64,000 bases of DNA from NCBI GenBank assembly GCA_029261135.1, contig JAJDBX010000077.1, forward strand, positions 1 through 64,000, read 5' to 3'. The DNA is from Nitrospirota bacterium (GTDB taxonomy: Bacteria > Nitrospirota > Nitrospiria > SBBL01 > JAADHI01). The translations under genes and the position numbers were made by a program. How positions within the stretch are numbered: the stretch's first letter is position 1; each line of letters begins with the position of its first letter. Of the stretch, positions 1-64,000 are shown piece after piece. A model generated the notes under the pieces. That model worked only from the letters and a program-made list of their open reading frames with translations. It was not told the origin of the DNA and searched no databases.

Positions 1-222
1 TAATTGTAATGCCCCGACAGCCGTGGCAGTAAAAGTAAGCGTTTGGGGGCGTCTCTGGATCTGTGTTGTTGTCACAAGCGCTACATATAGCCTCAATTTT
101 GTATGCCTCTACCGTATCCCCTAAAGTATGGTTAAAAGCCACCTCTCCATTGACTCCTGTTAAAACCGTTCCCGAAAGAAAGCCAGAAGATCCTCCCGGG
201 GGCCAGCTAGAAATATTCCACC
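1..222 (-). pseudogene. Frame-shifted continuation of the secreted protein gene at 223-810
   Basis: On the minus strand a second frame is open for about 74 codons from near position 240 to the window edge, with no stop. It reads GWNISSWPPGGSSG, then SGTVLTGVNGEVAFNH, then a segment with CSAC and CHGC cysteine pairs. It looks like a natural C-terminal continuation of the upstream ORF, which ends at a TAG (223-225) just where this frame takes over. Either one indel separates the two halves (a pseudogene or assembly error), or a second protein overlaps here. The gene is also cut by the window edge. The frameshift is inferred from reading-frame continuity. Confidence 0.45.
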
Positions 223-810
223 CTATCCTCCTGAAGGGCTTGGGATAGTCAGGGCCTGCCCTAAGCGGCTCAGATTCACAGTAAATAGGTTTTCAAGCTG
301 AGTACTCACCAATCCGGTTTGAAAGTTCCCCCCGCCGACCTTAAAAGTAAGAGGAGGGGTTTGGAGTAGTCCGTTGAAGGTGCCCGTATTACCCGTTGGA
401 GAACCACTGGCATCCATGGACTCTATATTGACGACAAGCCTAAAATCGCTAACCAAGGCTCCTGACAAAAAAGACGCAGTGTAATCCTTTTCAAAATGTT
501 CAGCTGAGTCTATTTCGCCCCCACAAGGCCCAAAGCCCGTAACTCCAGGGCCACACGCCCTGAGGGTGTTATTTTGGAATGAGCTGGGCTTATGAATAAT
601 AGAGATTCTCCAAAACCCATTCTGAATAGGAGGCGGGCCAAAATCAACATTTAGAACCCCCTCGCTAAATAATGATGCGCTGACAGATGCCGCCAAACTT
701 GAACCAGGAAGTAAGAAAATGAATAGAAGACCAAATAAAAAAACGCGGAACAATAATATTGTTACATTTAAAATTGGGTGAAAAGAAAGTTTAGAAAGTA
801 ATGAGTTCAT
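223..810 (-). CDS. Secreted hypothetical protein, 195 aa, probably 3'-frameshifted
   Basis: ATG at 810 is preceded by a strong AGGAGG ribosome binding site at 815-820. Residues 1-42 form a long signal peptide (hydrophobic ILLFRVFLFGLLFIFLLPG followed by an ALAA-like cleavage region). The mature part is rich in Gly, Ser, Thr and Phe, like extracellular beta-rich proteins. No catalytic motif or known family was recognised. The ORF ends at TAG 223-225 inside a region where another minus-strand frame stays open to the window edge, so the native protein is probably longer. It stands alone, with no operon partner visible. The start and secretion are well supported; the function is unknown. Confidence 0.6.
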   Translation of the reverse strand: MNSLLSKLSFHPILNVTILLFRVFLFGLLFIFLLPGSSLAASVSASLFSEGVLNVDFGPPPIQNGFWRISIIHKPSSFQNNTLRACGPGVTGFGPCGGEIDSAEHFEKDYTASFLSGALVSDFRLVVNIESMDASGSPTGNTGTFNGLLQTPPLTFKVGGGNFQTGLVSTQLENLFTVNLSRLGQALTIPSPSGG

Positions 811-1602
811 TTTTCCTCCTCAATTTAGATGGCGCGGACTTTTGGGGCAATAAGAGTTACTCTTTAATAAAATATAAATGAAGTGATTCTAAAGCGGATG
901 GGAAAAATAAGTTTTCAAATATTTTCTCAGGTATTTATCGGGATGGTTTATTTTTTTAATCTTGTCGAACCAGGATACCAAGATGGCAGAACAATGATTA
1001 ACCCAGGACAACCGGCCAATCTCACTGGATATACTGGAACAGTTATAAGGGGTGGTTTTGGCTTGAACGCTGGAAATTTTTAAATCAAACTGGTGAGGAT
1101 CAGTAAAGAAAATAAGTCTGAACAGATCACAGTCCCTTGAGAAATGTTTTAGAAAAACAAGATTTTTAAGACACAAAAGGCCCCTGCTCATTAACTTTCC
1201 CCAATTTTATTTCAATAAATCTGTGAGCTTAAGCTCTGAACGATCATGCCGGCATGTACTATTTATTTCGTCTTTCAACTACTTTGTAAATCCAACAAAA
1301 GATGCGACTAATTTTCAAATATCTTCATGTTGTTTCCCTTTGACATAGAAAGTATTTCTTTGTCAAAAGGAAAATATCAAACAGGAAAGGCATCGATAAC
1401 TCCAGATGAGTCTTTATTTGTTCATCACTTGTAAGGTGAAGGAGACATAAGTATTACCCGATTTCAGACAAGAAGAATTCAGAAAAATAACTTGGAAAAT
1501 GTCTAAACTTAGTTGAAATTGAGAAATGACCTTCGCCTCAGTATTGTGGGTTTTAGCAATCAGCGAAACCGAAAAACGGACAAAATATAATCAGGGAGGC
1601 CA
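811..1602. other. AT-rich stretch without a convincing gene
   Basis: About 790 bases upstream of the IS remnant. Short open frames exist on both strands (for example 883-1083 plus and 889-1191 minus), but they lack ribosome binding sites and show no recognisable domain. They overlap each other, so at most one could be real. The stretch reads as non-coding or decayed sequence, in keeping with the broken genes that follow. Confidence 0.4.
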
Positions 1603-1965
1603 CATGGAAATGTGTAGAGAAAAACGAGCAAAAAGCAATGCGAAATCACGCGTTGAGGCGGCAATGAATTTGATCAATGGGATCACGATTGGGGAAGCCG
1701 GATTGCCCTGATTCAGGAACTGGTCTCGATCTTAGGTGGTAAAATTAATGGAGACTTTCACAAGAGTGAATGATGAACCATTTTCAATGAGTAAAAAGAA
1801 AAGACGGTTACACACAAAAAGAATTCAAGGAAGAAGTAGAGGCAAATGGCACTTCCTGTGGTTGCTACAAAGCCCGTACTCTGATGAAGGTGGCTGGCGT
1901 CTCTGTCCGACGAAGCAAGAAGTTCAAAGACCCTACCAAGAGCAACACAATCTGCCAGTTGCGAC
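1603..1965 (+). mobile_element. Degenerate IS3-family transposase remnant
   Basis: A plus-strand frame at about 1811-1950 reads GYTQKEFKEEVEANG, then YKARTLMKVAGVSVRR and SKKFKDPTKSN. This is the N-terminal HTH_21-type region of IS3-family OrfB proteins, which typically run ...RTLMKEAGVSVRRRKKFKVTTDSNHNLPVA. A shifted frame then gives HNLPVA, showing an indel. The catalytic DDE core is absent. Upstream, an ATG at 1604 with a GGAGG site (about 1595) starts a short frame (REKRAKSNAKSRVEAAMNLI) that could be an OrfA remnant, but this is weaker. No terminal inverted repeats were found. The right end abuts the rph remnant at about 1960, as if the element or a deletion removed the rest of rph. Confidence 0.6.
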
Positions 1966-2058
1966 GTTTGAGAAGGAAGAACTGGATGAGTTGCTTGAAA
2001 GGGCATCCGGGAACTTATCGTCGTACAAGAAGAATCCCTACTGGGAGAGTTGCGTTAA
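1957..2058 (+). pseudogene. rph: 3' remnant of rph (RNase PH)
   Basis: The frame VATFEKEELDELLERA (from about 1959) followed, after a one-base shift near 2004-2008, by IRELIVVQEESLLGELR and TAA at 2056-2058 matches the C-terminal tail of RNase PH (usually ...F..eeLdeLL.lA..GI.eLi.lQ..aL). Only about 33 of roughly 240 residues remain, and the 5' side is replaced by the IS3 remnant. The next codon after TAA is the rdgB ATG, the usual rph-rdgB operon order, which supports the identification. Non-functional as a tRNA 3'-processing phosphorolytic exonuclease. Confidence 0.65.
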
Positions 2059-2289
2059 ATGATCCTCGTGTTGGCGACACATAATCAGGGCAAAGCCCAA
2101 GGGATTAAGGCTATTTTGGATGGAAAGGTCGAGTTCGAGATTTATACGCTTGCAGATTCCCCAGAATTGAAACTTCCGCCGGAAACAGGAAGCACCGATC
2201 GCGAGAAAGCGTTGTTTGTGGAAAAAAAAGGGGGGTGGGTGGTTATGACCCGATCTTTTTTATCCGCCTTTGGGGCGCACTTTTTCTGA
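2059..2289 (+). pseudogene. rdgB: 5' remnant of rdgB (XTP/dITP pyrophosphatase)
   Basis: The protein begins MILVLATHNQGKAQGIKAIL and continues through LADSPELKLPPETGSTDREKA, which is the RdgB/HAM1 N-terminus (T.N.GK substrate-binding motif, then the FPE...EtG.T..eNA region). Similarity stops near residue 55, position about 2225. The rest (GGWVVMTRSFLSAFGAHFF) is unrelated and the frame ends at 76 codons, against about 200 for the family. The catalytic Asp-rich DDSGL segment is missing, so this is a truncated relic. It follows the rph relic without spacing. A functional copy would have to be elsewhere. Confidence 0.75.
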
Positions 2290-2421
2290 ACTGAGCTTCG
2301 TGAAAAAATAAGTACAGTCATCGTTCGGTGGCACTTAGAAAGGTAATCCCCATTTTAAATGAGATGTGTTGTCAAAAGGTTTGATCTTCTTATTTGAGTA
2401 ATTCAGTGACGATATTTTGTT

Positions 2422-2498
2422 CGGGATGTGGCGCAGCCTGGTAGCGCACCTGCTTCGGGAGCAGGGAGTCGGAGGTTCAAATCTTCTTACCCCGACCA
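2422..2498 (+). tRNA. tRNA-Pro (anticodon CGG), slightly degenerate
   Basis: A 77-nt cloverleaf with encoded CCA. The anticodon arm is CCTGC-TTCGGGA-GCAGG, giving anticodon CGG (reads CCG). The D arm GCGCAGCCTGGTAGCGC and T loop TTCAAAT are recognisable. The acceptor stem CGGGATG/TACCCCG has an A-C mismatch at its fifth pair and a terminal G-T pair, and the T stem GGAGG/CTTCT relies on two G-T wobbles. Bacterial tRNA-Pro normally has CGGGGTG/CACCCCG here. It follows the rph-rdgB relics and may be a decaying copy or a functional minor isoacceptor. Confidence 0.85.
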
Positions 2499-2523
2499 TT
2501 TTTTAAGTTCGATTCAATTAAAT

Positions 2524-2561
2524 AAAAAGGCCGCATTGATTTAAATCAGTGCGGCCTTTTT
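2524..2561. terminator. Strong bidirectional intrinsic terminator
   Basis: A near-perfect 19-bp inverted repeat: AAAAAGGCCGCATTGATTT followed directly by AAATCAGTGCGGCCTTTTT, with one G-T-type imperfection. It has A and T tracts on either side, so it can terminate in both directions. It lies between the tRNA-Pro (plus strand) and the convergent PEP-CTERM gene (minus strand), and would end both transcripts. Confidence 0.9.
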
Positions 2562-2586
2562 ATGATTAAAAATTGCGTGTGCAAAG

Positions 2587-3207
2587 TTATACAGATTTTT
2601 TACGTCGTCTCCAGCTCCAGAGACCCAAACCGGCCAATCCAGAACCCATTAATACTAAACTTGCAGGTTCCGGCACTGGTGCAGTTGATCCACCATCTGC
2701 CGAAAAACCCAGGGGGTTGGTTGGATCTAAATATAAAGCAGCCCATGCCTGATGCCAGACACCCCCTTCATCCCAGTAGCTTGCATCTTCTAAGGCTGCA
2801 GTTACCACTGTGACATCAAAGAGGCTAAACTCCAGTTGATCACCCGTCGGGAGGGTTGAACCACTTAAGTGGATATGCCGATCCGTATGACCATCTGCAG
2901 TCCCAGACCAGCCTGAGGTAAGAACTGAAAGGCCCGCCACCGAAAGAAAAATATCATCTTCAAATTCTATATTTAGAAAGTTCATCCCAGAACTTCCACC
3001 CACAACATCAAAGCGGTAGTCCACCTGACCAAAAATCGACGTCGTGCCACCATTAATTACGGTCCCCGCATAGGGATGTACATAACCTTGAACGTCGAGC
3101 GATACAGCCGTGGCAACACTGGTATTGATCAAAAAAACAGAAACTACGAAGAGAAACGCCATCATTCTTTTCACGATGGTCATTTTCGAACACATAATTT
3201 TAAACAT
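2587..3207 (-). CDS. PEP-CTERM sorted extracellular protein
   Basis: The C-terminus reads APVPEPASLVLMGSGLAGLG and ends in WSWRRRKKSV. This is a PEP-CTERM sorting signal: VPEP motif, hydrophobic helix, Arg/Lys tail. Such proteins are processed by exosortase and linked to exopolysaccharide production; no exosortase gene is in this window. I chose ATG 3207, with CCTCC (GGAGG on the coding strand) at 3214-3218, over the upstream in-frame start at 3234. This gives 206 aa with a signal peptide (MMAFLFVVSVFLINTSVATA). The mature part is beta-rich with no catalytic motif. It is a single gene that ends at the 2524-2561 terminator. Confidence 0.85.
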   Translation of the reverse strand: MFKIMCSKMTIVKRMMAFLFVVSVFLINTSVATAVSLDVQGYVHPYAGTVINGGTTSIFGQVDYRFDVVGGSSGMNFLNIEFEDDIFLSVAGLSVLTSGWSGTADGHTDRHIHLSGSTLPTGDQLEFSLFDVTVVTAALEDASYWDEGGVWHQAWAALYLDPTNPLGFSADGGSTAPVPEPASLVLMGSGLAGLGLWSWRRRKKSV

Positions 3208-3376
3208 GAAAAACCTCCAAATGTTCAATAACAAAATATTGTTATCTTAGATAAGCAATAGGTATGCCATATCTATGCATTACGTCGGTAAGAACTTGGA
3301 AGACATTGATAAATAGGTCATTTTTAGTCTAAACCTTAATTGGGAAAATGGGCTCTATATTTTTGAGCTTAGTCAG

Positions 3377-3502
3377 GTGTCAGGTTTTCCGTCGCTTTCT
3401 TATTTACTGTTTTCATTGATTATGTATGTTTTTGTGGGGTTTAAGCGTTTTACAGAGTGATGTCCTCATCAAATGAGTGTCAAGTTTTCCGTCGCTTTCT
3501 TA
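3377..3502 (+). repeat. Pair of 26-bp direct repeats exactly 100 bp apart
   Basis: Copies at 3377-3402 and 3477-3502 differ at one base (G/A); each ends in TTTTCCGTCGCTTTCTTA. A 15-base match to the 3' part (GTCGCTTTCTTAAAA) recurs at 38809-38823, just upstream of valS. The gap from 3208 to 3605 otherwise holds no gene. No Zur-type palindrome was recognised ahead of the metal transporter. The repeats may be a dispersed element or a regulatory sequence; function unknown. Confidence 0.7.
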
Positions 3503-3605
3503 AAAGCCCTTTAATTTTAGTGACTTAACAATCAGGACGCTATTTTTCTTGAACTTCATTGCCCTTATCCTGTATCTATCCTCGATGCAAAATTCAGGTG
3601 TCGTC

Positions 3606-4511
3606 ATGAGAATCAAAGGCCTTCTTTTTTTACTTGTCATCATCTCGCAAATTCCCTTCGCCTTTAGAACAGGTGCAGCAGAACCCATCCCTGTTGTCAC
3701 AACACTTCCGGTGTTAAAAGACCTGGTAGAAGCCGTGGGTGGGTCGCATGTTCAGGTCTCCGCTTTGATCTCTGGATTTGAGAGTGAACACACTTATACT
3801 CCGAAACCCAGTGATCTGTTTTCAATTCAAAATGCCGCAATCCTTTTTAAAATTGGTCTCGGGCTCGAAACCTGGGTCAATCCGCTCATTGAAAATGCGG
3901 GGCGATCCGACCTTCTCATCATTATTAGCTCTGAGGACGTCCCCTTGATTCAAGGAAAGGACTTACATGCCGACGATATCGAACATCATGCTGAAGGGAA
4001 TCCCCATATCTGGCTAGACCCGAGCAATGTTAGAATAATGGTGCAACATATTAAAAATAGTCTGATTCGAATTGATCCGACGCACGAATCGGACTATGTA
4101 GAAAACGCCGCTCAATACCGACATCAACTTGAAACCCTCGAAACAGACTTGCTTGAAAAAGTGAAGGGATTGACGGACAAAAGAATCATCACCCATCATC
4201 CGGCCTGGCCTTATTTTGCAGCGCGCTTTGGTTTTGTGATCAAAGGGAATATATTAACGCAAGTCGGAAGCGAGCCTTCGGCGAAAAAAATGGCTTCGCT
4301 TATTCAATTGATCAAAAAAGAAAACATTCAAGTGATTGTCTCTGAACCGCAGCTCAATCAAAAAATCCCGATGATTTTGGCCGAAGAGACGGGCGTTCAT
4401 ATTGTGTCGCTTTCCCCGATCTCGGGCGCGATAAGCGGAACGGATCGCTATCTCGACTTGATCCGATATAATGTTGAAACGCTTGTTGCTGCCTTAGAGA
4501 AACCCAATTGA
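3606..4511 (+). CDS. znuA: Metal (zinc/manganese) ABC transporter substrate-binding protein
   Basis: Periplasmic metal-binding protein of the ZnuA/TroA (cluster A-I) family, about 301 aa. I chose ATG 3606 over an upstream in-frame start because it puts a compact signal peptide (MRIKGLLFLLVIISQ...) at the N-terminus. Predicted ligand histidines lie in SEHTYTPKPSD, NPHIWLDP and THHPAWPYF, with an acidic VSEPQ segment further on, the arrangement expected for this family. The His-rich loop is minimal (EHHAEGNPH). It overlaps the ATPase gene by 4 bases, so translation is coupled. The metal could be zinc, manganese or iron; zinc is the default guess. Confidence 0.88.
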   Translation: MRIKGLLFLLVIISQIPFAFRTGAAEPIPVVTTLPVLKDLVEAVGGSHVQVSALISGFESEHTYTPKPSDLFSIQNAAILFKIGLGLETWVNPLIENAGRSDLLIIISSEDVPLIQGKDLHADDIEHHAEGNPHIWLDPSNVRIMVQHIKNSLIRIDPTHESDYVENAAQYRHQLETLETDLLEKVKGLTDKRIITHHPAWPYFAARFGFVIKGNILTQVGSEPSAKKMASLIQLIKKENIQVIVSEPQLNQKIPMILAEETGVHIVSLSPISGAISGTDRYLDLIRYNVETLVAALEKPN

Positions 4512-5302
4512 CCCCTCATCCGATTATTCGTTTTTCAAATGCGACCTTCTCTTACAAGGGGCATACCGCTTTAGAAGGGGTGACCCTTGATGTCCATGAA
4601 GGAGAATTTGTGGGTGTCATTGGCCCCAACGGCTCTGGAAAAACGACTTTATTGAAAGGGCTTCTGGGTTTGATTTATCCCAGTGCCGGCTCCTTACAAA
4701 TTTTTGATTGTGCTTGCGAAGCCTTACGATGTGAACATCGTGCGCGGATTGGCTACCTTCCCCAAAAAGAAAGAACCGATCCCAACTATCCCATTACCAT
4801 CTGGGAGGTGGCCATGATGGGGCGTTACGGCGCGATCGGCCTGCTCAAGCGGCCTAAGAGACAGGATCGTGAAATCGTGCTCGAATCACTGGAGGCTGTT
4901 GGCATGGTTTCTTTAAAAGATCACCCGTTCGGACAGCTTTCAGGAGGCCAGCAGCAGCGCGTCTTAATTGCCCGTGCCTTATCCCAGCGTCCAGATATCC
5001 TTTTGCTGGATGAGCCGACCACGGGAATCGATGCTACAACTCAAAAGCGACTGAGCGATCTCATTTGTCGGCTTCACCAACAATATAAACTCACGATTGT
5101 ATTTGTGACCCACGATATTAATATGATCAGCCCCATTGCTGAAACCCTCATTGTGTTAAACAATCGGCTTCATGCAAAGGGGCGCCCCAGCGAGATCCTC
5201 ACAAAAGAGATTCTCAGCCCTGTTTACGGGGAAGAAGTCATTGTCGCCAAACGTGATCAGAAGCCCTATATTATTGTCCACGATACCCACGATCATGCTT
5301 GA
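4508..5302 (+). CDS. znuC: Metal ABC transporter ATP-binding protein
   Basis: 264-aa ATPase subunit. Walker [11 protein letters not shown]-loop YLPQKE, signature LSGGQQQR, Walker [14 protein letters not shown] and the H-loop FVTHD are all present. The start is TTG at 4508, embedded in the TTGA overlap with the upstream stop; no better ATG lies nearby. It overlaps the permease gene by 8 bases. It energises uptake of the metal delivered by the periplasmic protein encoded upstream. The C-terminus contains a weak His-rich tail (HDTHDHA). Confidence 0.9.
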
Positions 5303-6113
5303 ACTCTTGTCTTACGGATTTATCCAACGTGCGCTGCTCGCTTCTTTGTTGATTGGATTGGTCTGTGCGGTGATCGGCGTTTTTGCCGTACTCAGAGGGA
5401 TGACTTTTATTGGGGCAGGCACAGCCCATTCTGCTTTTGCCGGGGTGACCTTCGCTTTTTGGATCGGATTCCCGCCTTTTTTAATGGCGCTTGTTTTTGG
5501 TCTTTCGACCGTTTGGATCACGAGTTATGTTCAAGAAAAAGGAAAGATGAAGCCTGATGTGCCGATCGGGGTGTTCTACACTTTTACAATGGCATTGGCC
5601 ATTTTTTTTATCGGACTCATGAAAACATCTCGTCCGGAGGTTTTCGGTTATCTTTTTGGGAGCATCTTATCTGTGACACAATCGGAACTGATCGTTATTT
5701 TTGCACTGTCAGTCGTCATTCTGTTTATTGTGGGACTCTTTTTTAAAGAGTTCCACTTTATTTCATTTGATCAGGACATGGCCGAGGCCAGCGGCATCCC
5801 GGCAAAAAAGCTTTCTTTCCTGCTTTTAAATTTAATTTCATTGGCGGTCGTGATTGCCTTGAAGTCGGTCGGGGCAATGCTTGTTTTCGCACTCTTGGTG
5901 ATTCCGGCAGCAGCGGCCCAGCAGTGGGCCACGAATATGCGTTCCATGATGATCACTTCGGCGATCATCGGCGTGGCTTCGTCTTGGATGGGTGTCTTAC
6001 TTTCTTACTGGTTTGATGTTCCTTCCGGGGCGACGATTGTGATGTTCTCGGCAGGGGTATTTTTATTTTCCGTCCTTTTTTCCGGGAGACAGAGAATGGG
6101 TCAAACGAGCTAA
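5295..6113 (+). CDS. znuB: Metal ABC transporter permease
   Basis: 272-aa ABC-3 family integral membrane protein with about eight hydrophobic segments. ATG 5295 lies within the 3' end of the ATPase gene, and the longer frame upstream is its shadow. Family features include FAVLRGMTFIGAGTAHSAFAG in the N-terminal third and LKSVGAMLVFALLVIPAAAA in the C-terminal third. It forms the inner-membrane channel of the three-gene transporter. Its 3' end overlaps the convergent malic enzyme gene by 4 bases. Confidence 0.9.
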   Translation: MLELLSYGFIQRALLASLLIGLVCAVIGVFAVLRGMTFIGAGTAHSAFAGVTFAFWIGFPPFLMALVFGLSTVWITSYVQEKGKMKPDVPIGVFYTFTMALAIFFIGLMKTSRPEVFGYLFGSILSVTQSELIVIFALSVVILFIVGLFFKEFHFISFDQDMAEASGIPAKKLSFLLLNLISLAVVIALKSVGAMLVFALLVIPAAAAQQWATNMRSMMITSAIIGVASSWMGVLLSYWFDVPSGATIVMFSAGVFLFSVLFSGRQRMGQTS

Positions 6114-7576
6114 AGAAGCTCTGACTCAGCCTGGGTTGAATTTTCCCCGGTACGGCCTGTGCCTGCTTTTTTCTCTCGTCGTGCAACGCCGGTCTTGATC
6201 GCGGCTTTTGCAACATCGTGTGCGACTACTTTGGCCACGCGACGGTTAAATACCCCGGGAATGATGTAATCCTCAGAAAGCTCGCTTTTTTGAATCATTG
6301 AAGCGATGGCATGGGCTGCCGCTAAATCCATTTCTGTATTGATCTCAGAAGCGCGCACGTCTAGAACGCCTCGAAAAATTCCCGGAAAGGCCAGCACATT
6401 ATTGATTTGATTGGGATAGTCGGAACGGCCTGTTGCCATGACGCGGACAATATCGCTTGCCTCTTCCGGCATAATTTCCGGCGTTGGATTGGAAAGCGCA
6501 AAAACAATAGGGTCTTTCCCCATTGTTTTGATGGCTTTGCGCGTGAGCGTCCCCGGACCGGAGACCCCGATAAAGACATCTGCGCCCTTCAGGGCATCTT
6601 CTAAAGTGCCTTTTACCTTTTTTTTGTTTGTGAATTTTGCAAATTCTCGCTTGATGGGATTCATATTTTTTCGACGACCGGGGTAAATGATCCCCTCACG
6701 GTCGCACCCAATGAGATCTTTGATGCCATAATCATTCAGGATTTTACTGATCGCCACTCCGGCGGCGCCAATGCCATTTACGACAACCTTGAGATTTGAC
6801 AGGTCTTTTTTGACCACCTTGACCGCGTTGGTGAGGGCGGCCAGAACGACAACTGCGGTGCCGTGCTGGTCATCGTGAAAGACAGGTATTTTCAAGCGCT
6901 TTTTTAAGGTGGCTTCAATTTCAAAACATCGTGGGGAAGAAATATCCTCCAGGTTAACGCCCCCAAACCCAGGTGATATGCGCTCAATGGTTTCGATGAT
7001 TTCTTTCGGGTCTTGCGTATTCAAGCAAATGGGATAAGCGTCCACACCACCAAACTCTTTAAAAAGCATGGCTTTGCCCTCCATCACGGGCATGGCGGCT
7101 TCCGGCCCGATATTACCGAGACCTAGAACAGCTGAACCATCACTGACAATCAACACGCTGTTTTTTTTGATCGTTAAGGTAAAGGCTTTGCTGGGATCTT
7201 TGTGAATGGCGGTACAAATTCTGGCAACGCCTGGCGTATAGGCGCGGGAAAGGTCGTCTCGTGTTTTGAGAGGAATGCGATTTTTTATCTCAATTTTCCC
7301 ACCGAGGTGGAGAAGAAAGGTCCGATCAGATGTGTGTATTAATTCAACATCCGATAGCTGAGCCAATGCTTTTTTGATCTCTTTGAGGTGGCGGATATTC
7401 CGCGTTTTGAAGGTGAGATCCCTTAGAATCAAACCATTTTCCGTATTGACGATATCGATGGCCTCAATATCTCCCCCGGCTTGACCCACTGCTGAAGTGA
7501 TTTTTCCGAGCATGCCAATTTTATTGGGAAATTTGAGTCTGAGTGTGACGCTTCGGCTTGCACTTAATGGGTTCAT
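6110..7576 (-). CDS. NAD(P)-dependent malic enzyme with N-terminal ACT domain
   Basis: 488 aa. Residues about 8-85 form an ACT domain (VTLRLKFPNKIGMLGKITSAVGQAGG), a likely amino-acid-sensing module. The rest is a bacterial-type malic enzyme: YTPGVA, VSDGSAVLGLGNIGP, the metal-binding NLEDI and FHDDQHGTA motifs, and a Rossmann segment VVNGIGAAGVA. It decarboxylates malate oxidatively to pyruvate, linking the TCA cycle to anabolism. There is no phosphotransacetylase-like C-terminal extension as in MaeB. ATG 7576. It is convergent with znuB and follows ogt on the same strand with a 43-base gap. Confidence 0.93.
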   Translation of the reverse strand: MNPLSASRSVTLRLKFPNKIGMLGKITSAVGQAGGDIEAIDIVNTENGLILRDLTFKTRNIRHLKEIKKALAQLSDVELIHTSDRTFLLHLGGKIEIKNRIPLKTRDDLSRAYTPGVARICTAIHKDPSKAFTLTIKKNSVLIVSDGSAVLGLGNIGPEAAMPVMEGKAMLFKEFGGVDAYPICLNTQDPKEIIETIERISPGFGGVNLEDISSPRCFEIEATLKKRLKIPVFHDDQHGTAVVVLAALTNAVKVVKKDLSNLKVVVNGIGAAGVAISKILNDYGIKDLIGCDREGIIYPGRRKNMNPIKREFAKFTNKKKVKGTLEDALKGADVFIGVSGPGTLTRKAIKTMGKDPIVFALSNPTPEIMPEEASDIVRVMATGRSDYPNQINNVLAFPGIFRGVLDVRASEINTEMDLAAAHAIASMIQKSELSEDYIIPGVFNRRVAKVVAHDVAKAAIKTGVARREKKAGTGRTGENSTQAESELL

Positions 7577-7619
7577 CTTATGTCCTCATTCACGGTTAAG
7601 TATAAGAAGGTATGCGTAT

Positions 7620-8138
7620 TCAGAGCACACCTTCCAAAGCTAATAATTTCTTTTTGATCTGAATGCCGCCTGTGTACCCTCCTAAACTTCCGTTTAGACG
7701 TAGGACGCGATGGCAAGGCAAGATAATCGGGATCGGGTTTTTCCCACAGGCATTTCCGATGGCGCGTCCGGCACGCTTTATGCCCAGCTGATTTCCAAGC
7801 CATTGGTAACTACGGATTTCTCCATAGGGAATTTGAAGCAAGGCGCTCCAAACTTTTTGTTGAAAAGGGCTTCCTTCCAAGAAAGAGATCGGTCCGTCAA
7901 ACTGTATTTTCTCTCCTGAAAAATAACGCGACAAGGCTGTGTGCCACCGGGAGAGATGATTGGGATTTTTGACTGGAGGGATTCCAGAACGGATTTCAAT
8001 CTCGTGGATAAAAGCATCTTCATTCTGGGTTCGAAGAAGATAGGACAGTCCTGCTTTTCCGGCTACAATCCAGAGTGACCCCAAAGGAGAGTCGAAGTGA
8101 TCATAAAAAAATTGGGTCGATGCTTGAATTTTTTTCAT
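7620..8138 (-). CDS. ogt: Methylated-DNA--protein-cysteine methyltransferase
   Basis: 172-aa O6-alkylguanine alkyltransferase that repairs O6-methylguanine by irreversible transfer to its own cysteine. The active-site PCHRV motif places the acceptor at Cys142, preceded by the expected NACGKNPIPIILP segment. The DNA-binding helix includes SYQWLGNQLG and the arginine finger lies in RAGRAIG. No N-terminal Ada metal-binding domain is present. ATG 8138. It is likely co-transcribed with the malic enzyme downstream, though no functional link is apparent. Confidence 0.95.
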   Translation of the reverse strand: MKKIQASTQFFYDHFDSPLGSLWIVAGKAGLSYLLRTQNEDAFIHEIEIRSGIPPVKNPNHLSRWHTALSRYFSGEKIQFDGPISFLEGSPFQQKVWSALLQIPYGEIRSYQWLGNQLGIKRAGRAIGNACGKNPIPIILPCHRVLRLNGSLGGYTGGIQIKKKLLALEGVL

Positions 8139-8436
8139 GAAACTATTTGTATTTTAAATCCGGGTTTTGGTTCGCGACTCAAAGGATAGCATATTACCCC
8201 AAAAAATCAGTTTCGTTGCTGATAACAAGGGGAGGGAGACAGGATTGATCAAAGGGTCAAGTGTAGAGGGGAGCGCTGAAACCTTTATTGTAAAGGGTTC
8301 AGGAAGAAGGTTTAAAGCTAAAAATTATTCTTAAATAGGGCCTTATTGTCTAAAGGAAATGCCACATTTCTTTATTTATAAAGCAGATTGGCACAGTTCT
8401 GGTTGACTTACATTCACCCGTTTGTTACATTGCTTT

Positions 8437-8513
<77 letters not shown>

Positions 8514-8750
8514 ATTCAACCCAGGGCTTGAGGTCGTCGCGGCTTCTGTCTTTTTTATCTCTGTCCTACTCTGATCTGTAATCGCAAAAAATAGATTATT
8601 ATTGCTCCAATAAATGCGACTCTTTAGCCCTACCCACTTTGGGGGCGAATAACAATCCGCTTTACCACTCAGCTTGACCCCTTTTAAAGGTCATGTTAAT
8701 ATTTTTGGTTTTCTGGCTTAATATAATCTGGGTTTCTTTTTTCTGACGCA

Positions 8751-9428
8751 ATGAATGCAATTCGTGGCATAGCGCTTTCTAAATCTTTCCAACATTATCA
8801 GGTACTCAAAGAGGTTTCCATCGAAGTGATGCAGGGGGAATGTTACGCGCTTTTTGGACCGAATGGCGCGGGAAAAACAACATTACTCCGAATTTTTGCT
8901 ACACTCCATCGCCCCAATTCCGGGACTTTTGAAATCATGGGGATGGATGGAAAACGTGAACGGACAAAGGTAAGAGAAGCGATTTTTATGATCGGGCATG
9001 GTTCCTATCTTTATGATGATTTGAGTGTGAAGGAAAACATCCAATTTGCCATAGGCATCCGTGGTTGGAATCCATCGGATGCTGAAATTAAAAAAGCGCT
9101 GGATCAAGTCGGCATCGGCCGTTTTGCCCGATTAAGAAGCCGTTATTTGTCGGCGGGAATGAAAAAACGACTATCCATTGCCAAAGCTCTTTTGATTCGC
9201 CCTAAGGTGCTTTTCTTAGATGAAGGCTATGCCTCACTAGATGAAAAAGGCGTGGGAATGATGAATGAATGCATCCGGGAATTTACAGAGGCAGGGGCAA
9301 CCGTACTGATGACGACCCATAATCGAGCGGTAACGGCAGAGGTGGCGCATCGGGTGGGGGTATTGACCCGATCTGTTTTGACTGAGATGACGGTCAATGA
9401 GATGGTGGAGGCCGATGCACTTTTTTAG
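8751..9428 (+). CDS. ccmA: Heme exporter ATP-binding protein CcmA
   Basis: 225-aa ABC ATPase, first gene of the cytochrome c maturation block. Walker A GPNGAGKTT and signature LSAGMKKR are clear. Walker B is KVLFLDEGYASLD, with Gly in place of the usual Pro after DE. Together with CcmB and CcmC it drives release of heme-loaded CcmE from the CcmC complex. ATG 8751 has only a weak ribosome binding site. The 3' end overlaps ccmB by 14 bases, indicating translational coupling. Confidence 0.9.
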   Translation: MNAIRGIALSKSFQHYQVLKEVSIEVMQGECYALFGPNGAGKTTLLRIFATLHRPNSGTFEIMGMDGKRERTKVREAIFMIGHGSYLYDDLSVKENIQFAIGIRGWNPSDAEIKKALDQVGIGRFARLRSRYLSAGMKKRLSIAKALLIRPKVLFLDEGYASLDEKGVGMMNECIREFTEAGATVLMTTHNRAVTAEVAHRVGVLTRSVLTEMTVNEMVEADALF

Positions 9429-10092
9429 ATTGATCCGTTGGATTGCCTGGAAGGATCTCCTGAGCGAATATCGAAATCGGGAGAACGTTTCTTCGATGTT
9501 TTTCTTTGCACTTAATGTGATTTTAATCTTCAGCTTTAGTTTTTCGCTTGATCCAGACACGATCAAAGAGATTATGCCAGGTATTATATGGGTGGCTTTC
9601 GGGTTTACGGCGATTATCGGTCTCGGAAAATCTTTTTTAATCGAGGTGAACAACGATTGTATGGAGTACTTTCAAACCCTTCCGGGGCCGAAAGGGGCGA
9701 TCTATCTTGGGAAGTTTCTTGGAAATTTTTTGTTTATGTTAATGGTGGAAATTATCCTTTTCCCACTGTTCGTCCTTTTTTTTAACCTCTCCATCCTTGA
9801 TCAAGCCCTGCCCCTTTTGTTAGTATCATCGGTTGCGACTTTTGGGCTTTCAGCACTTGGTACACTTTTTTCGGCCCTGACGGTTCAAATTCGGGCTCGT
9901 GAGGTGATGTTCCCGATCTTGTTGCTGCCTTTGTCTGTTCCGATTTTTATTGGTGCGGTTGAGGCAACACGCGGCGCCTTAAGTGGCGATCCTTTTTCGA
10001 TGTACAGCCATTGGATTGAACTGCTCACAGTTTTCGATGTAATATTTGTTGTCGTATCATTTTGGATTTTTGAATTTATTTTGGACTACTGA
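9415..10092 (+). CDS. ccmB: Heme exporter membrane protein CcmB
   Basis: 225 aa with about six membrane helices, the CcmB family permease partner of CcmA. ATG 9415 follows GGTGGAGG and begins MHFFRLIRWIAWKDLLSEYR, with the family-typical KDL..E.R..E segment just before the first helix. The in-frame start at 9397 lacks a good site. It lies inside the ccmA overlap and is followed 2 bases later by ccmC. Confidence 0.9.
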   Translation: MHFFRLIRWIAWKDLLSEYRNRENVSSMFFFALNVILIFSFSFSLDPDTIKEIMPGIIWVAFGFTAIIGLGKSFLIEVNNDCMEYFQTLPGPKGAIYLGKFLGNFLFMLMVEIILFPLFVLFFNLSILDQALPLLLVSSVATFGLSALGTLFSALTVQIRAREVMFPILLLPLSVPIFIGAVEATRGALSGDPFSMYSHWIELLTVFDVIFVVVSFWIFEFILDY

Positions 10093-10094
10093 TT

Positions 10095-10808
10095 GTGACC
10101 GCAACCCGCTTTATTGGCATCCTCCGAAAATATGAAAAATGGTTCGGCATTGTTGCCCTCATTTTGATCTCTGCGGGTCTTTACACGGGTCTTGTGACCT
10201 CTTCAGCGGATTATTTTCAGGGCGAGGTCGTGCGCATTATGTATGTGCATGTCCCTTTTGCTCAAACGGCAATGTTGGCCTACTCGACCCTTTTTTTCTG
10301 CAGCATTTGGTATCTATGGAAACGGGATGCCATTGTCGATAACGCCTGCCATGCCGCAGCAGGGCTTGCGCTTTTTTTTACTGCGGGTGGTTTGATTACG
10401 GGGGCGATTTGGGGCAAACCGACTTGGAATGCCTGGTGGGTCTGGGATCCGCGTTTGACGTCTTTTGCCATCATGTTTTTGACCCTGGTGGGTTATTTGA
10501 TGTTGCGCACTTTTTTGGATGATGTCGAAAAAAGAGCAACATTTGCGGCGATTTTAGCCATTATCGGTTTTATCGATCTGCCGATAATCCACTTTTCAGT
10601 TGAATGGTGGCGGTCGCTCCATCAGCCCCTTTCTGTCTCGACCCGAGGGGTGAGTATCGCACCGGATATGCTCGTCCCTTTTGCTTTGATGTCTTTCGGG
10701 GTGGGTATTTTATTTACTTACATGCTTATGGTACGGACACAATTACTTTATTTGGAGCATCTACTCGAAGCAAAACAAGGACGGTTTTTGAGTGAGGCAG
10801 AGCTTTGA
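10095..10808 (+). CDS. ccmC: Heme-handling protein CcmC
   Basis: 237-aa polytopic protein of the heme-handling family. The periplasmic WWD signature is GKPTWNAWWVWDPRLTS. Flanking histidines (MYVHVPFAQ, IIHFSVEWW) are in position to ligate heme. It loads heme onto CcmE. The start is GTG at 10095, 2 bases after the ccmB stop. The C-terminus runs into a short cytoplasmic tail. A separate small ccmD does not follow; the next gene may supply that function. Confidence 0.93.
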   Translation: MTATRFIGILRKYEKWFGIVALILISAGLYTGLVTSSADYFQGEVVRIMYVHVPFAQTAMLAYSTLFFCSIWYLWKRDAIVDNACHAAAGLALFFTAGGLITGAIWGKPTWNAWWVWDPRLTSFAIMFLTLVGYLMLRTFLDDVEKRATFAAILAIIGFIDLPIIHFSVEWWRSLHQPLSVSTRGVSIAPDMLVPFALMSFGVGILFTYMLMVRTQLLYLEHLLEAKQGRFLSEAEL

Positions 10809-10839
10809 GTTTGTTTCTTTTTTGTGAAGGTATTTTTTA

Positions 10840-11337
10840 GTGAAACGGCTGTATATTCGGTGGACGGTTCTTGTGCTGATTTTTGGGAGTATTACCTGTC
10901 TGGGGATTTTGCGTTACGACCGGGAGGTCAAGACGGTTTCTCCGGCCAAAGTCTCCAGCGAGGGAGCGAAGGGGGAACTTCGCTTATTGGGCATGATTGA
11001 AGCAGGCAGCTTTGTGCGTGGTGTGGAGGGGAAGCCGACTCGATTTATGCTTTCCGGAGAAGGTGCAAAGGTTGCGGTCGTTTTTTCAGGAAAGGATGAA
11101 GATGAGAGCTTGCGAGAGCTTAAAACCATCGTTGCACTTGGAAAATGGGAAACAGAAAGAAAACAGTTCGATGCCTCTGAATTGGCTCTGGATCCCAACT
11201 ATGGTTTTGTCACTTCGGCCTATGTTTTTTCTCTAATACCCTTGGCTTTTTTCCTCTTTTATATGGAAAGACGAGTGTCTTTACTCTATGTTATGATCAA
11301 AGAAGAAAAGGTCTATCAATCGGAGACGCAGGCATGA
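10840..11337 (+). CDS. CcmE-like OB-fold protein with CcmD-like C-terminal helix
   Basis: 165 aa with no confident standard family. One N-terminal membrane anchor (residues about 8-25) precedes a CcmE-like beta-rich stretch (LRLLGMIEAGSFVRGVEG, then FMLSGEGAKVAVVFSGK). The C-terminal segment FVTSAYVFSLIPLAFFLFYM followed by ERR resembles CcmD (..v..aY...l..l......rR). The heme-binding His motif of CcmE is absent. It sits exactly where ccmD lies between ccmC and ccmE in other bacteria and overlaps ccmE by 4 bases. I infer a composite partner that stabilises the CcmABCE complex. The start appears to be GTG at 10840. Confidence 0.6.
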   Translation: MKRLYIRWTVLVLIFGSITCLGILRYDREVKTVSPAKVSSEGAKGELRLLGMIEAGSFVRGVEGKPTRFMLSGEGAKVAVVFSGKDEDESLRELKTIVALGKWETERKQFDASELALDPNYGFVTSAYVFSLIPLAFFLFYMERRVSLLYVMIKEEKVYQSETQA

Positions 11338-11789
11338 TTTCAGGAAAGAAAATAGGGATGGTCGGGAGCATCGCCATTGTTGTCTTGGGCTTGGGGTATC
11401 TTGCCTTAGGGAATTTTGGTGAAAACCTGGTCTATTTTATGACCCCGTCAGAAGTTGTGACACTTGAAACAGATCGCTACGGTAAGAAAATGCGCGTCGC
11501 GGGTATGGTCGTCAAAGCCAGCATGAAAATTGTTCCTGAAACCTTGAAAATCAATTTTGATTTGACGGATGGTATGGAAACCATCCCGGTCTTATTTGAA
11601 GGTATTCCCCCCGATTTGTTTAAAGAGGGCAAAGGGGCCGTGGTCGAAGGGTATTGGGACAAGGATGGTATTTTTCATTCTCACATGATTATGGCGAAAC
11701 ACGAAGAAGATTATATGCCACTTGAAATGAAACAGGCCGGGGTCGAATTTGAAACCAAAGGCTTACTTAAAACACTGAAAGTCAATTAG
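11334..11789 (+). CDS. ccmE: Cytochrome c maturation heme chaperone CcmE
   Basis: 151-aa periplasmic heme chaperone anchored by an N-terminal helix (residues about 7-26). The OB-fold core includes RVAGMVVKASMKI and VLFEGIPPDLFKEG. The covalent heme-binding motif is HEEDY (His123 to Tyr127), matching the family pattern HxxxY. It takes heme from CcmC and delivers it to CcmF/H. ATG 11334 overlaps the preceding stop. A 72-base gap separates it from ccmF. Confidence 0.95.
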   Translation: MISGKKIGMVGSIAIVVLGLGYLALGNFGENLVYFMTPSEVVTLETDRYGKKMRVAGMVVKASMKIVPETLKINFDLTDGMETIPVLFEGIPPDLFKEGKGAVVEGYWDKDGIFHSHMIMAKHEEDYMPLEMKQAGVEFETKGLLKTLKVN

Positions 11790-11861
11790 CAGGGGTCAGC
11801 GCGTTATTCTTTTTTCCTTAATTTCAATGAAAAGACAAATGAATATGATAAAGGACTTCTC

Positions 11862-13880
11862 ATGAGTATAGAGCTTGGACATTTTGCCGTGGTCACGGCG
11901 CTGGTTTTATCATTCGTCGGAATAATCACCCCGATTATCGGACTCAAAACACGGAATGCAACCTGGGTTGTTGTTGGGCGGCGGGCGATGATTTCGATGT
12001 TTATTCTCTTGACCGTTGGCATGGCCATTCTGATTTACGGATATGTGACCGAAGATTATTCAGTGAAATATATCTACGCCACTTCAAATAGTAAGTTGCC
12101 TATTTTTTACAAAGTGGCCGGGCTTTGGGGAGGGCATGAAGGCTCATTGCTTTTATGGGCTTGGATTCTCTCCTTATATAGTATGTTGGCGACATTAATT
12201 CATTGGAAATCACAGCCGGTGGTGATGCCTTACCTGATCTTGATCGAGTCGATTGTCCTCTGTGGTTTCCTGCTTTTGATCTTGTTTCTCTCAAATCCAT
12301 TTGAACGTATTTTTCCTGTGCCACTGGATGGTAAAGATTTGAACCCGCTGCTTCAAGATCCGGCGATGGTGGTGCATCCCCCCTTGCTTTATTTGGGTTA
12401 TGTGGGCTTGTCGATTCCTTTTTCCTTTGCGATGGCGGCTCTATTTTCCGGACGGCTGGGAGAGGAGTGGCTTAAAGCCACTCAACGTTGGACGGTTTTT
12501 GCCTGGACCTGTCTGTCCTGCGGGATTTTAATGGGGGGCTACTGGGCCTATTACGAACTGGGTTGGGGGGGCTATTGGGGCTGGGATCCTGTAGAGAATG
12601 CCGCTTTTATGCCCTGGCTGGTGGTAACCGCATTTCTTCACTCCACGATGGTGCAGGAAAAAAGAAAAATGTTTAAGGTCTGGAATCTTTTTTTGATTAT
12701 CCTTGCTTTTTCCCTCTCCCTTATTGGCACTTTTCTTGTCCGTAGCGGCATCCTTTCTTCGGTGCACTCCTTTGCGGCTGATCCAGGGCGAGGTGTTTTT
12801 ATTCTGGGTTTTGTTTGTTTTATGCTCCTGCTTTCGTTCGGCACGCTGATTCTTCGATCTGCAAAACTGAAGAGTACCGTTCGCATGGAATCAATGGTTT
12901 CTCGCGAATCTGCCTTTCTCTTCAACAACCTCTTTTTTCTGGTGGCCTTGATGACCGTGTTTGTCGGTACCCTCTATCCTTTACTGATGGAAGTCTTGGA
13001 GATGCAGAAGGTCTCTGTTGGCGCCCCCTATTACAATGCGGTGTTTATGCCGGTGGCCTTGGGTCTTATTTTTTTAATGGGGGTCGGGCCCTATATCCCT
13101 TGGCGAAAATCAAATTCAAAAAATAACAAAAAACTTTTGAAGCTGCCCCTCATGGTGTCATTGGCCGCAGTGGCCATCTTTTTTGTGCTCGGCGTGCAAA
13201 AACCTTATGCCTTGACAGGATTGGCCGTCGTCTTTTTCGTTCTGACGGCGATTTTCACTGATTTCAACAAGGTCTCCGCATTTTGGGCGAAACGTGAAAA
13301 AATCTCACGAATACAGGGATTCTTTTCTGCTTATCGGGGGAACCCAAGACGGATTACGGGCATCATTATTCATTTGGGTGTGCTGGTGATGGTGGTCGGG
13401 ATTATTTTCTCATCCATGTACCAGGCTGAGAAAATCCTCATCATGAAACCCGGAGAGGAGGTGACACTCAAATCATTTCGATTCCGCATGTCAAAACTTT
13501 ACGGGGTGACAGGAGTCAACTGGGGAGGACAAGAGGCCCTTGTCGATGTCTACCAAGAGGGAAAAATCATTGCTCAGATGCATCCTCAAAAACGCTTTTA
13601 CACGGTATCTCAGACGCCGACGACTGAAACGGCGATACATCATCTGAACATGGGACATCTTTTTGTCACGATTCCTGAAGTTGCGCCGGATGGTACTTGG
13701 GCACGCGTTCGGATACTCCATAATCCACTTGTTCTATGGGTGTGGTATGGCGGTGGCATCATGGCGATTGGGGCGTTTATGAATATCTTTCGACGGGTGC
13801 GCCGAAGAAGCAGTCAGGTGACAGATACTGCTGGAATGCTGCCCGAAGTTTCTCCTAACATTGCTCAGCCGACGAGGTAA
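11862..13880 (+). CDS. ccmF: Cytochrome c heme lyase CcmF
   Basis: 672-aa polytopic membrane protein with about 14 helices. The WWD domain reads WGGYWGWDPVENAAFMPWL, and conserved histidines lie in GGHEGSLLLW, VVHPPLLYLG and SSVHSFA. It joins heme from CcmE to apocytochrome CxxCH motifs together with CcmH. A large C-terminal periplasmic domain follows (about residues 520-640). ATG 11862 is preceded by AAAGGA. The next gene begins 3 bases after the stop. Confidence 0.95.
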   Translation: MSIELGHFAVVTALVLSFVGIITPIIGLKTRNATWVVVGRRAMISMFILLTVGMAILIYGYVTEDYSVKYIYATSNSKLPIFYKVAGLWGGHEGSLLLWAWILSLYSMLATLIHWKSQPVVMPYLILIESIVLCGFLLLILFLSNPFERIFPVPLDGKDLNPLLQDPAMVVHPPLLYLGYVGLSIPFSFAMAALFSGRLGEEWLKATQRWTVFAWTCLSCGILMGGYWAYYELGWGGYWGWDPVENAAFMPWLVVTAFLHSTMVQEKRKMFKVWNLFLIILAFSLSLIGTFLVRSGILSSVHSFAADPGRGVFILGFVCFMLLLSFGTLILRSAKLKSTVRMESMVSRESAFLFNNLFFLVALMTVFVGTLYPLLMEVLEMQKVSVGAPYYNAVFMPVALGLIFLMGVGPYIPWRKSNSKNNKKLLKLPLMVSLAAVAIFFVLGVQKPYALTGLAVVFFVLTAIFTDFNKVSAFWAKREKISRIQGFFSAYRGNPRRITGIIIHLGVLVMVVGIIFSSMYQAEKILIMKPGEEVTLKSFRFRMSKLYGVTGVNWGGQEALVDVYQEGKIIAQMHPQKRFYTVSQTPTTETAIHHLNMGHLFVTIPEVAPDGTWARVRILHNPLVLWVWYGGGIMAIGAFMNIFRRVRRRSSQVTDTAGMLPEVSPNIAQPTR

Positions 13881-13883
13881 CTC

Positions 13884-14438
13884 ATGAAAGAGTTCCGCGC
13901 TTGGCATCTCTTCCTATTGATGGGCCTCTTCGGCCTTTTCTTTCTTTTCTATCAGGGACTTTGGGGCGACCCGACCGTGCTTCCGCCGGTGATTATTGAG
14001 GAGCCCGCACCAGAGATCCTCGCACCGGTTTTATACGAAGGTGAGCCCATTCGTTTAAGCGATCATCTTGGGAAAGTGGTGGTTCTGAATTTTTGGGCCT
14101 CATGGTGTCAGGAATGTAAGTTAGAACATCGTTTTCTTCTTGCGCTAAAAAAGCGCTTTGAAGATAATCCCAACTTTGTGATGTACGGGGTGAATTATCA
14201 GGATAAAGACCATCTGGCCAAAGCCTATCTTGAGGAACATGGCAATAATTTTGAACACATGATCGACATGAAGGGGATAATTTCCATCGATTACGGCGTT
14301 TACGGCGTACCGGAGACCTTTGTGATCGATAAAAAAGGTATTATTCGGCACAAACAGATTGGCCCCGTGATGGGTGATGTGTATTCAGAACTGATTGAAA
14401 AAGTTATTGAGCCACTTTTAAACGAACCGGTCACCTGA
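13884..14438 (+). CDS. ccmG: Thiol-disulfide oxidoreductase CcmG/DsbE-like
   Basis: 184 aa. An N-terminal anchor helix (about residues 8-27) is followed by a periplasmic thioredoxin fold. The active site is WASWCQECK, a CxxC with QE rather than the PP/GP usual for TlpA/ResA. A cis-Pro segment follows at VYGVPETFVIDKKG. It keeps apocytochrome or CcmH cysteines reduced, with electrons probably from CcdA encoded downstream. It starts 3 bases after ccmF and ends 2 bases before ccmH. Confidence 0.88.
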   Translation: MKEFRAWHLFLLMGLFGLFFLFYQGLWGDPTVLPPVIIEEPAPEILAPVLYEGEPIRLSDHLGKVVVLNFWASWCQECKLEHRFLLALKKRFEDNPNFVMYGVNYQDKDHLAKAYLEEHGNNFEHMIDMKGIISIDYGVYGVPETFVIDKKGIIRHKQIGPVMGDVYSELIEKVIEPLLNEPVT

Positions 14439-14440
14439 TC

Positions 14441-14947
14441 ATGATTAAATTACTCGCGCTGACTGTTCTATTTTTACTAACTTTCCTCTTGTTGTTCTCG
14501 CAGAACTTAAGCGCGCAAACGACACCAGAGCCGCCTCCCCTTTCAATGAATGAGGATAACTTGCAGACGAAGACGAAAGAAATTTCGCAAACGCTGCGCT
14601 GTGCCGTTTGCCAATCGGAATCGATTTGGGAATCCAATGCGACTCTGGCCATTCAGATGCGGGATATTATTCGAGAGCGACTCCTTGCAGGCGAAACAGG
14701 TGATGAAATTAGAGCTTATTTCGTCAGCCGTTATGGCGATTATATTGTCTTTAAACCAAGGTTTCGGGGCATTAACATGCTCTTATGGGGGGGGCCTTTT
14801 ATTCTATTGGCCATCGGGATGGCTGTTCTCCTTCGAAAGCTGAAAAAATGGACAGCGCGTCCTGAAAAAGAAAAACCCGAACCCTTGGCCCCGATTGATG
14901 AAACGCAGCGCCAACGGATAGAAGATGAGCTCAGTTCTCTAAAATAA
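14441..14947 (+). CDS. ccmH: Cytochrome c-type biogenesis protein CcmH (CycL)
   Basis: 168 aa: signal peptide (about residues 1-25), then the redox motif LRCAVCQSESI (LRCxxCQ, the family signature), then a three-helix domain (IRERLLAGETGDEIRAYFVSRYGDYI) and a C-terminal membrane helix at about 115-135. It presents reduced apocytochrome to CcmF. This is the short CcmH form; the TPR part is encoded separately by the next gene. Confidence 0.93.
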   Translation: MIKLLALTVLFLLTFLLLFSQNLSAQTTPEPPPLSMNEDNLQTKTKEISQTLRCAVCQSESIWESNATLAIQMRDIIRERLLAGETGDEIRAYFVSRYGDYIVFKPRFRGINMLLWGGPFILLAIGMAVLLRKLKKWTARPEKEKPEPLAPIDETQRQRIEDELSSLK

Positions 14948-14962
14948 ACGGAGTTTGAACAG

Positions 14963-15892
14963 ATGTTTCCTTTTTTAATTACGACCTTGCTCTTCATCGT
15001 GATTGGGGCACTCATTATCCCATTCCTGAAAAAATCAACCTTGACCCTGGTGGATTACCAAGCAGCAGCCATTGACGAACAGCAGGTCAATTTCGAAATC
15101 GAGCGCCGTACGATTGCCGCTTCCCTTTCAGAGTTGGAGGTTGATTTCGGGCAAGGCAGGGTTTCAGAAGAGGATTATCAGCAGCATAAACTCGCGTTTG
15201 AACATCGCCTTTTAACCATACTGGATGATTTTGAAAAACTGAACAAAGAGACATCAAAAAAATCAAAACAAAAAATGCCTTCTATCCCTTCTACGGGAAA
15301 AGTGTGGGTGACTATGATTGTGCTTGGCATTTTGGTGGGTGCCGGTTCCACAGGAGCCTATCAACTCGTGCAGTGGAAGTTAGAACGGGCGGTTGTTTCT
15401 GCTGACAATCGGGGCGGGATGCCGACAGGCGGCCCGATTGATCCCAAAGTGATGGTGGCTCGATTAGAGAAAAAACTGAAAGAAAACCCGGATGACCTGC
15501 AAGGGCAACTCATGATCGGTCGATCCTATATGGCGATGGAGCGTTGGGATGACGCCCAAAAGGCTTGGACAAAGGTGCTTGAACTCGATCCAAGAAATTA
15601 CTCTGCGCATTACCGCTTGGGAGAGATTATTTTGAGCAACCCCAAAACGGGCTCCCGCGATGAATCAGAAAGGGCTCTGGCCCATTTCGATCAAGCACTT
15701 GTCTTTGTGCCGCAGGACGCGAGTATCCTCTGGGCACGCGGCATCGCCCTCCTCCAGCTCGGGCGTGGATTCGAAGCGGATGAGGCCTGGACGGAAGCCT
15801 TTCAATATATTCCAAGAGGGTCGCCGGAATCAGATATGGTCAAAAAGGCTTTGGATGATCTTCGTGGTGGTAAAATGCCATTATCGGAGTAA
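14963..15892 (+). CDS. ccmI: Cytochrome c biogenesis TPR protein CcmI (CycH)-like
   Basis: 309 aa. Two membrane helices (about 1-20 and 110-130) enclose a cytoplasmic coiled-coil-rich segment (LEVDFGQGRVSEEDYQQHK) typical of CcmI. A periplasmic TPR domain follows (MERWDDAQKAWTKVLELDP, then ALAHFDQALVFVPQ). It acts as apocytochrome c chaperone with CcmF and CcmH. ATG 14963 has a CGGAG site 10 bases upstream. The operon continues 5 bases after its stop. Confidence 0.88.
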   Translation: MFPFLITTLLFIVIGALIIPFLKKSTLTLVDYQAAAIDEQQVNFEIERRTIAASLSELEVDFGQGRVSEEDYQQHKLAFEHRLLTILDDFEKLNKETSKKSKQKMPSIPSTGKVWVTMIVLGILVGAGSTGAYQLVQWKLERAVVSADNRGGMPTGGPIDPKVMVARLEKKLKENPDDLQGQLMIGRSYMAMERWDDAQKAWTKVLELDPRNYSAHYRLGEIILSNPKTGSRDESERALAHFDQALVFVPQDASILWARGIALLQLGRGFEADEAWTEAFQYIPRGSPESDMVKKALDDLRGGKMPLSE

Positions 15893-15897
15893 GTGAA

Positions 15898-16482
15898 ATG
15901 AATGAGGAAAAAGGGAAGGCACCGTTTTTTTGTGTAAAGAGAATTGTTCTCGTTTTCCTTATTTTATGGCTCTCATTATTAGAGACGGGCTGTTCCAAAA
16001 ATGAAGATAAATCGGCCTCAGAGAAGAGCGGTTCTCCAAAGTTAGGCGTTGAAGTCGGTGATATTGCCCCCGATTTTAAGATTAAAAACCTAAAGGGTGG
16101 GGAATCCGCACTTTCCGATTATCGGGGGAAAGTGGTGCTTATTAATTTTTGGGCCACGTGGTGCGGCCCCTGTAAAGCCGAAATGCCCTCAATGGAAGCG
16201 CTCTATCAGGAATACCCGAGAGCAGATTTTGAAATCCTCGCGGTCTCCATCGACCTTGAAGAAGATGCGCCTATTCAAGAATTCATTGAGGATTTCGGGT
16301 TTACCTTCCCCGTATTATTAGATGAAGATTTTTCGGTCAATGATCAGTATCGTGTTCGTGTCGTCCCCACGAGCGTTGTGGTGGATCGTAAAGGGGTGAT
16401 TACACATCGCTTGTTGGGTGCAAAGGATTGGAATGCCAAGGCTTCAAAACAGTTTCTTGAAAAACTCATTTCTTCGAGTTAA
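15898..16482 (+). CDS. TlpA/ResA-type thioredoxin-like lipoprotein
   Basis: 194 aa. The hydrophobic segment ends in a lipobox-like LETGC (Cys at about residue 33). The thioredoxin fold begins VGDIAPDFKIKNLKGG, with active site WATWCGPCK and cis-Pro VVPTSVVVDRKG. It is the second thiol oxidoreductase of the cluster after CcmG and differs in having the classical CGPC motif. It probably takes electrons from CcdA (next gene) and reduces cytochrome-maturation partners or other periplasmic disulfides. Confidence 0.88.
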   Translation: MNEEKGKAPFFCVKRIVLVFLILWLSLLETGCSKNEDKSASEKSGSPKLGVEVGDIAPDFKIKNLKGGESALSDYRGKVVLINFWATWCGPCKAEMPSMEALYQEYPRADFEILAVSIDLEEDAPIQEFIEDFGFTFPVLLDEDFSVNDQYRVRVVPTSVVVDRKGVITHRLLGAKDWNAKASKQFLEKLISSS

Positions 16483-16491
16483 GGTTATTTA

Positions 16492-17235
16492 ATGACGCCC
16501 ACAGGTCAGATGTCATACATGATCGCCTTTTCGGCAGGATTTCTATCTTTTGTTTCTCCTTGTGTGCTCCCTGTTGTCCCTTCCTATCTCTCTTACATCA
16601 CGGGTCTTTCCCTCGAAGAGTTGACATCTGAAACAGGACGTGCGCGTGCGCGAGAGATCGCAATGAAAAACTCGATTTTATTTATCCTGGGTTTCTCAAC
16701 CATTTTTATCTTTTTTGGGGCTTCGGCGACATTTCTCGGTCAATTCTTTCTATCGAATCAAAACATCATCCGAAAAATTGGTGGCGCTTTCATCGTCTTT
16801 TTCGGTTTGTATATCATGGGTGTGTTCAAGTTTTCTTTTTTAGCGAGAGACAAACGCTTTCATTTTCAAAACAAGCCCGCCGGATTTTTAGGGTCTTATC
16901 TTGTTGGTGTGGCCTTTGGCGCAGGATGGACGCCTTGTGTGGGACCCATTTTGGGTTCCATCCTCCTCTATGCCAGTACCTCAGGTTCGGTGCTCACAGG
17001 GGTTCAGCTTTTATCAGTCTATTCTCTCGGCTTAGGTCTGCCTCTATTCCTGGCATCGCTTGGAGTGCAATCTTTTCTGATGTACTCTAAAAAAACTTCT
17101 AAATATTTGGGATGGATCTCAGCGGGAAGCGGTGCGTTTTTGGTGGCCGTTGGCGTAATGATTTTCAGCAATTCTCTGACCCGATTTACCTCTTTTCTCA
17201 CCCAAATTGGCTTTGGTTGGACCATCGGACAGTGA
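16492..17235 (+). CDS. ccdA: Cytochrome c biogenesis protein CcdA
   Basis: 247-aa DsbD-transmembrane-domain protein with six helices. The redox cysteines sit in FVSPCVLPVVPSYLSY and GAGWTPCVGPILGS, the paired motifs of CcdA. It carries reductant from cytoplasmic thioredoxin across the membrane to the two periplasmic thioredoxin-like proteins encoded just upstream. It starts 9 bases after the upstream stop and probably closes the maturation block. Confidence 0.95.
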   Translation: MTPTGQMSYMIAFSAGFLSFVSPCVLPVVPSYLSYITGLSLEELTSETGRARAREIAMKNSILFILGFSTIFIFFGASATFLGQFFLSNQNIIRKIGGAFIVFFGLYIMGVFKFSFLARDKRFHFQNKPAGFLGSYLVGVAFGAGWTPCVGPILGSILLYASTSGSVLTGVQLLSVYSLGLGLPLFLASLGVQSFLMYSKKTSKYLGWISAGSGAFLVAVGVMIFSNSLTRFTSFLTQIGFGWTIGQ

Positions 17236-17241
17236 GGTAAA

Positions 17242-17260
17242 ACAAAGATCTTATCTTTGT
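17242..17260. other. Short perfect inverted repeat before the HtrA-like gene
   Basis: ACAAAGAT and ATCTTTGT flank a 3-base loop (CTT) between the ccdA stop and the HtrA-like start at 17270. The arms are AU-rich, so a hairpin would be weak, and there is no T tract. It could be an operator or an mRNA hairpin near the ribosome binding site; no regulator is assigned. Confidence 0.35.
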
Positions 17261-17269
17261 CAAAAGGTA

Positions 17270-18328
17270 ATGATTATTTTTAAGCACTTTATCTTTTTCT
17301 TTTTTCTGATCCACACCATTCTCCCCGCAAATATGCTTCGAGCTGAACAAGCGGCTGAGGCTTATTCATTTAAAGACCTGGTGAAAAGGGGTCGAAAATC
17401 TGTCGTGCATATTCGATCAGAGGAAGTCGCCGAGAATGGCACAAGCCCGCTCAAAGATTATTTTCGTTTAGGAAAATATCTAAAACCCGAGCTTAAAGAG
17501 GGGAGCCTCGGAACGGGTTTTATTGTGTCTTCTTCCGGCCTTGTTTTAACAAACGATCATGTGATTGCACCGCCGCCTCTCTACGCTGAAGTAAAAAAAG
17601 TGAGGGTGCGACTCAGCGATCATCGCGAAGTGACCGCCCGCATTATCGGACGGGATAAAAAAACGGATATTGCCTTACTCCAGATTGAAGGGGAAGAGAG
17701 CTTCCCCGCTGTCCGATTGGGAGATTCGAGTGAGATTGACATTGGTGAGTTTGTGATGGCGATTGGAAATGCCTTTGGGATCGAAGAATCCATTTCTGTC
17801 GGGGTCGTGAGTGGAAAGGGTCGTATCTTAGGATCGGGGCCTTACGACCATTTTATTCAGACGGATGCGGTAATTCATTCTGGAAATACCGGGGGTCCTC
17901 TGTACAATATTCGGGGTGAAGTGATCGGAATGAATACAACCGTGAGTGTAACAGGTTATGGGATTGGTTTTGCGATTCCAATCAACATGATCAAAAATAT
18001 CGTGCCGATGCTCCAAAAAGATGGAAGGGTGACCCGCGGGTGGTTGGGGGTGGTGATTCAGGCTTTGACACACGATTTAGCAAAAGCCTTCAATCTTAAA
18101 AATAATAAAGGGGCCCTGATTTCAGAAGTGATGCCTGGCAGCCCTGCGGAGAAAGCAGGTTTGCACCGAGGCGATGTTATTGTCAAATATGAGGGGAAAG
18201 AGATCCAAAATATGCCCGATTTGCCTTCGTTTGTTGGGGGGACGCCCGTGGGAACCACTGTCCCGATCGATTTAATCCGCGAAGGCGAAGACCTTCAACT
18301 TGATGTGACTGTTCAAATGATGGAATAG
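17270..18328 (+). CDS. HtrA/DegP-like trypsin-fold protein with Thr at the catalytic Ser position
   Basis: 352 aa from ATG 17270, which follows AAAGGTA; the longer frame from 17207 overlaps ccdA and is less likely. An N-terminal signal or anchor (FIFFFFLIHTILPANML) precedes a trypsin-like domain. Catalytic His97 (LTNDHVI) and Asp133 (KKTDIALLQI) are present. The nucleophile motif, normally GNSGGP, reads GNTGGPL with Thr207 (codon ACC at 17888-17890). One PDZ domain follows (about 260-345: GALISEVMPGSPAEKAGLHRGD). It is either a pseudoprotease that works as a chaperone or binding protein, or a slow threonine variant. Its position directly after ccdA suggests a periplasmic folding role. Confidence 0.88.
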   Translation: MIIFKHFIFFFFLIHTILPANMLRAEQAAEAYSFKDLVKRGRKSVVHIRSEEVAENGTSPLKDYFRLGKYLKPELKEGSLGTGFIVSSSGLVLTNDHVIAPPPLYAEVKKVRVRLSDHREVTARIIGRDKKTDIALLQIEGEESFPAVRLGDSSEIDIGEFVMAIGNAFGIEESISVGVVSGKGRILGSGPYDHFIQTDAVIHSGNTGGPLYNIRGEVIGMNTTVSVTGYGIGFAIPINMIKNIVPMLQKDGRVTRGWLGVVIQALTHDLAKAFNLKNNKGALISEVMPGSPAEKAGLHRGDVIVKYEGKEIQNMPDLPSFVGGTPVGTTVPIDLIREGEDLQLDVTVQMME

Positions 18329-18339
18329 GAATCCTTAAG

Positions 18340-19503
18340 GTGCATTATGATGTCGTGGTTGTGGGGGCCGGGCCGACGGGTGCTGCGGCTGCAACGCAGC
18401 TGGCCAGAAAAAACTGTAGGGTTCTCCTGCTTGAAAAAATGAAACATCCCCGCCATAAATCATGTGGTGGTGGTATTTCCTCTCGACTTTGTGCCTTTCT
18501 TGATAAAGACTTCTCTGACCTGATTGAAAATAAAGTCACAGAACTTACGATCGAATACAAAGGGAAAAAGGTTTCCTTTTCCTCAAAAGAGCCCTTTGCT
18601 TTTCTGGTCAGGCGTCCACAGTTTGATGCCTATTTAACAGAGAAAGCAAAACAGGCGGGCGTAAATGTGCGTGAAAATGCGCCACTTCAAAAATGGGATG
18701 AAACAGAGGACGGCATTGCAATTGAAAGTCCTGAAGGAAAATATACCGCTTCTTATTTAATCGCGGCAGATGGGTCCAATTCTTCAATTGCACGAAAGCT
18801 TTACCCAAAATGGAAACGCTTTCAAGCCCCTGCCTTAGAAGAAGCCATTAAATATGGCGCAAAAGGTCGGGACTCAAAAACGAAACCCAATGAAATTTTA
18901 TTTGCCCTTTCAGTGAAACAAGGATATGGATGGATTTTCCCGAAAAGAGATGAGGCTGCGGTAGGGATTGGTATTTTTAATGGAAAAAGAATCAGTCCAA
19001 GACAGGAATACACTGATTTCTTAAATCAAAAAGTAGAATGGTCTGAATCTTCGGCCCGCCCTCAGGGGGCCATTTTGCCGCTATATCAAAAAACAAATGA
19101 ACCTTTGGTCAAGGGACGCATCTTATTGGCGGGAGATGCGGCGGCTTTGGTTGATCCTTTTTTTGGTGAAGGAATCTATTATGGGGTGAGAAGTGGACAG
19201 ATGGCTGCCAATGCGGTTGCGCAGGCCTGCCATGATCAAGAACGCCTCTCCATCTATTCCGAAACGGTTTCAGAAGCTTTTTATCCGGAGTTCGAGGTTG
19301 CCCAAAAAATTGCGAGACTGGTCTATACTTTTCCAGGTTTTTTTTTGCAGATGGTCAGGCGATATCCGAGTTTAATGGAAAATTATGCGGGGGTTTTTCA
19401 AGGAGACATGGGATATGTTGATTTTTGGAAGTTTTGTCAGAAGAGGGCGCTCCAGAAACTTAATCCTTTTACGCAATTTTCTGGAGCATCCACCCAATCA
19501 TGA
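18340..19503 (+). CDS. Geranylgeranyl reductase-family FAD-dependent oxidoreductase
   Basis: 387 aa. N-terminal FAD-binding motif VVVVGAGPTGAAAATQLAR, then the conserved PRHKSCGGGIS segment characteristic of geranylgeranyl reductases, and GRILLAGDAAALVDPFFGEGI, the second FAD-contact motif. Family members reduce isoprenoid double bonds (lipids, quinones, chlorophyll side chains); the substrate here is unknown. The start is GTG 18340, 11 bases after the HtrA-like stop, so it may share that transcript. Its 3' end overlaps an opposing small membrane-protein gene. Confidence 0.85.
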   Translation: MHYDVVVVGAGPTGAAAATQLARKNCRVLLLEKMKHPRHKSCGGGISSRLCAFLDKDFSDLIENKVTELTIEYKGKKVSFSSKEPFAFLVRRPQFDAYLTEKAKQAGVNVRENAPLQKWDETEDGIAIESPEGKYTASYLIAADGSNSSIARKLYPKWKRFQAPALEEAIKYGAKGRDSKTKPNEILFALSVKQGYGWIFPKRDEAAVGIGIFNGKRISPRQEYTDFLNQKVEWSESSARPQGAILPLYQKTNEPLVKGRILLAGDAAALVDPFFGEGIYYGVRSGQMAANAVAQACHDQERLSIYSETVSEAFYPEFEVAQKIARLVYTFPGFFLQMVRRYPSLMENYAGVFQGDMGYVDFWKFCQKRALQKLNPFTQFSGASTQS

Positions 19504-19642
19504 AGATGGCCATCCCTGTGACGGTAAAGGTAAACATAAAACCCATGTCACCATTAAATAGGGCCGAGGTGACGAGCACATAAAAAATGAGAAAAAGCCC
19601 TGAGGCCTGTACCAGTTTTGCAATATAAAAAAAAGGTTTCAT
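19469..19642 (-). CDS. Small two-helix membrane protein, 57 aa
   Basis: An ATG at 19642 with AAGGAA about 10 bases upstream opens a frame ending at TAA 19469-19471. It begins MKPFFYIAKLVQASGLFLIF. Two hydrophobic helices (about residues 8-27 and 34-52) are separated by a short polar turn (NGDMGF). The layout resembles small uncharacterised inner-membrane proteins. It overlaps the opposing oxidoreductase gene by 35 bases. Function unknown. Confidence 0.6.
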   Translation of the reverse strand: MKPFFYIAKLVQASGLFLIFYVLVTSALFNGDMGFMFTFTVTGMAIFMIGWMLQKIA

Positions 19643-19783
19643 TGGGTGATTCCTTAACTTTCGGATAATTTACCACAGGGCCACTGTTCAAGGCAAAACC
19701 CCGAAAAGAATTGTTTCCAAACAATAAATAAAACTGTGATTCTTCATTGTATTTTTATGCCAGGATGGAGACTGATTCTAGAA

Positions 19784-19819
19784 GTGAAGGAAAGTGAGTA
19801 GTTTCTCACCTCCCTTCAC
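19784..19819. terminator. Possible hairpin at the end of the peroxidase transcript
   Basis: An imperfect 15-bp inverted repeat (GTGAAGGAAAGTGAG / CTCACCTCCCTTCAC, 6-base loop) lies 41 bases past the peroxidase stop on the minus strand. It lacks a T tract, so rho-independent termination is uncertain; it may be an RNA-stabilising 3' hairpin. Confidence 0.35.
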
Positions 19820-19859
19820 GGAAGCGATACTAAAATGGATGACTCAAGATTGAGACAGC

Positions 19860-20948
19860 CTATTTGGGGAAGGTCTCCGGCTCCTTGATCTGCTGCCAGC
19901 CTTCGCCGCTTAACGTTTTTAAAAACGCCACAAGATCTTTTTGTTCCATGTCGTTTAACTTGAGCGGCATCACCAGTTGAGAGAGAAAAGGATTTGTTAC
20001 TCCTCCTTGATTGTAAAAGGCGACGACGTCATCCAAAGTGGCCAGGCTGCCGTCGTGCATATAGGGGGCGGTGTGCTCAATCTCTCTTAAGGTCGGTGTC
20101 TTAAACCCACCGATATCTTTCTTCTTCTGGGTCACATTGTAACGTCCGACATCCACTACTTCATGTCCCCATCCAACTCCGAGATTGTGAAAGCTTTCAT
20201 CCGAAAAATTAAATCCGGCATGGCAAATACCGCATCGTGCCTTTCCACGAAAGAGTTTTAAACCGCGCTTCGCCGTGTCCGAGATGGCTTTTGAATCATT
20301 GCCTGCATCAAAGCGATCGAAAGGGCTGTTTCCAGAAAGAAAGGTGCGTTGATAAGTCGCAATTGCTTTTCCGACAGTCTCAACCGTAATGCCTGTTTTG
20401 AACACCATTTTGAATTGTTTTTTATATCCATCAATACTGTTCAGCTTAGCAACCATCTCGTCATTATTCATAAAACCATGTTCGATGGGGTTGGTGAGCG
20501 GACCAACCGATTGCGCTTCCAACGTGGGGGCACGGCCATCCCAAAATTGCACGTTTGTAAATGCACGATTTAAGGCGGTTGGGGCGCTTCTTCCCCCTTG
20601 TTGCCGATTGATGCCGATCGAAACAGGTTGTCTGTCTGTAAAAGCGAGCACCGGAATATGGCAGGTCGCACAGGAAATTCTATCGTCCTTGGAAAGCCGT
20701 TTGTCGAAAAAGAGAAACCGCCCCAAGACGACTTTTCCCTTGGTTATAGGATTATCCGCTGGAATTTTCAGTGCCGATGTTTTTAATCCCAGAGGCAGCT
20801 TGAGTTTCATCTCTTCTGCTTCGGCCATTTGTAGGTGTCCCGATGAAATGGCATAAAGGAAAAAGAAAATGAACAACAAGTGACGAGAACAGCTCCTCTT
20901 AGTGCCATTTCGCTCATTTATTCTATGCCGATCATTGGCTTTTCCCAT
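19860..20948 (-). CDS. Di-heme cytochrome c peroxidase (CcpA/MauG family)
   Basis: 362 aa from ATG 20948 (GGAGG 8 bases upstream), preferred over the in-frame start at 20990. A signal segment (HLLFIFFFLYAISSGH) exports it to the periplasm. Two heme c motifs are visible, CATCHIP in the N-terminal domain and CGICHAG in the C-terminal domain, with family segments GRFLFFDKRLSKD, FWDGRAPTLEAQ and APYMHDGSLATLDDVV. It reduces hydrogen peroxide using c-type cytochromes, or oxidises a partner in MauG-like members. Its hemes require the Ccm system encoded upstream. Confidence 0.93.
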   Translation of the reverse strand: MGKANDRHRINERNGTKRSCSRHLLFIFFFLYAISSGHLQMAEAEEMKLKLPLGLKTSALKIPADNPITKGKVVLGRFLFFDKRLSKDDRISCATCHIPVLAFTDRQPVSIGINRQQGGRSAPTALNRAFTNVQFWDGRAPTLEAQSVGPLTNPIEHGFMNNDEMVAKLNSIDGYKKQFKMVFKTGITVETVGKAIATYQRTFLSGNSPFDRFDAGNDSKAISDTAKRGLKLFRGKARCGICHAGFNFSDESFHNLGVGWGHEVVDVGRYNVTQKKKDIGGFKTPTLREIEHTAPYMHDGSLATLDDVVAFYNQGGVTNPFLSQLVMPLKLNDMEQKDLVAFLKTLSGEGWQQIKEPETFPK

Positions 20949-21120
20949 CTCGAATGCCTCCGTATAAAAATAGATAAATGGTATATTCAACCTGGAAACT
21001 TATCTGCAGTTTAACGCCTGCGCTTATTCCTACGCAACAAAAAAAGTAAATTTATTCTTTTTAGGAATAATATTGCCACTGGCAAATTGAATGGTTATGG
21101 AAAGTAAAACAGCTTGAAAC

Positions 21121-22554
21121 TCAGGATTTTCGTGAAGGATGGAGTAACAATTTAAGTACTTTTTCAGAAGTTTCCATGCCTTGTTGAATGCAGTCCGGGA
21201 TGCCCACTCCGCGATAGGCCGCCCCGGTTAAAAAGAGGCCGGAGTGTTGTTGACAGGCACTTTCGATTTTGGAGACGAGGTCGAGGTGCCCCACGTAATA
21301 TTGGGGGTTGGCTTTCTGCCATCTAAAGGCGCGAGCAACGACAGGGTCGGCCTTTATCCCTAAAATGGTCTGAAGTTCTTTTCGCACCGTGGCAATCAGT
21401 GCCTCATCTGTTTGATTGGTAATGTCTTGTCGATAGGCCCCCCCCATAAAAACTCTGATCAACACATGGTCTTTTGGCGCGCGCCCCGGAAACTTCGTGG
21501 AACTCCAGGTCGAGGCCATGATTGCGGAGCCTTCTTTTCGCGGAACCACAAACCCAAAACCGTTCAAGGGATGAGGCACATCTTTTATTCGAAATCCTAA
21601 AGAGACCGTCGCGGTGGATACATAGTCAATTTTCTGGAGCAATGCACAAAGGGGCATATCCCATTCCTCAATCCACTCGGCTGTTTTGTAAGTTGGCGTT
21701 GTGATGACAAGCGCATCAGCATGTTGTTTCTCTGAACCTGTGCCCACTTCATAGCCTGGTTGAGTCGGGGAGACCGATGTGACTGGCTTGCCGATGTCCA
21801 TTTCGACATGATCGAGTTTGTTCTTTAATTCAGTCACGATGCTTGAAAGGCCCTCTTCGAGTGTGACAAAAAGAGACCACTTTGGCGTGGGCTGGCCTTT
21901 TTGAGCGGCTCCCTGTTTTCGTTTCAACATGCCTTTAATCAGGCTACCGTGAGCCTGCTCCAGCATTGCAAATTGAGGGAAGGCCGCCTTCATGCTCAAT
22001 TTGTCGGCATTCCCTGCGAAGATGCCTGCCAAGATGGGCTCTGCAAAAAGTTGTACCGCTTCTTCACCCAGTCGACGGCGCACAAAGGCGCCGATACTTT
22101 CATCCTCGCTTGATTTTTTTTTGGGAATGAAAAGGTCAAGCCCCATTCTCATCTTCCCAAAAAGGGAGATCAGCGGGCTGAGCGCAAAGGGGAGGAGTTG
22201 CCCCGGCACCATTAAGTTAAAACCCTGCGGCATGGGGATCAGCTTGCCTTCTGAAAGGATGTAGACGGATTTCTCAACCGGGTGTGTCTGCACCAATCGC
22301 TCGGTCAATCCGAGTTGTTGAATCAGTTCCATTCCCCATTTTTTTTGCGTGATAAAGGAGTCCGGCCCTCCTTCAATAACAAAACCATCGACCTGCTCTG
22401 AGGTAATTTTCCCGCCTAAACGCGGGCTTGCCTCAATTAAACGGATCTTGATCGGGACATTGTTTTTTTTGGACTGCTCTTGTAGGAAATAAGCGGTCGA
22501 AAGGCCACTAATGCCACCCCCGATAATGATGACTTTTTTCTGTTGTGAAACCAT
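21121..22554 (-). CDS. hemY: Oxygen-dependent protoporphyrinogen oxidase (HemY type)
   Basis: About 477 aa from ATG 22554; a TTG at 22590 is also in frame and neither has a strong site. The FAD-binding motif VIIIGGGISGLSTAYFL and the following RLIEASPRLGGKITSE match the amine-oxidase/PPOX superfamily. GPDSFITQKKWG is a PPOX hallmark, and the C-terminal segment has GLFLTGAAYRGVGIPDCIQQG. It oxidises protoporphyrinogen IX to protoporphyrin IX in heme synthesis, which feeds the cytochrome genes nearby. The O2-dependent type suggests an organism able to use oxygen. Confidence 0.92.
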   Translation of the reverse strand: MVSQQKKVIIIGGGISGLSTAYFLQEQSKKNNVPIKIRLIEASPRLGGKITSEQVDGFVIEGGPDSFITQKKWGMELIQQLGLTERLVQTHPVEKSVYILSEGKLIPMPQGFNLMVPGQLLPFALSPLISLFGKMRMGLDLFIPKKKSSEDESIGAFVRRRLGEEAVQLFAEPILAGIFAGNADKLSMKAAFPQFAMLEQAHGSLIKGMLKRKQGAAQKGQPTPKWSLFVTLEEGLSSIVTELKNKLDHVEMDIGKPVTSVSPTQPGYEVGTGSEKQHADALVITTPTYKTAEWIEEWDMPLCALLQKIDYVSTATVSLGFRIKDVPHPLNGFGFVVPRKEGSAIMASTWSSTKFPGRAPKDHVLIRVFMGGAYRQDITNQTDEALIATVRKELQTILGIKADPVVARAFRWQKANPQYYVGHLDLVSKIESACQQHSGLFLTGAAYRGVGIPDCIQQGMETSEKVLKLLLHPSRKS

Positions 22555-22751
22555 GCCCCGCAGTTTACGTGAAAGGAGATGCTGTTTCAATCCGCAGGGT
22601 TTGGAAATGACTGGGGCTGAGGGTTTTTGACGAATATGTATGGATCACATAAGATTATTATCAGAGACATACTATATCTTGTGATATTTTTTTAGCGGAA
22701 GCTTGTGTTAGCCTGTATGTTTAAAGTACCTCAATTGGAGAAGTTTACACG

Positions 22752-22946
22752 ATGGAAAAAATAAGTATTGAAAAAGTGTCTGGTGGATATATTCTTGCTG
22801 ACGCAAACCCCGAGCCGAAGAACCCCTCAGATCTTTGGGAGAATAAGGCTGTTTTCCCTGATTTCTCTGCTGTTGTTGAAGAGCTCCGGAGGAGGTTTCG
22901 TGTATCAGACATTATTGCTTCGGAAGAAGGTACATTCAGGCTTTAA
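22752..22946 (+). CDS. Small hypothetical protein, 64 aa
   Basis: ATG 22752 follows GGAGAAG at a good distance. The product begins MEKISIEKVSGGYILADANP and ends ASEEGTFRL. It is soluble, with acidic and aromatic residues and no membrane segment. It may be a small cytosolic regulator or a phage/plasmid-type accessory protein; I recognise no family. It precedes hutI by 78 bases. Confidence 0.55.
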   Translation: MEKISIEKVSGGYILADANPEPKNPSDLWENKAVFPDFSAVVEELRRRFRVSDIIASEEGTFRL

Positions 22947-23024
22947 ATCTTTTTTGATCCTCCTTTCTTCATCGCCACTCGATATTTGTCAGTCTGACAT
23001 CTATACGCTTGATCAGGCGGTTTC

Positions 23025-24284
23025 TTGACCACCTCTCAAAAAAAACGTTTTGACCTTGCTGTCGTCAACTGCGGTGAGCTTCTGACCCTTGCAGGTGACG
23101 ACGATAGGCCCAAACGCGGGAAAGCACTCTCTGATTTGGCATTACGTAAAAATGCGGCCATTGGGATTTCCAAGGGAAAGATCGACTGGGTCGGATCCCA
23201 AAAACAGTATCGACGATCCTATTCTGCACGACAAGAAATCAACGCAGAGGGTGCTGTGGTGATGCCCGGTTTTGTGGATCCGCATACCCATGCTGTTTTT
23301 GCAGGGAGCCGTGAACTTGAATGGGTTCAGAAGATTACTGGGACGTCTTATTTAGATATTTTGAAAAGCGGGGGCGGAATCCTCAATACCGTTGAAAAGA
23401 CTAACGCGGCTTCTCAAAAGACTTTATTTGAAAAAGCAAAAACCACTTTGCAGACGATGCTGGCTCAGGGGACAACCAGTCTTGAAATCAAAAGTGGTTA
23501 TGGCTTGAATCTCCAGCAAGAACTCAAAATATTAAAAGTGATACGACGCTTAAACAAGGAAATGGTCTTGGATGTTGTACCGACTTATCTCGGGGCACAT
23601 GTCATTCCAAAATCCTCTCAAAACAATCGCTCCGCCTATGTGAAAGAGGTGATCGAAAGTCTAACGAAAGTAAAACCCTATGCCACCTTTTGTGATGTTT
23701 TTTGTGAAGAAGGTGCGTTCACTCATTCGGAATCAAAACAGATTTTCCAAGCCGCAAAGTCTGCGGGTTTTCAAATCAAACTACATGCGGGACAATTTTC
23801 AGATCTGGGTGGGATAGATCTCGCCTCAAGCTTTCACGCCGTTTCGATTGATCACCTTGATGTCATTAAAAAAAAAGATATCCCCAAACTGAGTGACTCA
23901 GGCACCATGGGTGTTTTACTACCAGGGGTTTCACATTTTTTGGCATTGAAAAAGCACGCGCCCGCACGGGATTTAATTGATGGCAATGTCCCTGTCGCTC
24001 TGGCGACCGATTTTAATCCTGGATCGTCCCCTTGCCTTTCGATGCAAGAGATCATCCACCTTGCAGTACTTCATTTAAAAATGACACCCGCTGAAGCTAT
24101 TTCTGCCGCGACGATTAATGCGGCACATGCACTGGGTTTGGCACAACAAGTAGGTAGCCTTGCGCTTGGAAAGCAGGCGGATCTCCTCTTGCTTGATCTT
24201 GATCATTATGAGCAGCTCCCTTATTTTTTTGGAAGCAACCATGTTCACACGATTTTGAAGAAGGGGATTGTGGTGAATGCTTAG
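23025..24284 (+). CDS. hutI: Imidazolonepropionase
   Basis: 419-aa amidohydrolase that hydrolyses 4-imidazolone-5-propionate to formiminoglutamate, the third step of histidine degradation. Metal ligands and family motifs: DPHTHAVFAGSRE, LEIKSGYGL, IKLHAGQFSD, SIDHLDV and ATDFNPGSSP. The start is TTG 23025 with GGCGG upstream; no ATG fits the N-terminus. No hutH, hutU or hutG is in the window, so the pathway must be completed elsewhere or the enzyme has another role. Confidence 0.93.
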   Translation: MTTSQKKRFDLAVVNCGELLTLAGDDDRPKRGKALSDLALRKNAAIGISKGKIDWVGSQKQYRRSYSARQEINAEGAVVMPGFVDPHTHAVFAGSRELEWVQKITGTSYLDILKSGGGILNTVEKTNAASQKTLFEKAKTTLQTMLAQGTTSLEIKSGYGLNLQQELKILKVIRRLNKEMVLDVVPTYLGAHVIPKSSQNNRSAYVKEVIESLTKVKPYATFCDVFCEEGAFTHSESKQIFQAAKSAGFQIKLHAGQFSDLGGIDLASSFHAVSIDHLDVIKKKDIPKLSDSGTMGVLLPGVSHFLALKKHAPARDLIDGNVPVALATDFNPGSSPCLSMQEIIHLAVLHLKMTPAEAISAATINAAHALGLAQQVGSLALGKQADLLLLDLDHYEQLPYFFGSNHVHTILKKGIVVNA

Positions 24285-24564
24285 GAAATCACGTCGTTCA
24301 AAAGCCAAACTGGGCAAGCTTTTCCTCCTCATGATCAATAACATTGAAATTCTTCAATAATTGATATCGATAAGGATAATCAGAACCTTCTCTTGAAGTC
24401 ATTCAGGCTTTTTGCCATGAAAATATACAATAAATATGACTTAATGAAGGATCTGTAGGGAGGTTTTCTGTCCTTTATTGTTGAACCTTAAAATGTCTGT
24501 TACATTAAATATATTCGGGAGAACGAATTCTAAGCGTATCTCTGATAAAACTCTGGAGGAAGAT

Positions 24565-24842
24565 ATGCGCCTTAGTATTAATGGTGGGTCGTTGCTTACT
24601 ATGGGCAGGGGAAGGGCATGCTGTTGAATTGAATGCTTTTGGCGATGTGACTCTATGGAGAGAGCTCAAAAGATGGTGAGCCGGGTGGTTTTAGCCTGGG
24701 TCAGCTTGAAGGTTTCGGATCTTGCCTAAGCTCGGAGGAAATTGTCGATCTTATCAAACAAGAGAATGCTGGGATTGGTTATATTTCCTCTGATGAAGTA
24801 AAAGGGCTTAAAGGGATCAAAGTGGGACTGATACTTAAATGA
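24565..24842 (+). pseudogene. Decayed small secreted or periplasmic protein gene
   Basis: ATG 24565 lies behind GGAGGA, but its frame stops after about 22 codons. A second frame continues with a signal-peptide-like MVGRCLLWAGEGHAVELNAF and stops near 24680. A third frame then reads EPGGFSLGQLEGFG, SSEEIVDLIKQENAGIGYIS and SDEVKGLKGIKVGLILK before TGA 24840-24842. Together they look like one roughly 90-residue protein broken by at least two indels. It lies 28 bases before the chemoreceptor and may once have been a partner sensor protein. The family is not recognised. 24285-24564 upstream holds nothing clear. Confidence 0.45.
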
Positions 24843-24870
24843 GGCCTAGGTCATACAAGGGTAAATCTTG

Positions 24871-26823
24871 ATGTTTTATCTCAATTTGAATATGAGGGGA
24901 AAACTCCTTTTTGGGTTTCTTTCTCTGGTCGCGATTTTTTTGCTGATCGGGAGTTATGCGTATCTCGATAGTGACCACATTCTTTCGACTGTGACGAGGC
25001 TGGAAGAGGATACGGCTATTTCTCTTCAGCGCGCAAGAAAGTTAGAATCTGACTTTAAGTACATTGGGGAGCTATTTTCCTCCGCCACAGCCTTTAGTGA
25101 TGAGGAGAAACTGGAACAGGCCCTCGAAGTGGTGGAGGCATTTAGATCAACACTGTTGGTGCTTGAAAGCACCTCCAGTGTTGATCGCGAAGCGCTCCGT
25201 GATATTGGCCCTCTTTTTGAAAGTTACCAAGAGAATGGGGCTAAAATCACCAAGAGTATTATTTTAGACGAGGGTTTTCTGGAGATTGCCGAAAAGCTAC
25301 AAGATTTCAGTACGATGTCAACCGCACTGACTGAAAAAATATCGGCTTTCAGGTCTGAAAAAGAGGCGGCTTTGCGGCAAGAGATTGCTGATATTCGAGA
25401 TCTCGCCCATCATATTCAGTGGGTTATTTTTTTGATTGGAGGGATTTCAACCCTTTCGGGTATTGGTATTGCCCTCTTAATGAGTCGCGCCATTGCCACG
25501 CCACTTATCGAAATGTCAGATGTTGCACGCAAAATATCTAAGGGTGAGCTATCTGTGACCATCGCCATCAGTGGAGAGGATGAAGTGGGTCGGCTTTCCC
25601 AAAGTTTCAATACCATGCTCGAAGGGCTTCGTAAAGCCGATGCCCAGCGTATTAAAATTGCGCAAATTTCAGCAATGGTCGAAAATGCGCCCTATGGCAT
25701 GACTTTAGCCGACAAATCCTTTAATCTCATCTATCTGAATCCAGCGGCGAAGCGCATATTTAAAAAAATAGAACCCCTCTTTCACTGCCCCGTCATAGAG
25801 ATGGTCGGGAAACCCTTCCAGGCTTTTTACGACAAGCAGGAAGAGATTGAAAGGATTGTTTTCGACCCCAAAAAACTGCCGTATAACACAAAGCTTTCTT
25901 TGGGCGGAGAAGTGATCGATCTCATATTTAATGCGGTTTATGATGATGAAAAAGACCATATTGGGACCTTCGTTTTATGGCAAGTGGTGACTTCTCAAGC
26001 CCATATGTTGGATACCCTGAAAGATACAATCGCCTCACTTACGCGTGAGTCGGGTCACCTTTCTGATTCCAGTCGAGGGATGGAGAAAAATTTGGAAGCC
26101 ATGAGCACGAATGCAAACCTCGCAACCACCACAGGTAAGGAAAGCAATGGCAATGTGGAAGTTGCAGCTGCATCCTCAGAGGAAATGGCAAGTACGATTC
26201 AAGAGATATCAAAAAATGTACAAATTGCAAGTAATATTAGCGTAGAAGCCGTGGCAAAGGCGGAATCGGCGGGTCAAACCATTTCAAGGCTGGGGGTATC
26301 CTCCTTCGAGATTGGAAAAGTGACCGAGGTGATCAGTGATATTGCGTCTCAGACCAACCTACTGGCCTTAAATGCCACAATCGAGGCAGCGAGGTCGGGT
26401 GAGGCAGGCAAGGGTTTTGCTGTGGTTGCCAACGAAGTCAAAGGACTTGCGAAACAAACGGCAGATGCCACAGAAGATATTCATCTAAAAATTAAAGCCA
26501 TTCAGGAAAGTACAGATGAAGCCGTGCTTGCGATTGAAGAAATTACCACCATCATTAACAAAAGCAGTGAAATCTCAACTTCCATTGCAGGTGCGATGGA
26601 AGAGCAAGCGGTTACCACAAATGAAATCAGCAAGAATGTCGGAGATGCGGCGCTAGGGACCCTTGAAGTTGTGAATACGATTGTTGATATTACAATCGCG
26701 ACCTCTGATACGGCAAAGGAGGCTGAGAACATACTTGGGGCTTCTAAAAACCTTTTTGGCTTGGCCAATTCGCTCAAAGAGCTCATGAATGAGTTTAGCG
26801 ATAACAAGCAGGATATCGAATAG
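24871..26823 (+). CDS. Methyl-accepting chemotaxis protein with HAMP and PAS
   Basis: 650 aa. TM1 (about 10-30), a short extracytoplasmic four-helix sensor (about 31-180), TM2 (about 183-205), HAMP (205-258), a PAS-like domain (about 265-385: [20 protein letters not shown]), then the MCP signalling hairpin. The highly conserved tip is [20 protein letters not shown] followed by [20 protein letters not shown]. Coiled-coil and Glu-rich methylation helices flank the tip. It transmits to CheA/CheW, which are not in this window. I chose ATG 24871 rather than the adjacent TTG. Confidence 0.93.
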
Positions 26824-26971
26824 CGCGATATTTCTCTTTTCGCTAAGATCTCGTTTCCTCTATTTTATCCTGAGAAACCTCTGATCACTTCATTGTTGCT
26901 ATAATGCCTTTTCTGTGTGAACGGATTAAGATGGCCCTGACCCTTAGTTGACGAGACGATGGAAGAGAGCG

Positions 26972-28042
26972 ATGAAAGGTATTACGAAAGTAAAAAAAGA
27001 AAAAGTGCTGCAGATGCTTGATTGCCCGATGCCAGGGCTTCAATCAGATGAAGTTTTAATCCAGGTCGGTGTGGTTTCGATTTGCGGGACGGATCTTCAT
27101 TTAGACCGGTGGGATGCCTGGGCCGAAAACCGGGTGACGCATTTTCCTCGAATTATCGGTCATGAATTTTGTGGAAAAATCTGCGAAGTGGGGTCAGATG
27201 TGACACGATTTCAAGTCGGAGACTTTGTAACCTCCGACAGTCATATCCCTTGTTTGGATTGTGGTGTTTGCAAAAAAGGATTACCGCACCTCTGTAACAA
27301 TCTCCAAATACTGGGGATAGATCGGGACGGCTGTTTTGCCGAATATGTCTCTATCCCGGAGCGCAGTCTTTGGAAGAATGATCCCAGCTTGTCCCCTGAA
27401 ATTGCTTCGATTCAAGATCCGCTTGGCAATGCTGTTTATGCCACCTTGGTTACACCGGTGGCGGGCGAAACGGTTACAATATTGGGTGACGGCCCGGTGG
27501 GTCTTTTTTCCGTGGGCATTGCGCGGGCCGAAGGTGCTGCCAAAATTATCCTAACTGGTTTAAATCCACTGACTCTCGAAATCGCAAAAACTATGGGTGC
27601 AGATCGTGTTTTTAATGTGAATGATGGGAATGTTGTTCAGATGATCCAAGAAGAAACAGAGGGGATCGGAACAGACATTCTTCTCGAAATGTCGGGAAAT
27701 CCGAAAGCGATTCAAGAAGGCCTGAAAGCGGTGAGAAAAGGCGGCCGCTACTCGGCATTTGGATTATCCACTACATCGATTCCGGTTGATTTTAATAATC
27801 AGATTATTTTTAAAGGGATCTGTCTTTTCGGGATCAGCGGACGCCTCATGTTTCATACCTGGGAAAAGATGGCGAGCCTGCTCAATTCCGGCGGCTTGAA
27901 CCCAAGCCCGGTCATTACGCACATACTAGATTTTGAAGATTTTGAAAAAGGATTTAGAATGATGGAAGCAGTGCCCAGGGTAGCGGCAAAAGTGGTCCTC
28001 GTCGTCAATCCTGCATTGAAGCATTTGATACGTACTGACTAA
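26972..28042 (+). CDS. tdh: L-threonine 3-dehydrogenase
   Basis: 356-aa zinc medium-chain dehydrogenase that oxidises threonine to 2-amino-3-ketobutyrate with NAD+. The catalytic zinc region is SICGTDLHL and IIGHEFCG; the structural zinc cysteines are in CLDCGVCKKGLPHLC. The Rossmann fold has VTILGDGPVGLFSVGIARA. ATG 26972 has GGAAGAG upstream; a TTG 24 bases earlier is less likely. The kbl gene follows 17 bases downstream, which confirms the Tdh assignment. Confidence 0.94.
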   Translation: MKGITKVKKEKVLQMLDCPMPGLQSDEVLIQVGVVSICGTDLHLDRWDAWAENRVTHFPRIIGHEFCGKICEVGSDVTRFQVGDFVTSDSHIPCLDCGVCKKGLPHLCNNLQILGIDRDGCFAEYVSIPERSLWKNDPSLSPEIASIQDPLGNAVYATLVTPVAGETVTILGDGPVGLFSVGIARAEGAAKIILTGLNPLTLEIAKTMGADRVFNVNDGNVVQMIQEETEGIGTDILLEMSGNPKAIQEGLKAVRKGGRYSAFGLSTTSIPVDFNNQIIFKGICLFGISGRLMFHTWEKMASLLNSGGLNPSPVITHILDFEDFEKGFRMMEAVPRVAAKVVLVVNPALKHLIRTD

Positions 28043-28059
28043 GCCTTAAAAGGTAAAAT

Positions 28060-29247
28060 ATGGACCAAGATTCAGAATCCATTTTTTTGAAAGCCCTGGA
28101 AGGCATCGCGCAGCAGGGTTTGAAAAAAGAGGAGAGTATCATCACCTCGCCGCAAGATGCCCAAATTAAAGTTTTCGGGCAGTCGATGCTCAACCTCTGT
28201 TCCAACAACTATCTCGGATTGGCGAATCACCCGAAGATCATCGAAGCTGCCGCATCAGGTCTCAATGCGCGGGGCTACGGCATGGCCTCCGTGCGTTTTA
28301 TTTGTGGGACACAAGACCTCCACCAAGCCTTGGAAGCGCGCATCAGCCAGTTTCTTAAATGCGATGACACGATTTTGTATTCCTCCTGCTTTGATGCCAA
28401 TACCGGCCTGTTTGAAACCTTGATCAATGAAGAAGACGCCATCCTGTCCGATACCTTAAACCATGCGTCAATCATCGACGGTATCCGTCTTTGTAAAGCA
28501 AAGCGTTTTCGCTACAGGCATTTGGATATGAGTGATTTAGAATGCCTGCTCAAAGAGGCTGTGAAATACCGGCTTCGCATGGTCGCTACGGATGGTGTTT
28601 TTTCGATGGATGGCGAGATTGCCCCTCTAGCTAAAATCTGTGATTTGGCCGAAAAATACAAGGCTATCGTTATGGTGGATGATTCCCATGCCACCGGCAT
28701 TATGGGAGAAGGTGGACGGGGCAGTATCGAACATTGTGGGGTATTGGGACGCGTTGATCTTGTGACCAGTACGCTTGGGAAAGCCATGGGCGGGGCTTCG
28801 GGGGGATTTACCTCAGGCCGAAAACCGATGATTGATCTTTTACGCCAAGGATCGCGGCCCTATCTTTTTTCAAATACCATTCCGCCCATGATTGCCGCTG
28901 CTGCAACGAAGGCATTTGAATTGGTGGCCGAAGGGGACGACTTGCGCGCGAGGCTGTGGGAGAACACGGCCTTTTTTCGCAAAGGCTTGGAAGAACTTGG
29001 TTTTATCATCAAGCACGGCATACATCCCATCATTCCAATCCTGATCGGGGATCCGGACTTGGCCAACAAAATGTCACGCGCCCTTTTTGAAGCAGGTCTT
29101 TATGCCGTTGCATTTTCTTTCCCTGTCGTCCCGGAAGGGCAAGACCGTATCCGTGTTCAGATGTCGGCGGCGCACGCGAAAGCCGATCTAACAGAGGCCT
29201 TGGAAAAATTTGAAGCGATCGGAAAATCGCTTCAAATTATTGAATAA
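28060..29247 (+). CDS. kbl: Glycine C-acetyltransferase (2-amino-3-ketobutyrate CoA ligase)
   Basis: 395-aa PLP-dependent alpha-oxoamine synthase that cleaves 2-amino-3-ketobutyrate with CoA to glycine and acetyl-CoA. The PLP lysine lies in [15 protein letters not shown], with [15 protein letters not shown] and [11 protein letters not shown] before it. It completes threonine-to-glycine conversion with tdh. It is translated from ATG 28060 behind AAAAGGT. Confidence 0.95.
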
Positions 29248-29330
29248 CAGGTTGTACGGAATCAATGATTTTTCCCTGAATTCTTTCTTTTCGAAATTCA
29301 ACAGAGTATTTAGTTTTTCAATAAGGGTAC

Positions 29331-32300
29331 TTATAGTAAATCATCAATGGTTTGAAATGTCACATCGGGAAATTGTTGTGCAACGTGCTGCATCGGAACG
29401 GGTTTACTAAAGCAGACAACAGTTTGGATGTTGATATCTTTATCTCCAAATTTCAAGTTTTTGGTTAAAGGACGAATACGAGATCTTAAATATTCACAGC
29501 GATCAAGGTGCTTCAGTAAATCGTCCCGTTCTCCATCAGATCGGATTTCTCCCTTAAAGTTATTGAGTTGTTCCGCTATTTCGTTTGGTGTTTTTGCTTG
29601 TCTAAGGTTTTTACACTCAATTGCCATGAGGTTGCTTCCTCCTGGTTTCCAAGCAAGAATATCTACATCCCCCCAGTCTCTGTCCTGCTTTTCATTCAGC
29701 AATGCAGTGACTTTGCTTTCTAGGCGGGCTTTGTATCCTAGATTCTGGACAGCGTTAAATACTTTCTGGGCAAATTCGTGGCCACGGCGATCTAATTCAC
29801 TATCGATCCAAGATTTCATTTTGGAAGATTCAGTCTCCGAAGCTTCTATTTTTGCTTTGAAGTACAAATCTAAGATATATGAAACCCCCGTAGCCAAGAG
29901 ACCTGGCGAAATTATGTGCCGAGGATTCTCACCATCCTCTAACCTCACAATAGGGCGATCCAACAATGACAAACGGCGGCCAAATCGCCATGGGTACCAG
30001 TCCTTCTTTGCAAAACCTTCAGGTGCTGTATCCCAACTCTTCCGTGGCCAAAGCGCAAAGCGATCCAAAACAATCTTACCTGTCTCAAGAGAGGCTAGCT
30101 TGCTCTCATTACAATAAGATAAGATCTCGTTTCTTTGAGAAATGAATACACACTTTTGTTTTTCTATTGCGAGATTTTCAAAGGTATCTCGAACACCCCT
30201 CAGAGCATCAACAGATATGCCGAGTTCTGACTCAAATGCGATAAGAAACGCTTCAGGAAAACTTCCACTAACAGTTCGTACCGGCTTAAAAGGTTCATAA
30301 AGTTTTTCATAATTTTCCTCTGCGTATTCAAATTGTGAGGATTGATTCTCTCGCCCCAATGGTTCAAGAATATTAACTCTAAATCCAGTATGTGACTTGA
30401 TAAAGCCGCTGGGCATGATTTGAATTTTTGGGTCCATGACTTTTTTGTATATCGCGTCTGATAATCCTCCGAGGTGGAATAGATAAAGGGTATCCGCCAT
30501 CAAGGAGGTCAGATTAAGTTTACCTGCTGGCATACCCCCATCAAGAGGACATTCTGATATAGCCATTTCGATGATTAAGCGTGATGCGATCTTGGCGGCA
30601 ATAAAATGTGAATTTTTCTCTATAGCGACACCCTTGACTAAACCTTTTTTCTCATGAAGCGCAAGAGTCGCCCGAATTGTGTTATCCCATCGGGTTTGCT
30701 CGATATCATTCCCCTCAATATTTCTAAAAGCGTATTCGATTAGATTGGCTCGATCTAGAGTCTTAAGTCGAGTACGAATTCTTTTCCAGATTACATCCAC
30801 GACCTTATTTAAAAAAGAAACACTTTCATTCGCTTCGGTGAAACGATCTCCACTCCAGATATTCTTAATCACGCATCCAACTTCGAGTTGAGAAATGGTA
30901 TTATCTGCTTTGTCAACTTTGATGCCCTTGGGAAAATCGTAACTCTGAATATAATCTCTAAAACACTTTGCTTCGAAAGTATGGACATATCGAGCATCTT
31001 CGTTGGGCACTATTTTTTGAACAAGACAGTCGAGTTCTTCGTCTGAACGAGAATCTATGTCAAGAAGCCTGAGTACCCCAATTAATATCGTTTTAATAAT
31101 ATTGCGCTCGGCCTCGTTTTTTGGATTCCTGACACCTCCCAAAAAAGGGTCACGAAAACTAACACGAACCGCAGATTTTTCTCGATCTGTTGAAACTGAA
31201 AGAAGTGATGGAAGCAAATGGGCTGGGACAGGATCAGCCTGATCTTGGTGCATCTCATTGAAGTCGAGAACAATCATGACCACTTGAAACACATTACCTT
31301 GAATGCAGTCCTCAAATATTGGAGCCGCCCTTTCCATCCAGTGGTAAACTGCCTCGAAAAGCCGAAGAACTGTGTTACGAGAAAGTTTTGATTTTCCAGG
31401 TTCGACAGCGAGCCACCAGACTACTTTTTCTCCTACCCATGCTCCTCTGAGTTCCCCTCTTAGGGCAGAATCAATGCAACGATACTGGGGGCTATCGTCT
31501 TTCTCCTTAAAATAAGTCTCTGGTCCTTTTTGAACTCTGGCAAATTGACCGCTCGGAAGCGGAAGTACATGACGATCACACTCGCTGCGAACTTTTTTTC
31601 TAGTTTCCAATAAGCAGTTGGTTGGTATAACCAATCGTATTGGATCTCCCCCTAGTTCAATATCTGAATGGAGCAACATATAATCAGTGTCTAACCACCA
31701 ACTGTAAAGATTCAAAAAACCATTTATATTATGGATCGATATGCCTTGGTCTCTCAGAAACCTCTTCTGTTTTGCAAGCTTCCAAAGGAGAAAGGGAGAT
31801 GACTCAGATATCCATCCCAAGATATAGCGCTCAGGGGCAGATACGATTTCCACCCACCAATTCGCTGTTTCCTGTGAGTGATAAAAAATACTTGGCCGAC
31901 CATATCCACACCCAATTAGAAGAGTCATTCCCTGCTTAAATCCCTTTTGATGACAGAAATGGGATTTGGCTTCTTTAACTTTGATATCAATTTCTTTGCT
32001 TAACTCTTTTTCATCCTGTTCGGAAGCTGAAAAACCGTGGTTTAGATATCCTTCGATGCCGTCAACGATGGAAATCACTTGTAGATATCGTCCTTCATCG
32101 ATCCCCATCACAAAATCAAAAACTATCTTTCCTGAAATTTTTTTGGGAAATATAGGCTCATTTCTATGTTTTAGAGTTCCAAGTAGCGGCGTTTCACTGA
32201 GAAAGTTCCAATACTCTTCTGTAAAATGTTTGTTAAAGCTTTCCTGATATCCTCGACTGGCGATCCCATCGAGTACATGCCTTCGAACAGCAATACTAAT

Positions 32301-33062
32301 TGCTGTTGGTAAAAGAACGGTCCACTTTGTGGCATCGTACACAATAGGGCATTGCTCAAGAAGACTATCACCGATAGCTTGTTTCTTTAGTTGTGATCGA
32401 AGATTTGACTCAAAAATGAAAGGAGAAAGATCTGAGGGGGAAACCCCAAGGTGATCTAGCTCCGCCGTTGAGAAAGTAAGCGTTTGTCGAAGTTGCTTTA
32501 GTTTTTCTAATGAGGGTATTTTCATCGTTCCTTTTGGTTCTCCGCCCCCACTTGAAAAGCGTGCAAGTTGCCGCCTCGTTGTTATTTCCTCACTGAGTTT
32601 AAGTAGAGCACGAATCTCCAGTTTCATTTGTAGAAAATCTTGATCATCAGGCATTTTCTCAACAACATTTAAGATCCTCTGAAGGTAGAAATCACTACTT
32701 TCCCATGTCCCCTCAAAGATCCTTACGTTTCCCTCATCCGTAATAACATTGGAAACGAAAACATCCTCAAGTGGATCTTCGAACTGGGAGAAAATAGTCA
32801 TACCAAGTTCTTTGTTAAGCCATCTGCTAATGTCGCGATCTCTAGGTTTTTTCCTTCCTGAACCAAAAGCGATAAGAAGGTGGATCAGTCGTTCAAGACG
32901 TAGCGTATTTGCCTGGAAAGAAGGCTCGGTTAAAAGTCCTGCGACCAATGCGGCAGACTTTACTGGATGGAAGGGATCAAGTTGACGTTCAAGGTTCGGA
33001 CACTCCTCAAAAACATCAGAGATACTACCGGGAGATCCTGTTGGGGAGAAAAAGGGTAACAT
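29331..33062 (-). CDS. Orphan 1243-aa protein with C-terminal PD-(D/E)XK nuclease-like domain
   Basis: ATG 33062, with no good ribosome binding site. No known family was recognised for residues 1-1070, which are mixed alpha/beta with many aromatic residues and no evident ATPase, helicase or membrane segments. At about 1080-1243 a nuclease-like fold is visible: RRGHEFAQKVFNAVQNLGY, then ARLESKV, DWGDVDILAWKPG and LMAIECKNLRQ. This is the restriction-enzyme-like E...D...ExK core. The ordering and isolation suggest a defence or DNA-processing protein. The gene stands alone, between kbl and the broken lhr, and points away from lhr. Function is inferred from the C-terminus only. Confidence 0.8.
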   Translation of the reverse strand: MLPFFSPTGSPGSISDVFEECPNLERQLDPFHPVKSAALVAGLLTEPSFQANTLRLERLIHLLIAFGSGRKKPRDRDISRWLNKELGMTIFSQFEDPLEDVFVSNVITDEGNVRIFEGTWESSDFYLQRILNVVEKMPDDQDFLQMKLEIRALLKLSEEITTRRQLARFSSGGGEPKGTMKIPSLEKLKQLRQTLTFSTAELDHLGVSPSDLSPFIFESNLRSQLKKQAIGDSLLEQCPIVYDATKWTVLLPTAISIAVRRHVLDGIASRGYQESFNKHFTEEYWNFLSETPLLGTLKHRNEPIFPKKISGKIVFDFVMGIDEGRYLQVISIVDGIEGYLNHGFSASEQDEKELSKEIDIKVKEAKSHFCHQKGFKQGMTLLIGCGYGRPSIFYHSQETANWWVEIVSAPERYILGWISESSPFLLWKLAKQKRFLRDQGISIHNINGFLNLYSWWLDTDYMLLHSDIELGGDPIRLVIPTNCLLETRKKVRSECDRHVLPLPSGQFARVQKGPETYFKEKDDSPQYRCIDSALRGELRGAWVGEKVVWWLAVEPGKSKLSRNTVLRLFEAVYHWMERAAPIFEDCIQGNVFQVVMIVLDFNEMHQDQADPVPAHLLPSLLSVSTDREKSAVRVSFRDPFLGGVRNPKNEAERNIIKTILIGVLRLLDIDSRSDEELDCLVQKIVPNEDARYVHTFEAKCFRDYIQSYDFPKGIKVDKADNTISQLEVGCVIKNIWSGDRFTEANESVSFLNKVVDVIWKRIRTRLKTLDRANLIEYAFRNIEGNDIEQTRWDNTIRATLALHEKKGLVKGVAIEKNSHFIAAKIASRLIIEMAISECPLDGGMPAGKLNLTSLMADTLYLFHLGGLSDAIYKKVMDPKIQIMPSGFIKSHTGFRVNILEPLGRENQSSQFEYAEENYEKLYEPFKPVRTVSGSFPEAFLIAFESELGISVDALRGVRDTFENLAIEKQKCVFISQRNEILSYCNESKLASLETGKIVLDRFALWPRKSWDTAPEGFAKKDWYPWRFGRRLSLLDRPIVRLEDGENPRHIISPGLLATGVSYILDLYFKAKIEASETESSKMKSWIDSELDRRGHEFAQKVFNAVQNLGYKARLESKVTALLNEKQDRDWGDVDILAWKPGGSNLMAIECKNLRQAKTPNEIAEQLNNFKGEIRSDGERDDLLKHLDRCEYLRSRIRPLTKNLKFGDKDINIQTVVCFSKPVPMQHVAQQFPDVTFQTIDDLL

Positions 33063-33322
33063 GTGGTTTTAAAAACGGTACTTTATAGATACCTGTTTTA
33101 AAAAATAGAGATGGGGGTAAATGTTACTATCTGGAAGAATAACATCATTTGCATTGTAGAATAAAACTTTGGGCCAGTTTTACATATTGCACATATCACG
33201 TAGATAAGCTCAAATCGATTATCATCAATCTTAAATCTAAAGCCTTACAGAAAAAGAAAAATGAGTGACATTGTCTTGAATCAATAATTTCCCCCTGCGT
33301 TTTTTTTCTTTATAATCCTTGA

Positions 33323-36015
33323 ATGCCTTTAACCCCGTTTCATCCAATCATTAAAAAATGGTTTGAGACACGCTTCGGCGCGCCGACGGAAGCGCAGGCC
33401 CAAGGTTGGCCAGCCATCCTCGCTCAAAAAGACACGCTCATTGCCGCGCCGACGGGATCAGGAAAACCCTCGCGGCCTTCCTCACTTGTTTAGATCACTT
33501 GCTTTGCTCAGGGCTTTCCGCCATCTGCTCCAATGAGCAGTGGAAAGAGGTCTACGAACAAATCGGTGACATGATTCAAAAACACCGCAGTACCCTCATC
33601 TTTGTAAATACACGCAGGTTGTCTGAACGCGTCACCCACAACCTTTCAGAGATAATCGGAGAAGAACACATCACCTCTCATCACGGCAGCCTCTCCAAAA
33701 AAAGTCGGCTTTCAGCCGAAAGGCGACTGAAAGCGGGCACGCTGAAGGCCGTGGTTGCGACTGCCTCATTAGAGCTGGGGATTGATATCGGCTATATTGA
33801 CCTGGTCATCCAAATTGGAAGCCCCCGTTCTATCGCGACTTTTTTGCAGCGCATTGGCCGATCCGGCCACGCCCTCGGCACGATCCCGAAAGGACGGCTT
33901 GTCGCCCTGACGCGGGATGAACTACTAGAAGCCATTGACCTCATGTGTGCCATCCGCGCAGGGCGGCTCGATCAAACTGTGATCCCAGACGGCCCCCTCG
34001 ACATCTTGGCTCAGCAAATGGTGGCCATGTGTGCTGCTGAGGAATGGGAAGAGAAGGCCCTCTTTGATCTTGTGAAAAAATCCTATCCCTATCAACATCT
34101 TTCCAAAACCAATTTTGAGGCTTTACTCACGATGTTAAGTGAAGGCCTGCCAAGCAGCAATGGGCGCAGCGGGGCCCACCTGTATTGGGATCGTATCCAG
34201 GGTCGACTGAAAGCGCGGCGCGGCGCCCGCATTGTTGCTTCAACTTCGGGTGGGGCCATTCCCGATTTGGCCGATTACAAGGTAGTTGCGGAACCCGATC
34301 AAGTGAAGGTCGGAACGGTCGATGAAGACTTCGCCGTTGAAAGCCTGGCAGGGGATGTTTTTTTGCTCGGAAATACCTCGTGGCGGATTCAACAAGTGGG
34401 CTCCGGGGAAGTCATCGTCAAGGATGCACACGGGGCGGCACCGACCATCCCTTTCTGGCGTGGAGAAGCCCCCTCACGGACATTGGAACTCTCGCAAGAA
34501 GTTTCAAAGCTTCGGGAAGCCTTGGATCATCGACTTGATCAACCTGAAGTCGCTTTGGATTGGCTGATGCAGCAAGCCACGTTTTCTGAAACCAAAGGGA
34601 AAGAGATGGTGGATTATCTCAGTGCCCAAAAAGCGGCGGTCGGGATGATCCCCACGGCACGACATCTTTTGTTTGAACGGTTTTTTGATGAGTCCGGCGG
34701 TATGCAGATGGTCCTTCATTCCCCTATGGGCGGACGGGTCAACCGTGCTTACGGCCTCGCCTTGAGAAAACGCTTTTGCCGCCGCTTTGATTTTGAACTC
34801 CAGGCGAGCGCGGATGATAACGGTCTCGTACTTTCATTAGGGCCTCAGCAGGGTTTTGCGCTTGAAGAGGTGGTGAAAATGATTCGTCCTGAGGGGGCGC
34901 GTGCTGTGCTGGAACAGGCGCTCTTGCCCTCTCCTTTTTTTACAAATCGCTGGCGGTGGAATACCACACGCGCATTGGTCGTCCTGCGGCAGCGGGGTGG
35001 CAAGCGTGTGCCGCCCCCTTTGCAAAGATTTCGTGCCGATGATCTATTGACCAATCTCTTTCCTGCGCTCAGGGCTTGTCCGGATAATGGGATGTATGTG
35101 GGAAACCTGGAGATCCCGGATCATCCGCTGCTTCGGCAGACGGTCGATGATGTCCTGCATGAAGCGATGGATGTTGAGGCTTGGGTTCATTTATTAGAAG
35201 ACATTGAATCCAAAGAATAAAAGTGACTTGCATCGATACGAGGGAACCCTCTCCTTTTTCCTCCCAGTTGTTAAATGCTCACCCTATGCCTTTTTAGACG
35301 GCGCACTCTTTTTTAAAGAAATACAGACGAAAGCGAAGCTCTTGCCGGCACAACTTGAAAAAGTATTGTGGGAGCTGGTGGCCGCCGGGCGTATTAGCGG
35401 GGATGGCTTTAGCGCCATCCGATCACTGACAAAAACAAAACGTAATAATACGGATTATTTGAAGCGCCGTGCGAAACGATTTTGGGGCGGACGTGTGCCC
35501 GTCACACAAGAGACGGGCAGTGGTCGTTGGTGGCTCATGCCAACGACCACTGCGGATGATGCTGAAAATCAACAAGAAAAAGACCCCGTCCAGCTCTGGG
35601 CTTGGCAACTTTTAGAACGATACGGCATCTATTGGCACGGGAATCGGCCGCACCCCCTTGGCGGGCGCTTCTAGCGATCTACCGCCGGATGGAAGCGCGG
35701 GGTGAAATCCGTGGCGGACGCTTTGTCCACGGCGTTGGCGGAGAGCAATTTGCATTGCCGGAAGTCGTTCCGCTTCTACGGCAGGCCAGTCAAAAAGCAA
35801 AAACCGAAGAAGTCATTATTCTCTCGGCAGCAGACCTGATGAACCTCATTGGAATACTGACTTCGGGTTCGAAGGTGACGGCTTCCGCTTCCAATACCGT
35901 GGCTTATCTTGGCGGTTTACATGTGGGGCATCGCCAGGGGAAGGTTCTATGGATTGATCCGAAGCTTGGTGAAGAAAGCAAAGAAAAAGTATCTCAAGGC
36001 TTGAGACGGTTTTAG
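33323..36015 (+). pseudogene. lhr: Broken Lhr-type ATP-dependent helicase
   Basis: The ATG at 33323 begins [20 protein letters not shown] and runs into Walker [10 protein letters not shown], then shifts frame: one missing base at about 33465 separates GSGK from [17 protein letters not shown]. The DNA between motif I and SNEQWKEVYEQIGDMI is deleted, removing about 150-200 residues including the DEAD/DEVH box. Helicase domain 2 (STLIFVNTRRLSERV, VVATASLELGIDIG, QRIGRSGHALG) and the Lhr C-terminal domains remain in the frame 33406-35220. Further shifts occur near 35215, 35289 and 35625 (KVTCIDTREPSPFSSQLLNA and ARGEIRGGRFVHGVGGEQF lie in other frames). Intact Lhr proteins are about 1400 aa. Confidence 0.85.
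35517..35553. repeat. Perfect 14-bp inverted repeat inside the lhr pseudogene
   Basis: GCAGTGGTCGTTGG and CCAACGACCACTGC flank a 9-base loop. This GC-rich perfect hairpin lies in the decayed C-terminal region. No T tract follows, so it is not a classical terminator; it may be coincidental or a small regulatory hairpin. Confidence 0.6.
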
Positions 36016-36135
36016 GGTGCAGAGCTCAAACTCTATGTTTAATAAAAAAAGCGCAGTAATCTCATTAGAAAATCGATAGGAATTAAAGCGCCTGAATTCA
36101 GGCAATAAATTTATAATCCAATCAGTTGGCGATGT

Positions 36136-38691
36136 CTAGGCCGGTTGCTTTTTATTTAATGCTTTATGCGAGTGTTGAGGCGGGTTGTCCGAGGTTTGAG
36201 CCGGTATGATGGCGGCCTTGCTTGAAGGGTCCATTTGGTAACTTGGAATGAGCTCTTTCAAAACTGTTTTAATTTTCTTCGGGTCAGTATTTGAGTTCAT
36301 TGCGGCAAAGCGTTTGATAAAGGCAGGGAGGTTTGAATGGATTGAGCCATTTTGCGCCAAGCGTATTTTTTTATGATGGGTTTGAATCACTTTTTCCCCC
36401 GCTTCAAAAAGTTTTTCGCTGAGTTTTTCTCCTGGACGCAAGCCAATGATTTTAATCGGGATTTCAAGGCCCGGGGAGAAACCAGAGAGCGTAATCATGG
36501 TTTTGGCCAGATCCATTATTTTAATGCTTTTCCCCATATCTAAAACAAAAATTTCTCCCCCATGACCAAGCACGGAGGCTTGAAGCACAAGCTGGACGGC
36601 TTCATGGATTGAGATAAAGTAGCGTTCGACTTCCGGATGTGTAATCCAAAGAGGCCCGCCTTTTTTGATCTGTGCTCGAAAAAGCGGGACGACACTTCCG
36701 GCGCTTTCCAGCACATTTCCAAAACGAACGGAGACCATCTTTGTGCGACTTGTTGGATCAAAATAACGCACCATCATTTCAGCCACACGCTTGCTTGCAC
36801 CCATGACACTTGAAGGGGAGACCGCTTTATCCGTCGAAATCAAGACAAACTCAGAAACACCGTGGCGGTCTGAGGCCATCATGAGTCGGTAAGTCCCGAT
36901 AATATTATTTCGCACGGCTTCCAGGGGATGGCGTTCCATCATGGGCACGTGCTTATGTGCCGCAGCGTGAAAAACGATCTGAGGTCTTGTCTCGAAAAAG
37001 ATTTGATTGATCTTTTCTGTGTCCAGTATGTCGGCCAAGTAAAGTTTAAGCGGAAGCCCCGGGAATTGCTCACCTAAGGTAATTTCAAGTTGGTAGAGGT
37101 TGTTTTCATGGCGTTCAACTAAAATCAGTTGTCTTGGCTTGAATGACGCCACTTGTCGACAGAGCTCAGAGCCGATGGATCCTCCCGCACCGGTAATCAG
37201 GACATTTTTCTCTCGGATGCTTTCTTCTATTTTGGGATCATGAATTCGGATCTCTTCCCTGCCGAGCAATTCTTCTATGTCGAGCGGTCTGATATCCGTT
37301 GCGATTGCTTTTCCATTCAGGATTGCACTCAGATCTGGAAGGGTTTTAATGGGGAGCTGTAATGACTGGCAATGATGGATGATTTTTTTGATTTCTATCG
37401 GGGTTCCTGAGGGGATGGCAATAAGGACTTCATCGGGAAAAAGTTTTGAAACAGCCATGGCCATTTCGCTGCTGTTTCCGATCACGGGAATGTTATGAAT
37501 TTTTTTAGTGCGTTTTTCGGGGTCATCGTCAATAAATCCGACGGGCAAGCACTGCTGACGACGATTTTGCTTCATGTCGCGGGCGATCATTTCGCCCGCG
37601 TCACCTGCACCGATAATCAATACTCGTCGTGCGCCTACACCGGTCTGCGTCAATATGGTGTAAACCTGTTTTGAGCAGCGGAGCATGGATAACGCAACGA
37701 TGAGTAATATGGCATCAATAAAATAAATTGAGCGGGGGTAGCCTTGCCATTGAAAAAGTGAGATTGTCCCCCAGATGAAGATCTCACTGAAGATGACGGT
37801 CACTGTAATATTGAGGAAATCTCTCAAGCCTGAATATCGCCAAAGCCCTCTGTTCATCCCAAAAAAGTAGAGAAAGGTCATTTGAACGGATAAAACTGTC
37901 GGAGCCAATTTTAAAGAAAGATTGAGGGTTTCTGAAGGGATTTCTCCGTCAAATCGGAGCCAAAAAGCACTTTGGTGGCAGAAGAAGACTGCGATGAGAT
38001 GGACAATAAAAATAATCGTGCCTTTCGCATCGAAAATTTCTTCTCGTAGTTGCTTTTCTTTTGATGTTTTCCTGTATCTGAATGGGGAAGGTGCTGAAAG
38101 AAAAGACCGTGTTAAATATGAAAATAGAATTTTGAGATCGAGTAAAAAAGAATGATTTTGGAGATATCGTTTTGCATGCAGAATATTTTTAGGAGCAGAG
38201 GGTTGTTTGTAAGAGGGCTCAGCATTTTTAGAGGATAGAGTCTTGGATTCAATGTTGCCTGAAGTTGATAGCAGCCCAACCATGCCGGGTTTTATCCTTA
38301 ATATAATTTCAAAATCCTCTTGAAAGATCTCAATAAAGGAAGGTGTTTCCGGTCGAGGGCCGACAAGACTCATGTCCCCTTTCAGCACATTAAAAAGCTC
38401 TGGAAGAAGGTCTATTTTGAAATGAGATCGTTTTTTTCCGAGGGGCGTGAATGCGGGTTGAAGCGCATCCTTGATGTCAGATGTATTATCAACAGTGTTT
38501 TTTCTATTAAAAAAAGGTGTACGGAAGTGATACAAGTCGAAGGGGACACCTCTCATCCCAATCTTTTTATTTTTTGAAAAAAGGGGGCCGGGAGAAGAGA
38601 TCTTCATGATGATACAGGTGATCACCAGAAGCGGGGAGAAAAAAAGGAGTGCAAGTGAGGAAATTATGACATCAAAAGCGCGTTTTCGCAT
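36136..38691 (-). CDS. Sugar-phosphate transferase domain fused to PglF/CapD-type NDP-sugar dehydratase
   Basis: About 851 aa from ATG 38691 (AAGG 5 bases upstream). Residues 1-200 resemble a PglC/WcaJ-type initiating transferase (SSPGPLFSKNKKIGMRG, NVLKGDMSLVGPRPE). The catalytic D-E pair, normally LDELPQL, reads IDLLPEL (Asp94-Leu95), and the KFRTM segment is HFRTP. Four membrane helices follow (about 230-345), then a Rossmann domain (VLIIGAGDAGEMIARD), then a FlaA1/PglF/WbpM-type dehydratase (NVLITGAGGSIGSELCRQ, STDKAVSPSSVMGASKR). The dehydratase probably makes UDP-4-keto-6-deoxy sugar for surface polysaccharide. The Met in MGASKR is normal for this family. No other polysaccharide genes are adjacent. 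Confidence 0.88.
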   Translation of the reverse strand: MRKRAFDVIISSLALLFFSPLLVITCIIMKISSPGPLFSKNKKIGMRGVPFDLYHFRTPFFNRKNTVDNTSDIKDALQPAFTPLGKKRSHFKIDLLPELFNVLKGDMSLVGPRPETPSFIEIFQEDFEIILRIKPGMVGLLSTSGNIESKTLSSKNAEPSYKQPSAPKNILHAKRYLQNHSFLLDLKILFSYLTRSFLSAPSPFRYRKTSKEKQLREEIFDAKGTIIFIVHLIAVFFCHQSAFWLRFDGEIPSETLNLSLKLAPTVLSVQMTFLYFFGMNRGLWRYSGLRDFLNITVTVIFSEIFIWGTISLFQWQGYPRSIYFIDAILLIVALSMLRCSKQVYTILTQTGVGARRVLIIGAGDAGEMIARDMKQNRRQQCLPVGFIDDDPEKRTKKIHNIPVIGNSSEMAMAVSKLFPDEVLIAIPSGTPIEIKKIIHHCQSLQLPIKTLPDLSAILNGKAIATDIRPLDIEELLGREEIRIHDPKIEESIREKNVLITGAGGSIGSELCRQVASFKPRQLILVERHENNLYQLEITLGEQFPGLPLKLYLADILDTEKINQIFFETRPQIVFHAAAHKHVPMMERHPLEAVRNNIIGTYRLMMASDRHGVSEFVLISTDKAVSPSSVMGASKRVAEMMVRYFDPTSRTKMVSVRFGNVLESAGSVVPLFRAQIKKGGPLWITHPEVERYFISIHEAVQLVLQASVLGHGGEIFVLDMGKSIKIMDLAKTMITLSGFSPGLEIPIKIIGLRPGEKLSEKLFEAGEKVIQTHHKKIRLAQNGSIHSNLPAFIKRFAAMNSNTDPKKIKTVLKELIPSYQMDPSSKAAIIPAQTSDNPPQHSHKALNKKQPA

Positions 38692-38844
38692 CATCGCCTT
38701 AGCCAATAATAATGGGCCATTTTATAACCTAAACAAGCATGTCAGTCAAAGAGAATTTGGTGGGTGGCTATTGCTTGCATCCCCACAGGCTTTATGAGAA
38801 AATCCATGTCGCTTTCTTAAAACTATGTTTATACAAGGAATTTT

Positions 38845-41646
38845 ATGCCGGATGATGTTTTAGACAAGATTTACGATCCCAAAACAGTCGAAGAAAAATG
38901 GATGAAACGCTGGGAAGAGGATCGTGTTTTTCATGCCGATGCCAGGTCGGATCGGCCTTCTTTTTCAATTGTGATCCCACCACCGAATGTGACCGGTTCA
39001 CTCCATTTAGGACATGCCTTAAACAGTACGCTACAAGATATTCTGGCCCGATGGAAACGGATGTCGGGTTACAACGTCCTTTGGCTTCCGGGAACAGATC
39101 ATGCCGGGATCGCGACCCAAAACGTGGTTGAACGACAGTTGGCAGCCGAAGGAGGAAAGGATCGTCACGAATTGGGTCGCGAGGCTTTCATCGAACGGGT
39201 GTGGGATTGGAAAGCCCATTCCGGCGGCACGATCCTAGAACAACTCAAGCGACTCGGGGCTTCCTGCGACTGGTCACGGGAACGCTTTACAATGGATTCT
39301 GGACTCTCTCGCGCTGTGCAGGAGGTCTTTGTCCGATTGTACAAAGAGGGTTTAATTTACCGCCATAAACGTTTGATCAATCTCTGTCCTCAGTGTCGAA
39401 CCGCCTTGTCTGATATTGAAGTGGAACATGAAGATGTTCAGGGTAAAATGTACTATATTAAATACCCACTGGCTGGAGACGCGGAGGCCTTTCTTGTGGT
39501 TGCCACCACACGTCCTGAAACGCTGTTGGGCGATACCGCCGTTGCGGTTCACCCCGACGATCCCCGCTATAACGCTTTGATTGGGAAAAAGATCAAGCTT
39601 CCTTTAACAGATCGGACGATTCCGATTATTTCTGATCCCATACTGGTGGACAGAGAAAAGGGCACAGGCGCGGTGAAGATCACACCGGGCCACGATTTTA
39701 ATGATGAACAATCGGGGAAGCGTCACGGGCTTGAAAAAATTTCGCTCATTGACTGGAGCGGAGAAACGAGTCCGTGGGCGCTTCGAGAAGAGGCTCAAGT
39801 CCAGCCCGATCTTGTGAAATCCTTGTCTATTAAATCGATGTCGAAAGCGAGAAAGATCGTTGTTAAAACCCTTGAAGAAGCAGGCCTGCTAATTAAAACA
39901 GAGGACCACACTCATGCCTTGGGAAAATGTTATCGCTGCAAAACGATTGTAGAACCCTTCGATTCACCGCAATGGTTTGTGAAAGTTGATGAACAAAATA
40001 ATTCTTTGGCGAAAGGGGCGATAGATGCCGTTCGTCAGAAAAGAATCCGGCTGATTCCTGAAAGTTGGGAGGCGAACTATTTCGGCTGGATGGAAAACAT
40101 TGAAGATTGGTGCATCTCCCGTCAAATCTGGTGGGGGCATCAAATTCCTGTTTGGTATTGTAAAGTTTGTGATGAAAGTGATCTTTTGGCCGTTCCGGGT
40201 TCTGATGAACTTATTATCGCATCAGACGCAACGCCAATCGTCGGCGCGTCATCCTGCGCGAAATGCGGCGGGACAGATCTCGTGCAAGACCCCGACGTGC
40301 TCGACACCTGGTTTTCATCTGCACTTTGGCCTTTTTCGACACTCGGCTGGCCGGCGGAACTTCAGCCCGACGAGGCGGGGCGGCTCGAAGCCGAAGCCAT
40401 GCTGAAACGCTTTTATCCCACCTCCACATTAGTCAGTGCCTTTGACATCCTCTTTTTCTGGATTGCGCGAATGATCATGATGGGTCTCCATTTTATAAAA
40501 GAGGTTCCTTTCAAAGATGTTTACATTCATGCTCTCGTACGCGATGCCGATGGGCAGAAGATGAGCAAATCGAAAGGTAACGTGGTCAATCCCCTGGATC
40601 TCATGGCGAAACACGGGACGGATGCCCTTCGATTTACGCTTGCCTCCATGGCGTCTCCGGGTAGAGATATCAAGCTTGCGGAAGAGCGGATTGAAGGTTA
40701 CCGAAATTTCTGTAACAAGCTTTGGAACGCGGCGCGTTTTATTATGATGAATCGCCCCGAAAATAAAGCAGAGGCTCATCCCAAAAGTGAACAAACATTA
40801 ATTACACGATGGATTCAAAGCCGCCTGCATCAAAGCATTCAATCTGTCAGTCGTGCCTTAGAAAATTATCGTTTTGATGAAGCGGCTCAGGAAATTTATC
40901 AGTTTACCTGGCATACCTACTGTGATTGGTTTGTGGAACTATCCAAGGTGGATTTGCAGCGAGACGAGACTCGGCAGGAGAGTTATCAATCTTTAGTCGA
41001 TATTTTTGAAGAAACCCTAAGACTGCTTCATCCCTTCATGCCATTTTTAACTGAAGAACTTTGGGCTTATTTCCAAGAAGGGGAGACTTGTCTCGCTATT
41101 GCCCCCTATCCGGTTTACGATGCCCAAAAAATTGATTCTCAAGCAAAAGAAGTCGTGCAGTCTGTCGTCATTGATACGGTACTGGCTGTTCGAAATATGA
41201 GAGGTGAGATGAATATTCCCCCTTCTGAAACGCTCCCGCTTTTCATTAAAACAACAGAGCAAGGCATTGAAGATCAGATTGAAAAAGCGCTACCCTATCT
41301 TAAGCGGCTTGCACGTTTGAGCGAAGTGGTGATTGGGGTCTCAGTCACAAAACCGAGCATGGCGGCGTTTGCAACGACCTCCTATGGAGAAATTTATCTG
41401 CCGCTTGATGAAGCGCGCATTCGCGATGAAGTGGATCGGCTTAGAAAGCGGCTTGATAAAACTGAAAAATCTATTGAAGTGTTAGGGAAAAAATTAAGCA
41501 ATAAAAAATTTGTGGCCAATGCCCCTGAAGCCATTGTGGAAAAAACAAAAATGGAGCAACAGGAACATCTCGAAAATAAAGAACGCCTTTTAGGAGAGGT
41601 GAATCACCTTCAGGCTTTACTCTCAGCCGAGTCAGGAGATGTATGA
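38845..41646 (+). CDS. valS: Valyl-tRNA synthetase
   Basis: 933-aa class I aminoacyl-tRNA synthetase. The HIGH motif is PPNVTGSLHLGHAL and the KMSKS motif GQKMSKSKGNV. The CP1 editing domain includes TTRPETLLGDTAVAVHP and an Asp in KITPGHDFND. Anticodon-binding and C-terminal coiled-coil arm (DEVDRLRKRLDKTEKSIEVL) are present. ATG 38845 follows AAGGAATTTT. A 15-base sequence shared with the 3477-3502 repeat lies at 38809-38823. The stop overlaps nadC in ATGA. Confidence 0.97.
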   Translation: MPDDVLDKIYDPKTVEEKWMKRWEEDRVFHADARSDRPSFSIVIPPPNVTGSLHLGHALNSTLQDILARWKRMSGYNVLWLPGTDHAGIATQNVVERQLAAEGGKDRHELGREAFIERVWDWKAHSGGTILEQLKRLGASCDWSRERFTMDSGLSRAVQEVFVRLYKEGLIYRHKRLINLCPQCRTALSDIEVEHEDVQGKMYYIKYPLAGDAEAFLVVATTRPETLLGDTAVAVHPDDPRYNALIGKKIKLPLTDRTIPIISDPILVDREKGTGAVKITPGHDFNDEQSGKRHGLEKISLIDWSGETSPWALREEAQVQPDLVKSLSIKSMSKARKIVVKTLEEAGLLIKTEDHTHALGKCYRCKTIVEPFDSPQWFVKVDEQNNSLAKGAIDAVRQKRIRLIPESWEANYFGWMENIEDWCISRQIWWGHQIPVWYCKVCDESDLLAVPGSDELIIASDATPIVGASSCAKCGGTDLVQDPDVLDTWFSSALWPFSTLGWPAELQPDEAGRLEAEAMLKRFYPTSTLVSAFDILFFWIARMIMMGLHFIKEVPFKDVYIHALVRDADGQKMSKSKGNVVNPLDLMAKHGTDALRFTLASMASPGRDIKLAEERIEGYRNFCNKLWNAARFIMMNRPENKAEAHPKSEQTLITRWIQSRLHQSIQSVSRALENYRFDEAAQEIYQFTWHTYCDWFVELSKVDLQRDETRQESYQSLVDIFEETLRLLHPFMPFLTEELWAYFQEGETCLAIAPYPVYDAQKIDSQAKEVVQSVVIDTVLAVRNMRGEMNIPPSETLPLFIKTTEQGIEDQIEKALPYLKRLARLSEVVIGVSVTKPSMAAFATTSYGEIYLPLDEARIRDEVDRLRKRLDKTEKSIEVLGKKLSNKKFVANAPEAIVEKTKMEQQEHLENKERLLGEVNHLQALLSAESGDV

Positions 41647-42497
41647 TCGAACCCTTCCTTGCAAGAGACTTAGTCCACCAAGCCCTGAGTGAAGACCTCC
41701 TTTATGGAGATCAAACGACAGAAGCCCTTTTCCCAGAACCTTTTTCAGCCACGGGAGATGCTGTGGCGAAGGAGGCCTTGGTGGTGGCAGGACTGGATCT
41801 TTTTGAAATTGTTTTTAAAACACTTGATCCTGAAATAAATTTTGAAGCAGCGGCTTCTCCGGGCCAAAGCCTGCGAGCGGGGGAGTTGATCGCACGGGTA
41901 AGCGGGGATGGCCGAAGTATTTTAAAGGGAGAACGCACCGCGCTGAACTTTATGCAACGGCTTTCCGGTATCGCGACCCTCACGCGGCAATATGTGAAAG
42001 CCGTCGAAGGGACATCGGCTCAAGTGGTCGATACGCGAAAAACCACCCCGGGTTTTCGCGCGCTTGAAAAAAAAGCGGTTCGACTGGGCGGTGGCGGAAA
42101 TCATCGCTTTCATCTCGGCGATCTTATTCTCATTAAAGATAACCATATTGTTTTGGCGGGTGGGGTCAAGAATGCCATTGCGCAAGCGCGAGCGCATTCA
42201 GGTCATGCCCTCAAAATCGAAGTCGAGGTGAACAACCCTTCAGAACTTAAAGAGGCGATGGAGGCCAATGTCGAGATCATCATGTTGGATAACATGAGTT
42301 TGGATGAGGTCTCAATGTCTGTTGCGTTGATCCGAAAAGCCGCTCCGACGGCTTTGATAGAGGTTTCGGGGGGTGTAGATCTCGATCAAATTGGAGCAAT
42401 TGCGGCATGTGGGGTAGACATTATTTCTGTTGGAGCCCTCACACACTCAGCCAGGGCAGTGGATATCAGTTTGGAAATGGATGTACTCAAACCGTGA
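41643..42497 (+). CDS. nadC: Nicotinate-nucleotide pyrophosphorylase (carboxylating)
   Basis: 284 aa. It converts quinolinate and PRPP to nicotinate mononucleotide in NAD synthesis. Characteristic segments: VDTRKTTPGFRALEKKAVRLGG, GNHRFHLGDLILIKDNHI, IEVEVNNPSELKEAMEANVE and LIEVSGGVDLDQIGAIAACGVD. Translation is coupled to valS (ATGA) and to birA (GTGA). Confidence 0.96.
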   Translation: MIEPFLARDLVHQALSEDLLYGDQTTEALFPEPFSATGDAVAKEALVVAGLDLFEIVFKTLDPEINFEAAASPGQSLRAGELIARVSGDGRSILKGERTALNFMQRLSGIATLTRQYVKAVEGTSAQVVDTRKTTPGFRALEKKAVRLGGGGNHRFHLGDLILIKDNHIVLAGGVKNAIAQARAHSGHALKIEVEVNNPSELKEAMEANVEIIMLDNMSLDEVSMSVALIRKAAPTALIEVSGGVDLDQIGAIAACGVDIISVGALTHSARAVDISLEMDVLKP

Positions 42498-43348
42498 ACA
42501 TCAATGCAGATAAAATTACGGCCTTTTGTCGGGCACATTCCGAAATCCGGGAAATTGTCCATGAAGCCCTGTTATTCGATGAGGTGGGCTCCACGAACGA
42601 CATTGCGCTCGAGATGGCGTCCAATGGGATGCCTGAAGGCATTGCGATCTTGGCGGAGTCTCAAACAGGGGGTAAAGGGCGACTGGATCGATCTTGGTTT
42701 TCCCCTGCGGGTCGTAATATTTATCTTTCTTTATTGCTCAGGCCTGCCATTCAGGTGAGAGAATACCCGCTCTTTTCACCTGCGACTGCTGTGGGTTTGG
42801 TTAATGGCATTCGGGAGTTTACGGGTCTTGCGCTTGGGATTAAATGGCCGAATGATTTAGTGATTTCAGATAAAAAAGTGGGGGGTATTTTGTTGGTTTC
42901 AAGTTTATCAGGAGATCAAACGGCCCCACTCGTTGTGGGTGTGGGTCTCAATGTGAATCTAGAACCTTCAGCCTTCCCGGAAGAACTTCGGGAGACGGCG
43001 ACCTCTCTTAAAGCCGTTCTCGGACGAGAAATTGACCGGACCGGTTTAATCACCGCGCTAATCGAAGGGGTGGTCGCTGAAATACATCATTTGCAAAATG
43101 GGGAAGTGCTTACAGTCATGGATGCAGTCCGGTCTCATTGCGTGACCCTCGGGAAAAAGGTGCGTGTATCGACGAATCGGCAGGTTTTTGAGGGCTGGGC
43201 CGAAACCATTGAAGCGGATGGCGGATTAAGCATTCGCTTGGGTGATCAAAGCAGGCGAAAAATTCTTATCGGTGATATTACACATCTGAGAGAAACAGGC
43301 AGTCCCTCATCCGCTGTAACGCAGTCAACGATTTCCACAAAAAATTAA
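42494..43348 (+). CDS. birA: Biotin--[acetyl-CoA-carboxylase] ligase
   Basis: 284 aa from GTG 42494, which overlaps the nadC stop by 4 bases; the frame extended upstream to 42407 is nadC shadow. The biotin-binding motif is GGKGRLDRSWFSP, with DEVGSTNDIA at the N-terminus and GIKWPNDLVISDKKVGGILL in the centre; a C-terminal SH3-like cap follows. There is no N-terminal helix-turn-helix, so it is a class I ligase that biotinylates carboxyl carrier proteins without repressor activity. Confidence 0.95.
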   Translation: MNINADKITAFCRAHSEIREIVHEALLFDEVGSTNDIALEMASNGMPEGIAILAESQTGGKGRLDRSWFSPAGRNIYLSLLLRPAIQVREYPLFSPATAVGLVNGIREFTGLALGIKWPNDLVISDKKVGGILLVSSLSGDQTAPLVVGVGLNVNLEPSAFPEELRETATSLKAVLGREIDRTGLITALIEGVVAEIHHLQNGEVLTVMDAVRSHCVTLGKKVRVSTNRQVFEGWAETIEADGGLSIRLGDQSRRKILIGDITHLRETGSPSSAVTQSTISTKN

Positions 43349-43362
43349 AATGGGAGAAATGA

Positions 43363-44142
43363 ATGTTACTTGTCATTGATATTGGAAATACCGATATCGT
43401 TTTTGGCATTTTTAGGGAAGAAAGGCTTCTAGGGCAATGGCGTGTTGCAACCCATCTTCAAAAAACAGCGGATGAATATGGGCTATTGTTGCTTCAATTG
43501 TTAGAGGCGCAGCTGATGCCCGTCTCAGAGATCAAAGGGGTGATTTTCTCAAGTGTCGTGCCGCTATTGACTCCCCTTTTTCAGGAGATGATCCAACGCT
43601 ATTTTTCTACTGATCCGATGATTGTCTCAGAAAAATTAAAAACGGGACTCAAGGTTTGTTATGAAAACCCAAAAGAAGTGGGTTCGGATCGAATCGTCAA
43701 TGCGGCGGCAGCCTATTATTTGTATGGCGGCCCGGTTGTCATTGTTGACCTGGGGACGGCAACCACGTTTTGCGTTGTTTCAGAATCGGGAGAATATCTG
43801 GGTGGGGCTATCGCGCCCGGAATGGCACTTTCTGCGGAGGCCCTGGTGAATCGAGCCGCCAAGCTGCCCCGGGTGGAATTAAGCCAACCCAAAAATGTCA
43901 TCGGAAAAGAGACGACTGCGAGTATGCAATCCGGAATCTTTTTTGGTTATGTGGGGCTGATCAATGAGATCGTTCAACGTATTCACGACGAAATGGGCGC
44001 AAAAAGCCTCGTCATCGGAACGGGTGGGCTCGTCGCGCTGATTGCCTCAGAATGCCAATCCATTTCAAAAATCCATCCCACCTTGACTTTAGAAGGTCTC
44101 ATGATTATCTACAGAATGAACCAGGTTATTGACTCTCGATGA
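43363..44142 (+). CDS. coaX: Type III pantothenate kinase
   Basis: 259-aa ASKHA-fold kinase that phosphorylates pantothenate, the first step of coenzyme A synthesis. MLLVIDIGNTDIVFGIF is the N-terminal phosphate motif; GSDRIVNAAAAYYLYGG and VIVDLGTATTFCVVSESGEY carry the substrate and metal residues. ATG 43363 follows GGGAGAAATGA. It comes 14 bases after birA in the nadC-birA-coaX cofactor string. Confidence 0.95.
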   Translation: MLLVIDIGNTDIVFGIFREERLLGQWRVATHLQKTADEYGLLLLQLLEAQLMPVSEIKGVIFSSVVPLLTPLFQEMIQRYFSTDPMIVSEKLKTGLKVCYENPKEVGSDRIVNAAAAYYLYGGPVVIVDLGTATTFCVVSESGEYLGGAIAPGMALSAEALVNRAAKLPRVELSQPKNVIGKETTASMQSGIFFGYVGLINEIVQRIHDEMGAKSLVIGTGGLVALIASECQSISKIHPTLTLEGLMIIYRMNQVIDSR

Positions 44143-44159
44143 AGCGATTTGGTAGGGTG

Positions 44160-44186
44160 CCGGCACTCTACAGGGACGAGTGCTAG
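44160..44186 (+). promoter_or_regulatory. CIRCE operator for HrcA
   Basis: CCGGCACTC, 9 bases, GAGTGCTAG fits the CIRCE consensus TTAGCACTC-N9-GAGTGCTAA in arms and spacing. The arm bases matching best are GCACTC and GAGTGC. It lies only 3 bases before the hrcA start, so a bound HrcA would repress the hrcA-grpE-dnaK-dnaJ operon. Release occurs when HrcA loses GroE-assisted folding under heat stress. Confidence 0.92.
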
Positions 44187-44189
44187 AGC

Positions 44190-45233
44190 ATGCCGTTGGA
44201 CGAACGCAGTCAACAAGTTTTGAGGACTATTGTCCTTTCTTATATTAAGACCGCCCTTCCAGTGGGTTCTCGCAGCATTACTGAACGTCATGATTTTGGA
44301 GTGGGTTCAGCCACAATCAGGAATATTATGGCTGATTTGGAGGAGAGGGGATTTTTGACCCACCCACATCCTTCGGCGGGTCGTATTCCAACTGAGAAAG
44401 GATATCGTTTTTATGTCGATGCCCTTTTTCAGGAGGGGACGTTTTTGAAAAAACAGGCAGAAATTACGCGAGAGGCGGAACAGTTGGTTCAAAGAGAAGA
44501 TGCGGGTTTGTTGCTGCAAGATACCTCAAAACTTCTTTCAGATTTGACGCATTATATGGCCATTGTCTCTGCCCCAAAAATTTCTTCTGCACGGATCAAA
44601 CATATTGAGTTTGTCCGTCTGAGAAGAAACGCTATTATGGCGATTACGGTTTCAGAGGCTGGATTTGTTCAGAATCGTTTTTTTGATTTAACAAAAGATA
44701 TCTCACAGAAGTCGCTCAATAATATCTCCGATTATTTGAACAGTTTTTACCAGGGGATGACCCTTGATGGGATTCGAGGGGAAATGAGAGGCCAGATGGA
44801 AAAAATGGAGGATCTTTACGACCATCTGCAAACGGAAGCTTTTGAAGTGACTAAGGATGCAATGGGGGGCCTGGCAGGGAAAGATGAGGGTGAACTTTAT
44901 ACCGATGGCACTATTAATATTTTTGACCTGCCTGATTTCTCTGATGTGAAAATGATGAAAGGTCTGCTCAAAGCCGTAAAAGAAAAAAAAGCAGTGATTC
45001 AACTTTTGGACAAATATATTCAGAGTGAAGGCGTACAGGTTTTTATTGGATCTGAGAGCCAATTTTTAGGAGATCATGGTTGTAGTCTGGTAGTTTCTCA
45101 ATACAAACGTGGTGATCGTGTTTTAGGGGCTTTAGGGGTGATCGGCCCGACGAGAATGGATTATTCAAAAGTGATTCCCCTGGTCGATTCAACCGCAAAA
45201 CAAGTGAGCCGCCTACTAGAAGATTTATCGTAA
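44190..45233 (+). CDS. hrcA: Heat-shock transcriptional repressor HrcA
   Basis: 347 aa. N-terminal winged helix with GVGSATIRNIMADLEERGFL, then SAGRIPTEKGYRFYVD, the signature of HrcA. The C-terminal GAF-like domain ends in GVIGPTRMDYSKVIPLVD. It represses its own operon through the CIRCE just upstream and typically also groESL, which is not in this window. The start codon lies almost in the operator, giving autoregulation. Confidence 0.97.
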   Translation: MPLDERSQQVLRTIVLSYIKTALPVGSRSITERHDFGVGSATIRNIMADLEERGFLTHPHPSAGRIPTEKGYRFYVDALFQEGTFLKKQAEITREAEQLVQREDAGLLLQDTSKLLSDLTHYMAIVSAPKISSARIKHIEFVRLRRNAIMAITVSEAGFVQNRFFDLTKDISQKSLNNISDYLNSFYQGMTLDGIRGEMRGQMEKMEDLYDHLQTEAFEVTKDAMGGLAGKDEGELYTDGTINIFDLPDFSDVKMMKGLLKAVKEKKAVIQLLDKYIQSEGVQVFIGSESQFLGDHGCSLVVSQYKRGDRVLGALGVIGPTRMDYSKVIPLVDSTAKQVSRLLEDLS

Positions 45234-45261
45234 CTTCATTTAGGTATTTTAGGAGGAAACA

Positions 45262-45882
45262 TTGTCCGAGAAAGAAAATAAAGAAGAGCCTGCTTTTATC
45301 GATCCGGAAGAAGCGAACGATGCAGCGCCGCTTTCTGAAGTAGAAGAGCTCAGGCTTGAACTTGAACAACAAGTGCAGTCTGGAAAAGATGCACAAGAAC
45401 GATGTCTTCGGATACAGGCCGAATTTGAAAACTATAAAAAGCGAAGCCAAAAAGATCAGATCGAACAGAGCAAGTATGCCAATGAGCGATTGATTAAAGA
45501 GACACTTCCTGTGATTGATAACCTGGAGCGCGCCATTGAGCATTCAAAAGAGAGCCGCGATTTTGAGAAGATGCTTGAGGGCGTCGATATGATTCAAAAG
45601 CAGTTTCTTGACGTACTCGATAAATTTGGGGTTAAGCCGATTGAAAGTCTGAATCAAGCTTTCAATCCTTTTTTCCATCAATCTGTTGGATATGTTGATA
45701 TTGAAGCCGATTCCGATGTGGAAGAAAACCATGTGGTGAATGAAGCACAAAAAGGATACGTCATCAATGATCGGGTGCTTCGACCCTCCTTGGTGCTTGT
45801 TGGGAAAGAGAAAGCGCCTTCGGTTGATGGAAAAAATGAGAAAAATAGGACTGACACCCAGGGAGAAAAGGGCCCGTCATAA
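45262..45882 (+). CDS. grpE: Nucleotide exchange factor GrpE
   Basis: 206 aa. The long N-terminal helix (acidic, then AEFENYKKRSQKDQIEQSKY) and the C-terminal beta wing with HQSVGYVDIEAD and GYVINDRVLRPSLVLVGK are typical. The start is TTG 45262 after a strong AGGAGG. It drives ADP release from DnaK. The C-terminal tail is extended and polar. Confidence 0.97.
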   Translation: MSEKENKEEPAFIDPEEANDAAPLSEVEELRLELEQQVQSGKDAQERCLRIQAEFENYKKRSQKDQIEQSKYANERLIKETLPVIDNLERAIEHSKESRDFEKMLEGVDMIQKQFLDVLDKFGVKPIESLNQAFNPFFHQSVGYVDIEADSDVEENHVVNEAQKGYVINDRVLRPSLVLVGKEKAPSVDGKNEKNRTDTQGEKGPS

Positions 45883-45940
45883 GTTTTAATTTCACAATTT
45901 ATTTTAAAAAAGAGTTTTATAAATTTCAAAGGAGGAAAAA

Positions 45941-47860
45941 ATGGGGAAAGTAATTGGTATCGATCTTGGGACGACATTTTCTTGTATGGCGGTTGTGTCT
46001 GGTGGAGATCCCGAAGTGATTTCAAATGCGGAAGGGAACCGCACAACACCTTCCATTGCAGCAGTGACTGACAAAGGGGAACGCCTGGTGGGTTTGGTTG
46101 CACGGCGGCAGGCGGTGACCAATCCGGTCAATACCGTTTTTTCGATTAAACGACTGATGGGACGCAAAATAGATGCCCCTGAAGTGGTTGAAGCGAAGGG
46201 ACGTCTGCCTTATAAAATTGTTGCTTCTAAGAATAATGACGCCCATGTTGAAATTCAGGGCAAGCAATACAGTCCACCTGAAATCGCTGCGATGGTACTG
46301 CAAAAGCTCAAACAAGACGCGGAAGATTTTCTGGGAGAAAAAGTGACTGAGGCGGTGATCACCGTTCCTGCTTATTTTGACGACAGCGAACGCCAAGCCA
46401 CAAAGGATGCCGGTGCCATTGCAGGATTGGATGTGCTTCGGATTATCAATGAGCCAACAGCCGCTGCCCTTGCCTATGGTCTTGATAAGAAAAAGGACGA
46501 AAAAATCGCCGTTTACGATCTTGGCGGGGGAACTTTTGATGTTTCCATTCTTGAAATTGGTGATGGTGTTTTTGAAGTGAAATCAACTAATGGGGACACC
46601 TATCTCGGCGGAGATGATTTTGATTTGACCATTCTAGAATGGTTGGTGACTGAGTTTAAAAAAGAGAATGGCATGGATCTTAAAAGTGATAAAATGGCGC
46701 TCCAACGATTGAAAGAGGCGGCAGAGAAAGCAAAAATCGAGCTTTCTTCTTCACAAGAGACAGAGATCAATTTGCCCTTCATCACCGCCGATGCCTCAGG
46801 TCCGAAGCACCTTGCCATTAAGCTGACACGCGCTAAACTAGAACAATTGGTAGGAGCGCTGGTTCAACGAACAATTGAGCCTTGCAAAAAAGCACTTGCC
46901 GATGCAGATCTTCAAGCGAGTGATATTGATGAAGTGGTCTTGGTCGGTGGCATGACGCGGATGCCAATGGTTCAGGAAATTGTTAAAAAGTTCTTTAAGA
47001 AAGAACCACACAAAGGGGTCAACCCAGATGAAGTGGTGGCCATTGGTGCAGCCATTCAGGGCGCAGTCCTGAAAGGGGATGTGAATGATGTACTCCTGCT
47101 CGATGTGACCCCGCTTTCTCTTGGCATCGAAACCATGGGAGGTGTTTTTAGCCGAATTATTGACAGAAACACCACGATCCCTACAAAAAAGAGTCAGACC
47201 TTTTCGACGGCGGCCGACAACCAAAATGCGGTGACCATTCGGGTGCATCAGGGTGAAAGAGAGATGTCTGCGGATAATAAACTTTTAGGTCAGTTTGATC
47301 TTGTGGGTATCCCCGCAGCACCTCGGGGTGTCCCTCAAATTGAAGTCACATTTGATATTGATGCGAATGGGATTGTCCATGTTTCAGCGAAAGATAATGC
47401 GACCCAAAAAGAACAATCGATTCAGATTACGGCTTCAAGTGGGTTAAGCGATGAAGAAATCAATCGCCTCGTCAAAGAAGGAGAAGCACACGCTGAAGAG
47501 GATAAACTAAAGAAGGAACGCGTTGAAGTCAAAAATGAGGCCGATACCCTTATTTATTCAACGGAGAAATCTTTGAGCGAATTCGGAGACAAAGTTTCCG
47601 AAGAGGATAAAACGGCGATTGAAGCCGCATTGGCCGATTGTAAAAAGTCTATCGAATCAGACGATATCGACGATATTCGCGCGAAGATTGAAGCGCTGAC
47701 AAAGGTATCGCATAAGCTTGCTGAAGAGATGTATAAAAAAACCGCTGAAGAGACCGGTAGCCCGGAAGCGGGCGGGACGACCTCGGATGCGGGTGGATCG
47801 GATGCGGATGAAACGGTTGTTGATGCCGAGTTTGAAGAAACGGATAAGACAACAAAATAA
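45941..47860 (+). CDS. dnaK: Molecular chaperone DnaK (Hsp70)
   Basis: 639 aa. ATPase motifs [28 protein letters not shown] and [14 protein letters not shown]; substrate-binding domain from about residue 385; flexible acidic C-terminus rich in Gly/Ala/Asp ([20 protein letters not shown]). AAAGGAGG lies just upstream of ATG 45941. It is the central Hsp70, working with DnaJ and GrpE encoded beside it and induced through the CIRCE. Confidence 0.98.
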
Positions 47861-47869
47861 GGACGGTTC

Positions 47870-48979
47870 ATGGCGAGTAAGAGAGACTATTATGAAGTAC
47901 TTGGTGTTCAAAAAAACGCCTCATCAGAAGAGCTCAAAAAAGCCTATCGCAAGTTAGCGCTTAAATACCATCCAGACCGGAACGCCGGAAACAAGGCTGC
48001 AGAGGATAAATTTAAAGAAGCCAATGAAGCTTATGGGATATTAAGTGATGCGCAGAAACGTCAAGCCTATAACCAATTTGGACATGCGGGGCCGGGCGGG
48101 GGTGGATTTGATTTTGGTCAGGGCGGCGGCGGGTTCTCAGATGTTTTTGGAGATATATTTGAGGAGTTTTTCGGAGGACAATCGGGAGGCGGCGGAAGCC
48201 GGGCCCAGCGCGGGAGTGATCTTCGCTACAACTTCACGCTGAGTTTTGAGGACGCGCTTTTCGGTAAAGAGGCGAAGATCAAGCTTGTTCGCCCGGAACA
48301 GTGCAGAAAATGTGATGGGACGGGTGCGAAGGGTGGGGCGACAAAGCGCTGTACAACCTGTAATGGCGCGGGTCAGGTCAGGTTTCAACAAGGGTTTTTC
48401 ACCGTCAGCCGGACATGCAGCACTTGTCGCGGTGCAGGAAGTATTATTGCCGATCCCTGTACAAAATGTAAGGGCCAGCGCTATGTAGAAAAAGAAAAAT
48501 CAATTTCAGTCCAGATCCCCGCCGGGGTTGATTCTGGCACACGGCTTCGTGTCACAGGTGAAGGGGAAGTGGGTCTCAATGACGGCCCCTCGGGCGATTT
48601 ATATGTGGTTATCACCGTGGAGGATCATCCCCAATTTGCGAGAGATGGGGATAATATCCTTTATGAAGCGCCGATCAGTTTTGTAAAGGCCGCGCTGGGT
48701 GCAACGCTCGAAGTCCCAACGATCAAAGGAAAGACCCCTTTGAAAATTCCAGCGGGTTCACAGGATGGTAAAATATTTCGTTTGAAGGGCCTGGGTTTTC
48801 CCAGTCTTCGTGGATACGGGATTGGAGACCAAGTCGTCAAAGTCCGGATCACTATCCCCACCAAGCTCAGTCCTGAACAGAGACGAAGCCTCGAAACCTA
48901 TGCAAGCTTGAGCGAGGAAGAAGTACACTCTGAGTCCGGCACGATTTTGGATAAAGTGAAGAGTCTTTTTGACTCATGA
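47870..48979 (+). CDS. dnaJ: Chaperone DnaJ
   Basis: 369 aa, full class I architecture: J domain with HPD in [10 protein letters not shown], Gly/Phe-rich linker ([13 protein letters not shown]), four zinc-finger repeats ([32 protein letters not shown]), then the C-terminal substrate domains. It stimulates DnaK ATPase and delivers clients. Start ATG 47870 after AAGGA, 9 bases past the dnaK stop. Confidence 0.98.
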
Positions 48980-48997
48980 GATTGGTTTTCCTGTTTC

Positions 48998-49774
48998 ATG
49001 CCAGTTTATTTTATTCATTCTGATCAAATTGATCAAGGCATTATTCGTCTTCGGAGCGCTCTGGATCACCACCTCCGCACGGTTCTTCGTATAAAGGTGG
49101 GTGAGCACATTTCTTTTGTGGATGAATGCCCGAGACGGTATCAAGCAAAGGCCATTTCCATACATCCAGGTCAAATGGCCTTTAAAATAGAATCAGAGAC
49201 CTTGCGTCCCACAAGTAAATTCCCTAAGATAAGGTTGTGTGTGGCTTTGATTAAAAGGGATAAAATGGATTGGATGGTGCAAAAAGCGACTGAACTGGGG
49301 GTTTCAAGCATCTCCCCCGTTTTGACGAATCGTACCGTTGTTCGGCCCGACCTCAAGCGAGGGGCACAGCAAGTTGAACGTTGGACAAAAATTGCGATGG
49401 AGGCCTCACAGCAATCGTGTCGGTGGGATGTCCCCACCCTTGATCGGCCTATTGGCTTAAAAACATTATTTGCAGAACCGCCCTCAAATCGGGAGCGATT
49501 TATTTTTTCAGAGCAGGCCCCCTTGTCTTCCTGCAAGGCAGATATTGAACAAGAATTTTCTGGATCCATCATACTGTTAATTGGTCCAGAAGGGGGCTGG
49601 ACGAGCACTGAATTGTCTGAAGGCGAAGTGGCAGGATATCGTCCTTTTTCTTTAGGGGAGCAGGTTTTACGAACTGAAACGGCGGCACTGGCCGCCCTGA
49701 GCATTTTTCAATACGAGATTTTGAATGGAACTCGTCACATCAGCGACACCAGAAAAAGCCCCCCCCCTTCATAG
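48998..49774 (+). CDS. rsmE: 16S rRNA (uracil1498-N3)-methyltransferase
   Basis: 258-aa SPOUT methyltransferase. The N-terminal PUA-like domain (HHLRTVLRIKVGEHISFVD) precedes the SAM-binding trefoil knot: LIGPEGGWTSTELSEGE and SLGEQVLRTETAALAALSI. It modifies U1498 of 16S rRNA. Its last 50 bases overlap the next gene, and a 9-base C run (49759-49767) lies in the overlap. Confidence 0.94.
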   Translation: MPVYFIHSDQIDQGIIRLRSALDHHLRTVLRIKVGEHISFVDECPRRYQAKAISIHPGQMAFKIESETLRPTSKFPKIRLCVALIKRDKMDWMVQKATELGVSSISPVLTNRTVVRPDLKRGAQQVERWTKIAMEASQQSCRWDVPTLDRPIGLKTLFAEPPSNRERFIFSEQAPLSSCKADIEQEFSGSIILLIGPEGGWTSTELSEGEVAGYRPFSLGEQVLRTETAALAALSIFQYEILNGTRHISDTRKSPPPS

Positions 49775-50234
49775 AGAAAAGGTAGATTCGACGGGCATAG
49801 GTTTGGGAATGCAGCCTGCGGGTTTTATTCGGCGCGTCATTGCTTATATCATCGATACCTGTATTCTATTTACCCTCGTTCTCTTTTTTATTTTTTCTGG
49901 ACTCATGGGGGTGCATTTATCGACCGGGATTGATTCCTTTTATTACGAGGGAAGCGGAGCGATTTTTCTGCTGAGTGTGTTGTTTCTTTATATGGGCTAC
50001 TTCACTTTTTTTCACGCGCATGCGGGGCAGACTCCGGCAAAAATGATCATGAGAATTAAAGTCGTCACCCACCAAGGCAAGATCCCTTCTCATTTTCAAG
50101 CCTTGGTTCGGACGTTTGGATTTTTTTTATCCCATCTCTTTTTTGGCTTTGGTTTTTTACTCACCCTTATTGGACATCAAAAGCGGGCACTACATGATCT
50201 GTTTTCCAGTACTCAGGTGATTCTTTCCCCCTAG
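49725..50234 (+). CDS. RDD family membrane protein
   Basis: 169 aa with about three membrane helices. The RDD motif begins at AGFIRRVIAYIIDTCILF (Arg-Asp-Asp-like, here RR..D), followed by the second half with QTPAKMIMRIKVVTHQGK. RDD proteins are small transporter-like inner-membrane proteins of uncertain substrate. ATG 49725 lies inside the rsmE 3' end. Confidence 0.85.
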   Translation: MELVTSATPEKAPPLHREKVDSTGIGLGMQPAGFIRRVIAYIIDTCILFTLVLFFIFSGLMGVHLSTGIDSFYYEGSGAIFLLSVLFLYMGYFTFFHAHAGQTPAKMIMRIKVVTHQGKIPSHFQALVRTFGFFLSHLFFGFGFLLTLIGHQKRALHDLFSSTQVILSP

Positions 50235-50243
50235 GCTGTCGAC

Positions 50244-50927
50244 ATGCGCTTATTTCTTCTTTGTTTTCTTTTTTTTGTTTTGTTCTTTAACGTATTGGGA
50301 TTAAAAGCGGAAACCCTTGTTGAAGGGGTTGTCGCAATTGTTTTGACAGATAAGAGCAAGCCTGGACAAGAAGTCCTCTTTTTTTCTGATCTTGAGCGAT
50401 ACCGACTTTTTTTCAAGCCTTTAGCAGAAGTCTTGGCCCATGAGAACGAAGCGGCACTGAAAGAAGGAGAGGGATTAAAAGAATCCCTCCGTTGGATGAT
50501 TGCGCAAAAATTTTTTAAAAAGGAAGCGCTCCGATTTGGACTAAAAAGACCGACTGAACAAGAGATCGAAATACAGCTTGAAGTGATTCGCCAACGATTC
50601 AGCGATGAAGAAGATTTTCAAAATGCACTCAAGCAAGCGGGGTTAACGGATAAAGCCTTAAAAAAAGAAGTTTTCGATTTTCTTTGGGTCGAAAAACTGA
50701 TTAAAGAACGGATTCGAGAGTTTATTTTTATCAGCCCCAAAGAAGTCGTGAAATACTACCTCGATCATCTCACTAATTTTTCTGGAAGTCCCTTTGAAGA
50801 ATTTGAAGCAGAAATAGAACAGATTCTCTCAAAGCAAAAAGAGGAGCTCAAAAAATCAGCTTATCTGAACCGCATCAAAGAAAAGGGTGAGATTAAGATA
50901 ATGTTCGATGGGGGGCGTCCTTTTTAG
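50244..50927 (+). CDS. Secreted SurA-N-terminal-like protein
   Basis: 227 aa. Signal peptide (FLLCFLFFVLFFNVLGLKAE), then a helical domain with the SurA/PpiC N-terminal pattern (EGVVAIV..., LKESLRWMIAQKFFKKEALRFG, and a long helix with KEVFDFLWVEKLIKERIREF). No parvulin PPIase domain follows; the chain ends soon after, in a short VVKYYLDHL segment. It is probably a periplasmic chaperone-like protein for outer-membrane or secreted clients. Its stop is 3 bases from the convergent htrA stop. Confidence 0.7.
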   Translation: MRLFLLCFLFFVLFFNVLGLKAETLVEGVVAIVLTDKSKPGQEVLFFSDLERYRLFFKPLAEVLAHENEAALKEGEGLKESLRWMIAQKFFKKEALRFGLKRPTEQEIEIQLEVIRQRFSDEEDFQNALKQAGLTDKALKKEVFDFLWVEKLIKERIREFIFISPKEVVKYYLDHLTNFSGSPFEEFEAEIEQILSKQKEELKKSAYLNRIKEKGEIKIMFDGGRPF

Positions 50928-50930
50928 TCT

Positions 50931-51809
50931 TTATCCTGTCCTATTTTTCTGTTCTAAAAGGACGTCTTCTATCCAACTTTTGAGCTTCTTTTTGACGGTA
51001 TCGATTGGGATGGCAAAGCCGATTCCCTGACCCGAAGCAACAATTGCGGTATTGATGCCAATTACTTTCCCTGCGACATTTAAGAGGGGCCCTCCGCTAT
51101 TTCCGAAGTTAATGGATGCGTCTGTCTGAAGAAACGTTTCTTGATCTGGGAGCCCCAAGTGGTTTCGTCCTGTTGCGCTAATGATCCCCACCGTGACTGT
51201 TCGGTCGAGCCCGAAGGGATTTCCGATCGCAATGGCCCAGTTTCCCACTTCGATTTGCTGGGAGTTTCCCAATTCTACAACGGGGAAATCATCGTTGTTT
51301 GGGATTTTAATGAGGGCTAAATCACGTGCTTCATCTTTTGCGATAATTTCGCCGATAAATTCTCTGTGATCAGAAAGACGCACTGTAATCTGATCGGCCT
51401 CTGAAATGACATGGTGGTTGGTTAAAATAAACCCTTCTTTACTGATGATAAAACCCGAACCGAGATTTTTTTCTTTATATTGTCGCCGAGGGGCATTTTG
51501 AAAGAGATCCTCAAAAAAATCTTGAATACCGCCCCTCTTTTCAGATCTGGGACGATCAGGGTGTCGAACAAAATGGATGGTACTGATGTTGACGACTGCG
51601 GGCGTGACTTTTTTGGCGACACGAATAAAGGCTTTTTCAGTGACAAGCAGTGCCCGTGCTGGAATTTCTTCAATAAAATCATCCGGGATTGGTTCTGGCA
51701 TTAAGAGGGATGTTGACGTTGTTGTTGGCGTGTGCGCAGATGGTGTTTCTTTTTGGCAGGAAAATAAAAATGAACCGATGAGCAACAAAAGCAGGAAGGG
51801 AAGGTTCAT
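50931..51809 (-). CDS. HtrA-type serine protease lipoprotein without PDZ domain
   Basis: 292 aa from ATG 51809; a GTG at 51845 is also in frame. The lipobox-like LFSC at about residue 18 suggests a lipoprotein. The trypsin-like domain has His (LTNHHVI), Asp (ARDLALIKI) and Ser (FGNSGGPLLN) in place, unlike the Thr variant at 17270-18328. The frame stops soon after the protease domain, with no PDZ. It is a probable periplasmic quality-control protease, 39 bases downstream of the cimA stop. Confidence 0.88.
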   Translation of the reverse strand: MNLPFLLLLLIGSFLFSCQKETPSAHTPTTTSTSLLMPEPIPDDFIEEIPARALLVTEKAFIRVAKKVTPAVVNISTIHFVRHPDRPRSEKRGGIQDFFEDLFQNAPRRQYKEKNLGSGFIISKEGFILTNHHVISEADQITVRLSDHREFIGEIIAKDEARDLALIKIPNNDDFPVVELGNSQQIEVGNWAIAIGNPFGLDRTVTVGIISATGRNHLGLPDQETFLQTDASINFGNSGGPLLNVAGKVIGINTAIVASGQGIGFAIPIDTVKKKLKSWIEDVLLEQKNRTG

Positions 51810-51848
51810 TTCCCTCAGTACGGTCTTGAATCGTTTTATCGCCACTGA

Positions 51849-53411
51849 TTAACCCTTTAAGAGTTTATATGCGATGCTATCGACGAGCGCTTGCCAGCTG
51901 GCTTCAATAATATTCTCAGCCACACCCACCGTTCCCCATTTTTTTTGACCGTCTCCTGATTCGATTAAAACACGCACCTTGGATGCCGTACCGTCACTGG
52001 CTGTTAACACACGGACTTTATAGTCGAGCAGTTTCACTTTTGACAGGGCCGGATAAAATTTTTCAAGAGCGTTCCGCAGGGCGTGATCGAGCGCATTGAC
52101 AGGCCCATTCCCTCTTGAGACCGTGTGCTCTACCTTTCCATCCACAGAGATTCGAATGGTGGCTTCAGAGATCGATTGGGCGTCTCCCTTTCGTTTTTCG
52201 TCAATCACACGAAAGCCAATCAGTTTAAAAAACGACCGGTCTTCGCCGAGGGCACGTTTCATCATGAGTTCGAATGATCCTTCCGCCCCTTCAAATTGGA
52301 AGCCTTCATGTTCTAACTCTTTGAGTTTCGATAATATTTTTTGGACTTGCGGTGAATCATCCGAAAGCGAGATGTTATAGGATTTAGCTTTTTCAAAAAG
52401 CGTGCTTTTTCCTGAATAATCGGAGATTAAAATACGTTGTTGATTTCCGACTTTTTCCGGCGAAATATGCTCATAGGTCTCCGGATTTTTCCGCACAGCG
52501 TGGACATGAATGCCGCCTTTATGGGCAAAAGCGGATCGACCCACATAAGGTTGGCGTTTGTTGTGGGGCAGATTCCCGATCTCGCTGACGTAACGGGAAA
52601 CACTGCGGAGTTGTTTCAGTTGATCATCGGAGACGACATCCAAGCCCATCTTTAATTTCATGTTGGGAATCACCGAGCAAAGGTTGGCATTGCCACAGCG
52701 CTCTCCAAATCCGTTGATGGTGCCCTGTACCTGTGTGACCCCAAGGGAGACAGCCATCAGGGTATTGGCCACGGCGACTTCCGAATCATTATGGGCATGG
52801 ATCCCGATAGGGTTTCCAATGTTCTTCATCACGACTTCCAAGATTTCTTTGATCTGCCAAGGCATCGTGCCACCGTTTGAATCGCAAAGAATCAGACATT
52901 CTGCACCCGCATTGCGCGCGGTTTCCAATGTTTTTAAGGCATAGTCGGCGTCGGCAAGATAGCCGTCAAAAAAATGTTCGGCGTCGTAAAAAACCCGTTT
53001 CCCTTGTTGTTTTAAGAAGTCGATTGAGTCGGAAATCAGTTCTAGGTTTTGGTCGAGCGTAATGCCGAGGGCTTCAGTCACATGGAGATCCCAGCTCTTG
53101 CCAAAAATGGTGATCCAATTCGTTCCGGCATTGATTAAGTTCTTTAAGTTGATTTCTTCGGAGGCTTTATGACGCCATCGACGTGTCGATCCAAATGCGA
53201 CAAGCTGCGCTGATTTAAGCTCGACTTTTTTCATTTCCTCAAAGAAAAGAATGTCTTTGGGGTTTGCACCCGGCCATCCGCCTTCAATAAACTGAAAGCC
53301 CAGTTCGTCCAATTTTTGAGCGATACGCAGCTTGTCTTCTACTGAGAAGGCGACATCTTCAGACTGTGCCCCATCCCGCAAGGTTGTATCATATAAATCA
53401 ATTTGTGACAT
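51849..53411 (-). CDS. cimA: (R)-citramalate synthase
   Basis: 520 aa. DRE-TIM metallolyase core with YDTTLRDGAQSEDVAFS, FIEGGWPGANPKD and GIHAHNDSEVAVANTLMAV. The LeuA-type C-terminal regulatory domain spans about 385-515. It condenses pyruvate and acetyl-CoA to citramalate, the first step of the threonine-independent isoleucine pathway. FIEGGWPGANPKD distinguishes CimA from LeuA. It sits downstream of lysC and probably shares its transcript. Confidence 0.94.
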   Translation of the reverse strand: MSQIDLYDTTLRDGAQSEDVAFSVEDKLRIAQKLDELGFQFIEGGWPGANPKDILFFEEMKKVELKSAQLVAFGSTRRWRHKASEEINLKNLINAGTNWITIFGKSWDLHVTEALGITLDQNLELISDSIDFLKQQGKRVFYDAEHFFDGYLADADYALKTLETARNAGAECLILCDSNGGTMPWQIKEILEVVMKNIGNPIGIHAHNDSEVAVANTLMAVSLGVTQVQGTINGFGERCGNANLCSVIPNMKLKMGLDVVSDDQLKQLRSVSRYVSEIGNLPHNKRQPYVGRSAFAHKGGIHVHAVRKNPETYEHISPEKVGNQQRILISDYSGKSTLFEKAKSYNISLSDDSPQVQKILSKLKELEHEGFQFEGAEGSFELMMKRALGEDRSFFKLIGFRVIDEKRKGDAQSISEATIRISVDGKVEHTVSRGNGPVNALDHALRNALEKFYPALSKVKLLDYKVRVLTASDGTASKVRVLIESGDGQKKWGTVGVAENIIEASWQALVDSIAYKLLKG

Positions 53412-53429
53412 GTTTCCCTTTAATGCAAA

Positions 53430-54671
53430 CTAGATGGATTCTTCCTGGGGTTCTTGTTTGTCACCCAGTTCAAAGGCTTCATGTAAGGTGCGCACGGCCA
53501 GTTCTGTATATTTTGATTCAATCACACAGGAGACTTTAATCTCAGAAGTCGAAATCATCATTATATTAATGCCTTCGGCGGCGAGAGATGAAAATATTTT
53601 TGCCGCAACGCCGGTATGGGAACGCATGCCAACCCCGATGATGGAAACCTTTGAGATGTGCTCGGTCAAGGCCACCTCCGCAACGCCCAGTTTTTCAATC
53701 AGGGCCATTAAAATTTCTTTGGCGCGGCGTGCATCTGTATTCGGTATGGTAAATGAAAGGTCTGTTAAACCGGCTTGACCCACATTCTGGATAATCATAT
53801 CTACATTCACATTCTCTTTTGCAATGGCTTCAAAAATCATCGCGGCGATGCCTGGACGATCAGGAACCCCGACCAGCGTGACCTTGGCCTGATTTTTATC
53901 ATAGGTAATTCCAGAAACAAGTTCTTGTTCCATCTCACTGTCCTCCGTCGTGACCAAGGTGCCCCCAAGGTCGTTAAAGCTTGATCGTACACAAATCGGA
54001 ACATGATATTTCATCGCAAACTCAACAGATCTTGTCTGAAGCACCTTTGCTCCCAGACTGGCCATTTCTAGCATTTCTTCATAAGAAATTTTGTGAATCC
54101 GCCTCGCCTCGGGGACAATATTGGGATCGGTGGTATACACGCCGTCCACATCCGTATAGATTTCACAGAGATCGGCTTTTAAAGCGGTGGCGAGTGCCAC
54201 CGCCGTGGTATCCGATCCTCCTCGACCTAAAGTGGTGACATCCGATTGTCGATTGATGCCCTGAAATCCTGCAACGACAGGAATGATCCCTTCTTTGAGT
54301 GCTTTTTCCAAACGGTCTGCTTGAATTTCTTGGATTCTGGCTTGGGCGTGTGTACTATCGGTGAGTATCCCCACCTGTCTGCCGGTAAAGGATTGGGCAG
54401 AGAGCCCCAATTCTTGGAGGGCCATGGCGAGCAGGGCGATAGAAACCCGTTCTCCCGTTGAGAGTAGCATGTCCATTTCACGTTGGTTTGGTTTTGCGGT
54501 AATCTTTTCCGCCATCTGCGTCAAATGATCTGTTTCTCCTGTCATTGCAGAAACCACGATCACCAATGATGTGCCTGTTTGAACGCATTTAGCAATCCGT
54601 TTGGCGACATTTTGAATTCGTTCAAGGTCACCCACGGAAGTGCCGCCGTATTTTTGAACAATTAAAGACAT
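53430..54671 (-). CDS. lysC: Aspartate kinase
   Basis: 413-aa monofunctional aspartokinase. N-terminal [15 protein letters not shown] is the ATP/aspartate signature; [17 protein letters not shown] lies in the kinase core. Two C-terminal ACT domains ([19 protein letters not shown] and [20 protein letters not shown]) mediate feedback control by lysine or threonine. It feeds hom and thrC encoded further upstream on the same strand. Confidence 0.96.
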
Positions 54672-54740
54672 CTCTTACTCATAAAATACTAAATACTGTT
54701 TAAGAATGTTGGGGAATGTGAGATTGTCAGAAATTTCATA

Positions 54741-55865
54741 TCAATGGTAGCAGGGGGCATTATTTGCAGACCAATCGATCTTCGACAAAGTCAAAGATTT
54801 ATGGGGAAGTTTCATTTGCTGCCTGGCCCCGATTCCTGCTGTTAGGGCCAAAGTCCAAAAGACAAAAAGACTTACAGTGCCGACTGCTGCTTTATCGATC
54901 CATTTTCCTGCACCAATTTCAAGATCGAGTCTACTCTCCGTATGACGAAACACAATGTTCAGAGAGGTGGCCATCTCCACAAACTTTCGCCAGGATCCTT
55001 TTTGGGCAAGCTGAAGTACCATCCCCCAGTTCTCTGCGTTTAGGCGTTGGTAATTGTCGTTTTGCGCATCGAGCCAATTTTCGAGATCAGAAATAAGATT
55101 GGCGAAATGCTCCGGGGGATAGACAAATCGGCGGGTTTTGGTGTCAGATAAAGTTGTTGTCTTCAATTTTTCTGAAGCTGAGGTTTTGTTGTTCTTTGGC
55201 GTTTTATCTCCTTTGTCGATATGGTTCAAAACATCATCAATTTCTTTTTCGATTTTTGCGAGTAGGCCATCCTGGTGTTTCATCAATTGAAGGAGCTCTT
55301 GGACTTCGCTCGGAGGACAGCCCTTTTTGTCGAGACTCGCTCTAATCTTTGAAACAAGAAAGAGCTGCTGCTTGTATTTTAAGGACTCGGTTTGTTCAAT
55401 CTGTTCTCTCAAGGTGCTTAAATCCGAAACAGGCATCGATGGTGCTTCGGGCAGGGGGACGGGCAATGGTTTCGAGTCCGACAAACCTGCGATAGCTTTA
55501 ATGAGAGCAAATGCCGCTTTTTTATCTTGTTGGCAATAATCCATCACCTGAATTTTATTCAGCGGTGGTGGCAGCAAACTCAAATTCACTTGATCCGAAA
55601 GCAAGACCGGCAGAATGGTTTTCCCGAGTTTTTGCACATAACTCAATTCATGCGTGCAGGCATCCGAACTCAGAGAATCAGGGGAGACGGCGAGAATAAA
55701 AAAATCACACGATCGAATATTACTCAAAATTTTATCCCACCAGGATTGTCCACCAGACAGAGCTTGGTCAAACCAAACCTCATGCTCAAGTTCTTCCAAG
55801 TCTTCGACCAAGTCTCTAACTGTATCTTGATCTACGTGGTTATAACTAATAAATATACGAGACAT
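54741..55865 (-). CDS. TIR-domain protein with C-terminal membrane segment
   Basis: 374 aa. TIR domain at 1-125: RIFISYNHVDQDTVRDLVED, WFDQALSGGQSWWDKI and SSDACTHELSYV, whose Glu73 is in the position of the catalytic glutamate of NAD-cleaving TIRs. A helical coiled-coil-like region (about 155-225) follows, then a hydrophobic stretch at about 330-350 (AAVGTVSLFVFWTLALTAG). Bacterial TIR proteins commonly act as NADase effectors in antiphage defence. The gene sits between thrC and lysC on the same strand, with AGAGGGA before its ATG, interrupting the biosynthetic order. No obvious partner sensor gene is adjacent. Confidence 0.85.
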   Translation of the reverse strand: MSRIFISYNHVDQDTVRDLVEDLEELEHEVWFDQALSGGQSWWDKILSNIRSCDFFILAVSPDSLSSDACTHELSYVQKLGKTILPVLLSDQVNLSLLPPPLNKIQVMDYCQQDKKAAFALIKAIAGLSDSKPLPVPLPEAPSMPVSDLSTLREQIEQTESLKYKQQLFLVSKIRASLDKKGCPPSEVQELLQLMKHQDGLLAKIEKEIDDVLNHIDKGDKTPKNNKTSASEKLKTTTLSDTKTRRFVYPPEHFANLISDLENWLDAQNDNYQRLNAENWGMVLQLAQKGSWRKFVEMATSLNIVFRHTESRLDLEIGAGKWIDKAAVGTVSLFVFWTLALTAGIGARQQMKLPHKSLTLSKIDWSANNAPCYH

Positions 55866-55892
55866 TATGTCCCTCTTATATTTAGAATCTTC

Positions 55893-56948
55893 TTAAAACC
55901 CTAATATTTTTAGAAGATCATCTTTATGAGAAACCATTAATGCCGGTTTTTTGGAAGATCTGAGTGAAAAATCCGTATCTTTTAATCCATGACCGGTCAG
56001 GGTGCACACCACCTGATCCCCTTTTTGAAAAAAACCATGCTGATTGAGTTTAATAAGCCCTGCGATTGCCGCGGCTGAGGCAGGTTCGCAGAAAACACCT
56101 TCCAGGCCGGCAATCATGCGATAGGCCGTGATGATTTCTTCATCGGTCACCATATCGATTTGTCCTTTCGACTCAGACGCTGCCGCTTCAGCTTGTTTCC
56201 AACTTGCGGGGTTGCCGATTCGAATTGCTGTTGCAATTGTTTTGGGTTTTTTCACCACTTTTCCCAGAACAATGGGTGCTGCCCCTGCGGCCTGAAAGCC
56301 GATCATTTTAGGGCACTTCGTGGTTTTTCCATTTTTGAGGTATTCTTTATAACCCATCCAATAGGCGGTGATGTTTCCTGCATTACCGACCGGCAAAAAA
56401 TGGAAATCTGGGGCTTCGCCCAGTTGGTCGCAGACTTCAAAAGCGCCTGTTTTCTGGCCTTCCAGCCGATAGGGATTGACCGAATTGACCAGGGTGACAG
56501 GGTAGGATTTTGAAACCTCTGTGACCAAGGTGAGGGCTTCATCGAAATTGCCGTCAATTTGAAGAATGGTCGCATCATGCATCATGGCTTGTGCCAGTTT
56601 GCCCAGGGCAATTTTCCCTTTTGGAATCAGGACATAGGCCTTCATCCCGCCACGCGCCGCATAAGCAGCTGCGGCTGCGGATGTGTTGCCCGTCGAGGCG
56701 CAAATTACTTTTTCTGCCCCGGCTTCTTTGGCTTTGGTGATGGCCATTGTCATGCCCCGATCCTTGAAGGATCCGGTCGGGTTTGCGCCGTCATATTTTA
56801 AGTAAAGATCTACATCGACCCCAATTTTTTTTGCGAGACGCGGCGCGGGTAAAAGAGGGGTTCCCCCTTCCTGAAGGGTAACGATGGGGCTTTGATCAGA
56901 AACCGGAAGAAATTCACGGTAAGCTTCGATAATGCCGGGCCATTTCAT
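55893..56948 (-). CDS. thrC: Threonine synthase
   Basis: 351 aa from ATG 56948 (GGAGAAG upstream), overlapping the hom stop by 4 bases; the longer frame begins within hom. It is a PLP enzyme of the beta/gamma family, with the PLP lysine in [14 protein letters not shown] and the phosphate loop in [12 protein letters not shown]. It converts O-phosphohomoserine to threonine. No thrB homoserine kinase is visible in the window. Confidence 0.95.
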
Positions 56949-58267
56949 GAAGATTCTTCTCCTTCCACTCGAATCAAGAGGGTCGATCCCGAAATGCAAT
57001 CCAGCTGATCAATTTCAGAAAGGGCGGTTTGAAGATCTTGCTCCTTGGCCATATGTGTCATCATGACGAGCGGCACACTGCCCCCAATTTTCCTCCCCTG
57101 TTGAATCATCGCGGAAATACTAATATTGTTTTTTCCCAAAATGCCTGAAATTTTCGATAAGACGCCGGGGTCATCTTGCGCCATAAATCGCACATAATAA
57201 AGGCTTTGAATTTCTGCCATGGGTCGAATTCGGAGTGCTTCTCGTTCGGAAGGCACAAAGGCTGCGGAGGGAACACGGCCACTTGATTGGCTTGTGATAT
57301 TCCGTGCAATATCCACTAAATCACTCACCACTGCACTGCCAGTCGGCAGACTACCTGCGCCCTGCCCGTAAAAAAGCAGTTCTCCAACCGATTCTCCATC
57401 AACATACACCGCATTAAAAACCCCATTTACTTTTGAAAGTAGGGTGTCTTTTGAAATCATAGTGGGGTGCACACGGGCTTCAATCTCGCCATCGACCCGT
57501 TTTGTAATCGCTAAAAGTTTAATGTCGTAACCAAATTCGTCGGCAAAGGCGATGTCAATGGAACTCACCTTTTCAATGCCTTCCGTATAAATTTCCTTCA
57601 AGGCGACCGGGGTGCCAAAAGCAAGATTGCTCAAAATAGCTAATTTATGGGCGGTGTCTCCCCCGCCAATATCCAGTCTTGGATCGGCTTCGGCAAAACC
57701 GAGTGCCTGTGCTTCTTTTAAAACTTCATCAAAATCGCAGCCTTCGTCTCGCATTTTTGTGAGAATATAATTACAGGTGCCATTCATAATGCCGTAAATA
57801 GCGTTGATTTTCTCTGCAGCTAGTCCTTCTTTTATTTCTCGAATGATCGGGATGCCCCCACAAACCGAGGCCTCAAAACCCAGATCCACGCCTTTGTCGG
57901 CAGCCTTTTCAAAAATTTCTTCCCCATGCATGGCGAGCAGGGCTTTGTTGGCTGTAACCACATGTTTCCCTTGCGCAATGGCATCGAGAACAAAGCCTCT
58001 GGCGTGATCGGTTCCACCGATGAGTTCCACCACGATATCGATATCAGGGTCTTGCAAAATTTCTGTGACATCCGAGGTCAACAAACCTTCTGGTAGCGGA
58101 ATGCCGCGGTCACTTTTAAGATCACGATCTGCAATTTTTGCGATCTCGAAGGTTGTGCCAATCCGCCGTTCGAGCAATTTTTTCTGTTTGAGTAAGATCT
58201 TGATGGCACCTGAGGCAACGGTACCAAAACCGATGAACCCTATTTTAATGGATGGTCTCACAGTCAT
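56945..58267 (-). CDS. hom: Homoserine dehydrogenase
   Basis: 440 aa. NAD(P)-binding [16 protein letters not shown]; the substrate-binding [15 protein letters not shown] and [21 protein letters not shown] are conserved; a C-terminal ACT domain begins at about 355 ([20 protein letters not shown]). It reduces aspartate semialdehyde to homoserine for threonine and methionine synthesis. It overlaps alaC by one base and thrC by four, which shows tight coupling. Confidence 0.97.
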
Positions 58268-59442
58268 TATGCCTCTTTGAGCACCTTTTTAATGCCTTGA
58301 ATGGCCTGCCGGGTTCGATGTTCATTTTCAACCAGTGCGAATCGCACATGGTCGTCCCCGTATTCACCAAATCCAACACCGGGGGAAACGGCCACTTTGG
58401 CTTTATTGAGCAGATGTTTCGTAAAGGCGAGTGAGCCGTCTTTTTTAAAGGGTTCCGGGATTTCTCCCCACACAAACATGGTTGCTTTGGGTTTTTCAAT
58501 TTTCCATCCGATGCGGTTTAAGCCATTGACCAGGACATTTCGGCGCTTGCGATAGAGTTCGACCATTTCTTTGACACAGTCTTGAGGGCCGTTTAAAGCA
58601 ATAATGGAAGCAATTTGAAGGGGTTGAAAAATGCCGTAATCCAGATAACTTTTTAATTTGGTGAGGGCTTCGACGATTTTCGGGTTGCCGACACAAAAAC
58701 CGATACGCCATCCCGGCATGTTGTAGCTTTTAGACAATGAAAGCAGTTCAACCCCCACATCTTTCCCTCCCGGGACTTGAAGCAAACTAGGGGCTTGGTA
58801 GCCATCAAAAACCAGATCGGCATAAGCGAGATCGTGAACGACAATCAGATTATTCTCTTTTGCAAAATCCACAATTTTTACAAAAAAATCGAGATCGACG
58901 ACTTGTGTGGTCGGGTTGTGTGGAAAGTTGATGATCAACATTTTCGGTTTCGGCCAGGCTTGTTTGGTTGCGGCGGCCATATCCTCAAAAAAGTCACGGT
59001 CGGCACGTAATGGAATTGAACGCAGTTCCGCGCCGGCAATAATAACGCTGTAGGTATGGATGGGATAGGTTGGACTCGGAGCCATGACGACATCGCCTGG
59101 CCCAACCAATGCCAGGGCCAAATGGGCAATACCCTCTTTTGATCCGATGGTCACAATGGCCTCAGATTCGGGATCGAGTTCAACTTGGTAGCGGCGCTTG
59201 TACCAGTTGGTGATGGCCAGTCGTAATTTGGTAATCCCTTTGGATGCGGAGTAGCGGTGGTTTTTTGCATTTTGAATTGCTTCCACCGCTTTTTCTACAA
59301 TGTGAGGGGGTGTGGGTTGATCCGGGTTGCCCATCCCAAAATCGATGATATCTTCCCCGCGTTGCCTTGCCTCAATCTTGAGGGCATTGACGCTGTTAAA
59401 AACATAGGGGGGAAGCCGCTTAATCCGTGGAAATTCGTGCAC
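58267..59442 (-). CDS. alaC: PLP aminotransferase (AlaC/aspartate aminotransferase-like)
   Basis: 391-aa class I fold-type I aminotransferase. [20 protein letters not shown] and [15 protein letters not shown], carrying the PLP lysine, are typical of AlaC. It likely transaminates glutamate with pyruvate, or aspartate, at the head of the hom-thrC string. The start is GTG 59442 with GGAGTGA upstream. Exact substrates cannot be decided from sequence. Confidence 0.88.
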
Positions 59443-59626
59443 AACTCACTCCAAAAACAAGTAAACAATTGATTTTATTTAAAAACACTGAAGTTGTCAA
59501 TTTAAGGGGGTGAATGTTCCGCTTATTAAGGTCTTCACCAGGAAGACCCAGAACGTGATTATTTCCAAATCAAGTTTTTATAAGGTCAACAGGCAGTCAA
59601 TGAAGACACAAAAACAGGCCTTGTTT

Positions 59627-61234
59627 TCAGAGCAGGCCATCAAAAAAATCGTTTCCTTTGTCATCAACAATAATAAAAGCGGGAAAGTTTATTACTGTGA
59701 TCATAAAAATCGCTTCCATGCCAAATTCTGGATAGGCGATGGTTTCGACTTTCGTGATACATTCCTTCCCTAAAATGCCGGCGGGCCCCCCGATGGAACC
59801 CAGATAAAATCCTCCATAGTCTTTGCAGGATTGCGTGACCCCTTTTGAGCGGTTACCTTTTGCCAGCATAATCATCGAGCCCCCCTGCTTTTGGAAAATG
59901 GGTACGTAGGAATCCATGCGTCCTGCCGTCGTCGGGCCAAAGGAGCCTGAGGGATATCCTTCCGGAGTTTTGGCCGGGCCCGCATAATAAATCATGTAGT
60001 TTTTAAAAAAATCCGGGAGCGCTTTTCCTCCGTCCAGTTCTTCTTTTAGTTTGGCGTGTGCACTGTCTCGTGCAACCACAATTTTTCCCGAAAGAGACAA
60101 GCGCGTGGCAACGGGATACTGACTCAATTGAGCACAAAGACTTTTCATCGATTGGTTTAAATCGACCTCAATGACTTCGGATTTTGCGGCGGGCCGATCC
60201 GGCAAGTATTGTGCGGGGTGGGTTTCAAGTTGCTCTAAAAAAATCCCCTCCCTTGTGATTTTTGCTTTGATATTGCGATCCGCACTACAACTGACCCCGA
60301 GGCCGATCGGGCAGGATGCCCCATGTCTTGGCAGGCGGATGACCCGTGCGTCAAGACAAAAGTATTTTCCGCCAAATTGTGCGCCAATGCCGAGTTTGTG
60401 TGATATTTTGACCAGTTCGGCTTCCACTTCCAAATCGCGGAAAGCATGTCCGGATGGAGATCCTTTTGTCGGCAAATGATCCAGGTATCCGGCCGAAGCC
60501 AGTTTGACGGTTTTTAAAGTCATTTCGGCAGAGGTGCCCCCCACGACAAAGGCCAAGTGATAAGGCGGGCAAGCGGCGGTGCCCAGGGTTTTCATTTTTT
60601 CGGTCATAAAATTGAGGAGTGTTTTCGGGTTCAAAACGGCTTTTGTTTCTTGGTAAAGAAAGCTTTTATTTGCCGACCCCCCCCCTTTTGCGATGAACAA
60701 AAAATGGTAGTCGCTGCCCTCAGTCGCATAAAGTTCAATCTGAGCGGGAAGGTTGTCGTCCGTATTTTTTTCGTCATACATGGTCAGTGCCGCGTTTTGA
60801 GAATAGCGGAGATTGTCTTGGGTATAGGCATTAAAAATCCCTTGCGAGAGCGCTTCTTCGTCTGAAGTGTGGGTCCAAACCTGTTGCCCTTTTTTCCCCA
60901 TGACGATGGCCGTGCCCGTATCCTGGCACATCGGGAAAATCCCCTGTGCGGCAATGACCGCATTTTTGAGGAGCTGTAGCGCAACATAGCGGTCATTTTC
61001 AGAGGCTTCCGCGTCGTCTAAAATTGCTGAGAGCAGTTTGAGATGGGATGGCCTCAAAAGGTGAGCCACATCAATAAAGGCACGCTCGGCCAGTTGTGTC
61101 AGTCCTTCTGCTGCGACGACAAGAATTTCTTTGCCTTCAAAAGCTTTGACTGAAACATGGTCTTTTGTGAACAGTCGATATTGCGTGGTGTCTTTTTGAA
61201 TGGGGAACATCTTTTGAAAGGTAAAATCGGCCAT
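59627..61234 (-). CDS. fumA: Fumarate hydratase class I
   Basis: 535 aa from ATG 61234, which follows GAGGAGAAGAA; the frame upstream to 61414 has no site. The cluster-binding cysteines are in [26 protein letters not shown] and the C-terminal region. [12 protein letters not shown] and [16 protein letters not shown] are conserved. It interconverts fumarate and malate with an oxygen-sensitive [4Fe-4S] cluster and feeds the malic enzyme. Confidence 0.95.
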
Positions 61235-61393
61235 TTCTTCTCCTCGCCCATTGGAAAACTTTTTCTCTGCTGGTCGGCGATTGTAACAGAAAAGAGAGGG
61301 CAGATCGATATTCCACAATTCGGGTTGATTTGATAAATTGCTCTGTCTATAATCTCCCGAATCAGTCATATGAATATAGACGGAGGCCGTAGC

Positions 61394-61678
61394 ATGGTTT
61401 TTGAGGTACATCATTTGGAAGGGTTTGATTGGGATAACCGAAGTTTTAGCCGCGATATCCGTATTGAAGTTGACGAAAAGGGCTATTCAGGAACCTTTAG
61501 TTACGAGGGTTTACGCATTCAAACAGAGATATACCCGACGGTCGAAGAGGTTCTAGCCGATGCGACAAGAAGGCTCTATAAAAAAGGCTTCAGAGATCTC
61601 CGCTCCAGAGTGAATCTACGAGAAGATCGTTACCTGGCCGAAAGAGAACCTTGGGTTGATTACGCCAACCCCGAGTAA
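61394..61678 (+). CDS. Small conserved hypothetical protein, 94 aa
   Basis: ATG 61394 follows GGAGG at a good distance; the in-frame start at 61370 is less likely. The product begins [20 protein letters not shown] and ends WVDYANPE. It is soluble, highly charged and acidic-basic mixed, with no membrane segment. The following TPR gene overlaps its 3' end. I recognise no family. It is divergent from the fumarase gene. Confidence 0.65.
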
Positions 61679-62879
61679 GGTTGTTTCCTTATTCCCTCCG
61701 ATCACGATTCCCCGCTTTTCTTGCGAGGGCTTCTCTTTTAAAAAAATCGTTTTTTCTATTTTGTGTTGTTGTTTTTTGACTTCATGTTTTGTCATCGACT
61801 TTGCCTTTTCAAGTGAAATCGAACAAGATCAAACCCGTTTGACCTTCCTCCGAATCGAGGCCTTCAAACGGGAATTGCGCCTCCCTCACTTGCCGGTCAC
61901 TGGATCTGAGACACAAGGTCAGCTCCAGAAACTGTACGAAGAAAATCATTTTCAAGAAATTGTACTTGCCATCAACAAAATACCTCTTGATCAAAGAGAT
62001 GCCTATCTCTCTCTTTTACACGGAAATAGTTTGTTATTTCTCGGAAAGAAAGAAGTGGCGGTTCCTGTTTTCCAGAAAGCCTTCCGCTTGGCGGACTCCG
62101 CAGAGATTAAAGCCGCCGCAATGGCGAATTTCGCATTGGTTTTTTCGATGTCTGGTCGCTGGAAAGAAGCAGCCCTCTGGCTAGAAAAATCCCTCGATTT
62201 AGATCGTGAGTCCGATAATTGGCTTGGGCAAGGGATGGCACTTTCTCAGTTGGGGGTATTTTATTTTAAACTGGGTAACACAGAGAAGGGGGCAAAGGCC
62301 CATATTGAAGCCTTGGAGATTGCCGAAATTATTCCAATCCCATGGCTTCAGGCGAGACAGTTGAGTCATCTTGCAGGTCTTTACTACAGGGATCAGGTTT
62401 ATTATCTTTCGCGTGATTATTACAAAAAAGCGATTCAAATTTACAAAGAAACTGATGATGCTTTGAGCGAGGCTGGGGCGCTGACGGCACTCAGTTTCGT
62501 TTATAAGGATCTTGGAGATGATGACCAGGCACTGGCGCTTCAATCTGAAGCACTAGTTGTGTATCGGCAATTGAATGACTCAGGCAATGTCTCCAAGGTG
62601 TTCCTCAATTTAAGCTTGATTTATCGGGATCAGGGCTTGTTTGACCAAGCATTACAATCAGCAGAGAAGGCGCTTCTCGTTCAGAAACAGATTGGCGGGC
62701 TCAGCCGCCTTGCTGGCATTGAGGGGACGATCGGAACTATCCTTGAAAAAAAAGGGCTTTTGAAAAAGGCCATTTCCCATTTAATAAAAGCACGGGATTA
62801 CTTTGCACAGACAGGCGCGTCCCAAGAAATTCACATTGTCGATTTACGCATACAGGCTTTGGAAGATCAGATGCATTAA
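61656..62879 (+). CDS. TPR repeat protein, secreted or membrane-anchored
   Basis: About 407 aa from a TTG at 61656, overlapping the previous gene. A hydrophobic N-terminal segment (KKIVFSILCCCFLTSCFVID) with a possible lipobox Cys precedes at least six tetratricopeptide-like repeats from about residue 95 (AVPVFQKAFRLADSAEIKAA, LFDQALQSAEKALLVQKQIG). Such repeats mediate protein interactions. The start is uncertain because no ATG lies in the 5' part. The partner is unknown. Confidence 0.7.
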   Translation: MITPTPSKVVSLFPPITIPRFSCEGFSFKKIVFSILCCCFLTSCFVIDFAFSSEIEQDQTRLTFLRIEAFKRELRLPHLPVTGSETQGQLQKLYEENHFQEIVLAINKIPLDQRDAYLSLLHGNSLLFLGKKEVAVPVFQKAFRLADSAEIKAAAMANFALVFSMSGRWKEAALWLEKSLDLDRESDNWLGQGMALSQLGVFYFKLGNTEKGAKAHIEALEIAEIIPIPWLQARQLSHLAGLYYRDQVYYLSRDYYKKAIQIYKETDDALSEAGALTALSFVYKDLGDDDQALALQSEALVVYRQLNDSGNVSKVFLNLSLIYRDQGLFDQALQSAEKALLVQKQIGGLSRLAGIEGTIGTILEKKGLLKKAISHLIKARDYFAQTGASQEIHIVDLRIQALEDQMH

Positions 62880-62956
62880 AGGTAGGCTGTGGGTAAGTTT
62901 GACAGATAGCGTGTTCTTTTAATAAAATGGTTCTTTCAATTTGCTCTGAGGTTTTT

Positions 62957-63073
62957 ATGAATAAATACTTGAAAACAGGTCTCTATGTCCTTGCAATGAT
63001 TTTTGCTGGATATTATATTATCCAAATGGTCATGGTATTTTCTCCTTCAACAGACATTTTTGCACCCCACTAA
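62957..63073 (+). CDS. Small membrane peptide, 38 aa
   Basis: ATG 62957 after GAGG at 5 bases. It begins MNKYLKTGLYVLAMIFAGYY and contains one hydrophobic helix (about residues 8-29). It ends at TAA 63071-63073. It is too short to assign to a family and is plausible as a bitopic membrane peptide. It lies alone between the TPR gene and the lipoprotein pair. Confidence 0.45.
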   Translation: MNKYLKTGLYVLAMIFAGYYIIQMVMVFSPSTDIFAPH

Positions 63074-63219
63074 CTTATAACGACAATCCATTATATTTCC
63101 TAAATTTCAATTCTGATTTACGCGAAGCTTCCATTCACTCCCTTGTGAGGTTTGACGCGTTTAGCCTATCGCAGGTATACTGAACAGATCCTTTATATCA
63201 CTGATCGGAGGAGATGCTG

Positions 63220-63801
63220 ATGAAAACAAGATCGATTTCCACCCATTCCATGATCGTGTGTGTTTTATCCCTTGTTGTTATTTTTTCTTTGGTCGGCTGT
63301 GGAGGAAAGGGGCTCCATAGAGCAAGCGAACCCGATTGGATTCAGAGAGGTAGCGGTGCATTTTTGGATAAAACCCAACAGTCTTTTTACGGTGTGGGCG
63401 CAGTGGTTGGCATCAAAAATAAACCACTTGCCCGAACAGCGGCAGACAATCGCGCGCGGGCTGAGATCTCCAAAATATTCGGAACCTATTCCGCTTCATT
63501 GATGCGAGATTATTCCGCTTCGACGACAGTCGGGAGTTTTGAGGTCAGTAGTGAAGAGCAGAATGTTGAGCAATCGATCAAAACTTTTTCGGCGACGACT
63601 TTAAATGGCGTGATGATTATTGATCACTGGTCTGATCCTTCTGATGGCACGTATTACGCTTTGGCGCGCTTGGATCTGGCGCAGTTTAGAGAGAATATCA
63701 ACAAAGCAAAAGAATTAAATGCCTCTGTCAGAGATTTTGTGAAAGAAAATGCCGAGAAGGCATTTAATCAACTTAAATCAGAAGAAGAAAAGCGCCGTTA
63801 A
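63220..63801 (+). CDS. LPP20-like lipoprotein
   Basis: 193 aa from ATG 63220 (GGAGG 8 bases upstream); an ATG 6 bases earlier is too close to the site. The lipobox LVGC at about residue 27 predicts a lipid-anchored protein. The middle (FYGVGAVVGIKNKPLARTAAD, then NRARAEISKIF) is typical of LPP20-like lipoproteins, and TYYALARLDL follows. It lies just before the lpoB-like gene. It is a probable outer-membrane lipoprotein of unknown precise role. Confidence 0.8.
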   Translation: MKTRSISTHSMIVCVLSLVVIFSLVGCGGKGLHRASEPDWIQRGSGAFLDKTQQSFYGVGAVVGIKNKPLARTAADNRARAEISKIFGTYSASLMRDYSASTTVGSFEVSSEEQNVEQSIKTFSATTLNGVMIIDHWSDPSDGTYYALARLDLAQFRENINKAKELNASVRDFVKENAEKAFNQLKSEEEKRR

Positions 63802-63856
63802 GTGTCGATAAAGGCAACTGAATCGTGTGCCCGATAAGTGAATGTGAGGTGAGGTC

Positions 63857-64000
63857 ATGAGTCGTTTAAGGTGGGATCTATTTGTAATTATGGGCGTCTT
63901 TTTAATCGGGTTTTCGGGTTGTGCGACGAAAGTGGCTCGGGTCGGGACAGATGAAGTGACGGATCTTTCGGGGCGTTGGAATGATACTGATTCCCGACTT
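63857..64000 (+). CDS. LpoB-like lipoprotein, 5' end (window edge)
   Basis: ATG 63857 follows GTGAGGTGAGG. The protein begins MSRLRWDLFVIMGVFLIGFS with a lipobox ending in GC, then TKVARVGTDEVTDLSGRWND and TDSRL. This matches the N-terminal region of penicillin-binding protein activator (LpoB)-type lipoproteins, where DLSGRWNDTDSR is a hallmark. The gene is cut by the window end (48 codons visible). It is paired with the preceding LPP20-like gene. Confidence 0.75.
   Translation, partial: MSRLRWDLFVIMGVFLIGFSGCATKVARVGTDEVTDLSGRWNDTDSRL

What the first reader, a model, noticed from the sequence alone, without database searches (positions are those of the whole stretch)
29331..33062. Orphan 1243-residue protein with a C-terminal PD-(D/E)XK nuclease-like core
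Most of the chain has no family I recognise. The last 160 residues show a restriction-endonuclease-like E...D...ExK arrangement (ARLESKV, DWGDVDIL, LMAIECKN). It stands alone beside a wrecked helicase gene, with no adjacent partner. Large standalone proteins with terminal nuclease domains are recurrent in antiviral defence, so this may be a single-gene defence system. The defence role is inference.
Basis: partly seen in the sequence, partly recalled or inferred. Interest (0 to 1): 0.62.

Follow-up and report, generated by a model that had tools for sequence, protein, structure and literature searches.

The report
Upx, a known single-gene phage-defence nuclease
The large "orphan" protein is an intact, fairly distant copy of Upx, an already catalogued one-gene bacterial anti-phage protein with a DNA-cutting domain at its end, so the find is correct in kind but not new.

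Summary
The ORF is real: window 29331-33062, minus strand, 1243 codons, no internal stop. It is not an orphan. It matches the anti-phage protein Upx over its whole length: PADLOC Upx, E 6e-223, residues 13-1229; NCBIfam Upx_antiphage, 830 bits, under that model's curated cut-off of 1900. The solved Upx structure 9wuf matches at phmmer E 1.9e-140. AlphaFold2 models of both parts find Upx first and far ahead: Z 41.0 over 950 residues for residues 1-1000, Z 19.6 for the C-terminal part. The C-terminal PD-(D/E)XK core is confirmed; D1134, E1149 and K1151 are invariant in 57 of 57 long homologues. Upx is patchy (none in 57 other relatives checked) and sits in a junction that is only 81 bp wide in a sister species. 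The adjacent lhr helicase is a pseudogene, intact in relatives, and not part of the system. The nearest relative (Propionispora, 47% identity) lies near type III restriction and integrase genes. The single-gene-defence reading is supported, by family membership. Trigger and substrate are not shown here. A new, divergent member of a known family.

The parts
29331..33062 (-). upx gene, 1243 aa, ATG start at 33062, stop at 29331
30063..33062 (-). residues 1-1000, the non-nuclease body; predicted fold has solved Upx as its only strong match (Z 41.0, 950 residues)
29334..29822 (-). residues about 1081-1243, PD-(D/E)XK nuclease domain (D1134, E1149, K1151)
33324..36015 (+). lhr helicase pseudogene (neighbour, not part of Upx): retains parts matching 1-48, 249-844 and 1202-1449 of a 1458-aa intact Lhr, in several frames
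28060..29247 (+). kbl-like 2-amino-3-ketobutyrate CoA ligase (flanking housekeeping gene, not part of the system)
   Evidence: name from sequence inspection

Best explanation
The gene encodes Upx, a stand-alone anti-phage protein. Shown here: membership in the family by sequence and fold, an intact reading frame, and an intact PD-(D/E)XK active site at the C-terminus. Inferred: the roughly 1080-residue body senses a phage component or phage nucleic acid and holds the nuclease in check until infection, after which the C-terminal domain cleaves DNA in a metal-dependent way. No methyltransferase or other partner is encoded beside it, so self is probably spared because the enzyme is activated by infection or recognises a phage-specific feature, not by host modification.
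For: PADLOC Upx E 6e-223 over 13-1229. NCBIfam Upx_antiphage 830 bits, level with a Vibrio europaeus protein (834 bits), a species whose upx is reported in PMC12824646. phmmer to solved Upx 9wuf, E 1.9e-140 over residues 31-1213. Predicted folds: Z 19.6 and 41.0 to 9wuf. D1134/E1149/K1151 invariant in 57 homologues. C-terminal fold next nearest to Cdn1, Can2/Card1, AF1548, and further down Shedu SduA and McrBC nucleases. Patchy distribution and an 81-bp empty junction in a sister species. Nearest relative in a restriction/integrase setting.
Against: The score is below the NCBIfam equivalog cut-off (830 against 1900 bits), and identity to the Salmonella-type Upx is only about 27%, so trigger and target phages may differ. 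No experiment here shows nuclease activity or phage resistance. In this genome it does not sit in a visible defence island.
Confidence: 0.9

Rival explanations
1. A distant homologue of Upx that has taken on another role, such as plasmid exclusion or DNA repair, and is no longer an anti-phage protein.
For: Below the NCBIfam cut-off; solitary between housekeeping genes of the chromosome.
Against: Full-length match with intact active site; patchy distribution and junction insertion typical of accessory defence genes; closest relative lies by restriction genes.
Confidence: 0.07
2. The nuclease and the adjacent Lhr-type helicase form a two-gene helicase-nuclease system, of which the helicase is now broken.
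For: The two genes are divergent neighbours; Lhr pieces also match the PADLOC DpdJ model.
Against: The lhr gene is present and intact in relatives that have no upx, directly after kbl in one of them; an Lhr-type helicase was not among the recurrent neighbours of upx listed.
Confidence: 0.02
3. A decaying, non-functional copy of upx.
For: The neighbouring gene is a pseudogene; promoter-like sites do not exceed chance.
Against: 1243 codons without a stop or frameshift, and invariant family residues kept.
Confidence: 0.05

Closest known systems
Upx (PADLOC PDLC02221; NCBIfam NF042954; PDB 9wuf)
   Same: Full-length sequence match, same length (1243 against 1240-1272), same predicted fold in both parts, same C-terminal PD-(D/E)XK residues, single gene
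   Different: About 27% identity to the Salmonella-type protein; scores under the NCBIfam equivalog cut-off; groups with a Propionispora protein on a separate branch
Shedu SduA
   Same: Stand-alone defence protein with a PD-(D/E)XK nuclease domain (Z 7.1 to the C-terminal model)
   Different: About 400 residues with a different body; no sequence match among solved chains
Can2/Card1/Cdn1 CRISPR ancillary nucleases
   Same: Among the nearest nuclease-domain folds after Upx itself (Z 7 to 10)
   Different: These have a CARF ligand-binding domain (established knowledge); none was listed as a match of the Upx body

Membership tests
Upx | Full-length match to the PADLOC Upx model | tested here: met
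   740.7 bits, E 6e-223, model 29-1252 of 1271
Upx | Score above the NCBIfam NF042954 equivalog cut-off (1900 bits); this defines the narrow tested-type subclade, not the whole family | tested here: not met
   830 bits; the Vibrio europaeus (834), Propionispora (854) and Pseudomonas L029 (1688) proteins also fall short, Pseudomonas L044 passes (2114)
Upx | Overall fold of solved Upx | tested here: met
   9wuf: Z 41.0, rmsd 3.5, 950 residues for 1-1000; Z 19.6, 235 residues, rmsd 13.9 for 985-1243
Upx | C-terminal PD-(D/E)XK active site | tested here: met
   D1134, E1149, K1151 invariant in 57 of 57
Upx | Single-gene organisation | tested here: met
   No co-directed partner; flanked by kbl and broken lhr, both present without upx in relatives
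Upx | Protects against phage | not testable with these tools
   Needs a plaque assay
Dpd (DpdJ helicase) system | DpdJ-type helicase encoded together with other dpd genes | tested here: inconclusive
   The DpdJ hit is to the neighbouring helicase pseudogene, which Pfam WH_Lhr and DEAD_assoc mark as Lhr and whose orthologues are intact in relatives; not every window protein was scanned for Dpd

The most novel reading that the evidence does not exclude
The window protein and the Propionispora protein form a separate Upx lineage with a different trigger from the Salmonella-type Upx; residues about 503-690 carry an aminopeptidase/YbeY-like fold without its metal-binding motif, which could be a converted sensor domain.
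Probability: 0.25. Interest if true: 0.35.

Novelty: new member of a known kind. Interest (0 to 1): 0.13.

Why it matters
It adds an intact, divergent branch to Upx, a defence protein for which no mechanism paper was found in the library searched. The conserved residues across 57 sequences (about 20-47% identical to this one) give a short list for mutagenesis. Otherwise ordinary.

Tried and rejected
Pfam: no family for the protein. Phage records: no match; the two IMG/VR hits, L073 and L074, are near-copies of bacterial Upx. A single-sequence scan of genome contigs found nothing; the alignment scan found 63 loci. Transposition footprints: no repeats bounding the gene that stand out. Promoters and terminators: no excess over shuffles. 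Rfam: only two tRNAs in the window. A helicase partnership was rejected by synteny. Near-against-far neighbour scans gave defence families in both sets and no clean gradient, so they show defence-rich settings but no specific partner. Papers on Upx in the library list it without mechanism. The body outside residues 503-690 had no clear solved match other than Upx, which is not evidence of a new fold.

Full report
What is there. The window holds an uninterrupted 1243-codon frame at 29331-33062 on the minus strand. Pfam gives no family, which explains why it looked like an orphan. The PADLOC library, however, matches it end to end with the defence family Upx (E 6e-223, residues 13-1229), and NCBIfam with 'anti-phage protein Upx' (830 bits). 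By sequence it matches one solved chain well, 9wuf, over residues 31-1213 (E 1.9e-140), and the fold library names 9wuf 'Cryo-EM structure of Upx'. The stretch of 9wuf that was printed reads the same as a Salmonella enterica sequence in L007.

Membership. The NCBIfam score is below that model's equivalog cut-off of 1900 bits. The cut-off is met by a Pseudomonas protein (L044, 2114 bits) but not by other full-length Upx relatives, including one from Vibrio europaeus (834 bits), a species in which upx has been reported in the literature (PMC12824646). I therefore take the window protein as a member of the Upx family but not as an equivalog of the narrow subclade. In a tree of 57 long sequences it pairs with a Propionispora protein (support 100, 47% identity) on a separate branch.

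Fold. AlphaFold2 models were made for residues 985-1243 (mean pLDDT 88.7) and 1-1000 (mean pLDDT 88.3). The first match of both is solved Upx: Z 19.6 for the C-terminal part (rmsd 13.9, which I read as a shift between its two subregions) and Z 41.0 with rmsd 3.5 over 950 residues for the rest. The next matches of the C-terminal model are mostly PD-(D/E)XK-type nucleases and relatives: Cdn1, AF1548, XisH, Can2, Card1, FokI, and lower down SduA and McrBC.

Active site. In an alignment of 57 long relatives D1134, E1149 and K1151 are invariant, as are G1131 and F1097. The scan pattern that fetched most of these sequences held the D motif, so its conservation is partly selected; the ECK motif was not in the pattern.

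Neighbourhood. On one side lies a kbl-like gene (28060-29247, plus strand); on the other lies an lhr helicase that begins near 33324 and is broken: against the 1458-aa intact Lhr of a sister species only parts 1-48, 249-844 and 1202-1449 remain, in several frames. Lhr frames of 1458-1470 codons are intact in six other genomes of the family. In one sister species kbl and lhr are 81 bp apart with nothing between them; in another the same junction holds a 600-aa gene on the minus strand whose N-terminus looks like a PAS-type sensor (name from sequence inspection). Thus upx is an accessory gene in a variable junction, and the broken helicase is a coincident neighbour. None of 57 other relatives has a match, and only 4 of 396 genomes of the phylum, this one included, have one. 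G+C in the gene is about 0.40-0.43 against 0.45-0.54 in most of the flanking kilobases.

Relatives. The 63 loci span Pseudomonadota, Bacillota, Planctomycetota, Myxococcota, Acidobacteriota, Chloroflexota, Bacteroidota and Methanobrevibacter. Pooled neighbours within 2.5 kb match Gabija GajB, Septu PtuA, JetA, type I restriction, HerA and Avs3a models and integrases or resolvases; neighbours beyond 6 kb match restriction and CBASS genes too, so no gradient was shown. The Propionispora copy lies near a type III restriction cluster, an AlbA_2 protein, an SMC-like ATPase and an integrase. In one genome of the same class (L004) upx follows a type I specificity subunit. A Bosea plasmid copy lies in the same stretch as TIR-domain and caspase-family genes.

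How it works. Shown: family, fold and active site. Inferred: the body senses infection and releases the nuclease, which cuts DNA. Because there is no methyltransferase beside the gene, self-protection probably comes from infection-dependent activation or from a phage-specific feature. I hold family membership at about 0.95 and the activation model at about 0.5.

Verdict. An ordinary, explained find.

Noticed in passing
33324-36015: The lhr helicase gene is a pseudogene with two internal losses and frameshifts, while it is intact (1458-1470 codons) in six other genomes of the family.
   Followed up: yes
L093:3276-5078: A sister species carries a different 600-aa minus-strand gene in the same kbl-lhr junction, so this may be a site of repeated gene insertion.
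   Followed up: partly
window 30993-31556 (residues 503-690 of Upx): Predicted fold resembles M1/M61 aminopeptidases and YbeY (Z 7-8.7, near background) but the HExxH metal motif is absent; N649, E652 and H694 are nearly invariant.
   Followed up: partly
L063 and L065 (same contig of Paludibacterium denitrificans): Two Upx copies on one contig, both broken into many frames; could be decay or a noisy assembly.
   Followed up: no
L071, L072, L066, L067, L070: Distant Upx-like proteins in Methanobrevibacter and Bacteroidota (21-23% identity), a possible sister family.
   Followed up: no
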